Shown: positions 1 through 62,135 of the stretch, in pieces
Layout: the number at the start of each line of letters is the position of its first letter
How positions within the stretch are numbered: the stretch's first letter is position 1
Assembly (NCBI GenBank): GCA_021813505.1
Contig: JAKAKI010000029.1
Location: forward strand, 1 to 62,135
Length of the DNA stretch: 62,135 nucleotides
DNA from: a bacterium
GTDB taxonomy: Bacteria > Zixibacteria > MSB-5A5 > WJJR01
Direction of reading: 5' to 3'
The notes under the pieces: model-generated
The model's input: only the letters and a program-made list of their open reading frames with translations
Told to the model about the DNA's origin: nothing
Databases searched by the model: none
Translations under genes and position numbers: made by a program

Positions 1-57
1 CAAGAATCTCAGACCGCCTTGATTTCAGTGTCTCGCCGATTCCCATCACGAATCTGA

Positions 58-74
58 GGTGGGCAAAGCCCACC
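58..74. repeat. short palindrome at the end of glmL
   Basis: A 7-bp inverted repeat (GGTGGGC, loop AAA, GCCCACC) lies directly after the stop codon of the minus-strand glmL gene. It may help end transcription or be one of the many dispersed palindromes of this genome; there is no clear T-run. The remaining bases to the left edge hold nothing recognisable. Confidence 0.4.
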
Positions 75-1928
75 CTACCCTCGCTCCAACGCCGCCTTCG
101 GGTAGATATCCAACTCCAACATCCACTCGCGCAACTTCGCGACCCGCATCTTATCGTCGGTCGGCACCACAAACGGCCGTCCACGGCCATCGAGAATCAC
201 GCCCACCACACCGCCCGAGATCGTGCGTTCGACCTTGGCGCCTTTACCCGCGCCCAAGTCGAATCCGCGCGCCGGCTCGAACACCGCCTTGGCCGTCGCC
301 GGCAGATTCGTCTTCTCGTCGGTGCCCAGAGGAATCAGCTTCATCGTCCCGAACTCAAGCGACCCCTTCTCGACTTTCCCGCCAGGAAGCTCGATTTCGT
401 AGTTCATTACCGAACCCTTACCGGACTTCATCTCTCCAGCAGGTGCGATGCATGTGCCCAAATGAATCAGGCAATCCTTATTGAAGACTTCCGTCGCCGC
501 CAACGGATGCACTTCCGCCAAAACCCCCAACTGCGGCATCATAAAGATCGAATCCACCGCCAGCCTGGTGATCCCCTCCGGCAGGAAAGCATCGATCAGC
601 ATCAGAGCCGCCTGTTGACGGCGTGGCGCGTGCGACAAAACCCCGCCTGACCCGATTAACATGTTCAATGTCATCATGTTAACCAGCGTCGCCCCGGATG
701 TCGACTGCTCGAACGCATCGGCGATCGTCCGCTGTTGCTGCACACCCTTCAGGACGGTCGCAAACGACTTATGTTGAACGAACGCCAGCCGCAATGCCTC
801 TTTGGCGATCGCCTGCTCGAAGATCAGCTCTTCCATCATCTGCGGAATCGTCGTCGGGCGGATCATCTTGTTCTTCACCCGATTGCGCAGGTCGCGCTCG
901 TCCATGTGGAACGGCACCCAGCGCATCACATTCTCAAGTCCCGCTTCCGCAAAGACATTCGAGATCGAATACGACATCCCCAGATTCGCCGAGACCGTCC
1001 GGTTGAAAACATCCTGGAAGACACTGAACACGTCGGTGGTCGCCCCGCCGATATCGACGCCGACCACCTCGATCTTCTCAATTTCGGACACGCGCTTGAT
1101 GATCGATCCCACCGCGCCGGGTGTCGGCATGATCGGCGCATCGCACCACGACATCAGCTTCTTGTATCCCGGCGCCTGCGCCATGACATGCTCCATGAAC
1201 AGGTCATGGATTTTCTCACGGGCGGGGAGAAGGTTCTCGCGTTCCAGGACGGGTCGCAGATTATCGACCACCGTCAGGTCGGTCTTCTCCGCGAGCGTTT
1301 CCTTGACCGGACCGACGGCATCCTTATTGCCGGCAAAGATCACGGGCAGCTTATACCCGGAGCCCAGCCGGGGCTTGGGATCGGCGGCGGAAATCAGCTC
1401 GGCAATCTCGACCACATGCGTGGTCGTGCCGCCATCGACTCCTCCGGACAGGAGAATCATGTCGGGGCGCAACCGGCGAATACGTTCAATCTGCTGATGG
1501 GGCAACCGCTTGTCGTTGGAGGCGATCACGTCCATCACAATCGACCCCGCACCCAACGCCGCGCGCTCGGCCGATTCGGCGGTCATTGAACGCACCACAC
1601 CGGCCACCATCATTTGAAGCCCGCCACCCGCAGAAGATGTGGATATATAGATGTCGGCGCCGACATTGCCGTTGGCCGGGGTAATGATTCTCCCGTTATC
1701 GTCCAACAACTTACGGCCCGCAAGCTCTTCGACTTCCCCAACCGCGTTGAGCACACCGTTGGTGACATCTTCAAAGGGTGCTTCGACCGTCGTGGGCGCT
1801 TCGCCACGGACAATCAGGCGGTATTCGCCATCTCGCTTCTCGATCAGAATCGCCTTGGTCGTGGTCGACCCGCAATCGGTCGCGAGGATGACCTTGATAT
1901 CTTCAGGTTTCATACTCTTCTGGGCCAT
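75..1928 (-). CDS. glmL: GlmL/MutL-family ASKHA protein (glutamate mutase L type)
   Basis: A 617-residue member of the GlmL/MutL family, whose genes usually accompany B12-dependent glutamate or ornithine/lysine mutases and which is thought to act as an ATP-dependent reactivase or chaperone. Two ASKHA-type phosphate motifs are visible: ATDCGSTTTK near residues 16-25, and VVGVDIGGATTDVF in the middle of the protein. The ATG at 1928 was chosen because GAGGAA lies just upstream; a longer frame starting at 1985 adds a Cys-rich stretch without family character. The mutase subunits are not in the window, although they could lie beyond the left edge. Part of its 5' end is duplicated at 3217-3540. The family assignment is firm; the partner enzyme is unknown. 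Confidence 0.88.
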   Translation of the reverse strand: MAQKSMKPEDIKVILATDCGSTTTKAILIEKRDGEYRLIVRGEAPTTVEAPFEDVTNGVLNAVGEVEELAGRKLLDDNGRIITPANGNVGADIYISTSSAGGGLQMMVAGVVRSMTAESAERAALGAGSIVMDVIASNDKRLPHQQIERIRRLRPDMILLSGGVDGGTTTHVVEIAELISAADPKPRLGSGYKLPVIFAGNKDAVGPVKETLAEKTDLTVVDNLRPVLERENLLPAREKIHDLFMEHVMAQAPGYKKLMSWCDAPIMPTPGAVGSIIKRVSEIEKIEVVGVDIGGATTDVFSVFQDVFNRTVSANLGMSYSISNVFAEAGLENVMRWVPFHMDERDLRNRVKNKMIRPTTIPQMMEELIFEQAIAKEALRLAFVQHKSFATVLKGVQQQRTIADAFEQSTSGATLVNMMTLNMLIGSGGVLSHAPRRQQAALMLIDAFLPEGITRLAVDSIFMMPQLGVLAEVHPLAATEVFNKDCLIHLGTCIAPAGEMKSGKGSVMNYEIELPGGKVEKGSLEFGTMKLIPLGTDEKTNLPATAKAVFEPARGFDLGAGKGAKVERTISGGVVGVILDGRGRPFVVPTDDKMRVAKLREWMLELDIYPKAALERG

Positions 1929-2130
1929 GAATTCCTCAGTCTCGATACTGCAATACCAGCAACAGAGCCCGGCACAAGTCGCCACCGGGCGAAAAGCCCT
2001 GCATCATAAGGAACCCTGAGCTGCTTTTCAATGGCTTTCGGCGCCTGCTACGTGTCGTCTCGGTAAGCCCCCGGGGGTCAGGGCCACAATTCCAATGGGT
2101 CACAGGCACCCGGCGCTTCCAAGACGAGAA

Positions 2131-2161
2131 CGCCGCACCGGCTGAGTTGGCCGGTGCGGCG
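2131..2161 (-). terminator. hairpin after the truncated haemoglobin gene
   Basis: A perfect 12-bp stem (CGCCGCACCGGC and its complement) with a 7-nt loop lies just after the stop of the minus-strand haemoglobin gene. In the minus direction it is followed by TTCTCGTCTT, only moderately T-rich. A Rho-independent terminator is likely but not certain. Confidence 0.55.
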
Positions 2162-2193
2162 TGATCGGAGCTCTCCCTGTTCGGAGGGGGCAT

Positions 2194-2715
2194 CTACTTC
2201 TTGGAGTCAGCCCCCACGACAATGTCGCCCTTCGTGCTCTCGACGATACCGATCAGTTCCTTTTGCTCGTGCTCAGGTACCTTGAATGCATCCAGCGTTT
2301 TCTGGAAATCGGCCACCATTGCGGCCCACTCCTTCTGTGTGATGTTCAGATGCTTGTGGGCCTCTTTCATGTTCCTGCCGGTGTACTTCTCTGGCCCACC
2401 GGTCACCTGGCAAACCAGGGAAGTGACGGAGTATTTCAGCCCCGCCTTTGGAACACGAGCGCGCGCCTCCTTGATGGCAGGGTTCGCGTTGAGGACATCA
2501 TTGACCAGAAGCCGCTCGATGAAGTCGTCCACGACCGAAGCGATGGCATAGACACCCCCGAGCCGGTCATAGAGCGATTTCTCCGCCTGTGTCTGCCCGG
2601 TTCCGGACTTAGCTCTGGTTTGATCTTCTCCCCGGACCGGCACTGCAATTGCCGCCACGAGCATCACTGCCAGGGTGATCGCAATGCTTGAGACGAATGA
2701 ACGCTGAGCCACCAT
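2194..2715 (-). CDS. exported group-I-like truncated haemoglobin
   Basis: A 173-residue protein with an N-terminal signal peptide (hydrophobic run at residues 8-25 ending near VRGED) followed by a truncated globin fold. The family start YDRLGG is at residues 49-54, and the proximal haem ligand is most likely His121 in MKEAHKHLNIT. Such globins bind O2, NO or CO and often act in NO detoxification or redox sensing. The ATG at 2715 has a strong GGAGGAG site; the frame could extend to 2808 but that would bury the signal peptide. It is a single gene with its own 3' hairpin. The predicted export is unusual, since most truncated haemoglobins are cytoplasmic. Family assignment is good; function is inferred. 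Confidence 0.85.
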   Translation of the reverse strand: MVAQRSFVSSIAITLAVMLVAAIAVPVRGEDQTRAKSGTGQTQAEKSLYDRLGGVYAIASVVDDFIERLLVNDVLNANPAIKEARARVPKAGLKYSVTSLVCQVTGGPEKYTGRNMKEAHKHLNITQKEWAAMVADFQKTLDAFKVPEHEQKELIGIVESTKGDIVVGADSKK

Positions 2716-3216
2716 CTCACACTCCTCCCTCTGAAAAACCATTAAAATACGCTGACTTGCGGGTCGCCATCCGACCCTATGATCACTGGCCAATAATGAC
2801 AATCTCACCCCTGCCTGACGCCACCAATGGAGTGGATCGGTGACACCGCTACGATCACTCCGTCGAACTGGCCATCGGCTGCAGGGCAGGCACTTGTCCA
2901 GCCAGACTCGGATGCGTGGATTCCAAGACGAGTGCGTAGAGGGGGGGGGTCACATTTGTCGACAGTCGAATCGGGCCGCACCGTTCTCCTTCCGCGAACT
3001 ACGCACCGTCCTGCCAAATTTCCAGAACCTCTTTCGCCGTTCTTAACTGGAGTTGGAATGCTCCTCTGAGCAGGATGATACCATCCTCCTGCCAACCTCC
3101 CCCGGCCCATCTTCGCTGCTCCCGTAAAACGGGACGGGTTTGCTCCTGATTAGATCGTCCGCCGGAATTCAAGAATCAAGCGAAATCTGCTCACAACGGA
3201 AGGTTCTCGTGCTGGG
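2716..3216. other. 500-bp stretch without a gene
   Basis: I see no gene with a ribosome binding site or a recognisable family here. Short open frames on both strands lack support. A run of nine or more G lies near 2940-2950. The left part presumably holds the promoter of the haemoglobin gene, but no clear -35/-10 pair stands out. Confidence 0.5.
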
Positions 3217-3540
3217 GATATATGGATGTCTGTGCCCACCTTGCCATTGTCGGGAGCGATAAGTTTCCCATTATCGTCCAACAACTTACGGCCATCAAGC
3301 TCTTCCACTTCCCCGACCGCGTTGAGCACCCCGTTGGTGACATCTTCAAAGCGCGCTTCGCCACGGACGATCAGGCCGTATTCGCCATGGCTCTGATATC
3401 TTCAGGTTTCATACTCTTCTGGGCCATGAATTCCTCAGTCTCGGTACCGCAATACCAGCAACATAGCCCGGCCCGAGTCGCCACCGGGCGGAAAGCCCTG
3501 CGTCATAGGGAACTTGAGACTGATTTTCAACGGCTTTGTG
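3217..3540 (-). pseudogene. decayed partial copy of the glmL 5' end
   Basis: This segment matches about 1640-2040, the upstream region and first ~95 codons of glmL, with scattered substitutions. Long blocks are shared, such as the stretch around TTATCGTCCAACAACTTACG and the one around the start codon. Two deletions are visible: about 18 bases near 3360, and about 60 bases near 3390. The second removes the codons of the first phosphate-binding motif (ATDCGSTTTK), so the copy cannot make a working protein. The original ribosome binding site and ATG are retained at 3425-3427. It lies in the same orientation as glmL, suggesting tandem duplication followed by decay. Confidence 0.85.
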
Positions 3541-3589
3541 CCAGACGCAGGCTTAAGCGCGGCAACGCACAGCCTTCGTGACAAGAATA

Positions 3590-3619
3590 GGGCCTATCAG
3601 TCCAATAGGTCCTATTGTC
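3590..3619. repeat. short dispersed repeat (GGTCCTATT type)
   Basis: The stretch with CCAATAGGTCCTATTGTCC resembles, in the other orientation, the stretch near 22611-22633 (CATTATAGGACCTATTGA). It follows the stop codon of the transporter gene and may act as a 3' element; no function is evident. Confidence 0.4.
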
Positions 3620-4333
3620 CTATAACCCCAACCACTGAGTCCCCGCCCCACACGCCAGAATCGCAAAGCCCGCCAGCGCATGGCTCCAACGCTCCAGCCG
3701 TCCCATCGAAACCCGGGCGATACCGAAACTGAGGACTGTCACAATCACCGTCATCGTGCCGATGGTCACCACTGCGAACACCGACGACACGAGCAACACA
3801 CCCCACCAACTGTGCTGCGCCGCCGGGACCATGAGCAACGGTATCAATGGTTCACAGGGACCAAAAACAAAGATGGTAAAGAGTATCCAGGGTGTCATGC
3901 TGGGTCTGGCTGGCGAAACGTGCGCATGGGCATGTCCCTCGGCGTGGCCATGCGCATGCTCGTGTGCGGTCCCGTCCAGGTGCGCGTGATGATGCGTGTG
4001 AGGCCGGTTCTTCACGCCGCGTTGGATCCCCCAGACACAGTAGACCAGTCCAAATGCTATCAACCCCCACGCCGCCCACTGGCCCCGCACCGACTCGACC
4101 AAGGTCATGCCCCCAACGGCCCACCCCAAACCCACCCCGAGCAGGCCGATGACCACTGAACTGGCGACATGCCCGACGCCACAGAGCACAGTAATGACCA
4201 GCGTTTTGGTTCGCGACCAGTTCCCGGCCTTGGCCATGGCCACAAACGGGATGTAGTGATCCGGACCTAAGACAGTGTGGATCAGCGCGATGGAAACCGC
4301 GGTCCCGAGCAGAAGTGTGAGTTGCGAGTCCAT
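3620..4333 (-). CDS. NicO/UreH-like membrane metal transporter with His-rich loop
   Basis: A 237-residue polytopic membrane protein with about six hydrophobic segments. The first contains HTVLGPDHYIPF, the H-x5-DH type signature seen in nickel/cobalt transporters and UreH/HupE-like proteins. A second histidine motif (GVGH) follows in helix 2, and FGPCEPLIPLL lies after the loop. Between helices 3 and 4, roughly residues 112-140, is a very His-rich cytoplasmic or periplasmic loop that probably binds metal. It is monocistronic and points away from the rpmH operon. Ni/Co transport or efflux is the best guess; the related TauE and CcdA-like families fit the motifs less well. The substrate cannot be decided from sequence. 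Confidence 0.7.
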   Translation of the reverse strand: MDSQLTLLLGTAVSIALIHTVLGPDHYIPFVAMAKAGNWSRTKTLVITVLCGVGHVASSVVIGLLGVGLGWAVGGMTLVESVRGQWAAWGLIAFGLVYCVWGIQRGVKNRPHTHHHAHLDGTAHEHAHGHAEGHAHAHVSPARPSMTPWILFTIFVFGPCEPLIPLLMVPAAQHSWWGVLLVSSVFAVVTIGTMTVIVTVLSFGIARVSMGRLERWSHALAGFAILACGAGTQWLGL

Positions 4334-4426
4334 TGCTTGTGTGGTCCTTCACCCACCGCAGAGCAATATAATCGTCCCAAGCGGCCCGCAGCGTCATTTT
4401 CACTGGGCACCAATCACCGAAACCGC

Positions 4427-4454
4427 TTGACCTTGGGCCTGAATAAGGTATACT
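4427..4454 (+). promoter_or_regulatory. sigma-70 type promoter of the rpmH operon
   Basis: TTGACC at 4427-4432 and TATACT at 4449-4454 are separated by 16 bases and lie about 28 bases upstream of the rpmH start. This is a near-consensus housekeeping promoter for the rpmH-rnpA-yidD-yidC operon. Confidence 0.7.
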
Positions 4455-4481
4455 GATCGTCTTTGCCGGTGAGGAAAAAAC

Positions 4482-4631
4482 ATGAAAAGAACATTCCAGC
4501 CATCGAATCGCAAGAAACTGGCCGATCACGGATTCCGGGCGCGCATGTCCACCAAGGGTGGACGCAAGGTCCTCAGTCGTCGGCGTGCCCATGGTCGCAA
4601 GCGGCTGACGGTTACGGCCGCCGCAAAGTAG
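4482..4631 (+). CDS. rpmH: 50S ribosomal protein L34
   Basis: A 49-residue, highly basic protein reading [12 protein letters not shown] at the start, then the conserved [20 protein letters not shown] and an RKRL tail. This is the full family signature and normal length of L34, a component of the large ribosomal subunit. GAGG lies just upstream of the ATG. It heads the operon with rnpA 20 bases downstream, the order typical of bacterial origin regions. In most bacteria dnaA would lie next to it on the other side; here it is about 49 kb away. Confidence 0.98.
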
Positions 4632-4651
4632 ACTTGGCACGTCCGAGTCGA

Positions 4652-5062
4652 ATGGGCTCCTTGCCACACACTCTGCGATTCCCGCGACGAAACCGTCTCA
4701 AAAGCCCCCTCACGATCCGAAGTGTCTCCCGTGACGGGGGCCGTCTTTATGGTGACGGCTTCTCGGTCCATTGGTCCCCGATCTCATACCCGAAATCCGA
4801 CCGGACAACGACCGCGCCGCGCCTCGCATTTGTCGTTTCCCGTCACAGCGGTCGCGCCCACGAGCGCAACCGGATCAAACGCCGGCTGCGCGAAGCAGTC
4901 CGCATCAATCGCGCCGCTTGGCCCCAACCGCCGGGTGGGTTGGACATCGTCTTTCGCGCGATCGGCGCAACCGCGGCCAACAGCGCCTTCGAAAATCTGA
5001 GGCAGGACGTGAAGCGCATCTTTGCACAAATCGGTGAATCAAAGAAGCCGCAACATGAATAA
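4652..5062 (+). CDS. rnpA: ribonuclease P protein component
   Basis: A 136-residue basic protein that binds the RNase P RNA and helps trim the 5' leader of precursor tRNAs. The diagnostic region is RLAFVVSRHSGRAHERNRIK, containing the RNR-type motif, followed by RRLREAVR and a C-terminal RQDVKRIF-like segment. The ATG at 4652 is the first in-frame start after rpmH and gives a normal family length; the open frame continues upstream but overlaps rpmH. Its last codons overlap the start of yidD (ATGAATAA), suggesting translational coupling. Confidence 0.94.
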   Translation: MGSLPHTLRFPRRNRLKSPLTIRSVSRDGGRLYGDGFSVHWSPISYPKSDRTTTAPRLAFVVSRHSGRAHERNRIKRRLREAVRINRAAWPQPPGGLDIVFRAIGATAANSAFENLRQDVKRIFAQIGESKKPQHE

Positions 5063-5810
5063 CTCAATGAAACCACCGGACGTAGGGTGCGTGACTCACG
5101 CACCACACAATGCTCATCCCTTGCCGGAGGCATCCGAGCGTGAGTCACGCACCATTTCACATCTGAGGCAAAGCGCCGCGATTGACGCACAACCCTCTGT
5201 ACACAATACGGCCAGTGCGTCCGAGCGTGACTTGCGCACCACCTCACATCCGGGGCAAAGCGCCGCGATTGACGCACAACCCTCTGTACACAATACGGCC
5301 AGTGCGTCCGAGCGTGACTTGCGCACCACCTCACATCCGGGGCAAAGCGCCGCGATTGACGCACAACCCTGTGTACACAATACGGCCAGTGCGTCCGAGC
5401 GTGACTTGCGCACCATCTCACATCCGAGGCAAAGCGCCGCGATTGACGCACAACCCTGTGTACACAACACGGCCCATACCTCCGAGCGTGGCTTTCGCGC
5501 CACTTCACATCGGGGGCAACGGTGCGTGATTGACGCACGAGCACTTGCAAGCTGTCCGGTCAACACGACCGCGCGTCAATCACGCACCCTACGCCGCATT
5601 ACTGTGGGCATCTTGACCATCGCCATCAGGAGCTACCAGCTCCTGCTCGCGCCGCTTTTGACCGGTGGTTGCCGGCACATTCCCTCCTGCTCGGAATACT
5701 CAATTGAAGCGATGGAACGCCACGGACTGTGGCACGGCCTGCGCCTGACCGCTGCACGAATCTGGCGATGCCGCCCCAAAGGAACATTCGGTTATGATCC
5801 GGTACCCTGA
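5055..5810 (+). CDS. yidD: YidD membrane insertion efficiency factor with an in-frame repeat insertion
   Basis: The C-terminal ~68 residues are a complete YidD: ILTIAIRSYQLLLAPLL, CRHIPSCSEYSIEAMERHG, then RCRPKGTFGYDPV, with the conserved cysteines. YidD is a small membrane-associated protein that assists YidC. Family members are about 70-85 residues, but this frame is 251 because about 170 codons of repeat DNA lie between the first eight codons (ATG at 5055, overlapping the rnpA stop) and the YidD domain. The insert keeps the frame and has no stop codons. Alternatively translation restarts near the GTG at 5604. Domain identity is sure; whether the long form is made is not. Confidence 0.85.
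   Translation: MNNSMKPPDVGCVTHAPHNAHPLPEASERESRTISHLRQSAAIDAQPSVHNTASASERDLRTTSHPGQSAAIDAQPSVHNTASASERDLRTTSHPGQSAAIDAQPCVHNTASASERDLRTISHPRQSAAIDAQPCVHNTAHTSERGFRATSHRGQRCVIDARALASCPVNTTARQSRTLRRITVGILTIAIRSYQLLLAPLLTGGCRHIPSCSEYSIEAMERHGLWHGLRLTAARIWRCRPKGTFGYDPVP
5082..5592 (+). repeat. 87-bp tandem array bounded by inverted GTAGGGTGCGTGA ends inside yidD
   Basis: About five 87-bp units start at 5134, 5221, 5308, 5395 and 5482 (exact 87-base period). Units 2-4 are nearly identical and unit 5 has diverged. The block is bounded by GTAGGGTGCGTGA at about 5083 and its complement TCACGCACCCTAC near 5579, so it looks like an inserted palindromic element whose interior expanded. Because 87 is a multiple of three, unit gain or loss does not shift the yidD frame. 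Several other frames on both strands also stay open through it. Confidence 0.9.
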
Positions 5811-5834
5811 TAACGAAAGCGTGGATGATAGAAT

Positions 5835-7601
5835 ATGAGCGATGAGTCGAAGCCGTTTGATGCCAGGGCACTCCTGGGATTTGCATTACTAATCGGACTG
5901 GTTCTGCTGTTGCCGGTGTACTGGGAATGGATCGGCTTCAAGAAACCTGAGCCCACCGTCCCCGTGGTCACAGACAGTACATTCGCAGTGACACCAGCGG
6001 ACACAGTCCACCGGCCCGCGCCCGGCCCCCAAAAGCTGGCAGCCGCGCCGGCCCCGGTCTCCAGCGACACATCCGGCGGCCCGTTTGTTTGGGATTCAAC
6101 GTGGACCGAGAAATACGTCCACGTCGAAACCGACGTGTACGATGCGCTCTTCTCGACCCGTGGCGCCCGTATCGTACGGCTCGTACTGAAGAATTTCCGT
6201 TACAACGACGAGCCCCGTCACAATCAACCGATTGTCATCTCGGACACGACCGGTGACGCGGGCCTCCGGTTCCATTCGGTACGCGATCTGTTCGACTGGT
6301 CCACCGCACCCTTCACGACCAGTCAGACCGACATGAAGCTGGCGGGAGAGGATTCGACCGTCCTGCGCTTCCAGGCGCGTTCGAGCAAAGGCAATGACAT
6401 CATCATCGCCTATACGATCCACGGCAAGCGCTACGATTTCGACGTGAATGTCTCGGTACCCGAGCCCTGGGCTGACGGCCTCGAGAATGAGTACTACTTC
6501 GGCTGGGATGGCGGCCTCTGGCCGACCGAGCCAGATCCGAGTGAGGATAACAGCTATTTCTCGGCCGACGCGCTGATGGGGAAGGACTTCGAAAAAGTCT
6601 CGAGTTATGACCCCGAGGCACCCCGAAAGAACCTCTCCGGCGTGACCCACTGGGCCGCTGTTCGCACCAAGTACTTCGTCTGCGCGACCGTTCCACGCGG
6701 CCGCGACGCGCAGGGATTTCTGGCCGTCACCGATCAAAGACCGCTGACGTTCAAAGGCAAGACGCTCGAGGTTAAGAAATTCTCGGCGGCGGTGCGCATG
6801 GACCTGCCCGCCGGCACACCGCTCAACGACCGGTTCACCGTCTACATCGGACCGGTGGAATATGGCCTGCTCAAGAGCTACGGCATCGGCCTCGAAGAAA
6901 TGGTGGATCTGGGCTGGCGCTGGCTGATCCGTCCGATCGCCCTCGTCATTCTCTGGCTGTTCACCGCCATGCACGCCGTCATCCCCAACTACGGCGTCTC
7001 GCTCATCATCTTCGCCCTCATCATCAAGGTCCTCTTCCATCCGCTCACGAAGAAGAGCACGATGTCGATGCGGCAGATGCAGGCGCTGCAGCCGCGCATG
7101 GAGAAATTGCGCGAGCGCCACAAGGGCGACGCCCAAAAGCTCAACGTGGAAATGATGAAGCTCTACAAGGAAGCGAAGATCAACCCGCTCTCCGGCTGCC
7201 TGACCCTGCTGCCTCAGATGCCGATCTTCTTTTCCCTGTATCCGGTGTTCCGCTCGACAATTGAACTGCGCGGCGCGCATTTCGTCGGCTGGATCTCCGA
7301 TCTGTCGCAGAAAGATCCCTACTACGTACTGCCGATCATCATGGTCGTCAGCTTCTTCCTGCAGCAAAAGCTATCGACCAAAGATCCCAAGCAGAAGATG
7401 CTCACCTACATCCTGCCTTTGGTATTCGGCTTCTTCTTCAAAGACATGCCGGCAGGACTGACCCTTTACTGGACGGTCTTCAATCTGTTCTCGGTGATCG
7501 AAATGACCTGGCTGATCGGCCATCCGCCGGCTGCCGGCGCCGATGGCGAAGTGGGTTCGGGCGCGATTCTCAAAACAGCCCCGGCCAAGTCGAAGGGGTG
7601 A
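5835..7601 (+). CDS. yidC: membrane protein insertase YidC
   Basis: A 588-residue inner membrane insertase that folds and inserts membrane proteins alone or with SecYEG. It has the Gram-negative layout: an N-terminal transmembrane segment (about residues 12-35), a large periplasmic domain (about 40-365), and a C-terminal catalytic core of five helices beginning HAVIPNYGVSLIIFALIIK. The cytoplasmic hairpin QALQPRMEKLRERHKGD and the LPQMPIFFSLY and PAGLTLYW segments are conserved. It sits between yidD and mnmE in the classical order; its stop overlaps the possible GTG start of mnmE. Confidence 0.97.
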   Translation: MSDESKPFDARALLGFALLIGLVLLLPVYWEWIGFKKPEPTVPVVTDSTFAVTPADTVHRPAPGPQKLAAAPAPVSSDTSGGPFVWDSTWTEKYVHVETDVYDALFSTRGARIVRLVLKNFRYNDEPRHNQPIVISDTTGDAGLRFHSVRDLFDWSTAPFTTSQTDMKLAGEDSTVLRFQARSSKGNDIIIAYTIHGKRYDFDVNVSVPEPWADGLENEYYFGWDGGLWPTEPDPSEDNSYFSADALMGKDFEKVSSYDPEAPRKNLSGVTHWAAVRTKYFVCATVPRGRDAQGFLAVTDQRPLTFKGKTLEVKKFSAAVRMDLPAGTPLNDRFTVYIGPVEYGLLKSYGIGLEEMVDLGWRWLIRPIALVILWLFTAMHAVIPNYGVSLIIFALIIKVLFHPLTKKSTMSMRQMQALQPRMEKLRERHKGDAQKLNVEMMKLYKEAKINPLSGCLTLLPQMPIFFSLYPVFRSTIELRGAHFVGWISDLSQKDPYYVLPIIMVVSFFLQQKLSTKDPKQKMLTYILPLVFGFFFKDMPAGLTLYWTVFNLFSVIEMTWLIGHPPAAGADGEVGSGAILKTAPAKSKG

Positions 7602-9091
7602 AGAATGCAATGTCCCCTTCATCCGCTCACGTTGACCTGACCAAGACCATCTGCGCGATTGCCACTCCGCCGGGACGAGGCGGATTGGGAATCGTGCGTC
7701 TGTCCGGCCCCGATGCAATCGCGATCGCCGACCGGATCTTCCAGGGACACAGCAAGCTCAGTGAGCAAGAGGGGTACACCGTCCATCATGGGTTCGCCGT
7801 CGACTCGCGCACTCATGCCGAGATCGATGAAGTGCTCGCAACGCTCTTCCGCGCCCCGCGATCATACACCGGCGAAGATCTGGTCGAATTCTCAGCGCAT
7901 GGTGGACAGTTGGTGTTGAGCCGGATCGTCGATGCCTGCATCGCCGCGGAGGCGATCCCCGCACAGCCGGGCGAATTCACCCTGCGCGCGTTTCTCAATG
8001 GACGCATCGATCTGACGGAAGCCGAAGCGGTGGCCGATCTGATCGCCGCCAAGACCGATGAATCCTCCGCCGCGGCCCTCGCGCAGTTGAAGGGACAGTT
8101 GCACGAGGAGATTCTCGCCCTGCGTGCCGGGATCATCGCGGCCCTCGCGCGTTTGGAAATCGGTATCGATTTCACCGAAGAAGACATCGCGCCGTCTGAG
8201 ATTGCGGGCGTGAGGGATCGAATACAGGAAGTTCGTGGGCGCGTGCTGCGTTTGCTCCGAAGTTATGATCGCGGCCGCGTGTTGCGCGAGGGATTCACCG
8301 TGGTGCTCGCCGGTCCGCCCAACTCCGGCAAATCGACGCTCTTCAATCGGCTCGCGCAGGATGAGCGCGCGATCGTCACCGACATTCCCGGAACCACGCG
8401 CGACATTCTCCGCGAGTACATCAATCTCAACGGCTGGCCCGTCTGCATTCTCGACACAGCCGGCATGCGCGAATCAGCCGATGTCGTCGAACGAATCGGC
8501 GTCGAGCGCGCCGAACACGCCATCAAGGAAGCTGATGGCGTGATCTGGTTGATCGACAGCACAACCGATGTGACCCCACAACTGCCAGTAATCGACGAGA
8601 AATCGAATCGGACACCTTGGGCAATTTGCTGCAACAAGAGCGATGTTTCATCTGTGTTATCAATTGTGTCACAGCGTCTTACATCGAAGAGCGAAATAGC
8701 ATCTGAACATGGTCAACCGGTGGAACATGATATCGGTGGGCCGGACACTCCTGTCCGGCCTCGCTGCGATGACACGCGAGTACTCGAGATCTCCGCGAAA
8801 ACCGGCGCCGGCATTGATGAATTGCTGAAAACGGTATCCGCGTGGATCGAACCCATCGGCACGGCGAGAAGTGGAGGCACTTTCGCAATCAACGATCGTC
8901 ACCGCCGCGCCCTGCAATCCGCCGATGCCGCATTGGCTTCCGCGCTCGAGTCGCTGGCCCGTGCCGACGGCGTCGAGCTTGCTGCCTTCGACGCCCGCAA
9001 CGCCGCACTTCACTTGGGCGAGATCATCGGCGAAACCACCACCGAGGACGTGCTCACCGAGGTTTTCAAAAACTTCTGCATCGGCAAGTAG
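7598..9091 (+). CDS. mnmE: tRNA modification GTPase MnmE
   Basis: A 497-residue GTPase that works with MnmG to place carboxymethylaminomethyl or related groups on U34 of certain tRNAs. The N-terminal folate-binding domain begins CAIATPPGRGGLGIVRLSG. The G domain shows the P-loop GPPNSGKS (residues 239-246), DTAG, NKSD and SAKTG, and the protein ends in the required CIGK with its active cysteine. Between NKSD and SAKT the G domain is enlarged by about 40 residues, which include an in-frame palindrome at 8735-8762. The GTG at 7598 overlaps the yidC stop; ATG 7610 is an equally good start. Confidence 0.95.
   Translation: MKNAMSPSSAHVDLTKTICAIATPPGRGGLGIVRLSGPDAIAIADRIFQGHSKLSEQEGYTVHHGFAVDSRTHAEIDEVLATLFRAPRSYTGEDLVEFSAHGGQLVLSRIVDACIAAEAIPAQPGEFTLRAFLNGRIDLTEAEAVADLIAAKTDESSAAALAQLKGQLHEEILALRAGIIAALARLEIGIDFTEEDIAPSEIAGVRDRIQEVRGRVLRLLRSYDRGRVLREGFTVVLAGPPNSGKSTLFNRLAQDERAIVTDIPGTTRDILREYINLNGWPVCILDTAGMRESADVVERIGVERAEHAIKEADGVIWLIDSTTDVTPQLPVIDEKSNRTPWAICCNKSDVSSVLSIVSQRLTSKSEIASEHGQPVEHDIGGPDTPVRPRCDDTRVLEISAKTGAGIDELLKTVSAWIEPIGTARSGGTFAINDRHRRALQSADAALASALESLARADGVELAAFDARNAALHLGEIIGETTTEDVLTEVFKNFCIGK
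8735..8762 (+). repeat. 28-bp palindromic element inside mnmE
   Basis: GGCCGGACA and TGTCCGGCC form a perfect 9-bp stem with a 4-base loop (8739-8760). The same 28 bases occur at 38974-39001 after nuoN. Within mnmE it is translated as GGPDTPVRP at about residues 381-389, in the loop between the NKSD and SAKT motifs. Confidence 0.9.
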
Positions 9092-9180
9092 CGGTCCACT
9101 TCTTCCACTAAGTCCACTTGGTCCACTCCGTCCACCCTCAACGCCGCAAACGCGACCAATCGAGCCACGTTTCACCAGTT

Positions 9181-11025
9181 ATGACTCGCTCCCCGCGCAT
9201 CATCGTCATCGGCGGCGGCCACGCCGGCATTGAAGCCGCCTGTGCGGCCGCTGGAATGGGTGCGATAGTCGCGATGATCACGCAGGATCCGCAGGCCATC
9301 GGAAGAATGTCCTGCAACCCGGCAATCGGGGGTATCGGCAAAGGCCAGATCGTTCGCGAACTCGACGCCATGGGCGGACGCATGGGACTTCTGACCGACC
9401 GCGCCGGGATCCAGTTCAAAATCCTCAATCGCCGCAAGGGCCCGGCTGTGCAATCATCGCGCGCCCAATGTGATCGGCGGTTATATCAGTCAGCAGCCCA
9501 GGATGAAATCGCCGCGATCGCGAATATCAAAATCGCGACGGATAATGTCCGGTCATTGACCATCGAAAACAATCGTGTGACCGCGGTGATCGGTGACAGC
9601 GGTGAAACATACCCCGCCGACGCTGTGATCCTCGCCGCTGGCACGTTCCTGGAAGCGGTGACTCATGTCGGCGCCGAGCGCAAATCGGAGGGACGGTTCG
9701 GTGAACCACCGTCGCGTGGCTTGTCGGGCCAGTTACGCAGCCTGGGCTTCGAGGTCGGACGATTGAAGACTGGAACTCCGCCCCGCCTCGATGGATCATC
9801 GATCGATTACTCGCTCTGCGAAATCCAGCCCGGCGATCAGCCTCCCCGGGGGTTCTCGCGCCGCCGGCCGATTCCCATCGCCAACCGCGCGAACTGCTGG
9901 CTGACCTACACAACCACCGAGACCCATCAACTGATCACCGATAACATCGGCCGCTCACCGCTTTACAACGGCCAGATCTCCGGCATTGGTCCGCGATATT
10001 GCCCGTCCATCGAAGACAAGGTCATGAAGTTTGCGGAGAAGCCGCGACATCAGCTTTTCCTCGAACCGGAGGGGATGGGGACTGACGAGATCTACATCAA
10101 TGGATTCTCAAGTTCGCTTCCCGCCGAGGTGCAACTCGATGCGCTTCGCACGATTCCTGCTCTCCGTGATGTGAAGATGACCCGTCCCGGCTACGCGGTC
10201 GAATACGATTTCTTCCCACCGACCCAACTGCATCTGACTCTTGATACAAAGCCGATCAACCGACTCTATTTCTGCGGCCAAATTAACGGAACCTCCGGGT
10301 ATGAGGAAGCCGCCGGGCAGGGATTTGTCGCGGGGGTCAATGCCGTGCTCGCGATTCGTGGTGAGGAGCCATTCATCCTCGGTCGCTGTGAATCGTACAT
10401 CGGGGTCATGATCGACGATCTGGTCACACTCGGCGTCGACGAGCCGTATCGTATGTTCACTTCCCGCGCTGAGCACCGTCTCCATCTGCGTGAAGACAAC
10501 ACCGAACGCCGCCTCGCTCAGCATGGGTTCCGGATCGGCCTGGTCCCAGCGAATGAATACGATGCGCTGTGTCGGCGCTGGGAGAATATCGATCGCTGTA
10601 TCGCGGAATTCGAGAAGACCGCGATTCCCGCTGCTTCGATCCCGTTCCCCGGAATAAAACGCCAGGGCGGCGCGACACTTGCCGAACTCCTGCGCATTCC
10701 GGGAGTTTCGTTTGACGATCTCAACGGTTTCGGGGCTCAGATCGCACCGGTCGAGACGCTCGTCTCCGAAGCAGTCGAGATTGCCATCAAGTACGAAGGG
10801 TATATCGAACGTCAGGCGCGCCAGATCGAGCAGTTCAAACGCCTCGAATCGCAACGGATCCCCGCGGACTTGCACTATTTGGGATTGACCGGTCTCCGGC
10901 GTGAAGCGAAAGACAAGTTCACGCGCATCCGTCCCTATACACTGGGCCAGGCGTCTCGAATTCCCGGCATTACTTCGTCCGACATCGCCGTTCTGATGGT
11001 CCACCTGCGCACCAACTCCAATTAG
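9181..11025 (+). CDS. mnmG: tRNA U34 modification FAD enzyme MnmG
   Basis: A 614-residue FAD-dependent partner of MnmE. It starts with the dinucleotide-binding motif IIVIGGGHAGIEAA, followed by MSCNPAIGGIGKGQIVRE. The central region has CGQINGTSGYEEAAGQG and the C-terminal region FTSRAEHRLHLREDN, all hallmarks of MnmG/GidA. ATG 9181 is placed directly before the Rossmann motif; an upstream extension to 9118 is low-complexity and lacks support. The order mnmE-mnmG-rsmG-parA-parB is the classical origin-proximal order. Confidence 0.97.
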   Translation: MTRSPRIIVIGGGHAGIEAACAAAGMGAIVAMITQDPQAIGRMSCNPAIGGIGKGQIVRELDAMGGRMGLLTDRAGIQFKILNRRKGPAVQSSRAQCDRRLYQSAAQDEIAAIANIKIATDNVRSLTIENNRVTAVIGDSGETYPADAVILAAGTFLEAVTHVGAERKSEGRFGEPPSRGLSGQLRSLGFEVGRLKTGTPPRLDGSSIDYSLCEIQPGDQPPRGFSRRRPIPIANRANCWLTYTTTETHQLITDNIGRSPLYNGQISGIGPRYCPSIEDKVMKFAEKPRHQLFLEPEGMGTDEIYINGFSSSLPAEVQLDALRTIPALRDVKMTRPGYAVEYDFFPPTQLHLTLDTKPINRLYFCGQINGTSGYEEAAGQGFVAGVNAVLAIRGEEPFILGRCESYIGVMIDDLVTLGVDEPYRMFTSRAEHRLHLREDNTERRLAQHGFRIGLVPANEYDALCRRWENIDRCIAEFEKTAIPAASIPFPGIKRQGGATLAELLRIPGVSFDDLNGFGAQIAPVETLVSEAVEIAIKYEGYIERQARQIEQFKRLESQRIPADLHYLGLTGLRREAKDKFTRIRPYTLGQASRIPGITSSDIAVLMVHLRTNSN

Positions 11026-11064
11026 ATCGCGACAGACTCCAGTCTGAGCTCTGAACGATTGGCA

Positions 11065-11080
11065 TGTTTCACGTGAAACA
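11065..11080. promoter_or_regulatory. parS centromere site, perfect consensus
   Basis: TGTTTCACGTGAAACA, the 16-bp palindrome bound by chromosomal ParB/Spo0J. It lies between mnmG and rsmG, under 1 kb from parAB. Confidence 0.95.
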
Positions 11081-11144
11081 TGGCAAAGCTTGATCGGAGG
11101 TGATTGACATCATCTTGTCTTTTCCATTGATTTGCCTGAGGGGA

Positions 11145-11819
11145 ATGTTTCACGTGAAACTGACTCGTGATCTTGTCTGTAAAGCTGTTGTTACAAAAGA
11201 GATCGACGAAGGGAAATGGGCGCGCTCGGAGCAGTATTGCGAGCTCGTGCTCGAGGCCAATCGCAAGATCAACCTGATCTCGCGCAGCGGCGATGTCTCG
11301 CAAACAATCGAACGCCAGTTTCTTCTATCGATCGCCGCATTGGATCTGATCCCCAGCACCAAGGGGCTGACCTGGCTGGACATCGGATCGGGCGGCGGAT
11401 TCCCGGCGATCCCGCTTGCGATCTTTCGCAGCGACATCTCATTCGTACTCGCGGAGTCGATCGCCAAGAAGGCGTACTTTCTCGAACGTACCGTCGAATC
11501 GTTGGGCTTGCCGAATGTGAAAGTGGCGCACGGCCGGCTCGAGCCACGCGGTCCCAACGAGAAAGTCCTGCACAATTCGTTCGACTGGGTGTCGGTCAAG
11601 GCTGTCGCCGAATGGGAGACCTCGCTTCAGTGGGGGGATTCATTCCTTAAGCCATCGGGGTGCCTGCTCACCTACAAGCCAATCCTGGTGCGCGCGGCCG
11701 AGAGCCGGGCGATGCGGAAGTATGGCTTTAAGATGTTGTCTTCCACCCCGATAATCGAGAAACTCCCCAATGCCGGACTTCATATATTCGTTGTAGAAAA
11801 AGAGAGCGAAGATAAGTGA
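11145..11819 (+). CDS. rsmG: 16S rRNA m7G527 methyltransferase RsmG
   Basis: A 224-residue SAM-dependent methyltransferase (GidB) that makes m7G at position 527 of 16S rRNA. Visible motifs are KINLISR near the start, the SAM loop WLDIGSGGGFPAIPLAI, and the acidic DWVSVKAVAEW region in place of the usual RAVA. The start is uncertain: ATG 11145 lies inside the second parS site (11146-11161), so the protein would begin MFHVK, while a GTG at 11100 also fits a GGAGGTGA stretch. It follows mnmG and precedes parA. Confidence 0.93.
   Translation: MFHVKLTRDLVCKAVVTKEIDEGKWARSEQYCELVLEANRKINLISRSGDVSQTIERQFLLSIAALDLIPSTKGLTWLDIGSGGGFPAIPLAIFRSDISFVLAESIAKKAYFLERTVESLGLPNVKVAHGRLEPRGPNEKVLHNSFDWVSVKAVAEWETSLQWGDSFLKPSGCLLTYKPILVRAAESRAMRKYGFKMLSSTPIIEKLPNAGLHIFVVEKESEDK
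11146..11161. promoter_or_regulatory. second parS-like site overlapping the rsmG start
   Basis: TGTTTCACGTGAAACT matches the parS palindrome at 15 of 16 positions. It covers the first codons of rsmG, so ParB binding here could affect rsmG expression. Confidence 0.85.
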
Positions 11820-11878
11820 CTCTGTTGGAATAATTTCGTTGACCTCTTCAAGGTCCGTCTTATAGAATCAGCAGTCGT

Positions 11879-12658
11879 ATGGATATCAAACTCTTATCGC
11901 GACGCCGGATTATTGCCATTGCCAACCAGAAGGGCGGCGTGGGCAAGACGACGACATCGGTCAACCTGGCGGCCAGCCTTGCCATGGCCAATCGCCGTGT
12001 GCTGTTGATCGATCTCGACCCGCAGGCCAACACGACTTCGTTCCTCGGTATTGAGAAGAGTGCGATCAGCTTGTCGTCTTACGAAGTCATGGTCGATGGC
12101 TGCCCTCTGCTCGATGCGCGCCTCCCGACTTGTGTCGAGTCGCTCGACTTGATCCCATCGGCGATGCGTCTGGTCGGGGCGGAAATTGAAATGGTGACCA
12201 TGGACAATCGCGAGCACCGTCTCAAGGACGCGCTTGACGATCCGCGTCTCGCCTATGATTTCGTGATTGTCGACTGCCCGCCGTCGCTCTCCATTCTCAC
12301 CGTGAATGCCTTGGTCGCTTCGGGGTCGGTGCTGGTTCCGGTGCAGTGTGAGTATTTCGCTCTCGAGGGACTCGGGCTGCTGTTGAACACGATCGAGAAA
12401 GTTCAACAGTCATTGAATCCCGACTTGGCTATCGAAGGAGTGCTGCTCACCATGTTCGACAGCCGACTCAATCTGTCGCGCCAAGTCGAGGCGGAAGCGC
12501 GGCGCGTCTTTAATGGCAAGGTGTATCAAACGATGATACAACGGAATGTGCGGTTGTCGGAAGCGCCCGGATTCGGCAAGCCCATTGTCCTTTATGACCC
12601 AACGTCCGCCGGCGCGGAGAACTATGTCGCATTAGCCAAAGAGGTGATCGCATCATGA
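11879..12658 (+). CDS. parA: chromosome partitioning ATPase ParA (Soj)
   Basis: A 259-residue deviant Walker ATPase that moves the ParB-parS complex. The P-loop KGGVGKTT lies near residue 19, the DLDPQANTTSFL motif near 45 and VIVDCPPSLSILTVNAL near 128. The length is that of small chromosomal ParA without a DNA-binding extension. The stop overlaps the parB start (ATGA). With two parS sites just upstream the segregation system is complete. Confidence 0.96.
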   Translation: MDIKLLSRRRIIAIANQKGGVGKTTTSVNLAASLAMANRRVLLIDLDPQANTTSFLGIEKSAISLSSYEVMVDGCPLLDARLPTCVESLDLIPSAMRLVGAEIEMVTMDNREHRLKDALDDPRLAYDFVIVDCPPSLSILTVNALVASGSVLVPVQCEYFALEGLGLLLNTIEKVQQSLNPDLAIEGVLLTMFDSRLNLSRQVEAEARRVFNGKVYQTMIQRNVRLSEAPGFGKPIVLYDPTSAGAENYVALAKEVIAS

Positions 12659-13509
12659 ACGGAAACCGTCTCGCCTTAGGCCGCGGGCTCGAAGCCCTGA
12701 TCCCCACTCAGTCCGATCAACTGACCTCCAAGGGTAAACAGGTGATCGATCTGCCTCTCGACAAGATTGTCCCCAATCCCAATCAGCCGCGAGTGCAGTT
12801 CGACGGCGCCAAGCTCGAGGCGCTAGTGGCATCGATCCGCGAGAAGGGGGTTATCCAGCCAATCTTAGTGAAGGCGACCGCGACTGGATACCAGGTCATC
12901 GCCGGCGAACGTCGTCTCCGCGCCTCAAAAGCTGCCGGACTGGCCAAGATACCGGCCATTGTGGCAGAAATTACGACTCAAGCTGACGAACTTGAATGGG
13001 CGTTGATTGAGAATCTTCAGCGTGAGGACCTCAATCCCATGGAGGAAGCGGTTGCATACCAGCGACTTGGCGAGACTTTTGGATACACGCATGAGGATAT
13101 TGCCAAGCATGTTGGGAAGGACCGTTCGACGATCTCGAACGCGCTTCGCCTTTTGAATTTGCCGGATGAGGTGCAGGCCCAAGTTGCCGATGGGGCCATT
13201 TCGGCGGGGCATGCGCGGGCGCTGCTGGCGCTGATACTCGATGAGGAGCGGATCAGTTTTGCCAAGCGGATCATTGCGGAGGAGCTGTCGGTACGGCGTA
13301 CGGAGGAGTTGATCAATGAAAAGCCTCGGCGCCAGTTTTCGCGTGCCAAGCGCCGTTCCGCGGACCTGGAGGCGGTTGAGCAGAAGCTGCGGATGAAATT
13401 CGGCGCGACAGTCCACATCCGCGAGACCCGCAAACGCGGCCGTATTATCTTTGATTACTATGGGCATGCGGATCTGAACCGGCTGCTGGAGGTGATGGGC
13501 GTGGTTTAG
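12655..13509 (+). CDS. parB: chromosome partitioning protein ParB (Spo0J)
   Basis: A 284-residue CTP-dependent DNA clamp that loads at parS. It starts NRLALGRGLEALIP, then has the nuclease-like box I VPNPNQPRVQF, the CTP-binding motif GERRLRASKAAGL and the helix-turn-helix region KHVGKDRSTISNALRLLNLP. A C-terminal dimerisation part ends in a basic segment. It is translationally coupled to parA and is the last gene of the origin operon before the putative defence genes. Confidence 0.96.
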   Translation: MNGNRLALGRGLEALIPTQSDQLTSKGKQVIDLPLDKIVPNPNQPRVQFDGAKLEALVASIREKGVIQPILVKATATGYQVIAGERRLRASKAAGLAKIPAIVAEITTQADELEWALIENLQREDLNPMEEAVAYQRLGETFGYTHEDIAKHVGKDRSTISNALRLLNLPDEVQAQVADGAISAGHARALLALILDEERISFAKRIIAEELSVRRTEELINEKPRRQFSRAKRRSADLEAVEQKLRMKFGATVHIRETRKRGRIIFDYYGHADLNRLLEVMGVV

Positions 13510-13706
13510 CCCAGTACACCGAACAGATCATGAATAGGCAATCCTGAAATCGTTTGACATCAAGCCGACGCGTCGTCTACTTGCATCTGGGTCTTGAAGC
13601 TCTTGCGGAGGTGGAACTGACAACGACCGCGCCGCGATTGCAGACAGTTCGGACACTCAGACTGCAGGGGTTCCGCATTCGATCGACGGTGGTCGAGTAA
13701 CAGACC

Positions 13707-15437
13707 ATGCTGATAACAAGCATTTACATCAAGAACTTCAGGTCCATCAAGGACTCCGGCCCCATTAGGGACATTACGAAGATTTTTGCACTCATTGGTC
13801 GCAATAACACCGGGAAGTCCTCCTTCCTAAAGGCAATTCAAATTGCTTTTGACAAGCGCTCCGTAGACGCTAACGACTTCCACAAAGATACCGCCGAAGA
13901 CTTGGAAATCACCTGCGTAATCGAAAAGAACTCTGGAGAGACGAGAGAGTCAAAAGAGCTGAAAGTCGTATGCGCCAGAGACGAATTGAAGGTGAGCTAC
14001 TACATCAACGGGGAGAAGCTGAAGAACAAAAAAGACTACACTGCCGCCCTCCCGACACTGCTGAGTATTAGCGACATCCGAAACCCCAAAGACTCGATGA
14101 CGTCAGATGGGAACAGGACCACGCTGCTCAAGCAAATCATGAAACTCCGCGAAACCAGCGACGGGGACTTTGGAGAACGATTATCTGCTCTTTCTCAACA
14201 GATGACCCAACTGAAGACACAAGAGACGGCGGCACTTTCAGAGAAGATTACCGAGAAGTTTCGAGACGTCGTTGGTGAACAGAGTTTCTCTGTGGCCATC
14301 ACTCCTGACATAGATCTCGAGAAAGGCATCGCCTACAGGACCGGCATTACCGACCATGACATTCCTGACGCAACAACAGTAGATATCCTGAACTCCGGCA
14401 CAGGTCTGCAGAGTATGTACCTGCTTTCTTTGCTTGAGGTGTTCGCGGAACTGTCCGTGAAGGACAGCGACGCGATTCTGATAATTGAGGAACCGGAGGT
14501 CTATCTACACCCGGAATATCAGAGACGGATGTTTGCGGCACTAAGGCGCATCGCGGATCAGAATCAAGTCATTTTCACCACGCACTCGCCCATCATGATT
14601 GCTGACATTTGGCTCACTGAGAGTGTGAGACAAATCCGATTGAACAATGGAGAAACGCAGGTAGAAAGCGTAAAGATCGAAGATGTTATAGACGAACTCG
14701 GGATACGCTACGAGGATGTTCTGAATCCGAGGCTCGTGGTGTTTGTTGAGGGCAAGGACGATATTGCGTTCTACGAGAAGCTTGGCATCAAAGACCCAAA
14801 GCTTCGAATTATCTGGACTGACAGTTTCCGCGCGATCCACTATTACGCATTCATCAAGATCATCTCCAGCGAGCACGTGAAGAATTCGTTCGTTCTTATT
14901 GCCGACAGCGACGGCGAAGGCCCGGAGAAGAGAAAGGAGAAACTGAAGGAGGAAGTGCGCCGTCAGTTCAAGAATCCGCCCCCGGATCTAGACGCTAGGG
15001 TGAAGGAAAAGATCTTCATTCTTGACAAGTATGCGATAGAGTCCTACCTCTTGAACGAAACCACGCTCACTGCCGCCTTCCCTGAAATCGCCGCGGACAA
15101 GATTCGGACTTTCCTCGCGGAATATGAGGCGAAATACAGTCAGATGGCAGAGGAAGTGCGAAGCGGGCGTTTAACAATTGGAAAGTTCCAGCAGTATTTG
15201 AAACCAAGTTTGATTTTTGAGGCACCACGGAATCAGATACATGAGGAAGCATATCGGAGCTTTTGGGCAGGTTCAGAGACTTTTCTTGGTGTAAAGGGAC
15301 TCATCGCTCAACGCTGTCACGACATAGCTCGCGAACGTGGCGCCCCATTCGCGCATGTGCTCAGCCATGCGAACCTTGAGGAGTTTCCGGAGTTGATAGC
15401 GCTAAAGAAAGCAATACTTGACCTCCTCAAGGGGTAA
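13707..15437 (+). CDS. OLD-family ATP-dependent nuclease (ABC-type ATPase plus TOPRIM)
   Basis: A 576-residue protein with an N-terminal SMC/ABC-like ATPase: start ITSIYIKNFRSIKDSG, Walker A GRNNTGKSS (31-39), and the Walker B region LIIEEPEVYLHPEYQRRM followed by FTTHSPIM. The C-terminal TOPRIM domain has FVEGKDD (Glu348) and IADSDGEG (Asp400, Asp402), the metal-binding residues of OLD nucleases. Such nucleases serve in phage defence. Gabija pairs an OLD protein with a UvrD-like helicase, which is absent here. It opens a four-gene operon that looks richer in A/T than its neighbours, which suggests transfer. The ribosome binding site is weak. Confidence 0.85.
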   Translation: MLITSIYIKNFRSIKDSGPIRDITKIFALIGRNNTGKSSFLKAIQIAFDKRSVDANDFHKDTAEDLEITCVIEKNSGETRESKELKVVCARDELKVSYYINGEKLKNKKDYTAALPTLLSISDIRNPKDSMTSDGNRTTLLKQIMKLRETSDGDFGERLSALSQQMTQLKTQETAALSEKITEKFRDVVGEQSFSVAITPDIDLEKGIAYRTGITDHDIPDATTVDILNSGTGLQSMYLLSLLEVFAELSVKDSDAILIIEEPEVYLHPEYQRRMFAALRRIADQNQVIFTTHSPIMIADIWLTESVRQIRLNNGETQVESVKIEDVIDELGIRYEDVLNPRLVVFVEGKDDIAFYEKLGIKDPKLRIIWTDSFRAIHYYAFIKIISSEHVKNSFVLIADSDGEGPEKRKEKLKEEVRRQFKNPPPDLDARVKEKIFILDKYAIESYLLNETTLTAAFPEIAADKIRTFLAEYEAKYSQMAEEVRSGRLTIGKFQQYLKPSLIFEAPRNQIHEEAYRSFWAGSETFLGVKGLIAQRCHDIARERGAPFAHVLSHANLEEFPELIALKKAILDLLKG

Positions 15438-15494
15438 TGGAGCCCGGTGCCCGCAGCGCTCAGAGTAGGCGGTGCGGGCGAGGGTCTGCCACGG

Positions 15495-16283
15495 ATGGAT
15501 CCGAAAGCAACTAACATTGTCTCGGCCGAGTGCCTGCACTTTCTAAGGATGGCGTACAGGTTTATTTCTGAGGAGTGGAGCCACGCGGTTCGTGAACCAA
15601 TTCCGGATCGCGGTTTTGAAGAAGCGTTTCGCACAATGTGCGTGACGAAACTCCAAAGCTGGAGGATATCACAGATTCGTGAAATGAACCTTGGCCAGAA
15701 CTTGGAGAGCGCCTCTGGAATCTTGCACGAGATTGATCTCGTAGGAATACACGAAAGTGTGTCGGTTGCTGCAGAACTAAAGAACTGGACCGGGACACTT
15801 CCCGGCAAGAATGAGGTAGTCGTTTTCTTTGCAAAACTATTCGACTATTTCGCTGCTAACCCTTCACTCATGCTCCACGATTTCTGCCCATTGTTCTTGT
15901 CAGCTATGGGCTTTGACGAGAGTGGCCTTGCGGCATGTGTGGGTCTTGGGATTCACCCTATGGCCCCTGGATTGAGGCCGCTCCCGATAGTGGTTGACTC
16001 GGCCCAACGGATGGACGCGGAGATTCGACGCGGACTGAATGTAGGCGTGGAGTTAAGCGAGCGCCTGGCAGACTTGTGGGGCGTAACTGAGCAACTCTGT
16101 AGACAGGTAGATGTAACATGGCTGAGCAGCCGGTGCGGCTACCTTTCAGAGACTAGCATAGCGGTGAAGGCTATCCTCTGTCCCGACGCGATTGGTCTGG
16201 CTAGAACCCTGCGGGAGGTGAACGGACTTTGCGACCAACTGCTGGGCGAGTTTAGGATACAGATGAGACTGGCGAAAGCATGA
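15495..16283 (+). CDS. putative PD-(D/E)xK nuclease of the defence operon
   Basis: A protein of about 262 residues that I cannot assign to a named family. The segment HEIDLVGIHESVSVAAELKNW gives Glu79, Asp81, Glu94 and Lys96, the D-x(12)-ExK spacing of PD-(D/E)xK nucleases, followed by a helix and FFAKLFDYF. Cleavage of DNA, or transcript-targeted nuclease activity, is inferred only from this motif. The start is uncertain: GTG 15447 would add 16 residues. It follows the OLD gene by a short gap and its stop overlaps the start of the next gene (ATGA), so the two are probably co-translated. Confidence 0.6.
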   Translation: MDPKATNIVSAECLHFLRMAYRFISEEWSHAVREPIPDRGFEEAFRTMCVTKLQSWRISQIREMNLGQNLESASGILHEIDLVGIHESVSVAAELKNWTGTLPGKNEVVVFFAKLFDYFAANPSLMLHDFCPLFLSAMGFDESGLAACVGLGIHPMAPGLRPLPIVVDSAQRMDAEIRRGLNVGVELSERLADLWGVTEQLCRQVDVTWLSSRCGYLSETSIAVKAILCPDAIGLARTLREVNGLCDQLLGEFRIQMRLAKA

Positions 16284-17371
16284 ACATTTCAAGCTACAAT
16301 GTGACCGATGTCGGCTACCATTATATCGGCTTGCGTGTGCTTGCAAACTTAGGTAGTAAGAGGCCACGCGAAGCACAATTCAGCGCTGTTTCCGCAAACG
16401 TCCTGAAATACGCGAATGACAAATCCCTTCGATTGATGCTTCCAGCTCCGAGAGGCGACTTCCAAACCGTCGGCGAGAAGGTTTGCCAAGAACTCGTGCA
16501 CCTTGGGTTGGCTGAAGCACCCTATGGTAGCGGCTACGGGCTAACACCGCTCGGCAGGGAATCTCTTGAACTCTTGAATCAAAAGCATCACGCGGAACTC
16601 AGACGCAGAATGATAGAACGGCATCTGAAGACATATGACAACCTCCGGGAAGTGCTCACCAAACAGCTGGATGAGTACGCGATCTGGAGTCCGGTTGTGG
16701 ACGCTAAGCGCTTTTCCCATGTTGAGTACATCGCGCAACTGCTGAAGCCAACGTATGGATCGGATGCTCTCGAGGCAGCAGACAACATCCGACTCTCCGG
16801 ACTGACTGAGTCAGCGAAGAAAACAGAGGATGTCGTTCGGCAAGCAATATTGGACCGTGTGTACGCACCTGATGGTATTCGGCTTCCACTTTTTCGATCA
16901 ATGTGCGACAGACTTGCGAGTTTGCGCCTCGTAAACATCATGCGCGCGACTGTAGACGATTGCGAGTTTGCAAAATATTACTCGCCCTGCTCTTCCGGGA
17001 AATCGCTCATGACATGGCATGTTGGTCTTTCAGTAACTTTGAATGGCGACAATCAGTTTCAATTCTTTGTATCTGAACCAGACATGAAAGATGAGGTGAT
17101 TTGTGATTTCCTTCTAGCGGAGCTTCTCGATGCACTCCAAGGCCTACGATCCCAAGCGGGTTACTATGACTTGCCACAGGTGCGCGACACGGTGTGCGAG
17201 CGGATGTGGATTCCAGAGGCGGCTTTTGATGAGGGTGTCAACGAGCTGTTGGATAGGCAGCCGTCGCCGGTAACAGTGGGCCTGACATATGAGGGGATTT
17301 CGGGTCGGCGGAAACCTCTTGTCAGGAGCCGAGAGTCAATTCAGATTTTCAATCTTCTTAGGAGGGCATAA
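16280..17371 (+). CDS. unrecognised protein of the defence operon, possible winged helix at N-terminus
   Basis: A 363-residue protein without a family I recognise. Residues about 20-100 (FQTVGEKVCQELVHLGLAEA, then GYGLTPLGRESLELL) read like a winged-helix domain with its typical wing and following helix. The remainder is soluble, with several helices and no clear catalytic motif. It is locked between the nuclease (4-bp ATGA overlap) and the ATPase (1-bp TAATG overlap). The tight coupling suggests the three products form a complex in fixed ratio, with this protein as a possible DNA-recognition or adaptor subunit. Confidence 0.6.
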   Translation: MNISSYNVTDVGYHYIGLRVLANLGSKRPREAQFSAVSANVLKYANDKSLRLMLPAPRGDFQTVGEKVCQELVHLGLAEAPYGSGYGLTPLGRESLELLNQKHHAELRRRMIERHLKTYDNLREVLTKQLDEYAIWSPVVDAKRFSHVEYIAQLLKPTYGSDALEAADNIRLSGLTESAKKTEDVVRQAILDRVYAPDGIRLPLFRSMCDRLASLRLVNIMRATVDDCEFAKYYSPCSSGKSLMTWHVGLSVTLNGDNQFQFFVSEPDMKDEVICDFLLAELLDALQGLRSQAGYYDLPQVRDTVCERMWIPEAAFDEGVNELLDRQPSPVTVGLTYEGISGRRKPLVRSRESIQIFNLLRRA

Positions 17372-18735
17372 TGACACTTCCAATCCCACGACGGACTGGA
17401 CCTGCGGGACCTTCCAGGTACGAGTCTTTAGGTCTTAGAGATCTCCCTTTTCCGACGGAACCCGTGATTGATCCGTACAATGGAGATCCGCGAAGGAATG
17501 GGAGCATTTATGCGGAGTCTGCAGCGCGCGACGCCATAGAGAAGTTTGAGCGACTTCTCATTTGCCCTGGAGACTTTCGTAATCGCCATCGACTGGCATA
17601 CTTGTGGGCAAAAGGTGACCGTGAGACAGGACGAGGTGTCGGAAAGAGTGCGCTCCTCCGATATTTCATGCAGCGTATCAATCGCAATTGGGGCGAAAGT
17701 GAGTTCGCTGGACAATTTTCAGCCTGTGTGATTTATGTATCGTTCCCCTCTCAAGTAGACCGCCGTTACATGGAGCAACTGGCCCTGTCGGCGCTTAGAG
17801 ACACTCTAAAGTCCGGAGTATTGGAGTCCTCACGAGCCGCGCTTCGACTCGAGAATCTTACTCCCGACCAGTCCAAGGCCGTTCTGGAACATGGAGGAGG
17901 GGCTTATGAACCGGGTAACCTGCTGGATGACTCCATCCTTGAAATGGAAGGACTCGACGTTGAGCAACTGGACGAATCGATAGCAGATAAACTGATAACA
18001 GCAGGCGTGGAACGTAGAAGTGCTTATCCCCTCGCGAAGGGCGAGTTTGGAGAGTTCCTGCGAGACTTTCGCAAAGACCGTTCATTGGAACCACTGTACG
18101 TGCCTAGAGACACGAAGATTCTAGACTACTCGCGAACGCTGCTCTTCGACGACCTGGTGAACTATCTGCGAGCGGCAGGATTCGAAGGTGGGTACCTGTT
18201 CATTGATGACATTGAGAATCTTGTAGATCAAATGGGCCGGCGGGACCGGATAGAATTCGCCAAGGAGTTCGCCTTGTGTACTGTGCGGCCTGGATATGCG
18301 AACACAGCGTACAGCTTCTTCTCTTGCGTGCTGACGACGCACCAACAAGCATCGGTTGGACTCGCCCAAGCGTGGGCCGATGCTGGGTTATCCGGAATTG
18401 CACGGCTGGACCCTGGGGCGCCCAACTCTATGGAGTTGGCGTTTCCAACCAAAGATCAGGCGAGGGAGATTATTATTGCTCACATGGATTGGTACCGGAT
18501 CGACCAGAAGGACCAAGGTACGATAAGTCCGTTTACAGAGGACGGGTTGAATGCGTTGCTTGAGGACCGTGAGACAGTTCACCCGAGAATGTTATTGTCA
18601 CGTGCCGCAAAGGTAATTCTACATGCTGTTCACGAGAAGACGGCCACGATTGACGCGAAGTGTGTGGCAGATGCGGCTGCGGCGAGTTCTGTAGCTCCGC
18701 CGGATGTGACAGAGGGGATTGATGGGGCACTTTGA
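17371..18735 (+). CDS. P-loop ATPase of the defence operon
   Basis: A 454-residue NTPase. The P-loop is TGRGVGKSAL (Lys92, Ser93) and the Walker B is YLFIDDIENL (Asp279, Asp280); SCVLTTHQQ could be the sensor strand. The C-terminal part (from about residue 390) is helical, with HPRMLLSRAAKVI, like the lid or winged region of AAA/ORC-type or BREX BrxD-like ATPases. I could not place it in a named system. It starts one base into the stop codon of the preceding gene and ends the operon; dispersed repeats follow directly. It probably supplies the energy or switching step of the system. Confidence 0.7.
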   Translation: MTLPIPRRTGPAGPSRYESLGLRDLPFPTEPVIDPYNGDPRRNGSIYAESAARDAIEKFERLLICPGDFRNRHRLAYLWAKGDRETGRGVGKSALLRYFMQRINRNWGESEFAGQFSACVIYVSFPSQVDRRYMEQLALSALRDTLKSGVLESSRAALRLENLTPDQSKAVLEHGGGAYEPGNLLDDSILEMEGLDVEQLDESIADKLITAGVERRSAYPLAKGEFGEFLRDFRKDRSLEPLYVPRDTKILDYSRTLLFDDLVNYLRAAGFEGGYLFIDDIENLVDQMGRRDRIEFAKEFALCTVRPGYANTAYSFFSCVLTTHQQASVGLAQAWADAGLSGIARLDPGAPNSMELAFPTKDQAREIIIAHMDWYRIDQKDQGTISPFTEDGLNALLEDRETVHPRMLLSRAAKVILHAVHEKTATIDAKCVADAAAASSVAPPDVTEGIDGAL

Positions 18736-18770
18736 GACCAACACCAAGGCTGGAAGTGGAAGGTGGCTTG

Positions 18771-20510
18771 GTGCCCCGCAGCTCTGCTGCGGGATGACGG
18801 AACGGGGAATCTGGATTCCCAAGCAGTGGATGATGGTAGAGGTGTAGACATTGAGTGACGTGGTCGTGAAAAAGTGACATCCCGCAGCAGAGGGGCGTGT
18901 TGAAGAAGCCCTCCGAAAGGTGGCGACAGTTGCGTAAGGGGGAGATTGCTTCGGCGCAAAGAGCCGCGCCTCGCAACGACAGCAGAAGGGGCCAGGCGGT
19001 TGCGCTAGGGCGAGATTGCTTCGTCCGCCGCGGCGGACTCGCAACGACAGCAGCAGGGGCCAGGCGAGAAGAGGGGCCCCTGCCACTGACTGCGTGATGT
19101 TGCCGTCTCGTATACGTGGAACGGGTTGGCCGTATTCCCCCGGGCCGTTCGTTGAGGGTATCGCATAATCGTGGCGGCTGCGCTAGGGGGAGATTGCTTC
19201 GGCGCAAAGAGCCGCGCCTCGCAACGACAGCAGCAGGTGCCAGGCGTTTGCGCAAGGGCGAGATTGCTTCGTCCGCCGCGGCGGACTCGCAACGACAGCA
19301 CACTGGTCGTTGGCAATGGAAAGGCACAGTTGTCGTTGCGAGGAGCGTCTCCGCCGAAGGCGGAGGGAGCGACGAAGCAACCTCCCCCTTACACAACTGC
19401 CGCGATCTCGAGGACAAGTTTTTCAACAGGCCCCAGAGCTGCGGGGCACCCTCTCCTCGTGACATTGCCGCTGTCGCTGGATTAAAGCACCATGACGAAC
19501 TCGGGACGGCGCGGATCGTGGCATGCAGTTGTCACTACCGCCTCCCGCGTTTGAATCGTCGTGCTGAGCGACCGACTGGAGCGAAGCATCTGCTGTCGGA
19601 TCGCTGGTATGCTGAATGCCGGGTGCCCGGAATCAGGACGGCACAGTTGCGTCGTGGGCGCGATCTCGCAGGCGGGTTGAAAAGCTGGGCAGACAAGAGT
19701 GTCTGCCCCACCCTTGATCACCGAAGTTCCTGTCTCTCAGTGGCCCGGCTACTCCTGTCTGCGTTCTCATCCGCAGATGCTGGGGGCCTTCAACAGGCTC
19801 TTGAGTGGGAAGCCATTACAGCACACGTACGGACAGCAGACCCTTCACTCGCTTCGCTCGTTCAGGGTGACAGCGGGGACGGCTCGACTGAATAGCACTT
19901 CTTGCGTAGAGGTCGGAGGAGTCACGCCTGTCGCGCTGTCGGAGGGGCCACGCCTGTCGTGCTGAGCGACCGAAGGGAGCGAAGCATCTGCTGTTGGACG
20001 GCCGGAGCGTGAATACATCTTCCAGGGAGGAAGGCGTTGCCGCCGCACACGACGGACTGCAGACCCTTCACTCGCTCCGCTCGTTCAGGGTGACAGTGGG
20101 GACGTGGTACGAAGAGCACGACACTGATGGAACTCGGACCCTTGGATTGTCCCCCTTGACTCCCGGTGGCGCCGTGTATTTGGTTTGCGTCACCCTCTCC
20201 CGTCTGGAGTTGTGCCGCCCTCGGGTGAGCACGTGCGCTCCAGCGCAAGGTGCACCGTCATGGGCCGCGGGAGAGGTTTTTGTTTTGCGGACCTGTCGGC
20301 CTGTTGAAGGATCGTTGTTGATCAAACCGAAAGCATGATTATTCGGTGCCACAGACAAGGAAGGGCGAGATTGCTTCGTCGCTTCCACCGCCTTCGGCGG
20401 AGACACTCCTCGCAATGCAGACTGTGGCTTTGCATTGCCAACGTCGTGTGAGCTGTCGTTGCGAGGCGCGGCTCTTTGCGCCGAAGCAATCTCGCCCATA
20501 CGCAAGTGCA
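18771..20510. repeat. cluster of dispersed palindromic repeats, no intact gene
   Basis: About 1.7 kb built from several repeat families in both orientations. Family A has GCGAGATTGCTTCG, a variable hairpin, and CTCGCAACGACAGCAG, at about 18941, 19009, 19190 and 19258, inverted at 19330 and 20455, and a variant at 20366. Family B has GAGCGAAGCATCTGCTG or its partner GCAGACCCTTCACTCGC ending TTCAGGGTGACAG, at 19561, 19838, 19958 and 20059. Family C has GGTGCCCCGCAGCTCTG, at 18771, 19436 (inverted) and 20871. Open frames across this region are by-products of the repeats. Families A and B recur at 23.5, 33.7 and 35.8 kb. Confidence 0.85.
19095..19185 (-). pseudogene. relic of the 5' end of a GIY-YIG gene
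   Basis: The sequence CCCCGGGCCGTTCGTTGAGG with the adjoining TCGTGGCGGCTGCGC stretch is shared between 19136-19186 and 20811-20857, the upstream flank of the intact GIY-YIG gene. On the minus strand the following codons read NPFHVYETATS, echoing NQFYVYNMTN at the start of the intact gene. The rest is replaced by family A repeats. This looks like a second, truncated copy. Confidence 0.5.
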
Positions 20511-20515
20511 TCGCC

Positions 20516-20803
20516 TCAGAGCTGATCGTACAGATCCCGCCACCGCGGGTTCATCTTATCGATCAGGTCGACCTTCTTCTGGCGTGACCCTGCCTTGATC
20601 TGCTTTTCGCGCCGGATCGCGTTCCACGCGTCGGCGAAGACCTCGAAGTAGACCAGCTTCACGGTTTTGTACTTCGTCGCAAACTGGCTGCCAAAGAGGT
20701 TGCGATGCTCGAACGCTCGTTTCCTCAGGTCGTTGGTCATGCCCGTGTACAGCGTGGTGTTGTTCCGGTTGGTCATATTGTACACGTAGAACTGATTGGT
20801 CAT
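20516..20803 (-). CDS. small GIY-YIG domain endonuclease
   Basis: A 95-residue single-domain protein of the YhbQ/UPF0213-like GIY-YIG group. It shows FYVYNMTN then LYTGMTNDLRKRAFEHR, the two strands and arginine region of the fold, and a catalytic glutamate in AIRREKQIK. Members may be stand-alone repair-type or selfish nucleases; no partner domain is present. ATG 20803 was chosen over the upstream frame because the family begins here. It lies inside a repeat cluster, its upstream flank is duplicated at 19.1 kb, and its stop is followed by a family A repeat, all consistent with mobility or gene conversion. Confidence 0.85.
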   Translation of the reverse strand: MTNQFYVYNMTNRNNTTLYTGMTNDLRKRAFEHRNLFGSQFATKYKTVKLVYFEVFADAWNAIRREKQIKAGSRQKKVDLIDKMNPRWRDLYDQL

Positions 20804-20970
20804 GGCTTCCCCGGGCCGTTCGTTGAGGTTATCGCACAATCGTGGCGGCTGCGCAGGGGCGAGATTGCCTGGTGCCCCGCAGCTCTGGGGCGTGTTGAAT
20901 AACGCCGGTCTATTAAGTCGAAAGCCTGATTATCCTTGTCCGTGACTTTCTTCGGATTGCGTGGAAAAGA

Positions 20971-21018
20971 CACGGACAAGCAGATTCTCCAAAGAGCCGG
21001 AGAATCTGCTTGTCCGTG
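20971..21018. repeat. 20-bp perfect inverted repeat (long hairpin)
   Basis: Two 20-bp arms (20971-20990 and 20999-21018) are perfectly complementary around an 8-base loop. The arm begins CACGGACAAGCAG. It is 43 bp beyond the end of the minus-strand lipoprotein gene, and a partial copy (TCCTTGTCCGTGAC) lies just left at about 20934. It could end transcription or be a small mobile hairpin. Confidence 0.85.
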
Positions 21019-21060
21019 GCACCCTTCAGGAGAGTTGGGCGCTTGAACAATCCCAAAAGA

Positions 21061-22176
21061 TCACTGCCCCCCAGTTGGTCTTGGACCGACGCCGAGGCAG
21101 CCTCGGGACGTGCCGACTTCGGAGATCGACTTGACAACGGTCAGGGAATTCAGATCGACGAGGCAGAGCGGCCCACCTGAGAAGATGTCGGGTCCAGCCA
21201 CGAAGGTCCGGCGTCCTGGTACAAAGCATACCCGTCCGCTTGCTTCCACGGGAAATCCCGAACGGAGGTCCAGCCGCTTGAGGTACCTCTGCTCCGCGAT
21301 ATCAATCACATCAATCCCATCCGGCACCGGCTCAAGTGGCCCCAGTCCTGGATGGGTGTAGAGTCCGAATTTGCCGTCCTCGCTGACAAGAAGACGATGC
21401 CCATCGCCAAACGCCTCCGTAGGATGCCCGAAGATCGTCTCGCCAGTCAGGACATTGCCAAAAGCCAGACACGAGCCGCCACCGACAAGCGCATGCACTC
21501 CATCCGGATGCAGCGTGGCGTACCACGCCGGGCACATCCCACTGGTTCCATCATTGGGAACATAGTCGCCGAAGACCTCGCCGGTTTCAACATCGGCGAT
21601 GCGCACCGCACCGCGGTGGACAAGTGCAATCCTGGCCCCTGAGACCGGGCCGCCACCCATATCGAGGGTATCGCCATATTGCCGGACCAGTTTGCCATCG
21701 GTGGTCCGAACAACCCGCCGTTCGTTCACGAGCAGTGCGCCATTCTTAAGGAGCGCAACCGAAGGACCCGTTCCATCAACCGTCCAGGCTGTCTCGCGAC
21801 TTCGCGCATTGATCTTGACCAGATACCATGTAATGCCCAGGTCAGTCGTGTAACGGACCGAGGCATAAAGCCATTGGCCGTCGGGAGAAACGGCCAATTC
21901 CCGCGCCCAGCCGGGGAGCGGGATCGAATCAAGCCGCGTGAGACTGTCGGCATCGTATACATAGAGTAGGCTGAACAGCGATCTTTGGCCATCGGAGTTC
22001 TTCGAATAACTGGCGCCGTGGTAGATGTTGTATTTGGGCTCTTTCGGTTGCGTCGATTTGCTGCAACCGGTCAGCGACAAGCTTGTGATGATCACGGTAA
22101 CGACAGCGATCGTTGCAGCGGATGCTGCCGCGGCTCTACAGTTTCTGCCGACGCAACTTGCGATAAATAACCTCAT
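21061..22176 (-). CDS. secreted lipoprotein with predicted beta-propeller
   Basis: A 371-residue lipoprotein. The signal peptide has the lipobox LSLTGC with Cys38 as the lipidation site. The mature part repeats blade-like segments of about 40-50 residues: ELAVSPDGQWLYASV, then a segment with LHPDGVHALVGGG, then one with LLVSEDGKFGLYTHPG, typical of WD40/YVTN-type propellers. No catalytic residues stand out, so it may bind a ligand or partner at the cell surface. It is transcribed alone, away from the redox operon. The start has an unusually long basic N-region; later starts are possible. Confidence 0.75.
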   Translation of the reverse strand: MRLFIASCVGRNCRAAAASAATIAVVTVIITSLSLTGCSKSTQPKEPKYNIYHGASYSKNSDGQRSLFSLLYVYDADSLTRLDSIPLPGWARELAVSPDGQWLYASVRYTTDLGITWYLVKINARSRETAWTVDGTGPSVALLKNGALLVNERRVVRTTDGKLVRQYGDTLDMGGGPVSGARIALVHRGAVRIADVETGEVFGDYVPNDGTSGMCPAWYATLHPDGVHALVGGGSCLAFGNVLTGETIFGHPTEAFGDGHRLLVSEDGKFGLYTHPGLGPLEPVPDGIDVIDIAEQRYLKRLDLRSGFPVEASGRVCFVPGRRTFVAGPDIFSGGPLCLVDLNSLTVVKSISEVGTSRGCLGVGPRPTGGQ

Positions 22177-22800
22177 AGCCTCGAACCCTCCATCACTCTC
22201 GGGGTCGGATTGAGATTGGCCAAATGGCTTTTGCGGCCAGCCAGGATCCAGACAGCATGATTACTACAATTCAAAGGACGTTCTATTCCAGCCGGGTGTC
22301 CCGAAACGATACACCATAGTTCGCCCTTTCAGGGCTTGGTTCAGGAGTCGGACCGGAGTCCCAGCGCTTCGCGCTGGGCTGAGATAGGGTGCCCTTTCAG
22401 GGCTTTATCTGCAACGCCCCCGTTCGCGGAAAGGACGTCGGTGGCCATTTAGCGTTGAATTTCTCGGCTTTCCACGTTGTATTTCTCAGCAAACGCAATC
22501 GCCTGCCGTTGAGGGCTTTGCTGCCCTACGCGAATATTGGCGTATAAATTCTCAACGATCAGGGTTTCTACGGGTTGGGAGCTGCGTTGGGCCGCTGCAG
22601 AATAGGACTTATAAGACATTATAGGACCTATTGATACGCAGCCTTGTCGGTTGTGACATGGGTGTTGCTGTTTTCGGCACGCAGGTCGCTCATGTGAAAT
22701 GTGGAACTAGCTCCCCGCGATCCGACCAGCGTGGTGGGTTGGGACCAAATCGAGATGAGAAGATGAGAAACAGTGGACAAAGAAAAGAGGGAGGTTCGTC
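22177..22800. repeat. intergenic region with short palindromes, no gene seen
   Basis: The region has CCCAGCGC-TTC-GCGCTGGG (22360-22378) flanked by two copies of CGCCCTTTCAGGGCTT (22322 and about 22389), a layout seen as a dispersed repeat in many environmental genomes. A CATTATAGGACCTATTGA element near 22615-22632 resembles the one at 3600. No open frame has support. A promoter for the redox operon should lie at the right end but no clear boxes stand out; GGGAGG before the ATG at 22801 is a good ribosome binding site. Confidence 0.6.
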
Positions 22801-23487
22801 ATGGTAGCCATACTGGTCATTCTCACAATCGCCGTGTTCCTGGTGATTGATGTCTTAGTCAGACGGCGGCAACTGGCGCATCAGCCGGTTCGCGTTTTTG
22901 CATCGTCGTTTGTCCGCGAAGCGCTTCAGAAAGTGTGGATGGGACATCCGGCGCTGACGCCGGCCGATTTCCGTCTGCGGCCCGACCGGTTCTATGATCC
23001 CGGGCATACATTTGTAGAGCTCGAACCGGACGGCACGGTCGCGGTGGGTGTCGACCGCTTTCTCCGCGAGATGATGGCCGACTTTCGTCTGGTCGGCCTG
23101 GTCACCCCCGGCCAGACGGTGAGCCGTGGCCAGCCGATCGCGGAGTTGCGTTCGAATGGCCGGACGGCACGCGTCCTTTCGCCGATTGATGGCGTGGTCA
23201 CGCTGCTTCATCCCGCCATGCCCGACGAGGGTGTGGAGCCCCCGCTGTATTCGCTCGCGCCGCAAAACCTGTCCGAACATCTCACACGGATGTCGGTGGG
23301 TGAGCAGGCACTGGTGTGGCTTAAAGGCGAGATCGGAAAACTTCAGGGTGTCGCGGCGCAGTTGATGCCCAAGCCGGCCCTTGTCGGCGCCACTTCCGCC
23401 GATGGCGGTCTGGCGCGCGATCCTTTGGTCAGTGAATGCGACGAAGCCGAGTTCACCAAAATCAAAAACACCTTTGGATTGATGTAA
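22801..23487 (+). CDS. membrane-anchored GcvH-like protein without lipoyl lysine
   Basis: A 228-residue protein with one N-terminal transmembrane helix (residues 2-20) and a cytoplasmic domain resembling glycine-cleavage H protein (biotinyl/lipoyl fold): GTVAVGVDRFLREMM, VTPGQTVSRGQPIAELR, and VLSPIDGVVTLLHP. Where H protein carries the lipoylated lysine, aligning on the SPIDG turn gives a glycine, so it is unlikely to be lipoylated. It heads the redox operon with a ferredoxin and a HybB-like subunit, and may be a structural or docking part of that complex. A GGGAGG site precedes the ATG. Confidence 0.7.
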   Translation: MVAILVILTIAVFLVIDVLVRRRQLAHQPVRVFASSFVREALQKVWMGHPALTPADFRLRPDRFYDPGHTFVELEPDGTVAVGVDRFLREMMADFRLVGLVTPGQTVSRGQPIAELRSNGRTARVLSPIDGVVTLLHPAMPDEGVEPPLYSLAPQNLSEHLTRMSVGEQALVWLKGEIGKLQGVAAQLMPKPALVGATSADGGLARDPLVSECDEAEFTKIKNTFGLM

Positions 23488-23536
23488 GGACTCACACCGT
23501 GCTGACAAACACTCACCGTCCGGAACGACACTGCAC

Positions 23537-23640
23537 GTGTCATCCTGAGTCCGCGTTAGCGGGCGAAGGATCTGCAGTGTCGCCCGTAGGGAGAAGCAGC
23601 AAATTCTTCGCCCCGCAAGAAGCCGCGGGGCTCAGAATGA
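23537..23640. repeat. dispersed repeats of family B between operon genes
   Basis: The 211-bp gap before the ferredoxin gene holds TCATCCTGAG...CGAAGGATCTGCAG with a variable hairpin, then a CCCCGCAAGAAGCCGCGGGG hairpin. Related copies occur at 19.5-20.1 and 35.8 kb. Confidence 0.75.
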
Positions 23641-23698
23641 CAGCGGTTGTACTTCATCAACAATCCATCAAACGGACCGGAAGGACGAGGACGCTCAT

Positions 23699-24508
23699 AT
23701 GGATCGCCAGCGCGCATTACTGATCGATATCACCCGTTGCGTCGGGTGCGGGGCCTGCTCCGAAGCCTGCAAGACGGCGAACAACCTGCCGCCCGAGCCG
23801 GAGAAGGCTCTCTCCGCCACCGCGTACACAGTCATCCAGGAGAAGGGCGACTACTTCGTCCGGGATCTCTGCCGCCACTGCCAGCAGCCGACCTGCGTGT
23901 CGGTCTGCCCGGTGGGCGCGTTCGAGAAGACCGCCGAAGGACCGGTCACTTATGACGGCGACAAGTGCATCGGCTGCCGTTACTGCATGACGGCCTGCCC
24001 CTTCTCGATTCCGCGGTACGAATGGACGAGCCGGGCGCCGTTGGTCCGCAAGTGCATCATGTGCAGTGAGCGGGTCAAGGAAGGCAAGATGACCGCGTGC
24101 TCCGAGTCTTGCCCCGCGGAAGCGACCGTCTTCGGCTGGCGCGATGAACTGATCGCCGAGGCCCACCGCCGGATCAGCGAAAATCCCGATGGGTATTACA
24201 ATCTGGTCTATGGCGAGAACGAAGTGGGCGGCACCAATGTCCTGTTCCTGTCGCCGGTGAACTTCGCCGATCTGGGATTCCCGACCAATCTGGGGAATGC
24301 GGCGCTGCCGCCTCTGACCTGGGAGGTCCTGGAGAAGATTCCGAACTTCGTGGTCGCCTCCGGTGTGATTTTGGGCGGCCTGTGGTGGCTGATCAACCGC
24401 CGCGCAACCGTCGATGAGTTGCGCCATCAGACCGGCGAGAGCCATCCCAAACATCCCGGACAATCCGCAAACATTCGCACGCATCAGGCAGGAGGGGAAT
24501 CTCGATGA
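23699..24508 (+). CDS. four-cluster [4Fe-4S] ferredoxin subunit, HybA-like, membrane-anchored
   Basis: A 269-residue electron-transfer protein with four cysteine groups: CVGCGACSEAC, CRHCQQPTCVSVCP, CIGCRYCMTACP and CIMCSERVKEGKMTACSES, enough for four [4Fe-4S] clusters. This is the layout of HybA, HmcB or NrfC-type subunits. A hydrophobic segment (about residues 216-234, VVASGVILGGLWWLI) probably anchors it. No Tat signal is visible, so it probably faces the cytoplasm, unlike HybA. Its stop overlaps the start of the HybB-like gene. No catalytic subunit (hydrogenase, molybdopterin oxidoreductase) is in the window; the electron donor or acceptor is unknown. Confidence 0.9.
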   Translation: MDRQRALLIDITRCVGCGACSEACKTANNLPPEPEKALSATAYTVIQEKGDYFVRDLCRHCQQPTCVSVCPVGAFEKTAEGPVTYDGDKCIGCRYCMTACPFSIPRYEWTSRAPLVRKCIMCSERVKEGKMTACSESCPAEATVFGWRDELIAEAHRRISENPDGYYNLVYGENEVGGTNVLFLSPVNFADLGFPTNLGNAALPPLTWEVLEKIPNFVVASGVILGGLWWLINRRATVDELRHQTGESHPKHPGQSANIRTHQAGGESR

Positions 24509-25707
24509 ACCGTTGGACAGAAAAGCTGACGTTCTGGCGCATCATGTTTGTCATCATCCTCGCTGTGGGGATGGTGGCGGGATTCCGGCGCTTCTACCTG
24601 GGGCTGGGCGCGACCACCGGTTTGTCTGACCAGGTTCCATGGGGAATGTGGATCGGATTCGACGTGATGAGCGGCGTGGCATTGGCCGCCGGCGGGTTCA
24701 CGCTGTCGGCGCTGGTCTACATCTTTAATCTGAAGCAATTCCACGCGGTCGTACGGCCGGCGATCCTGACTGCGTTCCTCGGCTATATTCTCGTTGCCGT
24801 CGGATTGCTGTTTGATCTGGGGCGGCCCTGGTACATCTGGCATCCGATCTTCTTCCGCAATCCGCACTCGGTCATGCTCGAAGTCGCCTGGTGCGTGATG
24901 CTCTATCTCACCGTGCTGGCTTTCGAGTTTGTGCCGGCGTTTTTCGAACGGCTGGGCTGGGGCAAAGCGGTCAAAGTCATGAAGGTCGGCACGCCGATTC
25001 TGGTGATCCTCGGCGTGCTTCTGTCGAGTCTGCATCAGTCGTCGCTGGGATCACTCTTTCTGATTGTGCCCAACAAGCTCCACCCGCTGTGGTATTCGGC
25101 GCGGCTGCCCTACCTGTTTTTTGTGTCCGCGATGTCGGTGGGCTTTGCGATGGTGATCGTGGAATCGTATCTGTCCAACCGGGCGTTCCGCAAAGAATTG
25201 GAGCGGCCGATCATCACCGATTTGGGGCGCGCCATGATGGTGTCGCTGATCTTTCTGGCGGTGTTGCGCGGCCAGGACCTGATCGGCCGCGGCGGCCTGC
25301 CGTACATGTTCCAGGCCACCACCGAAGCCGGGCTCTTCTGGCTGGAGATCGGACTGGGCATCATTATTCCCGTCATCCTGGTGGCAATTCCCAAGATTCG
25401 TGCGCACCCGCAGGGGATGTTCTACGCGGGGCTGGCCGCCGTCCTGGGTTTGATTCTGAATCGCATGAACGTGTCGATCACCGGCATGGCCGCCAAGCTC
25501 GGCGCTTACTTCCCATCGTGGGAGGAGTTGTCGATCAGCATTATGCTGGTGGCGCTGGGATTCGCCGCGTTCGCATGGGCCGTGAAGAATCTGCCGGTCT
25601 TTGGGCCGTCGCCCTGGACCGGGACGGTGGTGATCACGCCCGCACTGGAAACCGAGCGTGTCGCTCGTCAGGCTGAATTGCAGCCGGCAAGGGTGTCAAT
25701 CCAATGA
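24505..25707 (+). CDS. NrfD/HybB-family quinone-interacting membrane subunit
   Basis: A 400-residue integral membrane protein with about ten helices of the NrfD/HybB/PsrC family, which exchange electrons between an FeS subunit and the quinone pool. Landmarks are VPWGMWIGFDVMSGVALAAGG early, LLFDLGRPWYIWHPIFFRNP, VLLSSLHQSSLGSLFLI, and FLAVLRGQDLIGRGG. It overlaps the ferredoxin gene upstream and the second GcvH-like gene downstream by 4 bp each, so the complex is co-translated. Assignment to HybB/NrfD is sure; direction of electron flow cannot be told. Confidence 0.92.
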   Translation: MNRWTEKLTFWRIMFVIILAVGMVAGFRRFYLGLGATTGLSDQVPWGMWIGFDVMSGVALAAGGFTLSALVYIFNLKQFHAVVRPAILTAFLGYILVAVGLLFDLGRPWYIWHPIFFRNPHSVMLEVAWCVMLYLTVLAFEFVPAFFERLGWGKAVKVMKVGTPILVILGVLLSSLHQSSLGSLFLIVPNKLHPLWYSARLPYLFFVSAMSVGFAMVIVESYLSNRAFRKELERPIITDLGRAMMVSLIFLAVLRGQDLIGRGGLPYMFQATTEAGLFWLEIGLGIIIPVILVAIPKIRAHPQGMFYAGLAAVLGLILNRMNVSITGMAAKLGAYFPSWEELSISIMLVALGFAAFAWAVKNLPVFGPSPWTGTVVITPALETERVARQAELQPARVSIQ

Positions 25708-26429
25708 GTAGCGGCCGGACATTTCCCGTTCCCGAAGGCGCGTGTATTTGGATGGAGGCCGGGATGCTGGATTACCGGCTTTGCGAGCGGTCATTCGATT
25801 GCGAGAACTGCCCGCTCGATCAGGCGATGCGGGGTGGTCACGGAGCGCCGGTGGCCGGCATCGCGGAAACGGCGGATATTCCGGACACGGTGCGTTTCCA
25901 TGCCTCGCATCTTTGGATGAACGAAGCCTCGACACGCGGCGAGTGGATCCTGGGGCTTGATCATCATGCACTGCGCGCGTTCTCGAGTGTGCCGACGTTT
26001 TCGCTGCCGCGTCCGGGGCGCCACATCGGCCGCGGGGAGGAACTCATTTCGCTGATTGTCGACGATGACGCCCTGCGCTGGCCGGCGCCCGTCGATGTCG
26101 TGATTCTGGAACGCAATGACCGCTGGGTGCGCGAGGCGGCCATGTTGCGCACCTCGCCCTATCGCGATGGCTGGGCGCTCCTGGCAAAATTCCTCCAGCC
26201 GCCGCGCGCGGATGACTGGATGGAAACCGCGGCCATGGCGGCCATCGCCACCGCCGAGAGAGATTCGCTCAAAGAACTCGTACTCGCCGGACTCAAGGCC
26301 GGGACCCCGGCCGGCCGGACCGCCTACGACGGCGGCACGTTGATCGCCCCTGGTGACCGCATTTTGCCATTGCGTGACTATCTGGCATTTCTTCGTGCCC
26401 AGTGGCGGTTGCTCCCCGGCCGACGCTGA
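25704..26429 (+). CDS. Cys-rich GcvH-like protein without lipoyl lysine
   Basis: A 241-residue protein. Residues about 14-45 carry a cysteine-rich motif, CIWMEAGMLDYRLC then CENCPLDQAM, known from GcvH-like proteins encoded beside anaerobic redox enzymes and sensor kinases. The rest is an H-protein-like lipoyl fold: RGEWILGLDHHALRAF, GRHIGRGEELISLI, RWPAPVDVVILERN. The lipoyl lysine position, read from the APVD turn, is an aspartate. The four or so cysteines could bind a metal or FeS cluster. It overlaps the HybB-like gene by 4 bp and precedes the sensor kinase. Confidence 0.7.
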   Translation: MSSGRTFPVPEGACIWMEAGMLDYRLCERSFDCENCPLDQAMRGGHGAPVAGIAETADIPDTVRFHASHLWMNEASTRGEWILGLDHHALRAFSSVPTFSLPRPGRHIGRGEELISLIVDDDALRWPAPVDVVILERNDRWVREAAMLRTSPYRDGWALLAKFLQPPRADDWMETAAMAAIATAERDSLKELVLAGLKAGTPAGRTAYDGGTLIAPGDRILPLRDYLAFLRAQWRLLPGRR

Positions 26430-26532
26430 CTTTTTGACAAATAACCGCCTGATACGGCCATATATCTAATGGTCGGTCTCACTTGCGTACCATTCCTTGA
26501 CGAAAGGTCAAGTGAGACGTGTGGAGGCCTGT

Positions 26533-28197
26533 GTGTTCGCGCTCGGCCGTTCATTGTCAGTCAAACTATTCGCACTCCTGGTGATTGTGCTGGGCATCGG
26601 CTTTGGGATGGCGAGCTGGCTGACGGTGCGCAAACACACCGCCACGCTGATGTCCCAGACGCTCGCTTCTGCCGACCGCGTCGCCGACATTCTCCAGTCG
26701 GCCACCCGTCTGGCGATGATGCGCAACCAGCGCAGCGACGTCCGCGACATCATCCAGACCATCGGCGCCGAGCCGGGTGTCGACGGCATTCGCATATACA
26801 ACAAGGCCGGGGAGATCATTGTCTCCACTGATACGACGGAGCAATTCAAGCGAGTCGACGCGCAAGCGGAGGCGTGTGTTGTCTGCCACACCAAGGCCGG
26901 CGCGCTGACCACACCCATACAAAATCTGCGCTATCGGGTCATCACCGCTCCGGACGGCCATCGCACGCTGGGGTTGATCAGCCCGATTCGCAATCTGAAC
27001 AGTTGTGCACAGGCGGTCTGCCACGCGCATCCGGCCGACCGGGCGATTTTGGGTGTCTTCGATGTGCGGATGTCGCTCGAGCATGTCGACACGGCGCTGG
27101 CACGTTCGCGCCGCGATCTCATTGCCTGGTCGGTGGTCCTCGCCGTACTGGCGGCCTCGGCCAGCGGCTTTTTTGTCTGGCGATTTGTGCACCGCCCGAT
27201 GAAACGGCTCGCACGCGGCACCCGTGAGCTCGCGGCGGGCAATCTGGATTATCGGATTCCCATCGACCACAATGATGAACTCGGCCAGCTCGCACGCGAC
27301 TTCAACCACATGACCGGCGAACTCTCGTCGGCGCGCGCGGAGTTGACCGAATGGACCCGGACGCTGGAAACTCGCGTGACCGAGAAGACCAGCCAGTTGC
27401 AGCGCATCAATGAAGGCATGGCCCAGATCGATAAGCTCGCTTCGCTGGGACGTCTGGCCGCCACGGTGGCGCACGAACTGAACAATCCCATCTCGGGAAT
27501 CAACACCTACGTCAGTCTCGGCATGCGCCGCCTTGGCAAGACCGGCTCCACCGACCCCGCCATCAGCGAAACGATCAAGGAACTCCAGTTCATTCATAGC
27601 GAACTGGACCGTTGCGGGAAGATCGTCAAGAATCTGCTGTTGTTCTCCCGCAGCACGCCGGCCGAGCATGCTCCGGTGTCGATGGAGGACATCGTCGGCC
27701 ACTGCACTCAACTGGTGAACCATCACCTGCAACTCCACGAGATTCATCTCAACACCAAGCTTGAGCCCGGCTTGATCGTGTACGGTGACGTTCAGCAATT
27801 GCGCCAGGCATTGATCGCGATTCTGATCAACGCGGTCGAGGCGATGCCGGCCGGAGGCGAACTGTCGATTTCGACCCGGCGGTCGGGAACAGCAGGGCGT
27901 TGCGACCTGGTTGTGACCGACACCGGCCGCGGGATCGCGCCGGGCGATCTGCCCCACGTTTTCGAGCCGTTCTTTTCGTCGAAGTCCGATTGTGCGGGGG
28001 TCGGCCTGGGGCTTTCGGTCGTATATGGAATTATGCAGCAGCTTGACGGCCAGATTTCCATCAATTCCAAAGTGGGCGAAGGCACCAGAGTCACAATGAC
28101 GCTGCCCACCGGACCAGCGGAACCACACTCCGAGAACCCCGCCGCGCCGGCCGCGGACAAGGGAGGGTCATGGACCACAAAGACTACTCCATCCTGA
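26533..28197 (+). CDS. sensor histidine kinase with haem-binding motifs
   Basis: A 554-residue membrane kinase. An N-terminal helix (about 8-30) and a second one (about 190-212) flank a periplasmic domain with CVVCH (115-119) and CAQAVCH (158-164), a c-type CxxCH and a wider CX4CH haem motif. HAMP, coiled coil, HisKA (His314 in AHELNNPISG) and HATPase motifs (INAVEAM, DTGRGIAP, GLGLSVV) follow. It probably senses redox state or a gas. GTG 26533 has GGAGG six bases upstream; GTG 26521 and TTG 26497 are alternatives. It overlaps the response regulator gene. Confidence 0.88.
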   Translation: MFALGRSLSVKLFALLVIVLGIGFGMASWLTVRKHTATLMSQTLASADRVADILQSATRLAMMRNQRSDVRDIIQTIGAEPGVDGIRIYNKAGEIIVSTDTTEQFKRVDAQAEACVVCHTKAGALTTPIQNLRYRVITAPDGHRTLGLISPIRNLNSCAQAVCHAHPADRAILGVFDVRMSLEHVDTALARSRRDLIAWSVVLAVLAASASGFFVWRFVHRPMKRLARGTRELAAGNLDYRIPIDHNDELGQLARDFNHMTGELSSARAELTEWTRTLETRVTEKTSQLQRINEGMAQIDKLASLGRLAATVAHELNNPISGINTYVSLGMRRLGKTGSTDPAISETIKELQFIHSELDRCGKIVKNLLLFSRSTPAEHAPVSMEDIVGHCTQLVNHHLQLHEIHLNTKLEPGLIVYGDVQQLRQALIAILINAVEAMPAGGELSISTRRSGTAGRCDLVVTDTGRGIAPGDLPHVFEPFFSSKSDCAGVGLGLSVVYGIMQQLDGQISINSKVGEGTRVTMTLPTGPAEPHSENPAAPAADKGGSWTTKTTPS

Positions 28198-29513
28198 TCG
28201 TCGACGATGAGCCGATTGTGCGGGACTCGTTGGGCAAATGGTTCAGCGAGGAAGGTTATCTGGTGGAGACGGCGTGTGATGGCGGCGCCGCGTTGGACCG
28301 GCTCGCGCAGCGGAATTACGACCTGATCTTCCTGGACATCAAGATGCCCGGGATGTCCGGTTTGGAGCTGCAGCGCAAGATTCGCACGATCAACGCCGAC
28401 GCCACCGTCGTGATCATCACCGCCTTCGCCTCGGTCGACACCGCGGTCGAGGCGCTCAAAGATGGCGCGCATGATTACATCACCAAGCCCATCGATCCCG
28501 ATTACCTCTCGCACTTAGTCGAGAAGCTGGTTCGCCAGCGCTCCCTGGTGGCAGAAAACACCGAGCTGAAGGAACGTCTAGTCGGGATGGCGGGGCGCGG
28601 CAGCATCTTGGGTGAATCGCCCGCCATCCAGAAACTGCGTGACATGATCGCCACCGTGGCGCCCAACGATACCACTGTCATGATCCGCGGTGAATCCGGT
28701 ACCGGGAAAGAACTGATCGCGCGCGCCATTCACGCCGGGTCGCCCCGGCGCTATCGCCCGATTGTGCCGATCAACTGCGGCGGCCTGAGCGAGACGCTTC
28801 TGGAAAGCGAGTTGTTCGGCCACGAACGTGGCGCGTTCACCGGTGCGCAGTTCCGCCGCAAGGGCCACCTGGAAATGGCCGATGGCGGCACGGTCTTTTT
28901 CGATGAAATCGGCAATGTCAGCGCCAAGATTCAAATGGACCTGCTGCGCGTGATCGAGTCGAGGGAGTTTTTCCGTGTGGGCGGCAACACCCCGGTCAAA
29001 TCCGATTTTCGCATCATCTCGGCCACCAACCGCGACCTCGAAGCCGCCGTGGCCGCCGGCAGTTTCCGCGAGGATCTTTACTATCGCCTCAATGTATTCT
29101 CGATCAGTGTCCCACCGTTGCGCGAACGCGACGAAGACGTCGTGCTCCTGGCGCAGCACTTCCTCTCGAAATACGCCGCGTCGATGAATCGTGAGTTTAC
29201 CGGCTTTGCTCCCGAGGCACTCGAAGCTCTGCGCCGGCATCGTTGGCCGGGCAATGTGCGCGAACTGGAAAACGCGATCGAGCGCGCGGTGGTGGTCGGC
29301 ACACCGCCGACGGTCAGTGCCGCGAATCTTCCCATTAGCGCACCGCGCGAGGACGGGCCGGCCGACGAGATGAGTCTCGAATCGGTCGAAGTCGCCCATA
29401 TCCGCAGAGTTCTCGAGAAGTGCGAGGGGAACGTGATGCGGGCCGCCAAGACGCTGGGCATCGACCGGGTCACGCTGTACAACAAAATCAAGAAATTCAA
29501 CCTGCCCCGGTAA
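28170..29513 (+). CDS. NtrC-family sigma-54-dependent response regulator
   Basis: A 447-residue regulator: receiver domain with phospho-acceptor Asp56 ([10 protein letters not shown]), AAA+ domain with Walker A GESGTGKE (174-181), the sigma-54 contact loop GAFTGA, Walker [12 protein letters not shown], and a C-terminal Fis-type helix-turn-helix ([20 protein letters not shown]). It is the natural partner of the haem kinase, whose gene it overlaps by 28 bases. It should activate sigma-54 promoters; the redox operon is the obvious target but I found no convincing GG-N10-GC site upstream of it. Confidence 0.95.
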
Positions 29514-29516
29514 CCG

Positions 29517-30080
29517 ATGGCCGACAGTGATCGCGCCAGCGGGGGGGATATCCTGGTTGTCCCAGTGGACTGCGCCAATCTGGCGTTGCTCCAGCGCTTG
29601 ACCATCGATCTGCAGGCAACTCTCGCCCGTGCCGCCACGGTGGCCTCGTGGGATCTCTCGCCGCAGTTCGCGCGTGAAGCGGCGCGTGGACAGTACAACT
29701 CTTCGATGATCCTGGCCGAGCTGTTCAATCGCAGGAGCGATCCGCCGACGCGTATCCTCGGAGTCACCGATGTCGATCTGTTCGCACCAGTACTGACGTA
29801 TGTCTTCGGCGAAGCACAGATGCACGGCCCCGCCGCGGTCGTTTCCACCTTCCGCTTGCGCCCGGAACTCTACGGTCTTGATCCCGATCCGGAAATCCTC
29901 TCGCGCCGCCTCCTCGTCGAATCCATCCACGAACTCGGCCACACTGCCGGCCTCACCCACTGCCACACACCCGGCTGCGCGATGATCGGCTCGACTTACG
30001 CCGAAGAGATTGATTTGAAGGGACCGGGGTTGTGCGAGCGGTGCGGGGATGTGGTGAGGGCAGAATTCACGAAGAAGTGA
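29517..30080 (+). CDS. amzA: archaemetzincin-type zinc metalloprotease
   Basis: A 187-residue metalloprotease of the archaemetzincin family. The zinc site HELGHTAGLTHC has His138, Glu139, His142 and His148, followed by the family cysteine Cys149. Next come HTPGCAM (Cys154 and the Met-turn) and CERC (Cys173, Cys176), giving the second structural zinc site. Substrates of this family are not well defined. It starts three bases after the response regulator stop, so it belongs to the same operon; a link to redox-responsive proteolysis is only a guess. Confidence 0.92.
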   Translation: MADSDRASGGDILVVPVDCANLALLQRLTIDLQATLARAATVASWDLSPQFAREAARGQYNSSMILAELFNRRSDPPTRILGVTDVDLFAPVLTYVFGEAQMHGPAAVVSTFRLRPELYGLDPDPEILSRRLLVESIHELGHTAGLTHCHTPGCAMIGSTYAEEIDLKGPGLCERCGDVVRAEFTKK

Positions 30081-30116
30081 TTGCCCGAACTCGGTGGAAT
30101 TCCTCAACTATGCTGC

Positions 30117-30689
30117 GTGGAACCGGCACGTCCCACCCGGAAATCGATTCGCTTGTCGCGCTACGACTATTCGCGCGAAGGGGCATATTACGTCACAATC
30201 TGCGTCCATGGTAGAGTTGCGCTGTTCGGTGATATCAGGAATGGAGAAATGCAGCTGAATGACGCGGGACAAATGATTGTGAGATGGTGGAGGGAACTTG
30301 CGAGCAAGTTTCCATCCGTTCGTGCGGATGAGTTGATCGTGATGCCGAACCATCTTCACGGCGTTATCGTGATCGTAGGGGCGGCCCTGTGTGGGCGCCC
30401 CGGGTGCTCGCCGCGGGAAAACGGGCGGCCACATAGGGCCGCCCCTACGTTGCCAATGACTATGAATTGGTTTAAGACAATGACAACTAATGAGTACATC
30501 CGCGGGGTCAAGGAGCGGGATTGGCCGCGATTCGAAGGCAAGCTATGGCAGCGTGGATACTACGACCACATAATCCGCAGCGAACAGGACCTGGAGAGCA
30601 TTCGATCCTACATCATCAACAATCCCGCCCAATGGGCTATTGACGAAGAAAACCCAATTCGGAAGAATCACTTCGAGCCTCCAAAGTGA
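30117..30689 (+). CDS. REP-associated tyrosine transposase (RAYT)
   Basis: About 190 residues of the Y1 HUH transposase group associated with REP sequences. The N-terminal RKSIRLSRYDYSREGAYYVT, the HUH motif MPNHLHGVIVI and the catalytic tyrosine region LWQRGYYDHIIRSEQD are present. The C-terminal RSYIINNPAQWAIDEEN is typical. A GTG at 30117 gives the usual family start; TTG 30081, right after the archaemetzincin stop, is an alternative. A complete REP palindrome lies in frame between the HUH motif and MNWFKTMTTNEYI, translated as GAALCGRPGCSPRENGRPHR. A second, 5'-truncated copy lies downstream. Confidence 0.9.
   Translation: MEPARPTRKSIRLSRYDYSREGAYYVTICVHGRVALFGDIRNGEMQLNDAGQMIVRWWRELASKFPSVRADELIVMPNHLHGVIVIVGAALCGRPGCSPRENGRPHRAAPTLPMTMNWFKTMTTNEYIRGVKERDWPRFEGKLWQRGYYDHIIRSEQDLESIRSYIINNPAQWAIDEENPIRKNHFEPPK
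30375..30448. repeat. REP element inside the RAYT gene
   Basis: Outer arms GTAGGGGCGGCCCT (30375-30388) and AGGGCCGCCCCTAC (30435-30448) are perfectly complementary over 14 bp, with a GGGCGCCCCGGG core between. It is in frame with the transposase and is closely related to the elements at 30692 and 31055. Confidence 0.92.
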
Positions 30690-30691
30690 CC

Positions 30692-30811
30692 GTAGGGGCG
30701 CCCCTGTGTGCGCCCCGGGTCCTCGCCGCGCGAAGACGGGCGGCCACACCTGTGTGGGCGCCCCGGGTCCTCGCCGCGCGAAGACGGGCGGCCACACAGG
30801 GCCGCCCCTAC
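30692..30811. repeat. double REP element between RAYT copies
   Basis: Two REP cores (each with GGGCGCCCCGGG-like and ACGGGCGGCCACAC segments) lie in tandem between GTAGGGGCGCCCCT and AGGGCCGCCCCTAC ends. It begins right after the RAYT stop and leads directly into the truncated second RAYT copy, at the same place where the intact gene carries its own REP. Confidence 0.9.
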
Positions 30812-30823
30812 GCTCCCCGAGAT

Positions 30824-31034
30824 CATGGATTGGTTCAAGACGATGACCACCAGCGCGTACATTCATGGAGTTAAGGAACAGAGTTGGCTGCAATTCACGC
30901 GAAAGCTCTGGCAACGCAGTTACTACGACCATGTCATCCGTAATGAAGAAGACTATCAAAAGGTCCGATCGTATATCATCGCCAATCCCGTCCAATGGGC
31001 CATCGACGAAGAGAACCCAACCCAGATGAATTAG
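30824..31034 (+). pseudogene. 3' half of a second RAYT gene
   Basis: The frame reads MDWFKTMTTSAYIHGVKEQS, then KLWQRSYYDHVIRNEEDYQK and RSYIIANPVQWAIDEENP, parallel to the C-terminal half of the intact RAYT but with many substitutions. The N-terminal half, including the HUH motif, is missing; a double REP occupies its place. The tyrosine is kept but the copy cannot be active alone. Confidence 0.88.
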
Positions 31035-31054
31035 CCGGAGCGTTCAACGCGGCC

Positions 31055-31132
31055 GTAGGGGCGCCCCTGTGTTGTGGGCGCCCGTGTGGCGGCGTCGCGT
31101 GAACGCGGGCGGCCACGCAGGGCCGCCCCTAC
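31055..31132. repeat. third REP element after the RAYT relic
   Basis: GTAGGGGCGCCCCT at the left and AGGGCCGCCCCTAC at the right, with GTGGGCGCCC and CGGGCGGCCACG inside. It closes the RAYT/REP block. Confidence 0.88.
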
Positions 31133-31275
31133 CATCGTTGGTTCCGGCCCACCCCACCGCTGACCGAACGACCGTTCGACACACGCCCCCCTGTCAAAAT
31201 GCTGCGAATCCTGACACCTTGCTTTGGCGCTCGTCAAAACTGTCACAAAGTCTGTCCGGTTACGGGGGAAATTCC

Positions 31276-31304
31276 TTGACTGTAATCAAAAGAGGGCGTA
31301 ATCT
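31276..31304 (+). promoter_or_regulatory. sigma-70 type promoter of the nuo cluster
   Basis: TTGACT at 31276-31281 and TAATCT at 31299-31304, with a 17-base spacer, lie about 75 bases upstream of nuoA. Position and spacing are ideal for the nuoAHJKLMN transcript. Confidence 0.7.
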
Positions 31305-31378
31305 CGCCGCTCCGGCGTCCTTTCGGTGATTGATCGTGTTCAGGGACGCTACTTCGGCACGACGAGCAGGGAGCGGCG

Positions 31379-31735
31379 GTGGTTTCCGACTTTGCGGCAG
31401 TAGCGGTTTTCCTGGGACTGGGGGTCGGATTCGTTCTGATCACCTTCCTCTTGGCCAAGCTGGTCAGCCCGTCGGCGCCGAATGCCATCAAAAACTCGAC
31501 ATATGAATGTGGCGAAACGCCTTTCGGCAGCGCCTGGATCCAGTTCAACGTCCGCTTCTATATCTTCGCACTCATCTTTGTCGTTTTCGACGTCGAGGCG
31601 GTCTTTCTGTTCCCGTGGGCGATTGCCTACCGGTCACTCGGCCTGTTCGCCTTTGTCGAGATGCTGGTCTTTATCGCCATTCTGATTTTCGGCCTGTTGT
31701 ACGCCTGGCGCAAAGGCGTCCTCAAGTGGTACTAA
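31379..31735 (+). CDS. nuoA: NADH-quinone oxidoreductase subunit A
   Basis: A 118-residue membrane subunit with three helices. The conserved loop YECGETPFGSAWIQFNVRFY and the acidic DVEAVFLFPWA in helix 2 identify NuoA, which helps form the quinone-site junction of complex I. It starts with GTG after GGAG. Unlike the usual order, nuoB, C, D do not follow; nuoH begins 33 bases downstream. Confidence 0.96.
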   Translation: MVSDFAAVAVFLGLGVGFVLITFLLAKLVSPSAPNAIKNSTYECGETPFGSAWIQFNVRFYIFALIFVVFDVEAVFLFPWAIAYRSLGLFAFVEMLVFIAILIFGLLYAWRKGVLKWY

Positions 31736-31768
31736 TCCGCCGCGAACCAAACCCCTCCAAAACCACTG

Positions 31769-32812
31769 ATGCTGGAACTCGATAAACTGGTCAAGCTCGT
31801 CGGCGACGGCATTGAGGCCGTGGTGACTGCGTTGGGGTTGGGGCCGACCTGGGTCACCCTGGTGCAACTGATTGTGGCAGCGCTGGTGGTGGTCGTGTTT
31901 GCCGCCCTCGTCGTGCTCTTCCTCGTCTGGTGGGAGCGCAAGGTGTCGGCCCGGTTCCAAATGCGGCTGGGCCCGATGCGCGTCGGCTGGCACGGGACGA
32001 TTCAAACCATCGCCGATGCCCTCAAGCTGCTTCAGAAGGAACTGATTACCCCGGCCAACGTCGACCGTGGCATCTACTTCTGGGCGCCGGTCGTGACGTT
32101 TGTGGCCGCGATGGCTGTTTACGTGACGGTGCCATTCGGCAAGGGGCTGATCGTCCGCGACCTGAACATCGGCATCCTGTACATCCTGTCGATCACGACC
32201 TTTACGGTCATCGGTCTCCTGATGGCCGGGTGGTCGTCGAACAACAAGTACGCGCTCCTCGGCGGCTTCCGTTCCGCCGCTCAGGTCGTCTCATACGAAG
32301 TGCCCATGGCGCTCGCTATTGTCGCCGTCGTCATGCTTACGCAGACATTGTCGATGGGCGAGATCGTCTCGCAGCAGGCAAAGTTCTATCAATGGTATAT
32401 CTGGCGGCAGCCGCTCGGTTTCCTGATTTATCTGGTGGCCGCCACGGCCGAATGCAACCGGACTCCCTTCGATCTGCCGGAAGCCGATTCGGAGTTGGTG
32501 GCCGGATTTGTCACCGAATATTCGGGGATGAAATTCGCCATGTTTTTCCTGGCGGAGTTCCTCAACATGTTCACCGTGGCCGCCATTGCCACGACCCTGT
32601 TCTTCGGCGGCTGGAACGGTCCTTTCCTGCCGTCGTGGATGTGGTTCCTGATTAAGACTCTCGCCGGCGTCTTTGTTCTCATGTGGTTCCGTTGGACCTA
32701 TCCACGGTTGCGGGTCGACCAGCTCATGAGTTTTGCCTGGAAGTTCCTGCTGCCTTTGGCATTCATCAATATCGTGCTGACCGGATTGGGGATTTACATT
32801 TTCAGGCCGTAA
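31769..32812 (+). CDS. nuoH: NADH-quinone oxidoreductase subunit H
   Basis: A 347-residue subunit with about eight helices that forms the quinone chamber and couples it to proton pumping. Diagnostic stretches are WWERKVSARFQMRLGPMRVG, GLLMAGWSSNNKYALLGGFR, AECNRTPFDLPEADSELVAG and the C-terminal FRWTYPRLRVDQLM. All the conserved charged residues of the E-channel region appear present. nuoI, which usually follows, is missing. Confidence 0.97.
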   Translation: MLELDKLVKLVGDGIEAVVTALGLGPTWVTLVQLIVAALVVVVFAALVVLFLVWWERKVSARFQMRLGPMRVGWHGTIQTIADALKLLQKELITPANVDRGIYFWAPVVTFVAAMAVYVTVPFGKGLIVRDLNIGILYILSITTFTVIGLLMAGWSSNNKYALLGGFRSAAQVVSYEVPMALAIVAVVMLTQTLSMGEIVSQQAKFYQWYIWRQPLGFLIYLVAATAECNRTPFDLPEADSELVAGFVTEYSGMKFAMFFLAEFLNMFTVAAIATTLFFGGWNGPFLPSWMWFLIKTLAGVFVLMWFRWTYPRLRVDQLMSFAWKFLLPLAFINIVLTGLGIYIFRP

Positions 32813-32816
32813 TCCT

Positions 32817-33374
32817 ATGGACACGATCTCCCTGGCCTTCTACGCTCTGGCCTTTCTGATAATCGCCGCCGCGATCTTCGTGGTCACCTCGAAGAATATC
32901 TTCCATTCGGCGATCTATCTGATCCTGGCGCTCTTCGGCGTGGCCGGGATCTATGTGCTTCTGCAAGCCCCATTCCTGGCCGCGGCGCAGGTGTTGATCT
33001 ACGTTGGCGCCGTGTCGATGCTGATGATCTTCGCCATCATGCTCACCGCGCGCATCGCCGACCAAACAATTCGCCACACCAACGAGCAGGTCCCGACCGG
33101 TCTGCTCGTATCGCTGGGCCTGCTCGCCGTCATCGTGTATTCGCTGTGGCAGACACCGTTTGCGATTTCGTCCGATCCGATGCCTGAAGGCGCGGGCGGC
33201 ACGCTGGGGAAGTTGCTTTTGACGCAGTTTGCATTGCCATTTGAAATCGTCTCGGTCCTGCTTTTGGGTGCACTGATCGGTGCCGTGGTGATTGCCAAGA
33301 AGGACTCGGTGCGCCGGGAGCCGGAAGCGCCGATGACGCCGTTGCCGAAATCCGCAGAGAAAGTCGCGGGGTAG
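32817..33374 (+). CDS. nuoJ: NADH-quinone oxidoreductase subunit J
   Basis: A 185-residue subunit with five helices. The region FGVAGIYVLLQAPFLAAAQVL followed by YVGAVSMLMIFAIML is the signature of NuoJ helix 3 with its pi-bulge, a gate in proton translocation. It begins 4 bases after the nuoH stop and is followed by nuoK after 10 bases. Confidence 0.95.
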   Translation: MDTISLAFYALAFLIIAAAIFVVTSKNIFHSAIYLILALFGVAGIYVLLQAPFLAAAQVLIYVGAVSMLMIFAIMLTARIADQTIRHTNEQVPTGLLVSLGLLAVIVYSLWQTPFAISSDPMPEGAGGTLGKLLLTQFALPFEIVSVLLLGALIGAVVIAKKDSVRREPEAPMTPLPKSAEKVAG

Positions 33375-33384
33375 TGGATATATA

Positions 33385-33699
33385 ATGGAAGGAATCGGAC
33401 TCACACATTATCTGACGCTCTCGGCGGTTGTGTTTTGCATTGGCGTCTTTGGGATGCTGACGCGGCGCAATGCCGTCGGCGTGCTGATGTCGATCGAGTT
33501 GATGTTCAACGCGGTCAACATCACGCTCGTCGCCTTTGCCCGTTACGTCACGCCGGCCACGATCACAGGGCAGGTGGTGGCCATCTTCACGATTGCGGTG
33601 GCGGCGGCGGAAGCGACCGTGGCGCTGGCGATCGTGCTGTTGATTTATCAACACCATCGCGGCATCGACGTCGACCGGATCAACTTTATGAAGTGGTAG
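33385..33699 (+). CDS. nuoK: NADH-quinone oxidoreductase subunit K
   Basis: A 104-residue three-helix subunit. The two conserved glutamates of the proton path are seen in LMSIELMFNAVNI and VAAAEATVALAIV. The length and the start (THYLTLSAVVFCIGVFGML) are typical. A repeat-filled gap of about 180 bases separates it from nuoL. Confidence 0.96.
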   Translation: MEGIGLTHYLTLSAVVFCIGVFGMLTRRNAVGVLMSIELMFNAVNITLVAFARYVTPATITGQVVAIFTIAVAAAEATVALAIVLLIYQHHRGIDVDRINFMKW

Positions 33700-33718
33700 G
33701 GACTATTGGAGATCGGAA

Positions 33719-33838
33719 TGCCGAGATCGCTTCGCTCCGCTCGCAATGACGCTAAGATCCTTTCGATATTGGCGTCTGCCGCGCACATCATCGCATGTCG
33801 CCATTGCGAGGAGTGTAGCGACGAAGCAATCTCCCGGC
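33719..33838. repeat. family A repeats between nuoK and nuoL
   Basis: GAGATCGCTTCGCTCCGCTC, GCAATGACGC, then the inverted partner CCATTGCGAGGAG...GCGACGAAGCAATCTC. This pair can form a long imperfect hairpin and could attenuate expression of nuoLMN relative to nuoAHJK. Confidence 0.8.
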
Positions 33839-33883
33839 TCCACACGAACCGAAACCAACGCGGAACAGCAAGTGTGAAATAAC

Positions 33884-35800
33884 ATGTTATCCTACGCCTG
33901 GCTGATACCTGTTTTCCCGCTCTGTTCGATGGCGGTGATCATGCTGTTGACGCACCGCAATCGCGTTTTGTCGGCGGCTCTGTCGATCACGGCGGTGTCG
34001 ATCTCGTTTCTGTATGCGTGGGCGATCGCGTTCACAGTGTGGGGAAATCCGGAGGTTCAGCGCTTCTCATTCGACTGGCTCAATCTCGGCCCGTCGATGC
34101 ACATCCCGATCGGGATCCAGATCGACGGCCTGACCGCGATGATGCTGATTGTCGTGACGACAGTCGCGCTGATGGTTCAGATCTACTCGCTGGGGTACAT
34201 GCACGGCGACCCGCGCTTCTCCCGCTACTACGCCTTCTTGTCGTTGTTCACGATGGCGATGCTGACGCTGGTCCTGGCCGACAACTTCTTCCTCATGTTC
34301 GTCGCCTGGGAGCTTGTCGGGCTGGCCTCATACCTGTTGATCGGTTTCTGGTTCGAGAAACAGTCGGCGTCCGATGCGGGCAAGAAAGCCTTCATCACCA
34401 CACGGCTCGGCGATCTTGGCTTCATCATCGGCCTGCTGATGATCTACACCGGTTGCGGGACGCTGACATTCGGCGGCGTATTCGAGGCCGTCAAGACCGG
34501 TGCGCTGGGTGGAGCGTTTCTGACCACTGCAGCGATCTTCCTTTTCGGCGGCGCCATCGGCAAGTCCGCACAAGTTCCCCTGCACGTTTGGTTGCCGGAT
34601 GCGATGGAAGGCCCGACGCCGGTGTCGGCGTTGATTCATGCCGCCACCATGGTTGTCGCCGGTGTCTACCTGGTCGCCCGCTCGCTGACCATCTTCATGG
34701 GCGCCGAGACCGCCGCGATGACAGTCGCGTGGATCGGCATCATCACCTCGCTGATGGCCGCATCCATCGGCCTGGTGCAGAACGACATCAAGCGTGTCCT
34801 CGCGTTTTCGACCGTGTCGCAACTCGGTTACATGATCATGGCGTTGGGGCTCGGCGGATTCACCGCCGGCACATTCCATCTCATGACGCACGCCTTCTTC
34901 AAGTCGTTGTTGTTCCTCGGCGCCGGTTCGGTGATTCACGCGGTCCACACCAACGACATCCGCGAAATGGGCGGCTTGCACTCGAAGATGAAGACGACGT
35001 CGATTACATTCCTGATCGCGGCGTTCGCCATCGCGGGCATCTTCCCCTTGTCCGGCTTCTGGTCCAAAGATGAAATCGTTGCGGCGACGCTCGGCCATCC
35101 GGTGTTTACCGTGCTGACGCTGCTCGTGGCATTCATGACCGCCTTCTACATGTTCCGGCTGTACTTCCTGACCTTTACCGGCACGCCGCGTGACAAGCAC
35201 AAGTTCGAACACGCCCACGAGTCGCCCAAGGTCATGACCTATCCGTTGATCTTCCTGGCCGTGCTTTCGGTCGTTTCCGGCTGGATCGGACTGCCGTGGT
35301 TGCATCACGGCTTTTCCTCAGTGGTGTTCCACGAAGAACCGCATCACGCCGAATTCCACTACGGTCTCGCGGCCATCTCGCTTTTGGTTGGCCTCTCGGG
35401 AATCGGACTGGCGTATCTTATGTATTACAAGCGCCGCATCGATCCCGACCGCATCGCGACTTCGATGCCGGGTCTGTACAACACTTTGCTCAACAAGTAC
35501 TACTTCGACGAAGCGTACGAAGTCCTGGTCATCAAGCCGTACTACGTGATGTGCCAGGGCTGGTTCTGGTTCGATCAACACATCATCGATGGCCTGGTCA
35601 ACGGCGCCGGCGCATTCGGCGTTTTGTGGGGACGGTTCCAGCGCTGGGCGGATGAGACATTCGTCGACGGCGCTGTCAACGGCATCGGATGGCTGACGCG
35701 CGGTTTCGGCGCCACCATTCGCTACCTGCAGACCGGCAGCCTGCAGAACTACGCTTTCATTGTGTTTGCTGCCCTGGTAATCCTGTGGATACTGCGATGA
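33884..35800 (+). CDS. nuoL: NADH-quinone oxidoreductase subunit L
   Basis: A 638-residue antiporter-like subunit, the distal proton pump of complex I. Landmarks are FVAWELVGLASYLLIGFWFE with the helix-5 glutamate, then QVPLHVWLPDAMEGPTPVSA, LIHAATMVVAGVYLV, and LAFSTVSQLGYM. The C-terminal part has the long lateral helix and final membrane segment, giving the full family length. No extra hydrophilic domain is seen. Confidence 0.97.
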   Translation: MLSYAWLIPVFPLCSMAVIMLLTHRNRVLSAALSITAVSISFLYAWAIAFTVWGNPEVQRFSFDWLNLGPSMHIPIGIQIDGLTAMMLIVVTTVALMVQIYSLGYMHGDPRFSRYYAFLSLFTMAMLTLVLADNFFLMFVAWELVGLASYLLIGFWFEKQSASDAGKKAFITTRLGDLGFIIGLLMIYTGCGTLTFGGVFEAVKTGALGGAFLTTAAIFLFGGAIGKSAQVPLHVWLPDAMEGPTPVSALIHAATMVVAGVYLVARSLTIFMGAETAAMTVAWIGIITSLMAASIGLVQNDIKRVLAFSTVSQLGYMIMALGLGGFTAGTFHLMTHAFFKSLLFLGAGSVIHAVHTNDIREMGGLHSKMKTTSITFLIAAFAIAGIFPLSGFWSKDEIVAATLGHPVFTVLTLLVAFMTAFYMFRLYFLTFTGTPRDKHKFEHAHESPKVMTYPLIFLAVLSVVSGWIGLPWLHHGFSSVVFHEEPHHAEFHYGLAAISLLVGLSGIGLAYLMYYKRRIDPDRIATSMPGLYNTLLNKYYFDEAYEVLVIKPYYVMCQGWFWFDQHIIDGLVNGAGAFGVLWGRFQRWADETFVDGAVNGIGWLTRGFGATIRYLQTGSLQNYAFIVFAALVILWILR

Positions 35801-35844
35801 CAAAGCTGCCCGGCATGAAGATTCGGACACGTACAGCGTTTTCT

Positions 35845-35933
35845 GCTTGTCATGCTGAGCGTAGCGAAGCATCTGCTGTCAATCGTGGGCCACAAATGCA
35901 GACCCTTCGCTTCGCTCAGGGTGACATTGTCAT
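35845..35933. repeat. family B repeats between nuoL and nuoM
   Basis: CTTGTCATGCTGAGCG, AGCGAAGCATCTGCTGTC, and the inverted partner GCAGACCCTTCGCTTCGC, TCAGGGTGACATTG fill most of the 193-base gap. They form an imperfect palindrome like those at 19.5-20.1 kb. Confidence 0.85.
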
Positions 35934-35993
35934 CACCCTGAATGAAACCAAATCGGCACGCGGAAACGCGCACTGCCAAAGGACGGTCCAAAA

Positions 35994-37463
35994 ATGAGCG
36001 GCCTTCTCTCCTGGATGATATTCCTGCCTCTGATCGGGGCCATTGTGGCGCTGTTCATGCCCAAGGACAACCACCGGCTGATCCGGGGCATTGCATTCGT
36101 TGCGACCCTGCTGCCCTTGATCCTGACGGTTGTTCTTTTGGCCCAGTACGATCCCTCGACGGCCGAGTTCCAGTTCGTGGAGAAGGCGGCGTGGATTCCC
36201 GGCCTGAATGTCAACTATCACCTGGGCGCCGATGGAATCGCGGTACCGATGCTGGCTTTGACGACCCTTCTGTCATTCCTGGCGGCGCTGGTGTCCTTCA
36301 ACATCACGAAACGCGTCAAAGAGTATTTCGCGTTCTTCCTGCTTCTGGAAACCGGCATGCTGGGCGTCTTCTCCTCGCTGGACTTCTTCTTATTCTATGT
36401 CTTCTGGGAGGTCATGCTGGTGCCGATGTACTTCTTGATCGGCATCTGGGGAGGGCCGCGCAAAGAATATGCGGCGATCAAGTTTTTCCTTTACACGTTG
36501 TTCGGCTCGATCTTCATGCTGGTGGCGGTTCTGGCGCTCTACTTCACATCGACACCGCATTCGCTCTCGATCATCGAGCACATCCAGCGCGCCCCGCAGA
36601 TGACGCGTGGCTTTCAGCTCTTCGCGTTTGTCTTCTTCTTCATCGCGTTCGCGATCAAGATCCCGACGCTCCCGTTCCACACGTGGTTGCCGGATGCGCA
36701 TGTCGAAGCCCCGACCGCTGTGTCGGTCCTGCTTGCCGGAGTTCTGCTGAAAATGGGAACGTACGGTCTTCTGCGAGTTTCCTTCCCGATGTTTCCTGAG
36801 GCCACACGGTTCTTCGCCTGGCCGATGGCGATTTTGGGGGTTGCCGGAATCATCTATGGCGCGATGGTTTGCATGGCGCAGACCGACTTGAAGAAACTGG
36901 TCGCGTATTCGTCGGTGTCGCACATGGGTTATTGTCTGGTCGGCATGGCGGCGGTCGGCTCGGTCGCCGGCATCTCGGGGTGCATGTTCCAGATGGTCTC
37001 GCACGGATTGATCACGGGCGCCCTGTTTACTTTGGTAGGCGTGATTTACGACCGCGCCCACACGCGCGAGATCAGCGCGTTCGGCGGGATGTGGATCAAA
37101 GTTCCGGTCTACTCCGGGATTATGATCCTCTTCGTGCTCGGCTCACTCGGCCTGCCGGGCTTGTCCGGATTCGTCAGCGAGTTCATGGTCTTCCTGGGGG
37201 CGTTCCCCTACTTCAAAATCACAGTCGCCATCGGCGTGGTCGGCGTGCTGTTGACGGCGGCGTATTTCCTGCGCATGATCCAGAAGATGTTTCTCGGACC
37301 AGTCGCGGGGCACAGCGAAGGGCTGACCGAAATCAACTTCCGTGAGATTGTCGCCATCACCCCGCTCGCGATCCTGATGATTGCCATCGGGGTTTATCCC
37401 GCGCTGTTATCGGATCTGATTCAGCCGACGATCGAAAACCTTGTCCGCCTGATTGGGGCCTGA
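35994..37463 (+). CDS. nuoM: NADH-quinone oxidoreductase subunit M
   Basis: A 489-residue antiporter-like subunit of the complex I membrane arm. The conserved glutamate lies in FWEVMLVPMYFLIGIWGG, the lysine and proline helix in IPTLPFHTWLPDAHVEAPTA, then GVLLKMGTYGLLR and LKKLVAYSSVSHMGYC. Length is normal. It is followed by nuoN with an 8-base gap. Confidence 0.97.
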   Translation: MSGLLSWMIFLPLIGAIVALFMPKDNHRLIRGIAFVATLLPLILTVVLLAQYDPSTAEFQFVEKAAWIPGLNVNYHLGADGIAVPMLALTTLLSFLAALVSFNITKRVKEYFAFFLLLETGMLGVFSSLDFFLFYVFWEVMLVPMYFLIGIWGGPRKEYAAIKFFLYTLFGSIFMLVAVLALYFTSTPHSLSIIEHIQRAPQMTRGFQLFAFVFFFIAFAIKIPTLPFHTWLPDAHVEAPTAVSVLLAGVLLKMGTYGLLRVSFPMFPEATRFFAWPMAILGVAGIIYGAMVCMAQTDLKKLVAYSSVSHMGYCLVGMAAVGSVAGISGCMFQMVSHGLITGALFTLVGVIYDRAHTREISAFGGMWIKVPVYSGIMILFVLGSLGLPGLSGFVSEFMVFLGAFPYFKITVAIGVVGVLLTAAYFLRMIQKMFLGPVAGHSEGLTEINFREIVAITPLAILMIAIGVYPALLSDLIQPTIENLVRLIGA

Positions 37464-37470
37464 GACTGAC

Positions 37471-38946
37471 GTGACACCATTTAATCTCACCCAATTCTAC
37501 GCCGACTGGGCCACGATTCTGCCCGAGTGTTTCCTGTTGCTCTGGGCGTGCGTGATCACCGGCGCCGCCGTGCTCGGGCGCACCGATGAATCCAAGTCCG
37601 GCACCTTTGCGATTTGGACCATCATCGGCACTCTGGCCACCGCGGTCTGGGTGGCGGTGACCCAGGACGGCGCGGCGTTCGGAGGCACGTTTGTATTCGA
37701 CCGGCTGGCTGTCGTCTTCAAGGAAGTCATCCTCGCCGGTGTCATTCTTACGGCCGCGGCGTCGGTCGGCACGGTATCGCGCCTTCGGGCTCACCGTGGT
37801 GAGTACTACGGAATGATTCTCTTTTCCGCCGTCGGCATGATGCTGATGGTATCGGCCACCGAACTGTTGACACTCTACATCGCTCTCGAGCTGTCGACGG
37901 TCACGCTCTTCGTGCTGGCCGCCTATCACAAGACCAATCGGAAATCAGCGGAAGCCGGCCTGAAGTACGTTATCCTCGGCGGAATCTCCTCGGCCATCCT
38001 GCTCTACGGAGTGGCGATTCTGTACGGCCTGACCGGAACCACCGAATTGGCCAGGATTTCACAGGGGATTCAGAGACAGTTCATGGCCTCCGGGTCGTTC
38101 CCGCCAGGACTGGCGCTGGCATTGCTGCTGATACTGGCCGGATTCGGATTCAAGCTCGCGTTGGCGCCGTTCCATATGTGGGCGCCTGATGTGTACGAGG
38201 GCGCACCCACACCGATCACCGCGTTCCTTTCGGTGGCCTCCAAGGCCGCAGCGCTGGCGGCGTTCCTTCGTGTCTTCTTTGTCGGTGGACAACCTGCGCA
38301 ACTCATCTGGATTCAGGCAATCGCCGCATTGGCCGCGCTGGCGATGATCGTCGGCAATGCCACCGCGATTGTGCAGACCAATATCAAGCGCATGCTGGCC
38401 TACTCCTCGGTGGCGCAGATCGGGTATATGCTGGTCGGCGCGGTTGCACTCGATCCCTGGGGCGCGACTTCGATATCGTACTACGCGATGGCGTACCTCT
38501 TTGCCAACATGGGCGCCTTTGTCTGTGTGATCGCCTTCGCCGAGCGCACCGGCTCCGAGGAGATCAGTGATTTCAGCGGCCTGTCGCGCCGTTCGCCGAT
38601 ACTCGCCGGGTTCTTCGCGTTGTTCCTGTTATCGCTGGCCGGTGTCCCGCCGACGGCGGGTTTCCTTGCGAAATACTATGTGTTCGCCGCCGCCATCCAA
38701 AAGGGATATCTCTGGCTCGTGCTCGTTGGCGTGGCGACATCGGTCGTGGCCTTGTACTACTATGCGACGGTGATCATGAAGATGTATTTCCCGGCCGAGC
38801 AAACCGAGGGTGGTTTCCCGGTCGCGCGCACGCTGACGATCGTGCTCGCCGTGTCCGCGCTGGGTGTCCTGCTCCTTGGGATTCTCCCCGGGCCGGTTGT
38901 CGATTGGATCAAGGCGGCTGCGCAGTCGTTCGTGCCGCCCACGTAG
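37471..38946 (+). CDS. nuoN: NADH-quinone oxidoreductase subunit N
   Basis: A 491-residue antiporter-like subunit. Signatures are ELLTLYIALELSTVTLFVLA, ALAPFHMWAPDVYEGAPTPI, FLSVASKAAALAAFLR and RMLAYSSVAQIGYML. GTG 37471 lies 8 bases beyond the nuoM stop; a TTG at 37453 in frame would overlap nuoM. This is the last gene of the nuo cluster, followed by a hairpin. Confidence 0.96.
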   Translation: MTPFNLTQFYADWATILPECFLLLWACVITGAAVLGRTDESKSGTFAIWTIIGTLATAVWVAVTQDGAAFGGTFVFDRLAVVFKEVILAGVILTAAASVGTVSRLRAHRGEYYGMILFSAVGMMLMVSATELLTLYIALELSTVTLFVLAAYHKTNRKSAEAGLKYVILGGISSAILLYGVAILYGLTGTTELARISQGIQRQFMASGSFPPGLALALLLILAGFGFKLALAPFHMWAPDVYEGAPTPITAFLSVASKAAALAAFLRVFFVGGQPAQLIWIQAIAALAALAMIVGNATAIVQTNIKRMLAYSSVAQIGYMLVGAVALDPWGATSISYYAMAYLFANMGAFVCVIAFAERTGSEEISDFSGLSRRSPILAGFFALFLLSLAGVPPTAGFLAKYYVFAAAIQKGYLWLVLVGVATSVVALYYYATVIMKMYFPAEQTEGGFPVARTLTIVLAVSALGVLLLGILPGPVVDWIKAAAQSFVPPT

Positions 38947-38973
38947 TTTGAGGCCGTCGGAAACTGATACATT

Positions 38974-39010
38974 GGTGGGCCGGACACTCCTGTCCGGCCT
39001 CTTTTCTTTT
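38974..39010 (+). terminator. palindromic element acting as likely terminator after nuoN
   Basis: The 9-bp stem GGCCGGACA / TGTCCGGCC with loop CTCC is followed by TCTTTTCTTTT. The 28-base core (38974-39001) is identical to the element inside mnmE, but only here is a T-rich tail present, so this copy probably ends the nuo transcript. Confidence 0.7.
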
Positions 39011-39073
39011 CGATCAACACCCTGAGCCACGTATTACCAACGCGGCGACGAACTCCCCTTACTCGAGCCAGCT

Positions 39074-39466
39074 ATGCCACTCGACCAGGAAAACTTTGGC
39101 TACAACCCCACGGTGATGGATCATTTCCAGAACCCGCGCAATGCCGGCGATATGGAAAATCCGTCGTGCATCGGCCTGGCACGGAACTCCGATTGCGGCG
39201 ATTTGCTCAAGCTCTACCTGCGTATCGAGGGCGACCGGATTGTCGACGTGAAGTTCAAGACCTACGGTTGCGGTGCCGCAATTGCATCATCATCCAAGCT
39301 CACCGAAATGCTGATCGGCCGCACCGTTGACGAAGCCGCGCAAATCAAGAACACGGACGTCGCCGACGCCCTCGGCGGACTGCCGCCGCACAAGGTACAC
39401 TGCTCCGTCCTCGCCCAGCAGGCCACCGCGGCCGCACTCGACGATTGGTCCAAACGGCGGGCGTAA
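39074..39466 (+). CDS. IscU/NifU-like iron-sulfur scaffold
   Basis: A 130-residue protein of the NifU N-terminal/IscU family, which assembles [2Fe-2S] and [4Fe-4S] clusters for delivery. All three cluster cysteines are present: NSDCGD, YGCGAAIASS and KVHCSVLA. The sequence FGYNPTVMDHFQNPRNAGDM at the N-terminus is typical, as is the LGGLPPHKVHCS region. No cysteine desulfurase lies beside it. The next gene encodes NadA, a [4Fe-4S] enzyme, which may be a client. Confidence 0.93.
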   Translation: MPLDQENFGYNPTVMDHFQNPRNAGDMENPSCIGLARNSDCGDLLKLYLRIEGDRIVDVKFKTYGCGAAIASSSKLTEMLIGRTVDEAAQIKNTDVADALGGLPPHKVHCSVLAQQATAAALDDWSKRRA

Positions 39467-39620
39467 TGGTAGCATGGGCATCCTGCCCTTGCCGCACGGG
39501 CTCGACGAAACCCGTGCCACCAATCACTGTCAAATGCCCCCTCACGGCGCACCCGCAAGTTCCGGATATTTGCGTATAAGGGTCGAACGGAGCCGACCCC
39601 TCCGAGGATGAGTATTGAAG

Positions 39621-40712
39621 ATGAATTCCATGACGATTCAGACCGCCCCCACCTGCGACCGTCCCGAGACTTTGGACGATGTGGCGTTGAAAGCCCACAT
39701 CCGCGGATTGATCGATCGCTGGGGCGACAAACTCGTCATTCTCGCGCATCATTATCAGCGCAAGGAGATCGTCCCGTTCGGCAATTTCATCGGCGACTCG
39801 TATTACCTCTCCAAGATGGCGGCGCAGCAGGAGAAGGCCGAGCACATCGTGTTTTGCGGTGTGCACTTCATGGCCGAATCGGCGCGCATCCTGTGCCGTC
39901 CCGAACAACGGGTCTATCTGCCCAATCTGCGCGCCGGGTGTCCGATGGCCGACATGGCCGACGACGCCCAGGTCGATGACGCCTGGGAATGGTTGGGGCA
40001 GCACATCGACACGAAGAAAATCATCCCCGTCTCGTACATGAACTCCGCCGCGTCGCTCAAGGCGTTTTGCGGCGCCAATGGCGGCATCATCTGCACGTCA
40101 TCGAATGCGGAGAAAGCGTTCCAGTGGGCATTCGCCCGTGGCGAGAAAGTCTTTTTCTTCCCCGATGAACATCTCGGCACCAACACCGCCAATCGGCTGG
40201 GAATTCCGCGTGACGAACGTGTGCTCTTCGATCCGATGCATCCGCCCACTGATCCGCGGCCGTTCATCAAGGCGCGCGTCATCCTGTGGAAGGGCTTCTG
40301 CCACGTGCACACCAACTTCACCGTGGGCCATATCGAGCAGGCACGCCAGAATTACCCCGGCATCAAGATTGTTGTGCATCCGGAATGCAAAGAAGACGTT
40401 GTCGACCGCGCCGATGCGGTCGGCTCGACGGCGTTTATCGCCAAGTATGTCGCGGCTCAGCCCGCGGGGTCGATCATCGCCATCGGTACCGAAATCAACT
40501 TGACCTCGCGCCTGGCCGATGAGTATCCGGACAAGACGATCTTCGAACTGTCCGGCCAGAATTGCCCCCTGTGTGTAAACATGTTCCGCACAACCCTCGG
40601 CGACCTCGCCGAGTGCATCGAGAATCTCGGCCACAAAAACGAAATCCAGGTCCCCCCCGCCATCGCCCGCGATGCGCGCCTCGCGCTTGAGCGGATGCTG
40701 GAGCTGAGCTAG
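39621..40712 (+). CDS. nadA: quinolinate synthase
   Basis: A 363-residue [4Fe-4S] enzyme that condenses iminoaspartate with dihydroxyacetone phosphate to quinolinate in NAD synthesis. Motifs are LAHHYQRKEIV and GDSYYLSKMA, and the three cluster cysteines lie in LRAGCPMADMA, VHPECKEDV and QNCPLCVNM. This is the three-domain long form. ATG 39621 was chosen after GAGG at 39603; ATG 39636 is possible. nadB and nadC are not in the window. Confidence 0.96.
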   Translation: MNSMTIQTAPTCDRPETLDDVALKAHIRGLIDRWGDKLVILAHHYQRKEIVPFGNFIGDSYYLSKMAAQQEKAEHIVFCGVHFMAESARILCRPEQRVYLPNLRAGCPMADMADDAQVDDAWEWLGQHIDTKKIIPVSYMNSAASLKAFCGANGGIICTSSNAEKAFQWAFARGEKVFFFPDEHLGTNTANRLGIPRDERVLFDPMHPPTDPRPFIKARVILWKGFCHVHTNFTVGHIEQARQNYPGIKIVVHPECKEDVVDRADAVGSTAFIAKYVAAQPAGSIIAIGTEINLTSRLADEYPDKTIFELSGQNCPLCVNMFRTTLGDLAECIENLGHKNEIQVPPAIARDARLALERMLELS

Positions 40713-40754
40713 AAGTCACCCATCAATCCGGGGAGAGCGTTGGCTGCGTGGAAG

Positions 40755-40875
40755 CGCCCTCACCCCCGACCCCTCTCCCTGAGGGAGAGGGGAGAAAGAC
40801 TCCGTATTCACAACGATTCCAGCTTCACGGCAGACAAACTCCCTCTCCCTCTGGGAGAGGGCTGGGGTGAGGGCG
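40755..40875. repeat. dispersed CCCTCTCCCT palindrome
   Basis: CGCCCTCACCCC at the left is complementary to GGGGTGAGGGCG at the right; inside are CCCTCTCCCTGAGGGAGAGG and its partner CTCCCTCTGGGAGAGGG. It fills the space between nadA and the glycosidase gene and belongs to a repeat type common in environmental genomes. Confidence 0.85.
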
Positions 40876-40950
40876 TTTCCGCGCATGTCGACGAATCCAT
40901 CCCCTCCCAACCATTGGACAAACACCTGCGTTTCAGAGTATGATACTGGC

Positions 40951-42150
40951 ATGAGAACAATCCTTTTCACAACGCTTCTGATCGCCTTCAGTGCCGCGTC
41001 CATCGCCGCGGCCCCTGTTCCCGTCATCCCCGATAAGGCGCCGGGACCATCCAAGATTTCCTTCTGGAATACCCAGCGCCGGGGCGCCAATTGCTTTAAC
41101 CGCGAAGTCACACCCGACTGGTGGGCCTCCGCAAAGAAAGCGGGCATTGAATTTGTCCGTCTGGTCCCCGACAAGTGGCCCGGCCAGCACCGTGACTTCC
41201 TGATTGGCGACGCCGATCACTACGACAGCTTGATTGGGACCGATTTCGCCAAGTTGAAGAAGACACTCGATCAGGCCGACGCCGCCGGCATGCGTGTCGT
41301 CCTCGGCATGTTGTCGCTCCCCGGCGCGCGCTGGCGTCAGAACAACGGCAACCAGCCCGACTTACGCCTCTGGCAAGACGTCGCTTACTGGACTCAGGCG
41401 GCCCGTTTCTGGCGCGAGCTGGCGGGACGGCTTAATGGCCACCGTGCTCTCGTCGGCTTCAATATCATCAACGAGCCCACCCCGGAGGACGCGACACCCG
41501 CGACGGCCGCCAGCGAAAAGGGCGGCTGGACGGCTCCGATTGAAAACACCGCCGCCGATCTTAACGCGTTCTACCGTACCGTCATTGCTTCCATCCGGAC
41601 GGCTGATACGCAGACACCGATCTTTATCGATGCCGGCGTCTGGGCATCCGCCTCGGCCTTCGCAAAGTTGAAACCGGTGTCGGACGACAAGACGCTCTAC
41701 GCGTTTCACATGTACGAACCGTTCGAGTACACCAACAAGAAGGCCAACGGCGGCAAGATGTGCTATCCCGGCATGACCGCCGCCAAATCACAGAATCCCG
41801 TGCCATTGGACATCAACACCCTGCGCGCCACCATCTCGCCGGTCGCCGACTGGCAAAGGCAATACAACATCCCGTCCAACCGTATCATCGCCGAGGAATT
41901 CGGCTGCCATCGCACCAACTGCGGCGCCGCCGAGTATCTGTCCGACCTGATTCACATCTTCAACGCGCAGGAATGGCATTGGGCGTTCTATTCATTCCGC
42001 GAAGACACATGGGATGGAATGGATTATGAGATCGGCGACCAGCCCCTCGGCGCCGCCTTCTGGAAAGACCTCCAAGCCGGCAAGAAGCCCACCCCGCCGC
42101 GCTCAAAGAACCGCCTGTGGGATGCCATCCGCAACAACCTGCGGCAATGA
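40951..42150 (+). CDS. secreted glycoside hydrolase family 5 protein (cellulase-like)
   Basis: A 399-residue protein with a signal peptide (MRTILFTTLLIAFSAASIAA) and a single GH5 TIM barrel. The acid/base is Glu175 in NIINEPTP; the nucleophile is most likely Glu316 in AEEFG. FVRLVPDKWPG and ALVGFNIINEP are typical barrel strands, and AWHWAFY-like EWHWAFYSFRED lies near the end. Family 5 enzymes cut beta-1,4-glucans, mannans and related chains; the substrate cannot be named. ATG 40951 was chosen because it gives the signal peptide; the frame is open further upstream across the repeat. No carbohydrate-binding module is seen. Confidence 0.85.
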   Translation: MRTILFTTLLIAFSAASIAAAPVPVIPDKAPGPSKISFWNTQRRGANCFNREVTPDWWASAKKAGIEFVRLVPDKWPGQHRDFLIGDADHYDSLIGTDFAKLKKTLDQADAAGMRVVLGMLSLPGARWRQNNGNQPDLRLWQDVAYWTQAARFWRELAGRLNGHRALVGFNIINEPTPEDATPATAASEKGGWTAPIENTAADLNAFYRTVIASIRTADTQTPIFIDAGVWASASAFAKLKPVSDDKTLYAFHMYEPFEYTNKKANGGKMCYPGMTAAKSQNPVPLDINTLRATISPVADWQRQYNIPSNRIIAEEFGCHRTNCGAAEYLSDLIHIFNAQEWHWAFYSFREDTWDGMDYEIGDQPLGAAFWKDLQAGKKPTPPRSKNRLWDAIRNNLRQ

Positions 42151-42350
42151 TCATCACTACATAACTAAACCATCCATGCCGCACTGGCAGGCCCCACTCC
42201 TGTTGGCCTGCGCCGCGTCTGCACTTGCCCCGGGGGTTTGCGGATTGTATACTGACTTCCTGGCTGGAGTGGAGGGCAGGGCCAGCATCTCAGTATTTCC
42301 AGAGAGCTTCCGGCGTCGCGCCGGTCTCAAAGCGTTCCTTGGAGGAGGCA

Positions 42351-45300
42351 ATGGCCGAGAGATTCAATCTGCCAACAACTCAACGTGCCTACACGCTACG
42401 GCTAGCAGGAGCTGATCCGGCGGATCAGTCGTGGCGCGACGCTCTCTGGGCCACACACGAGGCGGTAAACAAGGGTGCGAAAGTGTTCGGCGACTGGCTG
42501 TTAACAATGCGCGGGGGGCTGGATCATCGGCTGGTCGAGACTGAGGATGGGAACAGAAACTCGCGCCGCAGTCTCCTGGCACTCTCATGGCTATCGGTCG
42601 AATCCGCGATGGGCGCACCAAACGAGTTCATTGTCGCACATACTCTGGACCGGAAGAGTGGCGAACGTAGCAATTGGCAAACAGTGCCAGCTTTAGAGCG
42701 CATCCTGAAAAGGCGAGGGCTTCCTGATGATGAGATTGCATCCTGGATTAGCGACTGCAAGTCGTCGCTTTCTGCAGGCATCCGGGAAGATGCAGTATGG
42801 GTCAACCGTGGCGATGCGTTTGACAAGAGAGCCTCCCAGGCTGGAGAAGGATTCACGAGTGACGATGTCTGGGACTTCCTAGGGCGATTCTTCGGTGCAC
42901 CCAGCAACTACACCAAGATGGAAGTCGACGATGGCGATGACGAGAACACCAGCTCGCCCAAACCACGCGCCGACGAGAAGGACCTCGTGCAAGACGCCGG
43001 GCAGTGGCTGAGCAGCCGTTTCGGCACGGGCAAGGGTGCCGACTTCGGCACTATGGCATCCGTGTACGAACGTATCACCGCGTGGACCAAAGGCGCACAG
43101 CACGGGGCGGACGGCAAGACAGTGATCTCCTCGCTCGCAAGGGACCTAACATCACATTGGTCAATCTCGTGTGACCTTACGGGTGTTCTTGGCTTGATTA
43201 GCGGGCCCGGATACAAGAGCGCGACGCGTAATGTCCTAGCTGCGATTGCGCGCCAAGGTGTTGTTTCGTCCGAGGATATTGACCGGCTGAGGGCGAGTGC
43301 GGAGCTGGATGCGCGTAAGTGCGGTGCAAAGAAAGGTGCGAAGGGGCGGCGGACTTACTCAGATGCCGTATTGGCTGACGCGGAATCCGCCTGTGGATTC
43401 ACGTACCTGCAAGACGGTGGACCTGCCCGGCATTCCGAATTCGCGGTGATGCTCGACCACGCAGCCCGTCGCGTTTCTTCTGCCCATTCCTGGATCAAGC
43501 TCGCTGAAGCACGAAGGCGTGAGTTCGACAGCGACGCAAGAAAGATCGAGGCCGTTCCTGCCCCAGTAAGGGCATGGTTGAACCACTATTGTGAAACTCG
43601 CTCCATCGCTTCCGGATCATTGGAGTCGTACCGAATTCGAAAACGAGCGACGGATGGGTGGCGGGAAATCGTCAAATCCTGGACGAAGATTGGGTGCCTG
43701 ACAGAGAGTGACCGGATTACTGCCGCCCGGGCGTTACAGGACGAAATCGAGAAGTTCGGGGATATTCAACTATTCGAAGCCCTTGCATCCGATGATGCGC
43801 TCCAAGTCTGGAGACGAGACGGCATCGCGGACCCGCAGCCACTGCTCGACTACGTCGCTGCTATCACGGCTGAGGCGAGCAAACGGCGCTTCAAGGTGCC
43901 GGCATATCGTCACCCCGATCTTCTCCGTCATCCCGTCTTCTGTGACTTCGGTTGCTCGCGATGGAAGATCAGTTTCCAAGTACACGAGGCGAAGAAGAAA
44001 GGGTTGCCAGAAACGCAGGGCCGGGATTGGAACAGGCTCCTCCTGGCGGTATGGCAAAATGGCACCATCTCTGACACGGTGTTGCGTTGGCAGTCGAGGC
44101 GCCTGACCCACGACTTGGGCATGGCCCGTCAAGGGGCGAGTGAGCAGCAAGCGTCAGAGAGCATCACACGCAATGACCGCCTCGGGCGGGCCGCGGCAGG
44201 TCTGCGGGCGAACGCTGCTGCAGAGATCAAAGGGATATTTCAACAGAAGGACTGGAATGGCCGGTTGCAAGCCCCACGTGCTCAACTTCACGAGCTGGCA
44301 ACGCGCGTCACGCGCCACGGATGGGACGCCAAGGCACAAGTCATGCGCGACCGCATCCGCTGGCTGATCTCCTTCACGGCGCGTTTGCAGCCACAAGGTC
44401 CCTGGCTCGAATTCGCTGGCCGGAGCGGGCTTCACACAAACCCCAAGTACTGGCCCCACGCAATGCTCAACAAAGCGCGCACCAAACAGGCTCGCCTGAT
44501 CCTCTCCCGCCTCCCCGCTCTGCGCGTCCTCTCAGTTGATCTTGGCCACCGGTATGCGGCGGCGTGCGCGGTGTGGGAAGCTCTGAGCGCACGACAGATG
44601 GCGGAGGCTTGCCGCGCCGCCGGGCAACGCATCCCGATCCCTGAGGACCTTTGCCAACACCTCATCACTAACGGGCGAACCGTGATCTACCGGCGCATCG
44701 GGGCGGATCAGATTGTCGATGCAAAATCCGGAGAGGTGAAGCCGCACCCAGCTCCATGGGCAAGGCTCGACCGCCAATTTCTCATTAAGCTACAGGGTGA
44801 GTACGAGGTGGCGCGCAGGGCCAGCCCGGAGGAGATCGAGGCGGTTGAGCGGTTGGAACGCCAAATGGGCCGCGGGTCACCAGAGAAACGATCCAAGAGG
44901 GTGGATGATCTGATGTCCGATGCGGTCCGAATGGTCCGCGTCGCCATCCAACGCCACGGCCGCCGTGCGCGCATCGCTTACAATCTGACTGCCTCGAAGA
45001 AGCTGCTGCCGGGCGCCCGAGAAGAGAAGATTACCGCAGGAGGATTGGAGGACCTTCTCACCGATACGCTCGTGGACTGGTATCTCCTTGCCACGGATGC
45101 TCGATGGACCGACAATCCTGCACGAAAGCTCTGGACAACGCACATACAACCGCTCCCGGGCGGGTTCCCCCTACCCGAACCCCGAGAGGAAACCGAAGAC
45201 GTAGAGACATCTGTCCGGAAAAAACCTGAGAAGGAACTCGAGGCTAAGATCAAGCTGATTGCGGTCGAAGTGGCCAAGCACGATCGGATGAAACTGCATA

Positions 45301-46544
45301 TTCTCTGGGCAACATACTGGAGGCAGGAGGACACCCAATGGCGGGGGCGCCTGCGATGGCTTCGAGACTGGATTCTGCCTCGCAAATCGAAAGTGACGGG
45401 CGCCATTCGTCATGTCGGCGGTCTTTCGTTGCAGCGAATCGCCACGATCAAGTCTCTCTACCAGGTCCAGAAAGCCTTTCGGATGCGGCCTGACCCAGAT
45501 GACCTGCGGAAGAACATCCCTGAAAAGGGCGATGATACACTTACTGGATTCGGCCAGAGCGTACTCGACACTATGGAGCGGATGCGTGAAAACCGCGTGA
45601 AACAACTGGCCAGCCGCATTGTTGAGGCCGCTCTCGGCATCGGATTCGAGCAGCCCAAGAATAACGGAAGAGATCCCAGGCGACCCAGAGAGAGAATCCG
45701 GAACGCTCGCTTTGCCCCCTGCCATGCTGTCGTCATCGAGAACCTACAGAACTACCGCCCGGAAGAGACTCGTACCCGGCGCGAGAATCGCCAGCTCATG
45801 TCGTGGTCTTCGGGCAAAGTCAGGGACTACCTGTCTGAGGCCTGCCAGCTGAACGGCCTGCACATGCGCGAAGTGAGCGCTGGCTACACATCGCGTCAGG
45901 ATTCTCGCACTGGTGCACCCGGTGTGCGATGTGTCGACGTGCCCGTCGCAGAGTTTATGGAATCGTCGCTCTGGAAGCGTGATGCAGCTCGCGCGGCGAA
46001 GAAGGGGCAAGGGAAAGGGGACGAGCGCGATCGGTACATCCTCGAACTGCGGGATCTGGCCGAGAAAAGCCGCAGCGACAATCCGGTACTTCTGCGGAAG
46101 ATCCTCAGAATACCTGCTAGAGGCGGGGATATCTTCGTCTCGGCAGACCGCAGTTCCCCCGCGGCAAATGGACTACAGGCGGACCTCAACGCCGCGGCGA
46201 ACATCGGCCTCAAGGCCCTTCTCGACCCGGATTGGCCGGGACGATGGTGGCATGTTCCCTGCATCACCGCAACAGGCAAACCGGACGCCGCGAGCACCAA
46301 AGGAAGTCTCGCGATGGACGGAAACCCGATACTCCTGCCCACCACCAATGACGATTCGGATTCAACGAAATCGGCGGCGAAGAAGAAAAGCCTGAAGGGG
46401 GGAAGCGAGGTTATCAATGCCTGGCGGCACGTTTCCTCGAGACCCCTTAGTGAAGGGGAATGGCATGTCTACGCGGCCTATCAAAACATCGTCTTGAGGG
46501 ATGTAGTCGGTATCCTACGCTCACAGCTACGCAGGATGGAGTGA
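42351..46544 (+). CDS. cas12b: large Cas12b-like type V-B CRISPR effector
   Basis: A 1,397-residue RNA-guided nuclease. The N-terminus (ALWATHEAVNKGAKVFGDWL) is Cas12b-like. The RuvC parts are VLSVDLGHRYAAA (Asp730), AVVIENLQNYRP (Glu1130) and LQADLNAAANIGL (Asp1278). Between II and III it has ENRQLMSWSSGKVRDYL and GYTSRQDSRTGAPGVRC, the Cas12b Nuc-lobe pattern, and GGDIFVSAD. There is no HNH domain. It is longer than the usual 1,100-1,300 residues; charged low-complexity stretches near 190-215 and 944-965 look like insertions. ATG 42351 has GGAGGAGG upstream; the frame opens at 42225. It is followed by tracrRNA, array, cas4-cas1 and cas2. Confidence 0.93.
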   Translation: MAERFNLPTTQRAYTLRLAGADPADQSWRDALWATHEAVNKGAKVFGDWLLTMRGGLDHRLVETEDGNRNSRRSLLALSWLSVESAMGAPNEFIVAHTLDRKSGERSNWQTVPALERILKRRGLPDDEIASWISDCKSSLSAGIREDAVWVNRGDAFDKRASQAGEGFTSDDVWDFLGRFFGAPSNYTKMEVDDGDDENTSSPKPRADEKDLVQDAGQWLSSRFGTGKGADFGTMASVYERITAWTKGAQHGADGKTVISSLARDLTSHWSISCDLTGVLGLISGPGYKSATRNVLAAIARQGVVSSEDIDRLRASAELDARKCGAKKGAKGRRTYSDAVLADAESACGFTYLQDGGPARHSEFAVMLDHAARRVSSAHSWIKLAEARRREFDSDARKIEAVPAPVRAWLNHYCETRSIASGSLESYRIRKRATDGWREIVKSWTKIGCLTESDRITAARALQDEIEKFGDIQLFEALASDDALQVWRRDGIADPQPLLDYVAAITAEASKRRFKVPAYRHPDLLRHPVFCDFGCSRWKISFQVHEAKKKGLPETQGRDWNRLLLAVWQNGTISDTVLRWQSRRLTHDLGMARQGASEQQASESITRNDRLGRAAAGLRANAAAEIKGIFQQKDWNGRLQAPRAQLHELATRVTRHGWDAKAQVMRDRIRWLISFTARLQPQGPWLEFAGRSGLHTNPKYWPHAMLNKARTKQARLILSRLPALRVLSVDLGHRYAAACAVWEALSARQMAEACRAAGQRIPIPEDLCQHLITNGRTVIYRRIGADQIVDAKSGEVKPHPAPWARLDRQFLIKLQGEYEVARRASPEEIEAVERLERQMGRGSPEKRSKRVDDLMSDAVRMVRVAIQRHGRRARIAYNLTASKKLLPGAREEKITAGGLEDLLTDTLVDWYLLATDARWTDNPARKLWTTHIQPLPGGFPLPEPREETEDVETSVRKKPEKELEAKIKLIAVEVAKHDRMKLHILWATYWRQEDTQWRGRLRWLRDWILPRKSKVTGAIRHVGGLSLQRIATIKSLYQVQKAFRMRPDPDDLRKNIPEKGDDTLTGFGQSVLDTMERMRENRVKQLASRIVEAALGIGFEQPKNNGRDPRRPRERIRNARFAPCHAVVIENLQNYRPEETRTRRENRQLMSWSSGKVRDYLSEACQLNGLHMREVSAGYTSRQDSRTGAPGVRCVDVPVAEFMESSLWKRDAARAAKKGQGKGDERDRYILELRDLAEKSRSDNPVLLRKILRIPARGGDIFVSADRSSPAANGLQADLNAAANIGLKALLDPDWPGRWWHVPCITATGKPDAASTKGSLAMDGNPILLPTTNDDSDSTKSAAKKKSLKGGSEVINAWRHVSSRPLSEGEWHVYAAYQNIVLRDVVGILRSQLRRME

Positions 46545-46593
46545 GCGTGGTCCGTCTCTCCGACAATCCTACGTCAGTATGAACGGATAGTTC

Positions 46594-46622
46594 TTGACGA
46601 ACGAGTATTTCATGTATAGAAT
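46594..46622 (+). promoter_or_regulatory. promoter of the predicted tracrRNA
   Basis: TTGACG (46594-46599), 17-base spacer, TAGAAT (46617-46622). It sits 50 bases after cas12b and directly before the anti-repeat region, so transcription would start near 46629. Confidence 0.65.
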
Positions 46623-46628
46623 TAAGAA

Positions 46629-46722
46629 CCTCTCTATAGGAGAGTGATTTGAACACCACGGTCTGTGTCTTCGCCGTCAAAAAGCATTGCCACCGTGGAG
46701 TCGATCAGATGTGCGCCCGGTC
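46629..46722 (+). ncRNA. predicted tracrRNA of the type V-B locus
   Basis: Two segments match the complement of the CRISPR repeat. At 46695-46718 the sequence GTGGAGTCGATCAGATGTGC and the following GCCC carry CGATCAG and GTGCGCC, which can pair with the 5'-to-middle part of the repeat. At 46665-46675 GTGTCTTCGCC can pair with the repeat 3' end GGCTGACAC with a small bulge. A 7-bp stem CCACGGT/ACCGTGG (46656-46662, 46692-46698) encloses the region. A split anti-repeat with the main pairing at the 3' end, about 90 nt long, is the layout of known Cas12b tracrRNAs. The ends are estimates. Confidence 0.7.
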
Positions 46723-46929
46723 AGGGACGCGCGGAGGAGTTTCCGTAGCCGCGAGTGCGTCAGTGGTGCATAGGGGTGCCCGGTACGCTCGCAGAGTCGG
46801 AAGGTGTTCAGCCAAGGGAGGTTAGGGCGAGTCGATGAGGACAGTCAGCCAATCTAACCCCGTGAAAACCGGTCACGCTCGCACGACGGACGATAATCGT
46901 TTGTCCAGCAAGGAGTTGACAGGGCGGCT
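46723..46929 (+). other. CRISPR leader region
   Basis: About 200 bases between the predicted tracrRNA and the first repeat, without a gene. It holds further partial repeat-complement words, GTGTTCAGCCAAGGGAGG near 46805 and GTCAGCC near 46844. A promoter for the array is expected here; TTGTCCAGCAAGGAGTTGACAG lies directly before the first repeat but I see no full -35/-10 pair. Confidence 0.5.
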
Positions 46930-47921
46930 GGCGCCGAATTCGGCGCACTCCTGATCGGCTGACACACCGGATTGGTCACAACGTCCTTGACCGCTTGTGG
47001 GCGCCGAATTCGGCGCACTCCTGATCGGCTGACACATCAGCATCCCCCTCGGCACGAATGGCGGAGGGCGGGCGCCGAATTCGGCGCACTCCTGATCGGC
47101 TGACACACCAGGTTCCCATACCTGAGATCGCCGACGCTATCGGCGCCGAATTCGGCGCACTCCTGATCGGCTGACACGGCGGGTCTCGTTGGCGCGGTGC
47201 ATGTCAACGCCAGGGCGCCGAATTCGGCGCACTCCTGATCGGCTGACACCCCGGTGCCGGGAGTTGCAAGCCGAAAGCCTTTATTGGCGCCGAATTCGGC
47301 GCACTCCTGATCGGCTGACACGTAAATGGCTTTCCCCGTTGCGGCCTTGGCCAGGTGGCGCCGAATTCGGCGCACTCCTGATCGGCTGACACGTCCGATG
47401 TCTGCAGGAATGTCTGCAAGAGACGTGGGCGCCGAATTCGGCGCACTCCTGATCGGCTGACACTTGCCGACACGGGACATTGTCGCCGGTTTGAGTTGGC
47501 GCCGAATTCGGCGCACTCCTGATCGGCTGACACGGGAGCGGCCAATCCATCCCACCCGGAGAATCTTCGGCGCCGAATTCGGCGCACTCCTGATCGGCTG
47601 ACACGCCTGCGGTGGCTATGAGATTGAGGGCGGCATCGAGGCGCCGAATTCGGCGCACTCCTGATCGGCTGACACTTCCTGAAACAATGGGGCGCGTGGC
47701 AGGACGGATCGGCGCCGAATTCGGCGCACTCCTGATCGGCTGACACCTGTCGATCTGGAGGTTCTCCTGCCGCAGGACTCTCGGCGCCGAATTCGGCGCA
47801 CTCCTGATCGGCTGACACCGTCCGCCCCGAGCGCAAAGAGACGGCGACACCGGAGCATACGGCCAGAAAAGTCTTCCCCCTCAAAGGCGCCGAATTCGGC
47901 GCACTCCTGATCGGCTGACAC
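46930..47921 (+). CRISPR. CRISPR array, 14 repeats of 36 bp, 13 spacers
   Basis: Identical 36-bp repeats begin at 46930, 47000, 47071, 47142, 47214, 47286, 47357, 47428, 47498, 47569, 47640, 47711, 47783 and 47886. On the plus strand each starts with a palindrome (GGCGCCGAATTCGGCGC...) and ends in CTGATCGGCTGACAC. Spacers are 34-36 nt except the last, which is 67. The plus strand is the likely crRNA strand because Cas12b repeats end in a similar G-x-C-A-C next to the spacer and the tracrRNA pairs with it. No repeat shows decay at either end. Spacer targets cannot be judged here. Confidence 0.98.
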
Positions 47922-47926
47922 CAGTT

Positions 47927-47943
47927 GTCCACAAATTGTGGAC
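47927..47943. repeat. perfect 8-bp inverted repeat after the array
   Basis: GTCCACAA-A-TTGTGGAC lies five bases after the last repeat. Each arm with its flank reads TTGTCCACA-like, close to a DnaA box or to a dyad operator. It is not followed by a T-run. The rest of the gap to cas4-cas1 (to 48096) holds only a GAGGT ribosome binding site before the ATG. Confidence 0.6.
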
Positions 47944-48096
47944 GACTCCCTCATTTGGCTTGCACTCGGATTGGCCTCCCCGGATGGCAACCAAGCGCAC
48001 GGCTATGGGCAGGGCTAATCAGGCACTATCCCGCATCCGATAATCCAAAGGCGTGCACCTTCTTGCAACCGCACCCCGTTGTGAGGTAATCGAATC

Positions 48097-49824
48097 ATGC
48101 CGAATGCGGGATTGAACGATGGAGAGCCAATCCTCTGGCCAGCCCGAAACATTGCGGAGTACGCCTATTGCCCCCGGCTATTCTATCTGATGGAGGTCGA
48201 GGGGCTATTCGTTCCCAGTGCCGACACCGAGATGGGCAAGGCCGTTCACGAGCGCGTCGACCAGCCCAGTGCGGAGGCCAATGATCGATCGGATACCGAC
48301 GCACCGAGGTCTGTACGAAGTTTGGTGCTGTCCAGCCCTGGCCTTGCCTTGACCGCCACTTTGGATCTCGCCGAAATCCAAGGAACCGTCGCCGTCCCTG
48401 TCGAATATCGGAAAGGCCGTCCGCGAAGGCGCGCACCGGAGCGGCCCGAAAGCGCACCAGAGGATGCCATCATCCCTCCCACTGCGCCTGAGCCATGGCC
48501 AACAGATAGAATCCAAGTGGGATTGCAGGCCATCCTCCTGGAGGAAAGCGGGTACCAAGTTCCTCGTGCCGTCCTGTATTACGCCGCCGAGCGCCACCGC
48601 CTTGAAATACCGGTGGACTACAAGCTGAAGAACGACGCGCTCTTCGTTTTGGACGCTGCCAAGGGATGCTCACAGGGCGCGCGCCCCCTTCCGCTTGTTA
48701 ACGACGAGCGCTGCCTCGGCTGTTCGCTTCAACCCCTATGCTTACCTGATGAAATCAACCTGCAGCGGGACACATCGTTGTCCGGTCAACAGCCCCGCAG
48801 GAAGCTGTGGCCCCCGCGCGACGACGGCATACACGTGGTTGCACAGGCACAGGCAACAAAAATCGGCGTGAGCGGACTGTCGCTGATCTTCAAGAACAAG
48901 GATGGGATCATCGTCAAGAAGTCGCCGTTGGTAAATGTGGAGAGTCTCTCGTTGCTGGGCGCAGTCCAAGTTTCCACGCAGGCTATGCATACCCTCGCGG
49001 ATCGAGGTATCCCAGTAGCCTTTCTGTCCGCGGCCGGCCGCCTTGTCGCGATGGTCGATCCGCTCGACTCCGTGAGCGCGCACGTGCGAACGGCACAGGT
49101 CAGGCGGTTTGATGACCCGCAAACTTGCCTGGAGATATCGCGCGCTTTGATCTCGTCAAAGATCACGAATCAGCGGACTCTGCTCATGCGCAATCACGCG
49201 TCACTCCCCAACGACGTGGCGATCACGCTTGCGACCGAAGCTGAGCGTGCCTCGACGGCGGCCACTCTTGATGAGGTTCGCGGCCACGAGGGCCAAGCGG
49301 CGGCTGTGTACTTCGCCCACTTCGCCGGCATGTTCAGCGGCCCGGTTGCCACTGAGTTCGACAGCAACGGGCGTCAGCGGCGGCCACCGCCCGATCCAAT
49401 CAACTCCTGCATTTCTCTTGCCTACTCGATGCTGGTTCATGAGTGTGTTGCGGCGCTTCGACATGCACGGCTCGAACCGTCGATCGGCGCGTTCCACGTT
49501 TCACGGCCAGGAAGGCCGGCCCTCGCCCTCGATTTGATGGAACCGTTCCGACCGCTCATTGCCGATTCGGTAGCGGTCTCGGCCTTCAATCGCAACGAAC
49601 TAGGCGAGGGGCATTTCCTTCGAACCGCGGCGGGCTGCTCCCTGACTGAGGCCGGAAGACGGGCATTCTTTAGCCTGTACGGCCGGAGAATGGACACAGA
49701 AATCACGCATCCTGCATTCAAATACTGCCTGAGTTACAGGCGAATGATCATCCTTCATGCCCGCATGGTCGCGGCTTGGTTGCTGGACGAGATCCCAACT
49801 CTCTCCTTCCTGACAACGCGCTGA
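48097..49824 (+). CDS. cas4-cas1: Cas4-Cas1 fusion (spacer acquisition)
   Basis: A 575-residue fusion. The Cas4 part (1-220) has the four FeS cysteines (Cys25 in AYCPRLFYL; Cys205, Cys208, Cys214 in RCLGCSLQPLC) and the nuclease residues Asp90, Glu103 and Lys106 (PVEYRKG). The Cas1 part (from about 235) has Glu397 (RGHEGQAAA), His466 (GAFHVSRPG) and Asp478 (ALDLMEPFRP), the metal-binding triad of the integrase. Cas4 trims and orients prespacers by their PAM. Fusions of this kind are usual in type V-B and some I-U loci. cas2 follows after 18 bases. Confidence 0.96.
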   Translation: MPNAGLNDGEPILWPARNIAEYAYCPRLFYLMEVEGLFVPSADTEMGKAVHERVDQPSAEANDRSDTDAPRSVRSLVLSSPGLALTATLDLAEIQGTVAVPVEYRKGRPRRRAPERPESAPEDAIIPPTAPEPWPTDRIQVGLQAILLEESGYQVPRAVLYYAAERHRLEIPVDYKLKNDALFVLDAAKGCSQGARPLPLVNDERCLGCSLQPLCLPDEINLQRDTSLSGQQPRRKLWPPRDDGIHVVAQAQATKIGVSGLSLIFKNKDGIIVKKSPLVNVESLSLLGAVQVSTQAMHTLADRGIPVAFLSAAGRLVAMVDPLDSVSAHVRTAQVRRFDDPQTCLEISRALISSKITNQRTLLMRNHASLPNDVAITLATEAERASTAATLDEVRGHEGQAAAVYFAHFAGMFSGPVATEFDSNGRQRRPPPDPINSCISLAYSMLVHECVAALRHARLEPSIGAFHVSRPGRPALALDLMEPFRPLIADSVAVSAFNRNELGEGHFLRTAAGCSLTEAGRRAFFSLYGRRMDTEITHPAFKYCLSYRRMIILHARMVAAWLLDEIPTLSFLTTR

Positions 49825-49842
49825 ACCCTTACGTGTGCCACC

Positions 49843-50133
49843 ATGCGTCACTGTTTCCTCGTCTGCTACGACATCCGGAATGACAAAAGACTGCGCCGGG
49901 TGTTCAAGTTGATGAAGGGTTACGGAGAGCACTGGCAGTTCTCCATCTTCTTCTGCGTACTGAAGGAAATCGACCGGGTCCGCCTCCAATCCGATCTTGA
50001 GAAGACCATGAATCTCAAGGAGGACCAGGTCATGATCATCAATCTTGGTCCCAATGAGCACTCTGCCCGCCACTCGACAACCGTACTTGGACCGGGTCTG
50101 CCCAAGGGCGATCAGGGTACAGTCGTTATCTAA
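49843..50133 (+). CDS. cas2: CRISPR-associated protein Cas2
   Basis: A 96-residue Cas2. The first strand FLVCYDIRNDKRLRRVFKLM with its conserved aspartate, then GYGEHWQFSIFFCVL, is the family pattern. It forms the central dimer of the Cas1-Cas2 integrase. It is the last gene of the CRISPR locus; a poly-C run follows the stop codon before the kinase gene. Confidence 0.96.
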   Translation: MRHCFLVCYDIRNDKRLRRVFKLMKGYGEHWQFSIFFCVLKEIDRVRLQSDLEKTMNLKEDQVMIINLGPNEHSARHSTTVLGPGLPKGDQGTVVI

Positions 50134-50191
50134 GCCCCCCCCCCATTTCCCCCTGTTCTTATGACATCCTGGGCGTATATTTCAAACGAAC

Positions 50192-52864
50192 ATGATTGGC
50201 AAGATCATCTCACATTACAAGATCCTCGAGAAGCTTGGCGCGGGAGGGATGGGCGTTGTTTACAAGGCCCAGGACACCACGCTGGGACGGATCGTGGCGT
50301 TGAAGTTCCTGCCCCCGTACGCGATCGATAACGAGGAAGACCGCGTCCGGTTTATGAACGAGGCCCAGGCGGCCGCGGCGCTCGACCACCCCAACTTGTG
50401 CACGATCCACGAGATCAGCGAGGTTGACGGCCATCATTTCATTGCCATGGCCTTCATCGACGGACAAGGGCTGCGCGAACTGATCAACCAGGGACCGCTG
50501 CCGGTCGACCAGGCGGTGGACATCACCGTGCAAATCGCCTCCGGCCTCGCGGCGGCGCATGCCCTGGGCATTGTCCACCGCGACATCAAGCCCGCGAACA
50601 TCATCGTCGGCAAAAACGGCGTCGTCAAAATCGTCGACTTCGGACTGGCCAAATCCAGCATCTCCAAGAAGCTGACCCGCACCGGAAGCACGCTCGGGAC
50701 CGCTGCCTACATGTCGCCCGAACAGGCGCGCGGCGAGCCGGTCGATCAGCGCACCGACATCTGGTCGTTGGGGGCGGTGCTCTATGAGTTGCTCACCGGC
50801 CAGGCACCGTATTCCGGGCCGCATGAGGCGATGGTCATCTACGCGATTCTCAACGAGGACTACACGCCGCCGGAACGGCTCCGGCCCCAGATTCCCATCC
50901 GGCTGCAGCAGATCATCCATCGGGCGTTGTCCAAGGACGTCCGCAAACGTTACGCCAATCTGGGCGAGATGATCGCCGAGCTGCATTCGCTGGAGGGGCT
51001 GATGGTCACGCAGCCCCACAAGGTTCAGGCGGATTCTCACTCAGCGAAGAAATCGCAACCACTGCCGATCAAACGGCTTCTGATTCCAGCGCTCGGCGTC
51101 GTCGCGATCGCGGCGGTTGGCGGCTGGTTCTTACTGCGTCCGGCAAAGCAATCCGAGACCGCGTCCGTATCGGCGTCCGACACGGCGCGCACCCAGCCTG
51201 CCGTCACAGATACTGTGGGGAGTCCCGCCGCTCTGGCTACGGCGGCGCCACCAGTGGTCACCGATACCATCCCCCCAAGCATCGCCATTTTGCCCTTTGA
51301 GGGTGCGGTGGGGAACAAAGACGGCCAGTCGTTCGCGACAGGGCTCACTGGCGACCTAAATTCGGCCCTCTCCTGCCTGCGCGCTGTCCGGATTCTGCCA
51401 CGGCAGGAGACAATGCCCTATGAGGGGCACGCGACAGCGGTGCGCACGATCGGCAAAGCCTTGAATGCCGATTATGTCCTGAGCGGTTCGGCTCGCCGCG
51501 ATCGCAACAAACTCCAGCTATCAGCCCAGTTGACGAAGATCGAAGACGGCAGCAATGTGTGGAGCAAAGAGTTCAACGGTGACGTGAAAGACGTCAGCCA
51601 GTTCCATGGGGAAATTGCCAAGGGGATCACAGGGGCGCTCACCTTCGAAATCTCATCCGCCGAACGCAAAACACTGGCGCGCAACCTGACGGCGAATGGC
51701 GACGCGTTTGACTACTATCTCCGTGGCCGGCTCGCACTTGACCTCGGCACCGCCGATGACAACGAACAAGCCGAGAAGTTCTTCCGCAAGGCCGTCGGCT
51801 CGGATAAGACCTTTGCACTGGCTCAAATCGGCCTCGCGCAAACTCTCCTCCAGAGAATCGATGCCGATTTCGACCCCGATCCAAAATGGGTGGATCAGGC
51901 GGGACCGATTCTCGAAAAGGCTGCCGCGGAATCACTGACTGTTGATCTGCATCTCGCCTGGTCGACGCTCCACCGTCTCCGGGGCGCAAACGCCAAGAGT
52001 GTTGCCTCTGCGCGCCGTACGGTGGCTCTGCACCCGAACGACCCGGATGCCCATTGGGCGCTGGCGGTCAGCCTTTTTGGCGCTCAGAAATCCGAGGATG
52101 CCGATCGTCAATTTGCCCGGACAACCGAACTTCGCCCGGATTTCGCCGATCCGTACATCTACCGCTCCCGCTTGGCGTTCAACTCGGGAAACACATCTGC
52201 TACGGACAGTCTATTGAAGAAAGCGGTCGACCTGGCGCCGCGCTCACCGCGCGTTCATTTGGAGGCGGCACAGCAACACCTGCGGCGAGGCAGGCTCGCC
52301 GATGCGGAGGCTGAGGCCCGGAACGCCCTACAATCGATGCCCAAGTCACCAACCTGCTTGGGCTTGTTGGGCACAATCGAACTCTGGCAGCGCAAATTGG
52401 ACGACGCTATCGAGCATCTCAAAAAGGCCTCGGAAGACTCTCCCAGCTCCGACTGGTCCCGGTTGCTGGGATTGGCGTACCGTACGAATGGGAAGAAGGG
52501 GCCCGCCGAAAAGGCACTCCGGAACAGCCTGCGCCTGGATTCGGAGAAGCTTGCCATCGACTCGACCAACATGCCGGTAGCGTACCGTGCGTTGGTTAAT
52601 CAGTGCCTGTTAGATCCCGGTTACGCCTACGAGACAGAACTCAGCCGCTTGGCCAAGAAGTCGTTCCGCTCCATCGATCAATCGGAACGCGCGTACCTGA
52701 CCGCGATGATCTTTGCCAGTGTCGGCAAGAACGACAAGGCGGTTTCGTCCCTCCGCGAAGCCGTGAAGTACTACAGTTGCTCATCTGCCTTCATCGCCGG
52801 AGATCCCGGGTTTGTTTCGCTCTCCTCAGACGCCAAATTCCGTGATTTGGCGGGACTGAAATAG
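50192..52864 (+). CDS. Ser/Thr protein kinase with TolB/FlgO-like domain and TPR repeats
   Basis: An 890-residue Hanks-type kinase. The kinase domain (about 8-270) has the loop GAGGMGVVYKA, the lysine in VALKFLPP, HRDIKPANIIV, DFGLAK and MSPEQARGE. A single transmembrane helix follows (about 292-312). The outer part has IAILPFEG...GDLNSALSCL and NADYVLSGSARRDRNKLQLS, a TolB/FlgO-like N-terminal domain often seen in kinase and cyclase receptors. TPR-like repeats (DPDAHWALAVSLF, SPRVHLEAAQQHLRRGRLAD) fill the rest. It may be a membrane receptor kinase; ligand and targets are unknown. It follows cas2 by 58 bases but has no evident link to CRISPR. Confidence 0.9.
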   Translation: MIGKIISHYKILEKLGAGGMGVVYKAQDTTLGRIVALKFLPPYAIDNEEDRVRFMNEAQAAAALDHPNLCTIHEISEVDGHHFIAMAFIDGQGLRELINQGPLPVDQAVDITVQIASGLAAAHALGIVHRDIKPANIIVGKNGVVKIVDFGLAKSSISKKLTRTGSTLGTAAYMSPEQARGEPVDQRTDIWSLGAVLYELLTGQAPYSGPHEAMVIYAILNEDYTPPERLRPQIPIRLQQIIHRALSKDVRKRYANLGEMIAELHSLEGLMVTQPHKVQADSHSAKKSQPLPIKRLLIPALGVVAIAAVGGWFLLRPAKQSETASVSASDTARTQPAVTDTVGSPAALATAAPPVVTDTIPPSIAILPFEGAVGNKDGQSFATGLTGDLNSALSCLRAVRILPRQETMPYEGHATAVRTIGKALNADYVLSGSARRDRNKLQLSAQLTKIEDGSNVWSKEFNGDVKDVSQFHGEIAKGITGALTFEISSAERKTLARNLTANGDAFDYYLRGRLALDLGTADDNEQAEKFFRKAVGSDKTFALAQIGLAQTLLQRIDADFDPDPKWVDQAGPILEKAAAESLTVDLHLAWSTLHRLRGANAKSVASARRTVALHPNDPDAHWALAVSLFGAQKSEDADRQFARTTELRPDFADPYIYRSRLAFNSGNTSATDSLLKKAVDLAPRSPRVHLEAAQQHLRRGRLADAEAEARNALQSMPKSPTCLGLLGTIELWQRKLDDAIEHLKKASEDSPSSDWSRLLGLAYRTNGKKGPAEKALRNSLRLDSEKLAIDSTNMPVAYRALVNQCLLDPGYAYETELSRLAKKSFRSIDQSERAYLTAMIFASVGKNDKAVSSLREAVKYYSCSSAFIAGDPGFVSLSSDAKFRDLAGLK

Positions 52865-53563
52865 ACTCACGCCAAGACTTATTCACGTCCCCGGTGCTCA
52901 GCCGATAGCCCTCGGTGCGGATGGCATTCCAGGCTATGGCCCAAGACCTTGGTGCATAACTCGTTGTAATAAGGCAGATTACCATTGTATCGTTTCGCGT
53001 TACGAAAAGTGACCGACGTAGCCGCCGGAGCCAAGACATCGAACTGCCTACTAGGCAAGACATTACGGCACAGCGTCGTTCTCGTCGTACCTATCAGTAA
53101 CGCGCTGTTGCACAACGGATTACGGCTGGAGCTCCAAGCCCCTTGAATCGAGCCTCCTATCCCACCAGCGTGACTCGGACCTAAAGAAGATTATTAACAC
53201 CACAACCGCTTGATCCGGAATGCCTACGCGCCGGTAGCCCATCCTTTTTCGGAAAGCGCTTGACTCCCCCCTGGCTTTTCCTGCACCGTCGTACAGTTGA
53301 AGTTGTTGTACCAAAAGGTCTTATGGATACGTGGACAACGTTGACAATGTCTTCTAACGTCTTGAGAATCCAAGGTTTCCGGTTCAGGTGGCACCGTTAG
53401 TAATTTGTTGATAACCCAGTACATTGATTTGTTTCTGTCGGCGTAAGACGTTCAGATACAGGCAGCTAACCCTCAGAGCAGCGCTCTGGCCGTGAGAAGA
53501 CGGCTCTGTGCTTTGCGATGTGTACAACAGACCCCTTCGCGGTTCCTCACCCCGGTAGAGAAT
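52865..53563. other. candidate replication origin (oriC) upstream of dnaA
   Basis: About 700 bases without a supported gene. DnaA-box-like 9-mers, each within one or two changes of TTATCCACA/TTATTCACA, lie at 52879 (TTATTCACG, plus), 53191 (TTATTAACA, plus), 53330 (TTGTCCACG, minus), 53339 (TTGTCAACG, minus) and 53406 (TTATCAACA, minus). Position next to dnaA and this clustering suggest oriC; no long A/T-rich unwinding tract stands out. Confidence 0.5.
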
Positions 53564-54997
53564 ATGCAACCCCTCACCAAAGACACGTGGGGCTCATGCC
53601 TCACATTTCTGGAAGAACGAATCAAGAAAGAGAGCTTTTACACGTGGCTCAAGCCGACCGTCGCGGTCGAAGCCAGTGATGAGGTGCTCACCATCGGAGT
53701 ACCCAACAAGTTTGTCGCCGACTGGATCGAGGATCGGTACGGCGAAGAGATTGACAGTGCGTTGACATCGCTAACCGGGCGAACCTGCTCGCATCGCCTG
53801 GTGATTCGCGCGAACCTGCCTCCGGAGAACGGCAACGGCGCACACAAAGAGCGCGAGCATGTCGCGGCCAAGGCGCTGCCCAGCGCGCCGGTCCTGCGTG
53901 ATCCCGGCCCGCGCGTTTTCCCGCCGGAACGGCTTGTCGCCAACGCCCGGGCGGCGGCCATGTTGAATCCCCGTTACACGTTCGAGAGTTTTGTCGTCGG
54001 GGAATCCAACCAACTGGCGCACGCCGGCTCGCAGGCGGTCTCGGAGAAGCCCGGCAAGACCCGGTTCAATCCCATGTTCATCTATGGGACGGTGGGCCTG
54101 GGCAAGACCCATCTGGCACAGGCCATCGGCAACGGCCTTCTGGACGCCAATCCCAATGCCAAGGTGCTCTACGTCACCTCGGAGAAGTTCACCAACGACT
54201 TCATTTTCTCCCTGGCCAAGGGGACAACCGCCGAATTCACCGAGCGGTACCGGTCGCTCGATGTGCTTCTGATCGACGACATCCAATTCCTGGCCGGCAA
54301 GGAATCCACCCAGGTGCAGTTCTTTCATACGTTCAACACCCTGCACCAGAACGGAAAACAGATCGTGCTCACCGCCGATCGGCCCCCGCGGGATATCAAA
54401 GGCCTCGAGGAACGGCTCCTGTCGCGTTTCCAGTGGGGGCTGACCGTGGACATCCGTCCCCCGGACTATGAGACGCGCGTGGCGATTTTGCGCAAGAAAC
54501 TCGAGGGCGAGAAGATCTCGGTTCCCGACGATGCTCTTTCCTACATCGCCCGGGCGGCCCAATCCAATATCCGTGAACTCGAGGGAGCGCTGATCCGTCT
54601 GCTGGCCATCACATCCCTCGAAGGAGCGCGGATCACACTGGAAACCGCCCAGCATGTCCTCCGCGACACATTGTCGCCGCATCGCAATCCGATCACACTG
54701 GCGTCGATTATCAACACCGTGTCCCAACTGTTCTCCGTGCCACCGGCCCAGTTGGTATCGAAAAAGCGCACCCAGGAGATTGCTTTAGGCCGCCAGGTCG
54801 CGATGTATCTGGCCCGCAGTCTCACAAACCTGTCATTAAAATCCATCGGGGCGGAATTTGGCGGACGTGATCACTCGACTGTGATCCACGCGGTCAGCGT
54901 GGTGCGTGAAGCCATGGCCAAGGATCCGGAGTTGAAGCTGCGCGTTGATCAAGCGGTGGCATCTCTCTACGGTGGCAACGGTTTCGCCAAAGCGTGA
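53564..54997 (+). CDS. dnaA: chromosomal replication initiator DnaA
   Basis: A 477-residue initiator. The N-terminal domain I (DTWGSCLTFLEERIKKESFYTWL) recruits DnaB; the AAA+ domain has GTVGLGKTHLAQAIGN, VLLIDDIQFLAGKESTQ and the sensor region; domain IV has the DnaA-box reading motif GGRDHSTVIHA. The loop differs from the usual GGVGLGKTH by a threonine. ATG 53564 matches the family start; the frame extends to 53492 without support. It pairs with dnaN as usual, but rpmH is about 49 kb away. Confidence 0.98.
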   Translation: MQPLTKDTWGSCLTFLEERIKKESFYTWLKPTVAVEASDEVLTIGVPNKFVADWIEDRYGEEIDSALTSLTGRTCSHRLVIRANLPPENGNGAHKEREHVAAKALPSAPVLRDPGPRVFPPERLVANARAAAMLNPRYTFESFVVGESNQLAHAGSQAVSEKPGKTRFNPMFIYGTVGLGKTHLAQAIGNGLLDANPNAKVLYVTSEKFTNDFIFSLAKGTTAEFTERYRSLDVLLIDDIQFLAGKESTQVQFFHTFNTLHQNGKQIVLTADRPPRDIKGLEERLLSRFQWGLTVDIRPPDYETRVAILRKKLEGEKISVPDDALSYIARAAQSNIRELEGALIRLLAITSLEGARITLETAQHVLRDTLSPHRNPITLASIINTVSQLFSVPPAQLVSKKRTQEIALGRQVAMYLARSLTNLSLKSIGAEFGGRDHSTVIHAVSVVREAMAKDPELKLRVDQAVASLYGGNGFAKA

Positions 54998-55324
54998 GCG
55001 GTTAACGATAGCATTCCTCGTGCCGTGTGCAAGGATGTCAGGATGATGTTGGTAGAGGCGCAGTTTTGTGTTGACGGGTGTGGAAGAAACGGGGTATCCT
55101 CAGGGGGATTGTTGACAGCCGGTCGTGAACGGGACTTTGTTCACTCCCGGCCTTGATAAGGTGCTGCGTTCAACTGCCCATGCACGATCAGCTTGAGTTT
55201 GATCGCGGACACTTATCTGCCGTTTCAACACCATGATTAGTACGATTGTCTTTTTAAAGAAGAAAGAAAAACAAAGAGGATGTTTGCGGAATAACTCTGA
55301 GCATTTCAGTGGAGATGAGCCGAT
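54998..55324. other. dnaA-dnaN intergenic region
   Basis: 327 bases without a gene. It has a short inverted repeat GTGAAC/GTTCAC near 55127-55146 that may end dnaA transcription, and an A/G-rich tract near 55250-55280. DnaA-box-like words are weaker here than upstream of dnaA. GGAGATGAG precedes the dnaN start. Confidence 0.5.
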
Positions 55325-56440
55325 ATGAAGTTCACAGTGAATCGTGACAGCCTGGCGGAGAAGCTGCAAACAGTCCTTTCTGTTGTCTCGACCAGAACGA
55401 CACTGCCCATTCTCGGAAATGTCCTGCTGAAGGGCGATGGAGAGAGAGTGGAATTGGCGGCAACCGATTTGGATCTGTCGGTGACCTGCGGAGTGCCGGC
55501 CAAAGTGGGTAAGGCTGGGGCAACAACAGTTCCGGCGCGGACATTTGCCGAAATGGTGCGGGAGTTGCCGGAAGAAGATGTGAGTGTGTCGGTGACCAAT
55601 AACCGGATGGAAATCCGCTCCGGCCGCGGAGTCTATCGCATCAGCGGTATGCCGGCCGATGAATTTCCCAAGCTGCCGGCCCTCCCCACCGCCGGTGAAG
55701 TCATGCTTCCAGGCGATCAGTTGCGAATGATGGTGCATAAGACCGCATACGCCGTCTCAGTCGATGACACACGGCCGGCATTGAACGGTGTCCTCTGGCA
55801 AGGGAACGGTAAAGGGATGCACATGGTCGCCACCGATGGGCATCGCTTGGCCCGGGTCACATCTCCGGAAAATCGCCTGTCCGGCCATCAAAGCAGCCTG
55901 ATCATCCCCCCGAAGGCGCTGTCGCTGGTGATCAAGATTCTGGGTGAAAACGACGCCGATTTGGGCATCACATTTGGGGAAAAGAACATTCTGTTCCGCG
56001 TGGGTGATACGGTCGTCACCACCCGCTTGATCGAGGGACCGTATCCGAACTACGAGCAGGTGATTCCGTCCGGGAACGACAAACGCATGATCATCGACGG
56101 CGCGACGCTGATGGCGGGCGTGCGACGGGTGGCCGTGCTTTCCAACTCCCTGACGCGGCAGGTCAAGTTTTCCCTCTCGAAGGACCGGCTCGAGTTATCG
56201 ACGACCAATCAGGACATCGGTGGCGAGGCCACCGAGACTCTCGCGTGCCGCTACGACGGCAGCGAACTCGAAATCGGATACAATGCCAATTACATCATCG
56301 ACATTCTGAAAAACATGGAAAGCGGCGATGTTGTGTTCGAATTGGCGACGTCGGTTTCCGCCGGCCTGGTGCGTCCCGCCGAAGAAGCCAAGACATCAGA
56401 GTATCTCTGCCTGATCATGCCGCTGCGTCTGGCGGAATGA
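55325..56440 (+). CDS. dnaN: DNA polymerase III beta subunit (sliding clamp)
   Basis: A 371-residue sliding clamp of normal length made of three similar domains. The start MKFTVNRDSLAEKLQTVLSV, the segment TRTTLPILGNVLLKG, TDGHRLARV in the middle and the C-terminal IMPLRL are family hallmarks. It tethers the replicative polymerase to DNA. A strong terminator follows; recF and gyrB, often next, are absent. Confidence 0.98.
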   Translation: MKFTVNRDSLAEKLQTVLSVVSTRTTLPILGNVLLKGDGERVELAATDLDLSVTCGVPAKVGKAGATTVPARTFAEMVRELPEEDVSVSVTNNRMEIRSGRGVYRISGMPADEFPKLPALPTAGEVMLPGDQLRMMVHKTAYAVSVDDTRPALNGVLWQGNGKGMHMVATDGHRLARVTSPENRLSGHQSSLIIPPKALSLVIKILGENDADLGITFGEKNILFRVGDTVVTTRLIEGPYPNYEQVIPSGNDKRMIIDGATLMAGVRRVAVLSNSLTRQVKFSLSKDRLELSTTNQDIGGEATETLACRYDGSELEIGYNANYIIDILKNMESGDVVFELATSVSAGLVRPAEEAKTSEYLCLIMPLRLAE

Positions 56441-56464
56441 GCACATAACGAAACGGTCTTCGCA

Positions 56465-56494
56465 GGGGCGTGTTGCATACGCCCCTTTTCTTTT
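56465..56494 (+). terminator. Rho-independent terminator of dnaN
   Basis: GGGGCGT-GTTGCAT-ACGCCCC forms a 7-bp GC-rich stem followed by TTTTCTTTT. It begins 25 bases after the dnaN stop. Confidence 0.9.
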
Positions 56495-56571
56495 GTCCCG
56501 CCACCCGAACCTGGAATCATGACCGGGAATATGTTCCTCCGTCACGGGTAATTCACTCGGAGGGACAAATT

Positions 56572-58149
56572 ATGAGATTCCAACGGACTCTCGCGAGAGG
56601 GCCGTCCGTGGCGCTTGCCTGTGTGCTCGTCCTGGCCGCCACGGACGGCAGCGGAGCGACGCGCGACAAAGCGGAGAACGTGTTCGAATGGAGTGTTCTC
56701 AAGGGAGGGCTGGACCAGACGTCGAAAGACTACTATGCGGCTGTTTGGGCCTCGCTGGGATTTTTCCAAGGGGCAGACAGCGCGCGCCGGCTCCTGGCGC
56801 GATGTGATGTGCTCACTCAGCGACGGCAGGTCGACTCGCTCATTAGTGTCCTCTTTCTCCCTCTCGACACGGACCCGGTTGCCGCGGGGAATACGTTCCT
56901 CGACGGGCTTGTTGAAAAGCTCGCATACACGCGCAATCGCGGCTTTCTTCACATGGGCGGCTTCCTGCTTGAGGATGTCTTCGACGATGTCGGGCGCCTC
57001 GTTCTGCTGAACGGGCTGCCTGAAGGAGCGATCATCGTGAAAAGCCCGCCGAAACTGTGTCCCTATGACGACACGGTGCCTCAGTATGAGATCAGTTGGT
57101 GGGGGGAGAACTTCTTCTTCCAAGAGGATTGCTATGGATATTGGCGACTGCTTGGACGGGAGTTTCCCCGCGGCGGCCCAAGCCGTTTGCCTCCGAAAAT
57201 TGCCGGCCAACTACTCCTTAATGAGGAGTTGATCAGTGGCGTGGCGGTTCAAGACACGTTGCCCCTTCTCCGCGAGAGTGCCGTTACGATCCAGCCTGTT
57301 TCGATATTCGACACCGCCGACTGGCGGTCGACATGTACGGTGATAAATGTGGGACTTCGGGCCAGGGATTTCGTGTGCGATTCCAGCGGCTGGAAGAGTC
57401 TGCGAGTGTGGGGAGCAGTAAGCGTACAGCCTTCCGGCGCCGATTTGCCGACAGCGCTCGATTCGATCCGCGCGGCTCTCGACCTCGGGCGGCAGAAGAC
57501 GCCACGCAATGATCTGGTCGTGCTTCAGAAGATCGTGCGAGACGACCAGTTGGCATCCGCAGTCAGGATTCGAGAACGTGTGCTGGGGGCGGATATCGCC
57601 GATGGGAAGAACCGACATTGGAAGAAATCGATTCTCTATCCGGTCGGCTGGTCTGACGACAGTGTGACAATCGGGTATGGCTGGCTTTTGAATCCGCGGG
57701 TCACGAATGCCCGCAGCTTCGGAGGCCATCCACCGCTCGTGCACGATGTCGTTGCGCCGGGGGATACCTTGATGCTGTTTTTCCAGTTGGTCGGCGTTCA
57801 GCCAGACATCGAGGGACGATTCCGTACGCATCTCCGGCTGCGATTTCTCCGCGAGGAAGAGCACAAGCGGGAAGTTGTCCTCAGCCGGCTCTACCGCCTC
57901 GGAACTGAACCGATGGGCGCGACAATTTCCGCCGACGTGCTCAGCGCGTCGACTGTTCTAGGAATGATCACGACCAACAACAGCAACTCGAACGTAACGT
58001 TTCGGACTCAGGTTCCGGTGGTCAAGGAGGGGTCCTACAAGATTGTCGTCGAATGCCACCGGACCACCGGCACCGACCCGCGGCCATTCGAAATGGTCAT
58101 TCTGGACAGGGTTCAGATCATTGATCGTGAAGTTCGGGCGGGACGATAA
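56572..58149 (+). CDS. secreted protein of unknown function
   Basis: A 525-residue protein I do not recognise. A signal peptide is likely (RGPSVALACVLVLAATDGSGA). The N-terminal half has a helical region with tryptophan-rich segments (YAAVWASLGFFQGADSARRLL, ISWWGENFFFQEDCYGYWRLL). The C-terminal half (from about 390) is beta-rich, with VAPGDTLMLFFQLVG and YKIVVECHRTTGTDPRPFEM, like the beta-sandwich of GWxTD-type surface proteins, but the GWxTD motif is not seen. GGAGGG precedes ATG 56572. It is probably periplasmic or surface-associated. Confidence 0.6.
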   Translation: MRFQRTLARGPSVALACVLVLAATDGSGATRDKAENVFEWSVLKGGLDQTSKDYYAAVWASLGFFQGADSARRLLARCDVLTQRRQVDSLISVLFLPLDTDPVAAGNTFLDGLVEKLAYTRNRGFLHMGGFLLEDVFDDVGRLVLLNGLPEGAIIVKSPPKLCPYDDTVPQYEISWWGENFFFQEDCYGYWRLLGREFPRGGPSRLPPKIAGQLLLNEELISGVAVQDTLPLLRESAVTIQPVSIFDTADWRSTCTVINVGLRARDFVCDSSGWKSLRVWGAVSVQPSGADLPTALDSIRAALDLGRQKTPRNDLVVLQKIVRDDQLASAVRIRERVLGADIADGKNRHWKKSILYPVGWSDDSVTIGYGWLLNPRVTNARSFGGHPPLVHDVVAPGDTLMLFFQLVGVQPDIEGRFRTHLRLRFLREEEHKREVVLSRLYRLGTEPMGATISADVLSASTVLGMITTNNSNSNVTFRTQVPVVKEGSYKIVVECHRTTGTDPRPFEMVILDRVQIIDREVRAGR

Positions 58150-58338
58150 TTCTCCGTTGTTCGTACCTTCCTATCACCCAACCGCCACAAGCCTGTGATT
58201 CCCGGGCATCAACTGACGAACTGACAGAATCGCGGCACAGGGACTTCCGACACCGGTCCAGGTCTTGCTGGCCCGTCGTTACCAGAGTAGCTTGATTCCG
58301 GCAGGAGCTGGAAGTGCCGGCCGGGCGCCAGACGGCGT

Positions 58339-58848
58339 ATGTCAGAGGACCTGATTCTCACAGTGGTTTTTGCCGCGGTCGGCTTGGGTGCCGGCGTGCT
58401 CGCGGTCGTGGCGTATATGTCCCGCCGCCGGCCTGCGCGTTCGATGAAAAGTCACAGCCCCCGCCTCATGCCGTCTGAGGACCCGAGACTTCAGCAAATT
58501 CGTGTGTTGACACCCCAGCAGCTTCAAAGACTGTCCTGGCTCCACACATCGCTCGCGGAGGCCAGTGATACCAGCCTGGCCGAATGGGTCGACGACTTGG
58601 AGGCCGATTCCGAGGTGGAGCAACAGATCAAGATCCTTGAGGCGATTGCGTCGACATACTTAAAGACCACACGCGCGATCGTCCTCTCGACGAAGGAGAA
58701 GCATCAATTGTACGAAAACCTCGTAATGCTCTCCTACGATCCCGACAAGCCAATTGTCCGCAGGGTCAGGTTGCCCCAGGGTTCACCGACTTGGGACACA
58801 ATCGTCGATTGGTATCGGGCGGCAATCTCCGGTGAACAGCCGTCGTGA
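58339..58848 (+). CDS. small membrane-anchored protein of unknown function
   Basis: A 169-residue protein with one N-terminal transmembrane helix (about 5-27, LTVVFAAVGLGAGVLAVVAYM) followed by a basic stop-transfer and a soluble helical domain (QLQRLSWLHTSLAEASDTSL, then EQQIKILEAIASTYL). I know no family for it. It lies between two other genes with its own gaps of about 190 bases, so operon membership is unclear. Confidence 0.5.
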   Translation: MSEDLILTVVFAAVGLGAGVLAVVAYMSRRRPARSMKSHSPRLMPSEDPRLQQIRVLTPQQLQRLSWLHTSLAEASDTSLAEWVDDLEADSEVEQQIKILEAIASTYLKTTRAIVLSTKEKHQLYENLVMLSYDPDKPIVRRVRLPQGSPTWDTIVDWYRAAISGEQPS

Positions 58849-59033
58849 GCAGGCACGCCCACCGCCGTGCTGCCAGCCGGTCCCGGTATCGAGACCGCAG
58901 TCCGAGCCATCGAATTTACAAATCCCTAACATAGAGCCTATACAGACTCAATTCGGGACCGTGATCCTTGTCGGATTCGGCGACGGTGGAGATGTCACCT
59001 CCCGGAATGTCGCCGAATTCAAAGGAGGGTTGG

Positions 59034-61886
59034 ATGGACAAGGAAGCGAGCTTGATGAGGAGGCCACATGGGTCAGGACGCGTTTTCGCATTGACTCTGG
59101 TGCTGATCATCGTGGCGGCTGCTTCGCTCAGTTACGAGCGCGCCGCCGGCGCCGATGCCAGTCGGGGACAGATCACAGGCACGGTTCTCGACGAAAAGAC
59201 CGGCGAGGCCATTGTGGGGGCCAGCATCGTGATTGAGGGAACCACAATCGGGGCTCCCAGCGATCTCGATGGACGCTACGCGATCAGAAACGCACCCCTT
59301 GGGATATGCACATTGGTGATCTCAAGTCTCGGCCACACGAGCAAGAGAATCACCGGAATCACCGTGGCGGCGGGCAGGGCGGTGGTGATCGATGTGGCGC
59401 TCCCGCCTCAGTCCATTGAATTGAAGCCAATTGAAGTGACTGTGGAGCGGGTGAAGGGTACGGAAGCATCACTTTTGGTCAAGCGCCGGACCTCTCTTAG
59501 TGTCACGGATGGCGTTTCCGCCGAGATGATCCGGAAAAGCGGAGACGCTAACGCCGGTGATGCGCTTCGCCGCGTGACCGGTGTTTCAGTGGTGGATGGC
59601 CGCAGCCTTGTGGTCAGAGGTATGGGGGGGCGCTATTCGAATGTCCGCCTGAATGGAGCGACCCTGCCCAGTCCGGAACCCGAACGCCGCGAGGTTCCGC
59701 TCGACTTGTTCCCGAGCGGCTTGCTGCAGGATATCGTGACCTCCAAGACCTACACCCCAGATCAACCTGGCAGCTTTTCGGGAGGCATGGTTGACCTCGC
59801 CACCAAAGAGTTTCCCAGCAAGTTGATCGTGAACTTCTCAACCTCCACATCATACGGCACGACCACGACGGGCAAAGAGCGCCTTGCGTCAGGGGGCGGC
59901 CAGAAGCAATTTCTGGGGCTCGACATGGGAGTCGACAACGGGGATCGCGGCGTCCCTGATGTCATTAAGAACAATGCCAACTGGGCGAGCGACTCAAGCA
60001 TACAGAGAGTAGCGGGACTGGCGCTGGCTGACCGGCGCTGGACACCCACGCGCGCAGGAACACCAGTCAATGGAGGCTACAGCCTCAACATCGGCGACAG
60101 ATTGAGCCTCGGAGGACAGCGGGAACTCGGCTTCGTGGCCTCATGGACCTACAATAATGGTTACCGCTCCACGAAAGAACGCTATACCGAATGGGACGGC
60201 TACGGTCCCAGCCTCGACTATCACATTGAGCGAGGCGTGCAGTCTGTTCTATGGGGCGGACTGCTCAGCTCCACTCTGAAGCTTTCCGATAACCACAAGC
60301 TATCGCTGGCGGGAATGTACAATCGGATTGGTGAGGATGAGGCGCGCTCCGCCACCGGGTTTGACGTGTACTCGGATCAAAACGTGGCCGAGACGCGGCT
60401 TCGGTTCTTAAGCCGCAGGATTTCTTCACTCCAGGTGTCGGGTGATCACAATCTCCCGGGGTTGGCGCACTCGATTATTCACTGGAGGGCGTCCACCGCG
60501 GCGGCCGGACGGAGTGAGCCGGGCAGCCGCTCGAATCTGTATTTCCTCAACACTGGTGAAACTCCCGAGGACACGCTGTATCGATGGTATCATACGGGCT
60601 ACTCAGGGGCCAGTATCTTCACGGATCTGAAAGACCACGACGCCCAGTTTGCCCTCGATTGGACCTTGCCGTTAGGAAGATCCAACGCGCGGCTGAAGCT
60701 CGGAACTTTCGCAGAGTCCAAGGACCGCGCCTTCGCCGCGAGCCGGTATCTGTTCGACAGCTACGGCCAGGCCCCGGCCAACGGGCTGGCGGAGAGCATC
60801 TTTGTGCCGGCGAACATCGGTTCCGGCAGGAATCAATTTCGTCTGGAGAACGGGACGTTCGCAGATGATCACTACGATGCCAACGAACACAACACGGCCG
60901 TCTATCTGATGTCCGATTTCCCTGTGTTCGGCCACTTCCGGTTCGTGGGTGGTGCCCGCTACGAGCATAACCTGCTGACGGTCAATTCGGCCGACCGCTC
61001 CTACCCGGCCACTGACCCCCGGTCAAAGGTCCGGATTCGTTCCAATCCCAAGGATTGGCTCCCGATGGCCAGTGTGATTTGGACTGTGTCCGAGCGTACG
61101 AATGTCAGGGGGGTTGTCAGCCGTACCATCGCCAGGCCGGAGTACCGCGAGCTCTCGCAATTCGCATTCCAGGATTACGCGCTCGGGCCACTCACCGTGG
61201 GGAATCCCAATCTGAAGACCACTTACATTATGAACTACGATCTGCGCTGGGAGATCTACCCGCAACCGGGGCAATTGCTGGCTGTGAGTGTCTTCTGGAA
61301 GACGTTCAAGGACCCAATCGAACGCGTGGTGTCTCTGGGCTCCTCCGGTTCCCGAAACACCTTCACATTTGAGAATTCGGCGGCGGCGTATGATCGCGGC
61401 ATTGAACTCGAGGGGCGTAAATCGCTGGATTTCCTTTCGAGCGCGCTTTCGGGTGTGACTCTTGGAGGAAACGTGACTTTCGTGAGCTCACACGTGAGGA
61501 TCGTTCAAGGTGGAGGAACTCTGGAACTCAACCGTCCGTTGCACGGCCAATCCCCGTACACGATCAACACAGTCCTCAGCTACACCTCCCAGCATGCGAC
61601 CACCGAGATCAGCGCTCTTTACAACGTCTTTGGCGACCGGCTGATCAGTGCCGGACGGTGGCCGACCGATCCGATGTATGAGAAATCGCGACATCAGCTT
61701 GACATGACGTTCGGGCAAAAGCTCTGGCAGGGTCTTTCGCTGAAAGCGACCGCCAAGAACCTGCTGGATGCCCGCTATCGCGTAACCCAAAAGCAACTTC
61801 TCGGCGATATGGCTGGCAAAGAAGGCGTGGTTCAGGAGTACAGGTACGGACTCACTTTCGGAGTTGGACTGACATACTCTTTCTAA
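59034..61886 (+). CDS. TonB-dependent receptor with carboxypeptidase-like N-domain
   Basis: A 950-residue outer membrane receptor. After a signal region (FALTLVLIIVAAASLSYERA) comes a carboxypeptidase-regulatory-like domain (GQITGTVLDEKTGEAIVGAS), then the plug (GDALRRVTGVSVVDGRSLVV, RGMGGRYSNVRLNG) and a beta-barrel ending in phenylalanine (GLTFGVGLTYSF), the export signal of barrel proteins. Such receptors import siderophores, B12, sugars or peptides using TonB; no TonB or substrate gene is near. AAAGGAGGG before ATG 59034 decides the start. A terminator follows. Confidence 0.93.
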   Translation: MDKEASLMRRPHGSGRVFALTLVLIIVAAASLSYERAAGADASRGQITGTVLDEKTGEAIVGASIVIEGTTIGAPSDLDGRYAIRNAPLGICTLVISSLGHTSKRITGITVAAGRAVVIDVALPPQSIELKPIEVTVERVKGTEASLLVKRRTSLSVTDGVSAEMIRKSGDANAGDALRRVTGVSVVDGRSLVVRGMGGRYSNVRLNGATLPSPEPERREVPLDLFPSGLLQDIVTSKTYTPDQPGSFSGGMVDLATKEFPSKLIVNFSTSTSYGTTTTGKERLASGGGQKQFLGLDMGVDNGDRGVPDVIKNNANWASDSSIQRVAGLALADRRWTPTRAGTPVNGGYSLNIGDRLSLGGQRELGFVASWTYNNGYRSTKERYTEWDGYGPSLDYHIERGVQSVLWGGLLSSTLKLSDNHKLSLAGMYNRIGEDEARSATGFDVYSDQNVAETRLRFLSRRISSLQVSGDHNLPGLAHSIIHWRASTAAAGRSEPGSRSNLYFLNTGETPEDTLYRWYHTGYSGASIFTDLKDHDAQFALDWTLPLGRSNARLKLGTFAESKDRAFAASRYLFDSYGQAPANGLAESIFVPANIGSGRNQFRLENGTFADDHYDANEHNTAVYLMSDFPVFGHFRFVGGARYEHNLLTVNSADRSYPATDPRSKVRIRSNPKDWLPMASVIWTVSERTNVRGVVSRTIARPEYRELSQFAFQDYALGPLTVGNPNLKTTYIMNYDLRWEIYPQPGQLLAVSVFWKTFKDPIERVVSLGSSGSRNTFTFENSAAAYDRGIELEGRKSLDFLSSALSGVTLGGNVTFVSSHVRIVQGGGTLELNRPLHGQSPYTINTVLSYTSQHATTEISALYNVFGDRLISAGRWPTDPMYEKSRHQLDMTFGQKLWQGLSLKATAKNLLDARYRVTQKQLLGDMAGKEGVVQEYRYGLTFGVGLTYSF

Positions 61887-61908
61887 ACAGCACTACATGG
61901 GCGTCAAC

Positions 61909-61940
61909 AGAGGGCCGGGCTGCCAAGTCCGGCCCTCTTT
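61909..61940 (+). terminator. terminator after the TonB-dependent receptor gene
   Basis: AGAGGGCCGG and CCGGCCCTCT form a perfect 10-bp stem with a 10-base loop, followed by a short T-run. Confidence 0.8.
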
Positions 61941-62000
61941 GTAGCTCACCGGGAGCGTGAGCGGTCAGGTCGGCCGGTATCCTGGGGCCAGTTGAAAAGG

Positions 62001-62135
62001 CCCGCTAACCCGGATATTTCACCAAAAAGGCTGGCGAAGCCTTTTAATCCTCTGATATTGAGTTTGTTGGAACCAAGAACAGAGGGGGCTTCGCCGTGAC
62101 GAAATGTAACCTGCCGACCGTGTCATTTCCAAGCT
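62001..62135 (+). mobile_element. left end of a probable IS1380-family element, cut by the window
   Basis: CCCGCTAACCCGGATATTTC resembles the terminal sequence of IS1380-type elements and is followed at the normal distance by a transposase-like start. The right part is beyond the window, so neither the end nor the target duplication can be checked. Confidence 0.5.
62096..62135 (+). CDS. start of a probable IS1380-family transposase (partial)
   Basis: Only 13 codons are in the window: GTG start, then TKCNLPTVSFPS. IS1380 transposases commonly begin with M/V-T-K-C and a short linker to a phenylalanine-proline. GAGGGGG precedes the GTG. With so few residues the call rests also on the upstream sequence. 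Confidence 0.5.
   Translation, partial: MTKCNLPTVSFPS

Follow-up and report, generated by a model that had tools for sequence, protein, structure and literature searches.

Operons that encode an Orc/Cdc6 AAA+ ATPase, a REase-ASCH protein and a DndG-like triple-wHTH protein, as well as HerA/FtsK capture systems, have been described as mobile and defence-associated (PMC10853773), and BREX-related capture systems with similar parts are also known (PMC12839542). In BREX and its relatives, which contain BrxC/BrxD, an Orc/Cdc6-like AAA+ protein with wHTH units is combined with an effector nuclease (PMC12839542). The phosphorothioate-linked restriction systems DndFGH and SspBCDE share the logic of an ATPase, a multi-wHTH reader and a nuclease, with SspC being an Orc/Cdc6-clade ATPase paired with the triple-wHTH protein SspB. 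In Tn7, TnsA and TnsC join a PD-(D/E)xK nuclease to an AAA+ partner.

The same kinds of parts, namely a PD-(D/E)xK-type nuclease (B), a winged-helix-rich, putatively multi-wHTH protein (C) and an AAA+ ATPase (D), are encoded by a three-gene unit of about 3.2 kb in the contig JAKAKI010000029.1 of a bacterium of the Zixibacteria, which was analysed over 62,135 nucleotides (the window, Table 1). The first-pass annotation had described four genes on one strand with overlaps among the last three, and indeed all four open reading frames were located on the plus strand, with B and C overlapping by 4 bases and C and D by 1 base. The longer open reading frame of gene B (15447-16283) would begin with GTG 15447. 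This start was ruled out: all relatives align from about ATG 15495, and the preceding stretch is intergenic DNA common to a genome of the same genus, so that B most likely starts at the ATG. The A/T-richness ascribed to the region was borne out by a GC content of 49.4% for the OLD gene and 52.5% for B-C-D versus 59.2% in the rest of the window, and among its 5-kb stretches the one with the highest A/T content was 13501-18500. Scans for sigma-70 and terminator signals revealed nothing exceeding chance.

Table 1. Features of the window around the B-C-D unit
Feature	Position	Strand	Description
parAB	11879-13509		Pfam assignment
OLD gene	13707..15437	+	OLD-family ATPase-TOPRIM nuclease, class 1 like (no UvrD partner); PADLOC Old 9e-40, Pfam AAA_15 2e-31
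52-bp single-copy element	15441..15492	.	Between OLD and B; intergenic; boundary of two cargo modules
Gene B	15495..16283	+	262 aa from the ATG; PD-(D/E)xK-type nuclease by residues and profile match
Gene C	16280..17371	+	363 aa; winged-helix-rich putative DNA reader
Gene D	17371..18735	+	454 aa; AAA+ ATPase by Walker A/B, HPR near C end
Repeat cluster	18765-20900		Dispersed direct and inverted repeats, families of 35-122 bp
GIY-YIG-like ORF	~20516-20839	-	In the repeat cluster; read by eye
Acido-Lenti-1 small RNA	22360-22404	+	Rfam RF01687, 47.1 bits, E 2.6e-8

The unit differs from each of the described systems. None of 10 B proteins gave an ASCH match at E<=10, and HerA/FtsK genes were not recognised by eye in the listed neighbourhoods, which sets the unit apart from the operons described in PMC10853773. 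None of the three proteins matched the DndG, SspB or DUF4007 models, PADLOC and NCBIfam returned no DndF/G/H or SspB/C match, and no phosphorothioation genes were recognised nearby. BrxC/PglY, PglX, PglZ and BrxX of BREX are absent from the unit, and D was unmatched by the BrxC_BrxD model. Of the MADS genes mad1-mad8, only mad8 gave a match, to D at E 0.0053 in one of ten members, while B and C had no PADLOC match. In comparison with Tn7 there is neither the transposase TnsB nor a sequence match. The statement that no named system has this gene set thus held in HMM searches of each gene, B-C-D being unmatched in PADLOC, Pfam and NCBIfam, and no paper naming the trio was found in the literature searched, the coverage of which lies outside bioRxiv and most subscription journals. 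In its broad make-up B-C-D resembles the systems combining Orc/Cdc6, a nuclease and a multi-wHTH protein, and there is a fair chance that it deserves a name of its own.

Among 84,980 species genomes scanned, nine loci (L004-L012) were found, distributed over six phyla: Acidobacteriota, Tectimicrobiota, Verrucomicrobiota, Pseudomonadota, Chloroflexota and Planctomycetota. Their D proteins were about 58-65% identical to that of the window, and across seven phyla, the window's included, D is 58-64% identical. In all six fully covered loci (L005-L010) B, C and D kept their order on one strand, and most of them abutted or had overlaps of a few bases. L011 was arranged likewise, its contig ending within B, and L012 contained a partial D only, where its contig begins. 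In L004 D is intact, C truncated and B missing, which could be a state of decay or could indicate that D has uses without B. No further gene was common among the loci, save for a 31% similarity of two type IIG enzymes.

Profiles recovered more remote trios in a virus-like IMG/VR contig (L013, order C-D-B, flanked by capsid and tail-type genes), in two Chloroflexota genomes (L026, B-C-D, and L027, C-D-B, the latter with a fourth gene with a weak HARE-HTH match) and on a plasmid of Azospirillum brasilense (L043, D-C-B). The first-pass annotation had made its proposal depend on whether the last three genes occur together elsewhere; they do so in other close and remote loci. Since the same three partners are kept across three gene orders, a working relation of B, C and D is the simplest account. 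Their pairwise distances co-vary, with Mantel permutation counts of 28/5040 for B-C, 118/5040 for B-D and 7/5040 for C-D, and B and C evolve faster than D. Searched with the window's own D, plasmids, phages and viral contigs gave no relative; the remote Azospirillum copy was the sole relative in the plasmid and phage collections, and L013 the only one in viral contigs.

Some of the remote loci merit separate mention. A UvrD-like helicase gene follows directly after the D-C-B genes of L043 (9228-12005) and is a possible optional fourth part. The trio of L013 (6808-9967) lies inside a capsid-tail gene block, an arrangement suggesting that a phage uses it against competitors. In a further Chloroflexota genome (G246, L046), a 404-aa protein (6927-8141) matched the C profile with its C-terminal part (E 5e-4). 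This locus was rejected as a member of the trio, as no B-like nuclease motif was found; neighbouring genes encode long wHTH-like proteins and a P-loop ATPase of 1391 aa, and the locus may represent another winged-helix/ATPase conflict system.

The residues D81-E94-x-K96 reported for the nuclease gene are present in B as H78-E-x-D81 ... E94-x-K96, numbered from ATG 15495. D81, E94 and K96 were invariant in 11 of 11 B proteins found, at identities as low as 17%. The catalytic D and E-x-K, their spacing and their conservation assign B at sequence level to the PD-(D/E)xK superfamily. No Pfam, NCBIfam or PADLOC family was above cut-off, and the only matches were weak and concordant ones to UPF0102 (0.023) and NERD (0.049). 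The remote B set matched the close B family by profile over the nuclease core (hhalign 98.1%, E 1e-13).

C was 43-53% identical across eight other loci and is likewise without a Pfam, NCBIfam or PADLOC family above cut-off. Its AlphaFold model (pLDDT 85, good confidence) contains three helix-strand units that look like wHTH domains and are read as such here. Structural searches gave partial, weak matches, with wHTH regulators among unrelated proteins, and a full-length match was not found in the PDB or the viral library. Between the remote and the close C proteins the profile match was weak, collinear and confined to the C-terminal winged-helix region (hhalign 5.8%, E 0.0065). A match of C to the PhiKZ capsid (E 0.018, one member) was judged to be due to chance.

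The P-loop and Walker B motif noticed in the fourth gene correspond to GRGVGKS at position 87 and LFIDDIE at 276 of D. Both are invariant across the family, and a conserved, sensor-2-like HPR lies close to the C end. The match to AAA_16 (6e-5) stayed under the Pfam cut-off, ORC-CDC6-like matches were also below cut-off, and no Pfam, NCBIfam or PADLOC family reached it. The model of D (pLDDT 68, moderate confidence) shows a helical insertion between Walker A and Walker B and found its best PDB matches in RuvBL, Lon and proteasomal AAA+ proteins, with probabilities up to 0.99 and E values of about 0.02-0.1, none <0.001. Together, Walker A, Walker B and the modelled AAA+ core fold indicate that D is an AAA+ ATPase. 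The remote D set matched the close family over the full length (hhalign 99.9%, E 6e-33). Matches of D to MADS8 and to PDC-M72B, each seen in a single member with E about 0.005-0.009, were put down to chance, and PDB sequence searches with B, C and D, as single sequences and as profiles, gave nothing credible.

The gene preceding the unit carries the ATPase and TOPRIM residues that had been attributed to an OLD nuclease: a Walker A motif GRNNTGKS (G31-S38), a Walker B motif ILIIEEPE from position 257, TTHSP at 291, and the TOPRIM motifs FVEGKDD at 346 (VEGKDD from 347) and LIADSD at 397 (DSD from 400). With the Walker A and B motifs of an ABC-type ATPase and the C-terminal TOPRIM E and DxD, its sequence is that of a class 1 OLD protein. 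The partner helicase is missing as stated, the genes after OLD being B, C and D, none with a helicase match. The absence of GajB, a UvrD/PcrA-like helicase, beside OLD distinguishes the locus from Gabija; the OLD gene encodes a normal OLD-family protein outside B-C-D.

The first-pass annotation had taken OLD and B-C-D as one undescribed four-gene defence operon. An undescribed operon of these gene types was supported, but the membership of OLD in it was not. Both share the strand and a low GC content and only 57 bases lie between OLD and ATG 15495, yet OLD is missing from all other B-C-D loci, and a single-copy 52-bp element, ancestral to the site, separates OLD from B. OLD relatives were found neither in L004-L012 nor in 57 related genomes at E<=1e-20. 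In a genome of the same genus (G001, locus L040), both flanks align collinearly with those of the window at about 90% identity, and the interval from parB to the repeat cluster holds a 241-aa protein of no known family and a GmrSD restriction gene (Pfam GmrSD_N 4e-37) where the window has OLD and B-C-D. The 52-bp element is 86.5% identical to positions 11288-11339 of L040, where it stands directly before the GmrSD gene. Hence its parB side is occupied by either OLD or the 241-aa gene and its other side by either B-C-D or GmrSD, and these different cargo pairs around the element in the two genomes indicate that OLD and B-C-D are separate modules. The four-gene reading is thereby largely refuted as a general rule and is extremely improbable; OLD makes up a one-gene cargo of its own in the same hotspot. 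Judged from the two genomes compared, the swap of cargo around the element also marks the slot as a probable hotspot of defence genes in the genus. No such cargo was present behind parB in G005 and G003, which represent two other genera of the family. The element has a strong potential to form a hairpin (z -2.8 in the window, -2.3 in L040), and its interpretation as a dispersed repeat was ruled out by its single copy in each of the two genomes.

The region lies between the parAB operon and the repeat cluster, as had been described. The parAB genes follow mnmE/mnmG/rsmG-type genes, which were recognised by eye in L040, and the sign of the GC skew changes near 11000, as it does near a replication origin. 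The repeats are conserved in the genome of the same genus. The Acido-Lenti-1 small RNA sits just ahead of the genes that follow the repeat cluster.

Within the window's phylum, D was confidently present in one of 132 genomes and absent from the 131 others; two further matches in the phylum (E about 0.007-0.010) were fragments. Prevalence in sampled genomes was similarly low in Chloroflexota (3/400), Planctomycetota (1/246) and Verrucomicrobiota (1/241), with the seed genome included in each count. Supported clades of the D tree unite different phyla (L005 with L010), and D is 83% identical between L006 (Verrucomicrobiota) and L007 (Pseudomonadota). Binning errors in MAGs could explain single cases but hardly all of them. 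The sequence comparisons show a rare, mobile B-C-D unit that moves as a whole between distant bacterial phyla. An AAA+ protein with a nuclease and a DNA-binding partner would also fit the layout of a housekeeping or repair complex for DNA end processing or replication restart, and some copies do sit among ordinary genes. The extreme rarity and scattered distribution, the copy within a virus-like structural gene cluster and the defence-island neighbours of other copies make such a role improbable.

These neighbours include a BrxC_BrxD-family (BrxD-like) ATPase and a SNF2 helicase like ZorD/DpdE upstream of the unit in L005. In L006 a serine recombinase and ParB-like genes precede the unit, which is followed by AbiEii and by a type IIG enzyme carrying an AbiEi-like part. 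Downstream of the unit in L008 there are RecQ, a TOTE primase-helicase and another type IIG enzyme, and L004 has a phage-type integrase and a resolvase-like gene. The neighbours in L007, L009, L010 and L011 appeared ordinary by eye, which was counted against a defence function. The type IIG restriction enzyme of L006 (11148-15404) is fused to a C-terminal DUF6577/AbiEi-like part, which resembles an AbiE antitoxin, and adjoins the AbiEii gene.

A nuclease of the PD-(D/E)xK type, an AAA+ protein and a DNA-binding protein correspond to the Tn7 set minus the transposase. In a mobile-element module of this kind, B could cut ends as TnsA does, D could be the AAA+ regulator in the manner of TnsC and C a target selector, and integrases or transposase remnants do occur near two loci (L004, L005). 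This reading is already disfavoured and very improbable, as the loci share no DDE transposase and no fourth gene, several copies have ordinary neighbours and no mobile-element genes around them, and transposon families were unmatched in Pfam.

With a probability of roughly 0.6, we consider B-C-D to be a self-contained, horizontally transferred system against invaders such as phages and plasmids, which would act as an ATP-dependent multi-subunit restriction machine. The comparisons document the three-gene unit, its conservation and catalytic residues, its mobility and its defence-rich settings; we infer the defence role from context and every functional step, including the DNA recognised, from the classes of the proteins. 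D would form a ring or oligomer on DNA, and C, with its several winged-helix units, would provide DNA contact and target recognition. The D-C assembly may then recruit or license the nuclease B, which would cut the invader DNA or, once unleashed, that of the whole cell. Since B-C-D contains no methylase, self and non-self would have to be told apart otherwise, for instance by phage DNA modification, replication structures or a phage protein. Neither a methylase nor another self-mark is part of the unit in any locus, which would suit the main rival, abortive cleavage of host DNA: the complex would sense a phage protein or DNA end, D would switch B to indiscriminate cleavage, and the cell would die before phage release. 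Abortive systems commonly place a stand-alone nuclease beside an ATPase sensor, and C and D are the parts that could sense. The model of C resembles a DNA reader more than a ligand sensor, and we regard abortive infection as unlikely, though it is the alternative to be taken most seriously. Returning to restriction of the invader itself, we tentatively propose, at somewhat less than even odds, that B-C-D represents the first known case of an ancient defence system, as yet without a name, in which an AAA+ ring and a multi-winged-helix reader load a stand-alone PD-(D/E)xK nuclease on invader DNA without a self-marking methylase, carried by a phage-like element and by bacteria of many phyla, with proteins so divergent that no searched library models any of the three.

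As none of the three proteins reaches a family cut-off, defence finders and annotation based on Pfam, NCBIfam and PADLOC would miss the unit; the present alignments are sufficient to build models that find further members. How an AAA+/winged-helix/nuclease complex discriminates between invader and self is a question that has been asked of the larger Dnd-, Ssp- and BREX-type machines without being settled. Being small, free of a methylase and widely spread over phyla, B-C-D would offer a tractable test of it.
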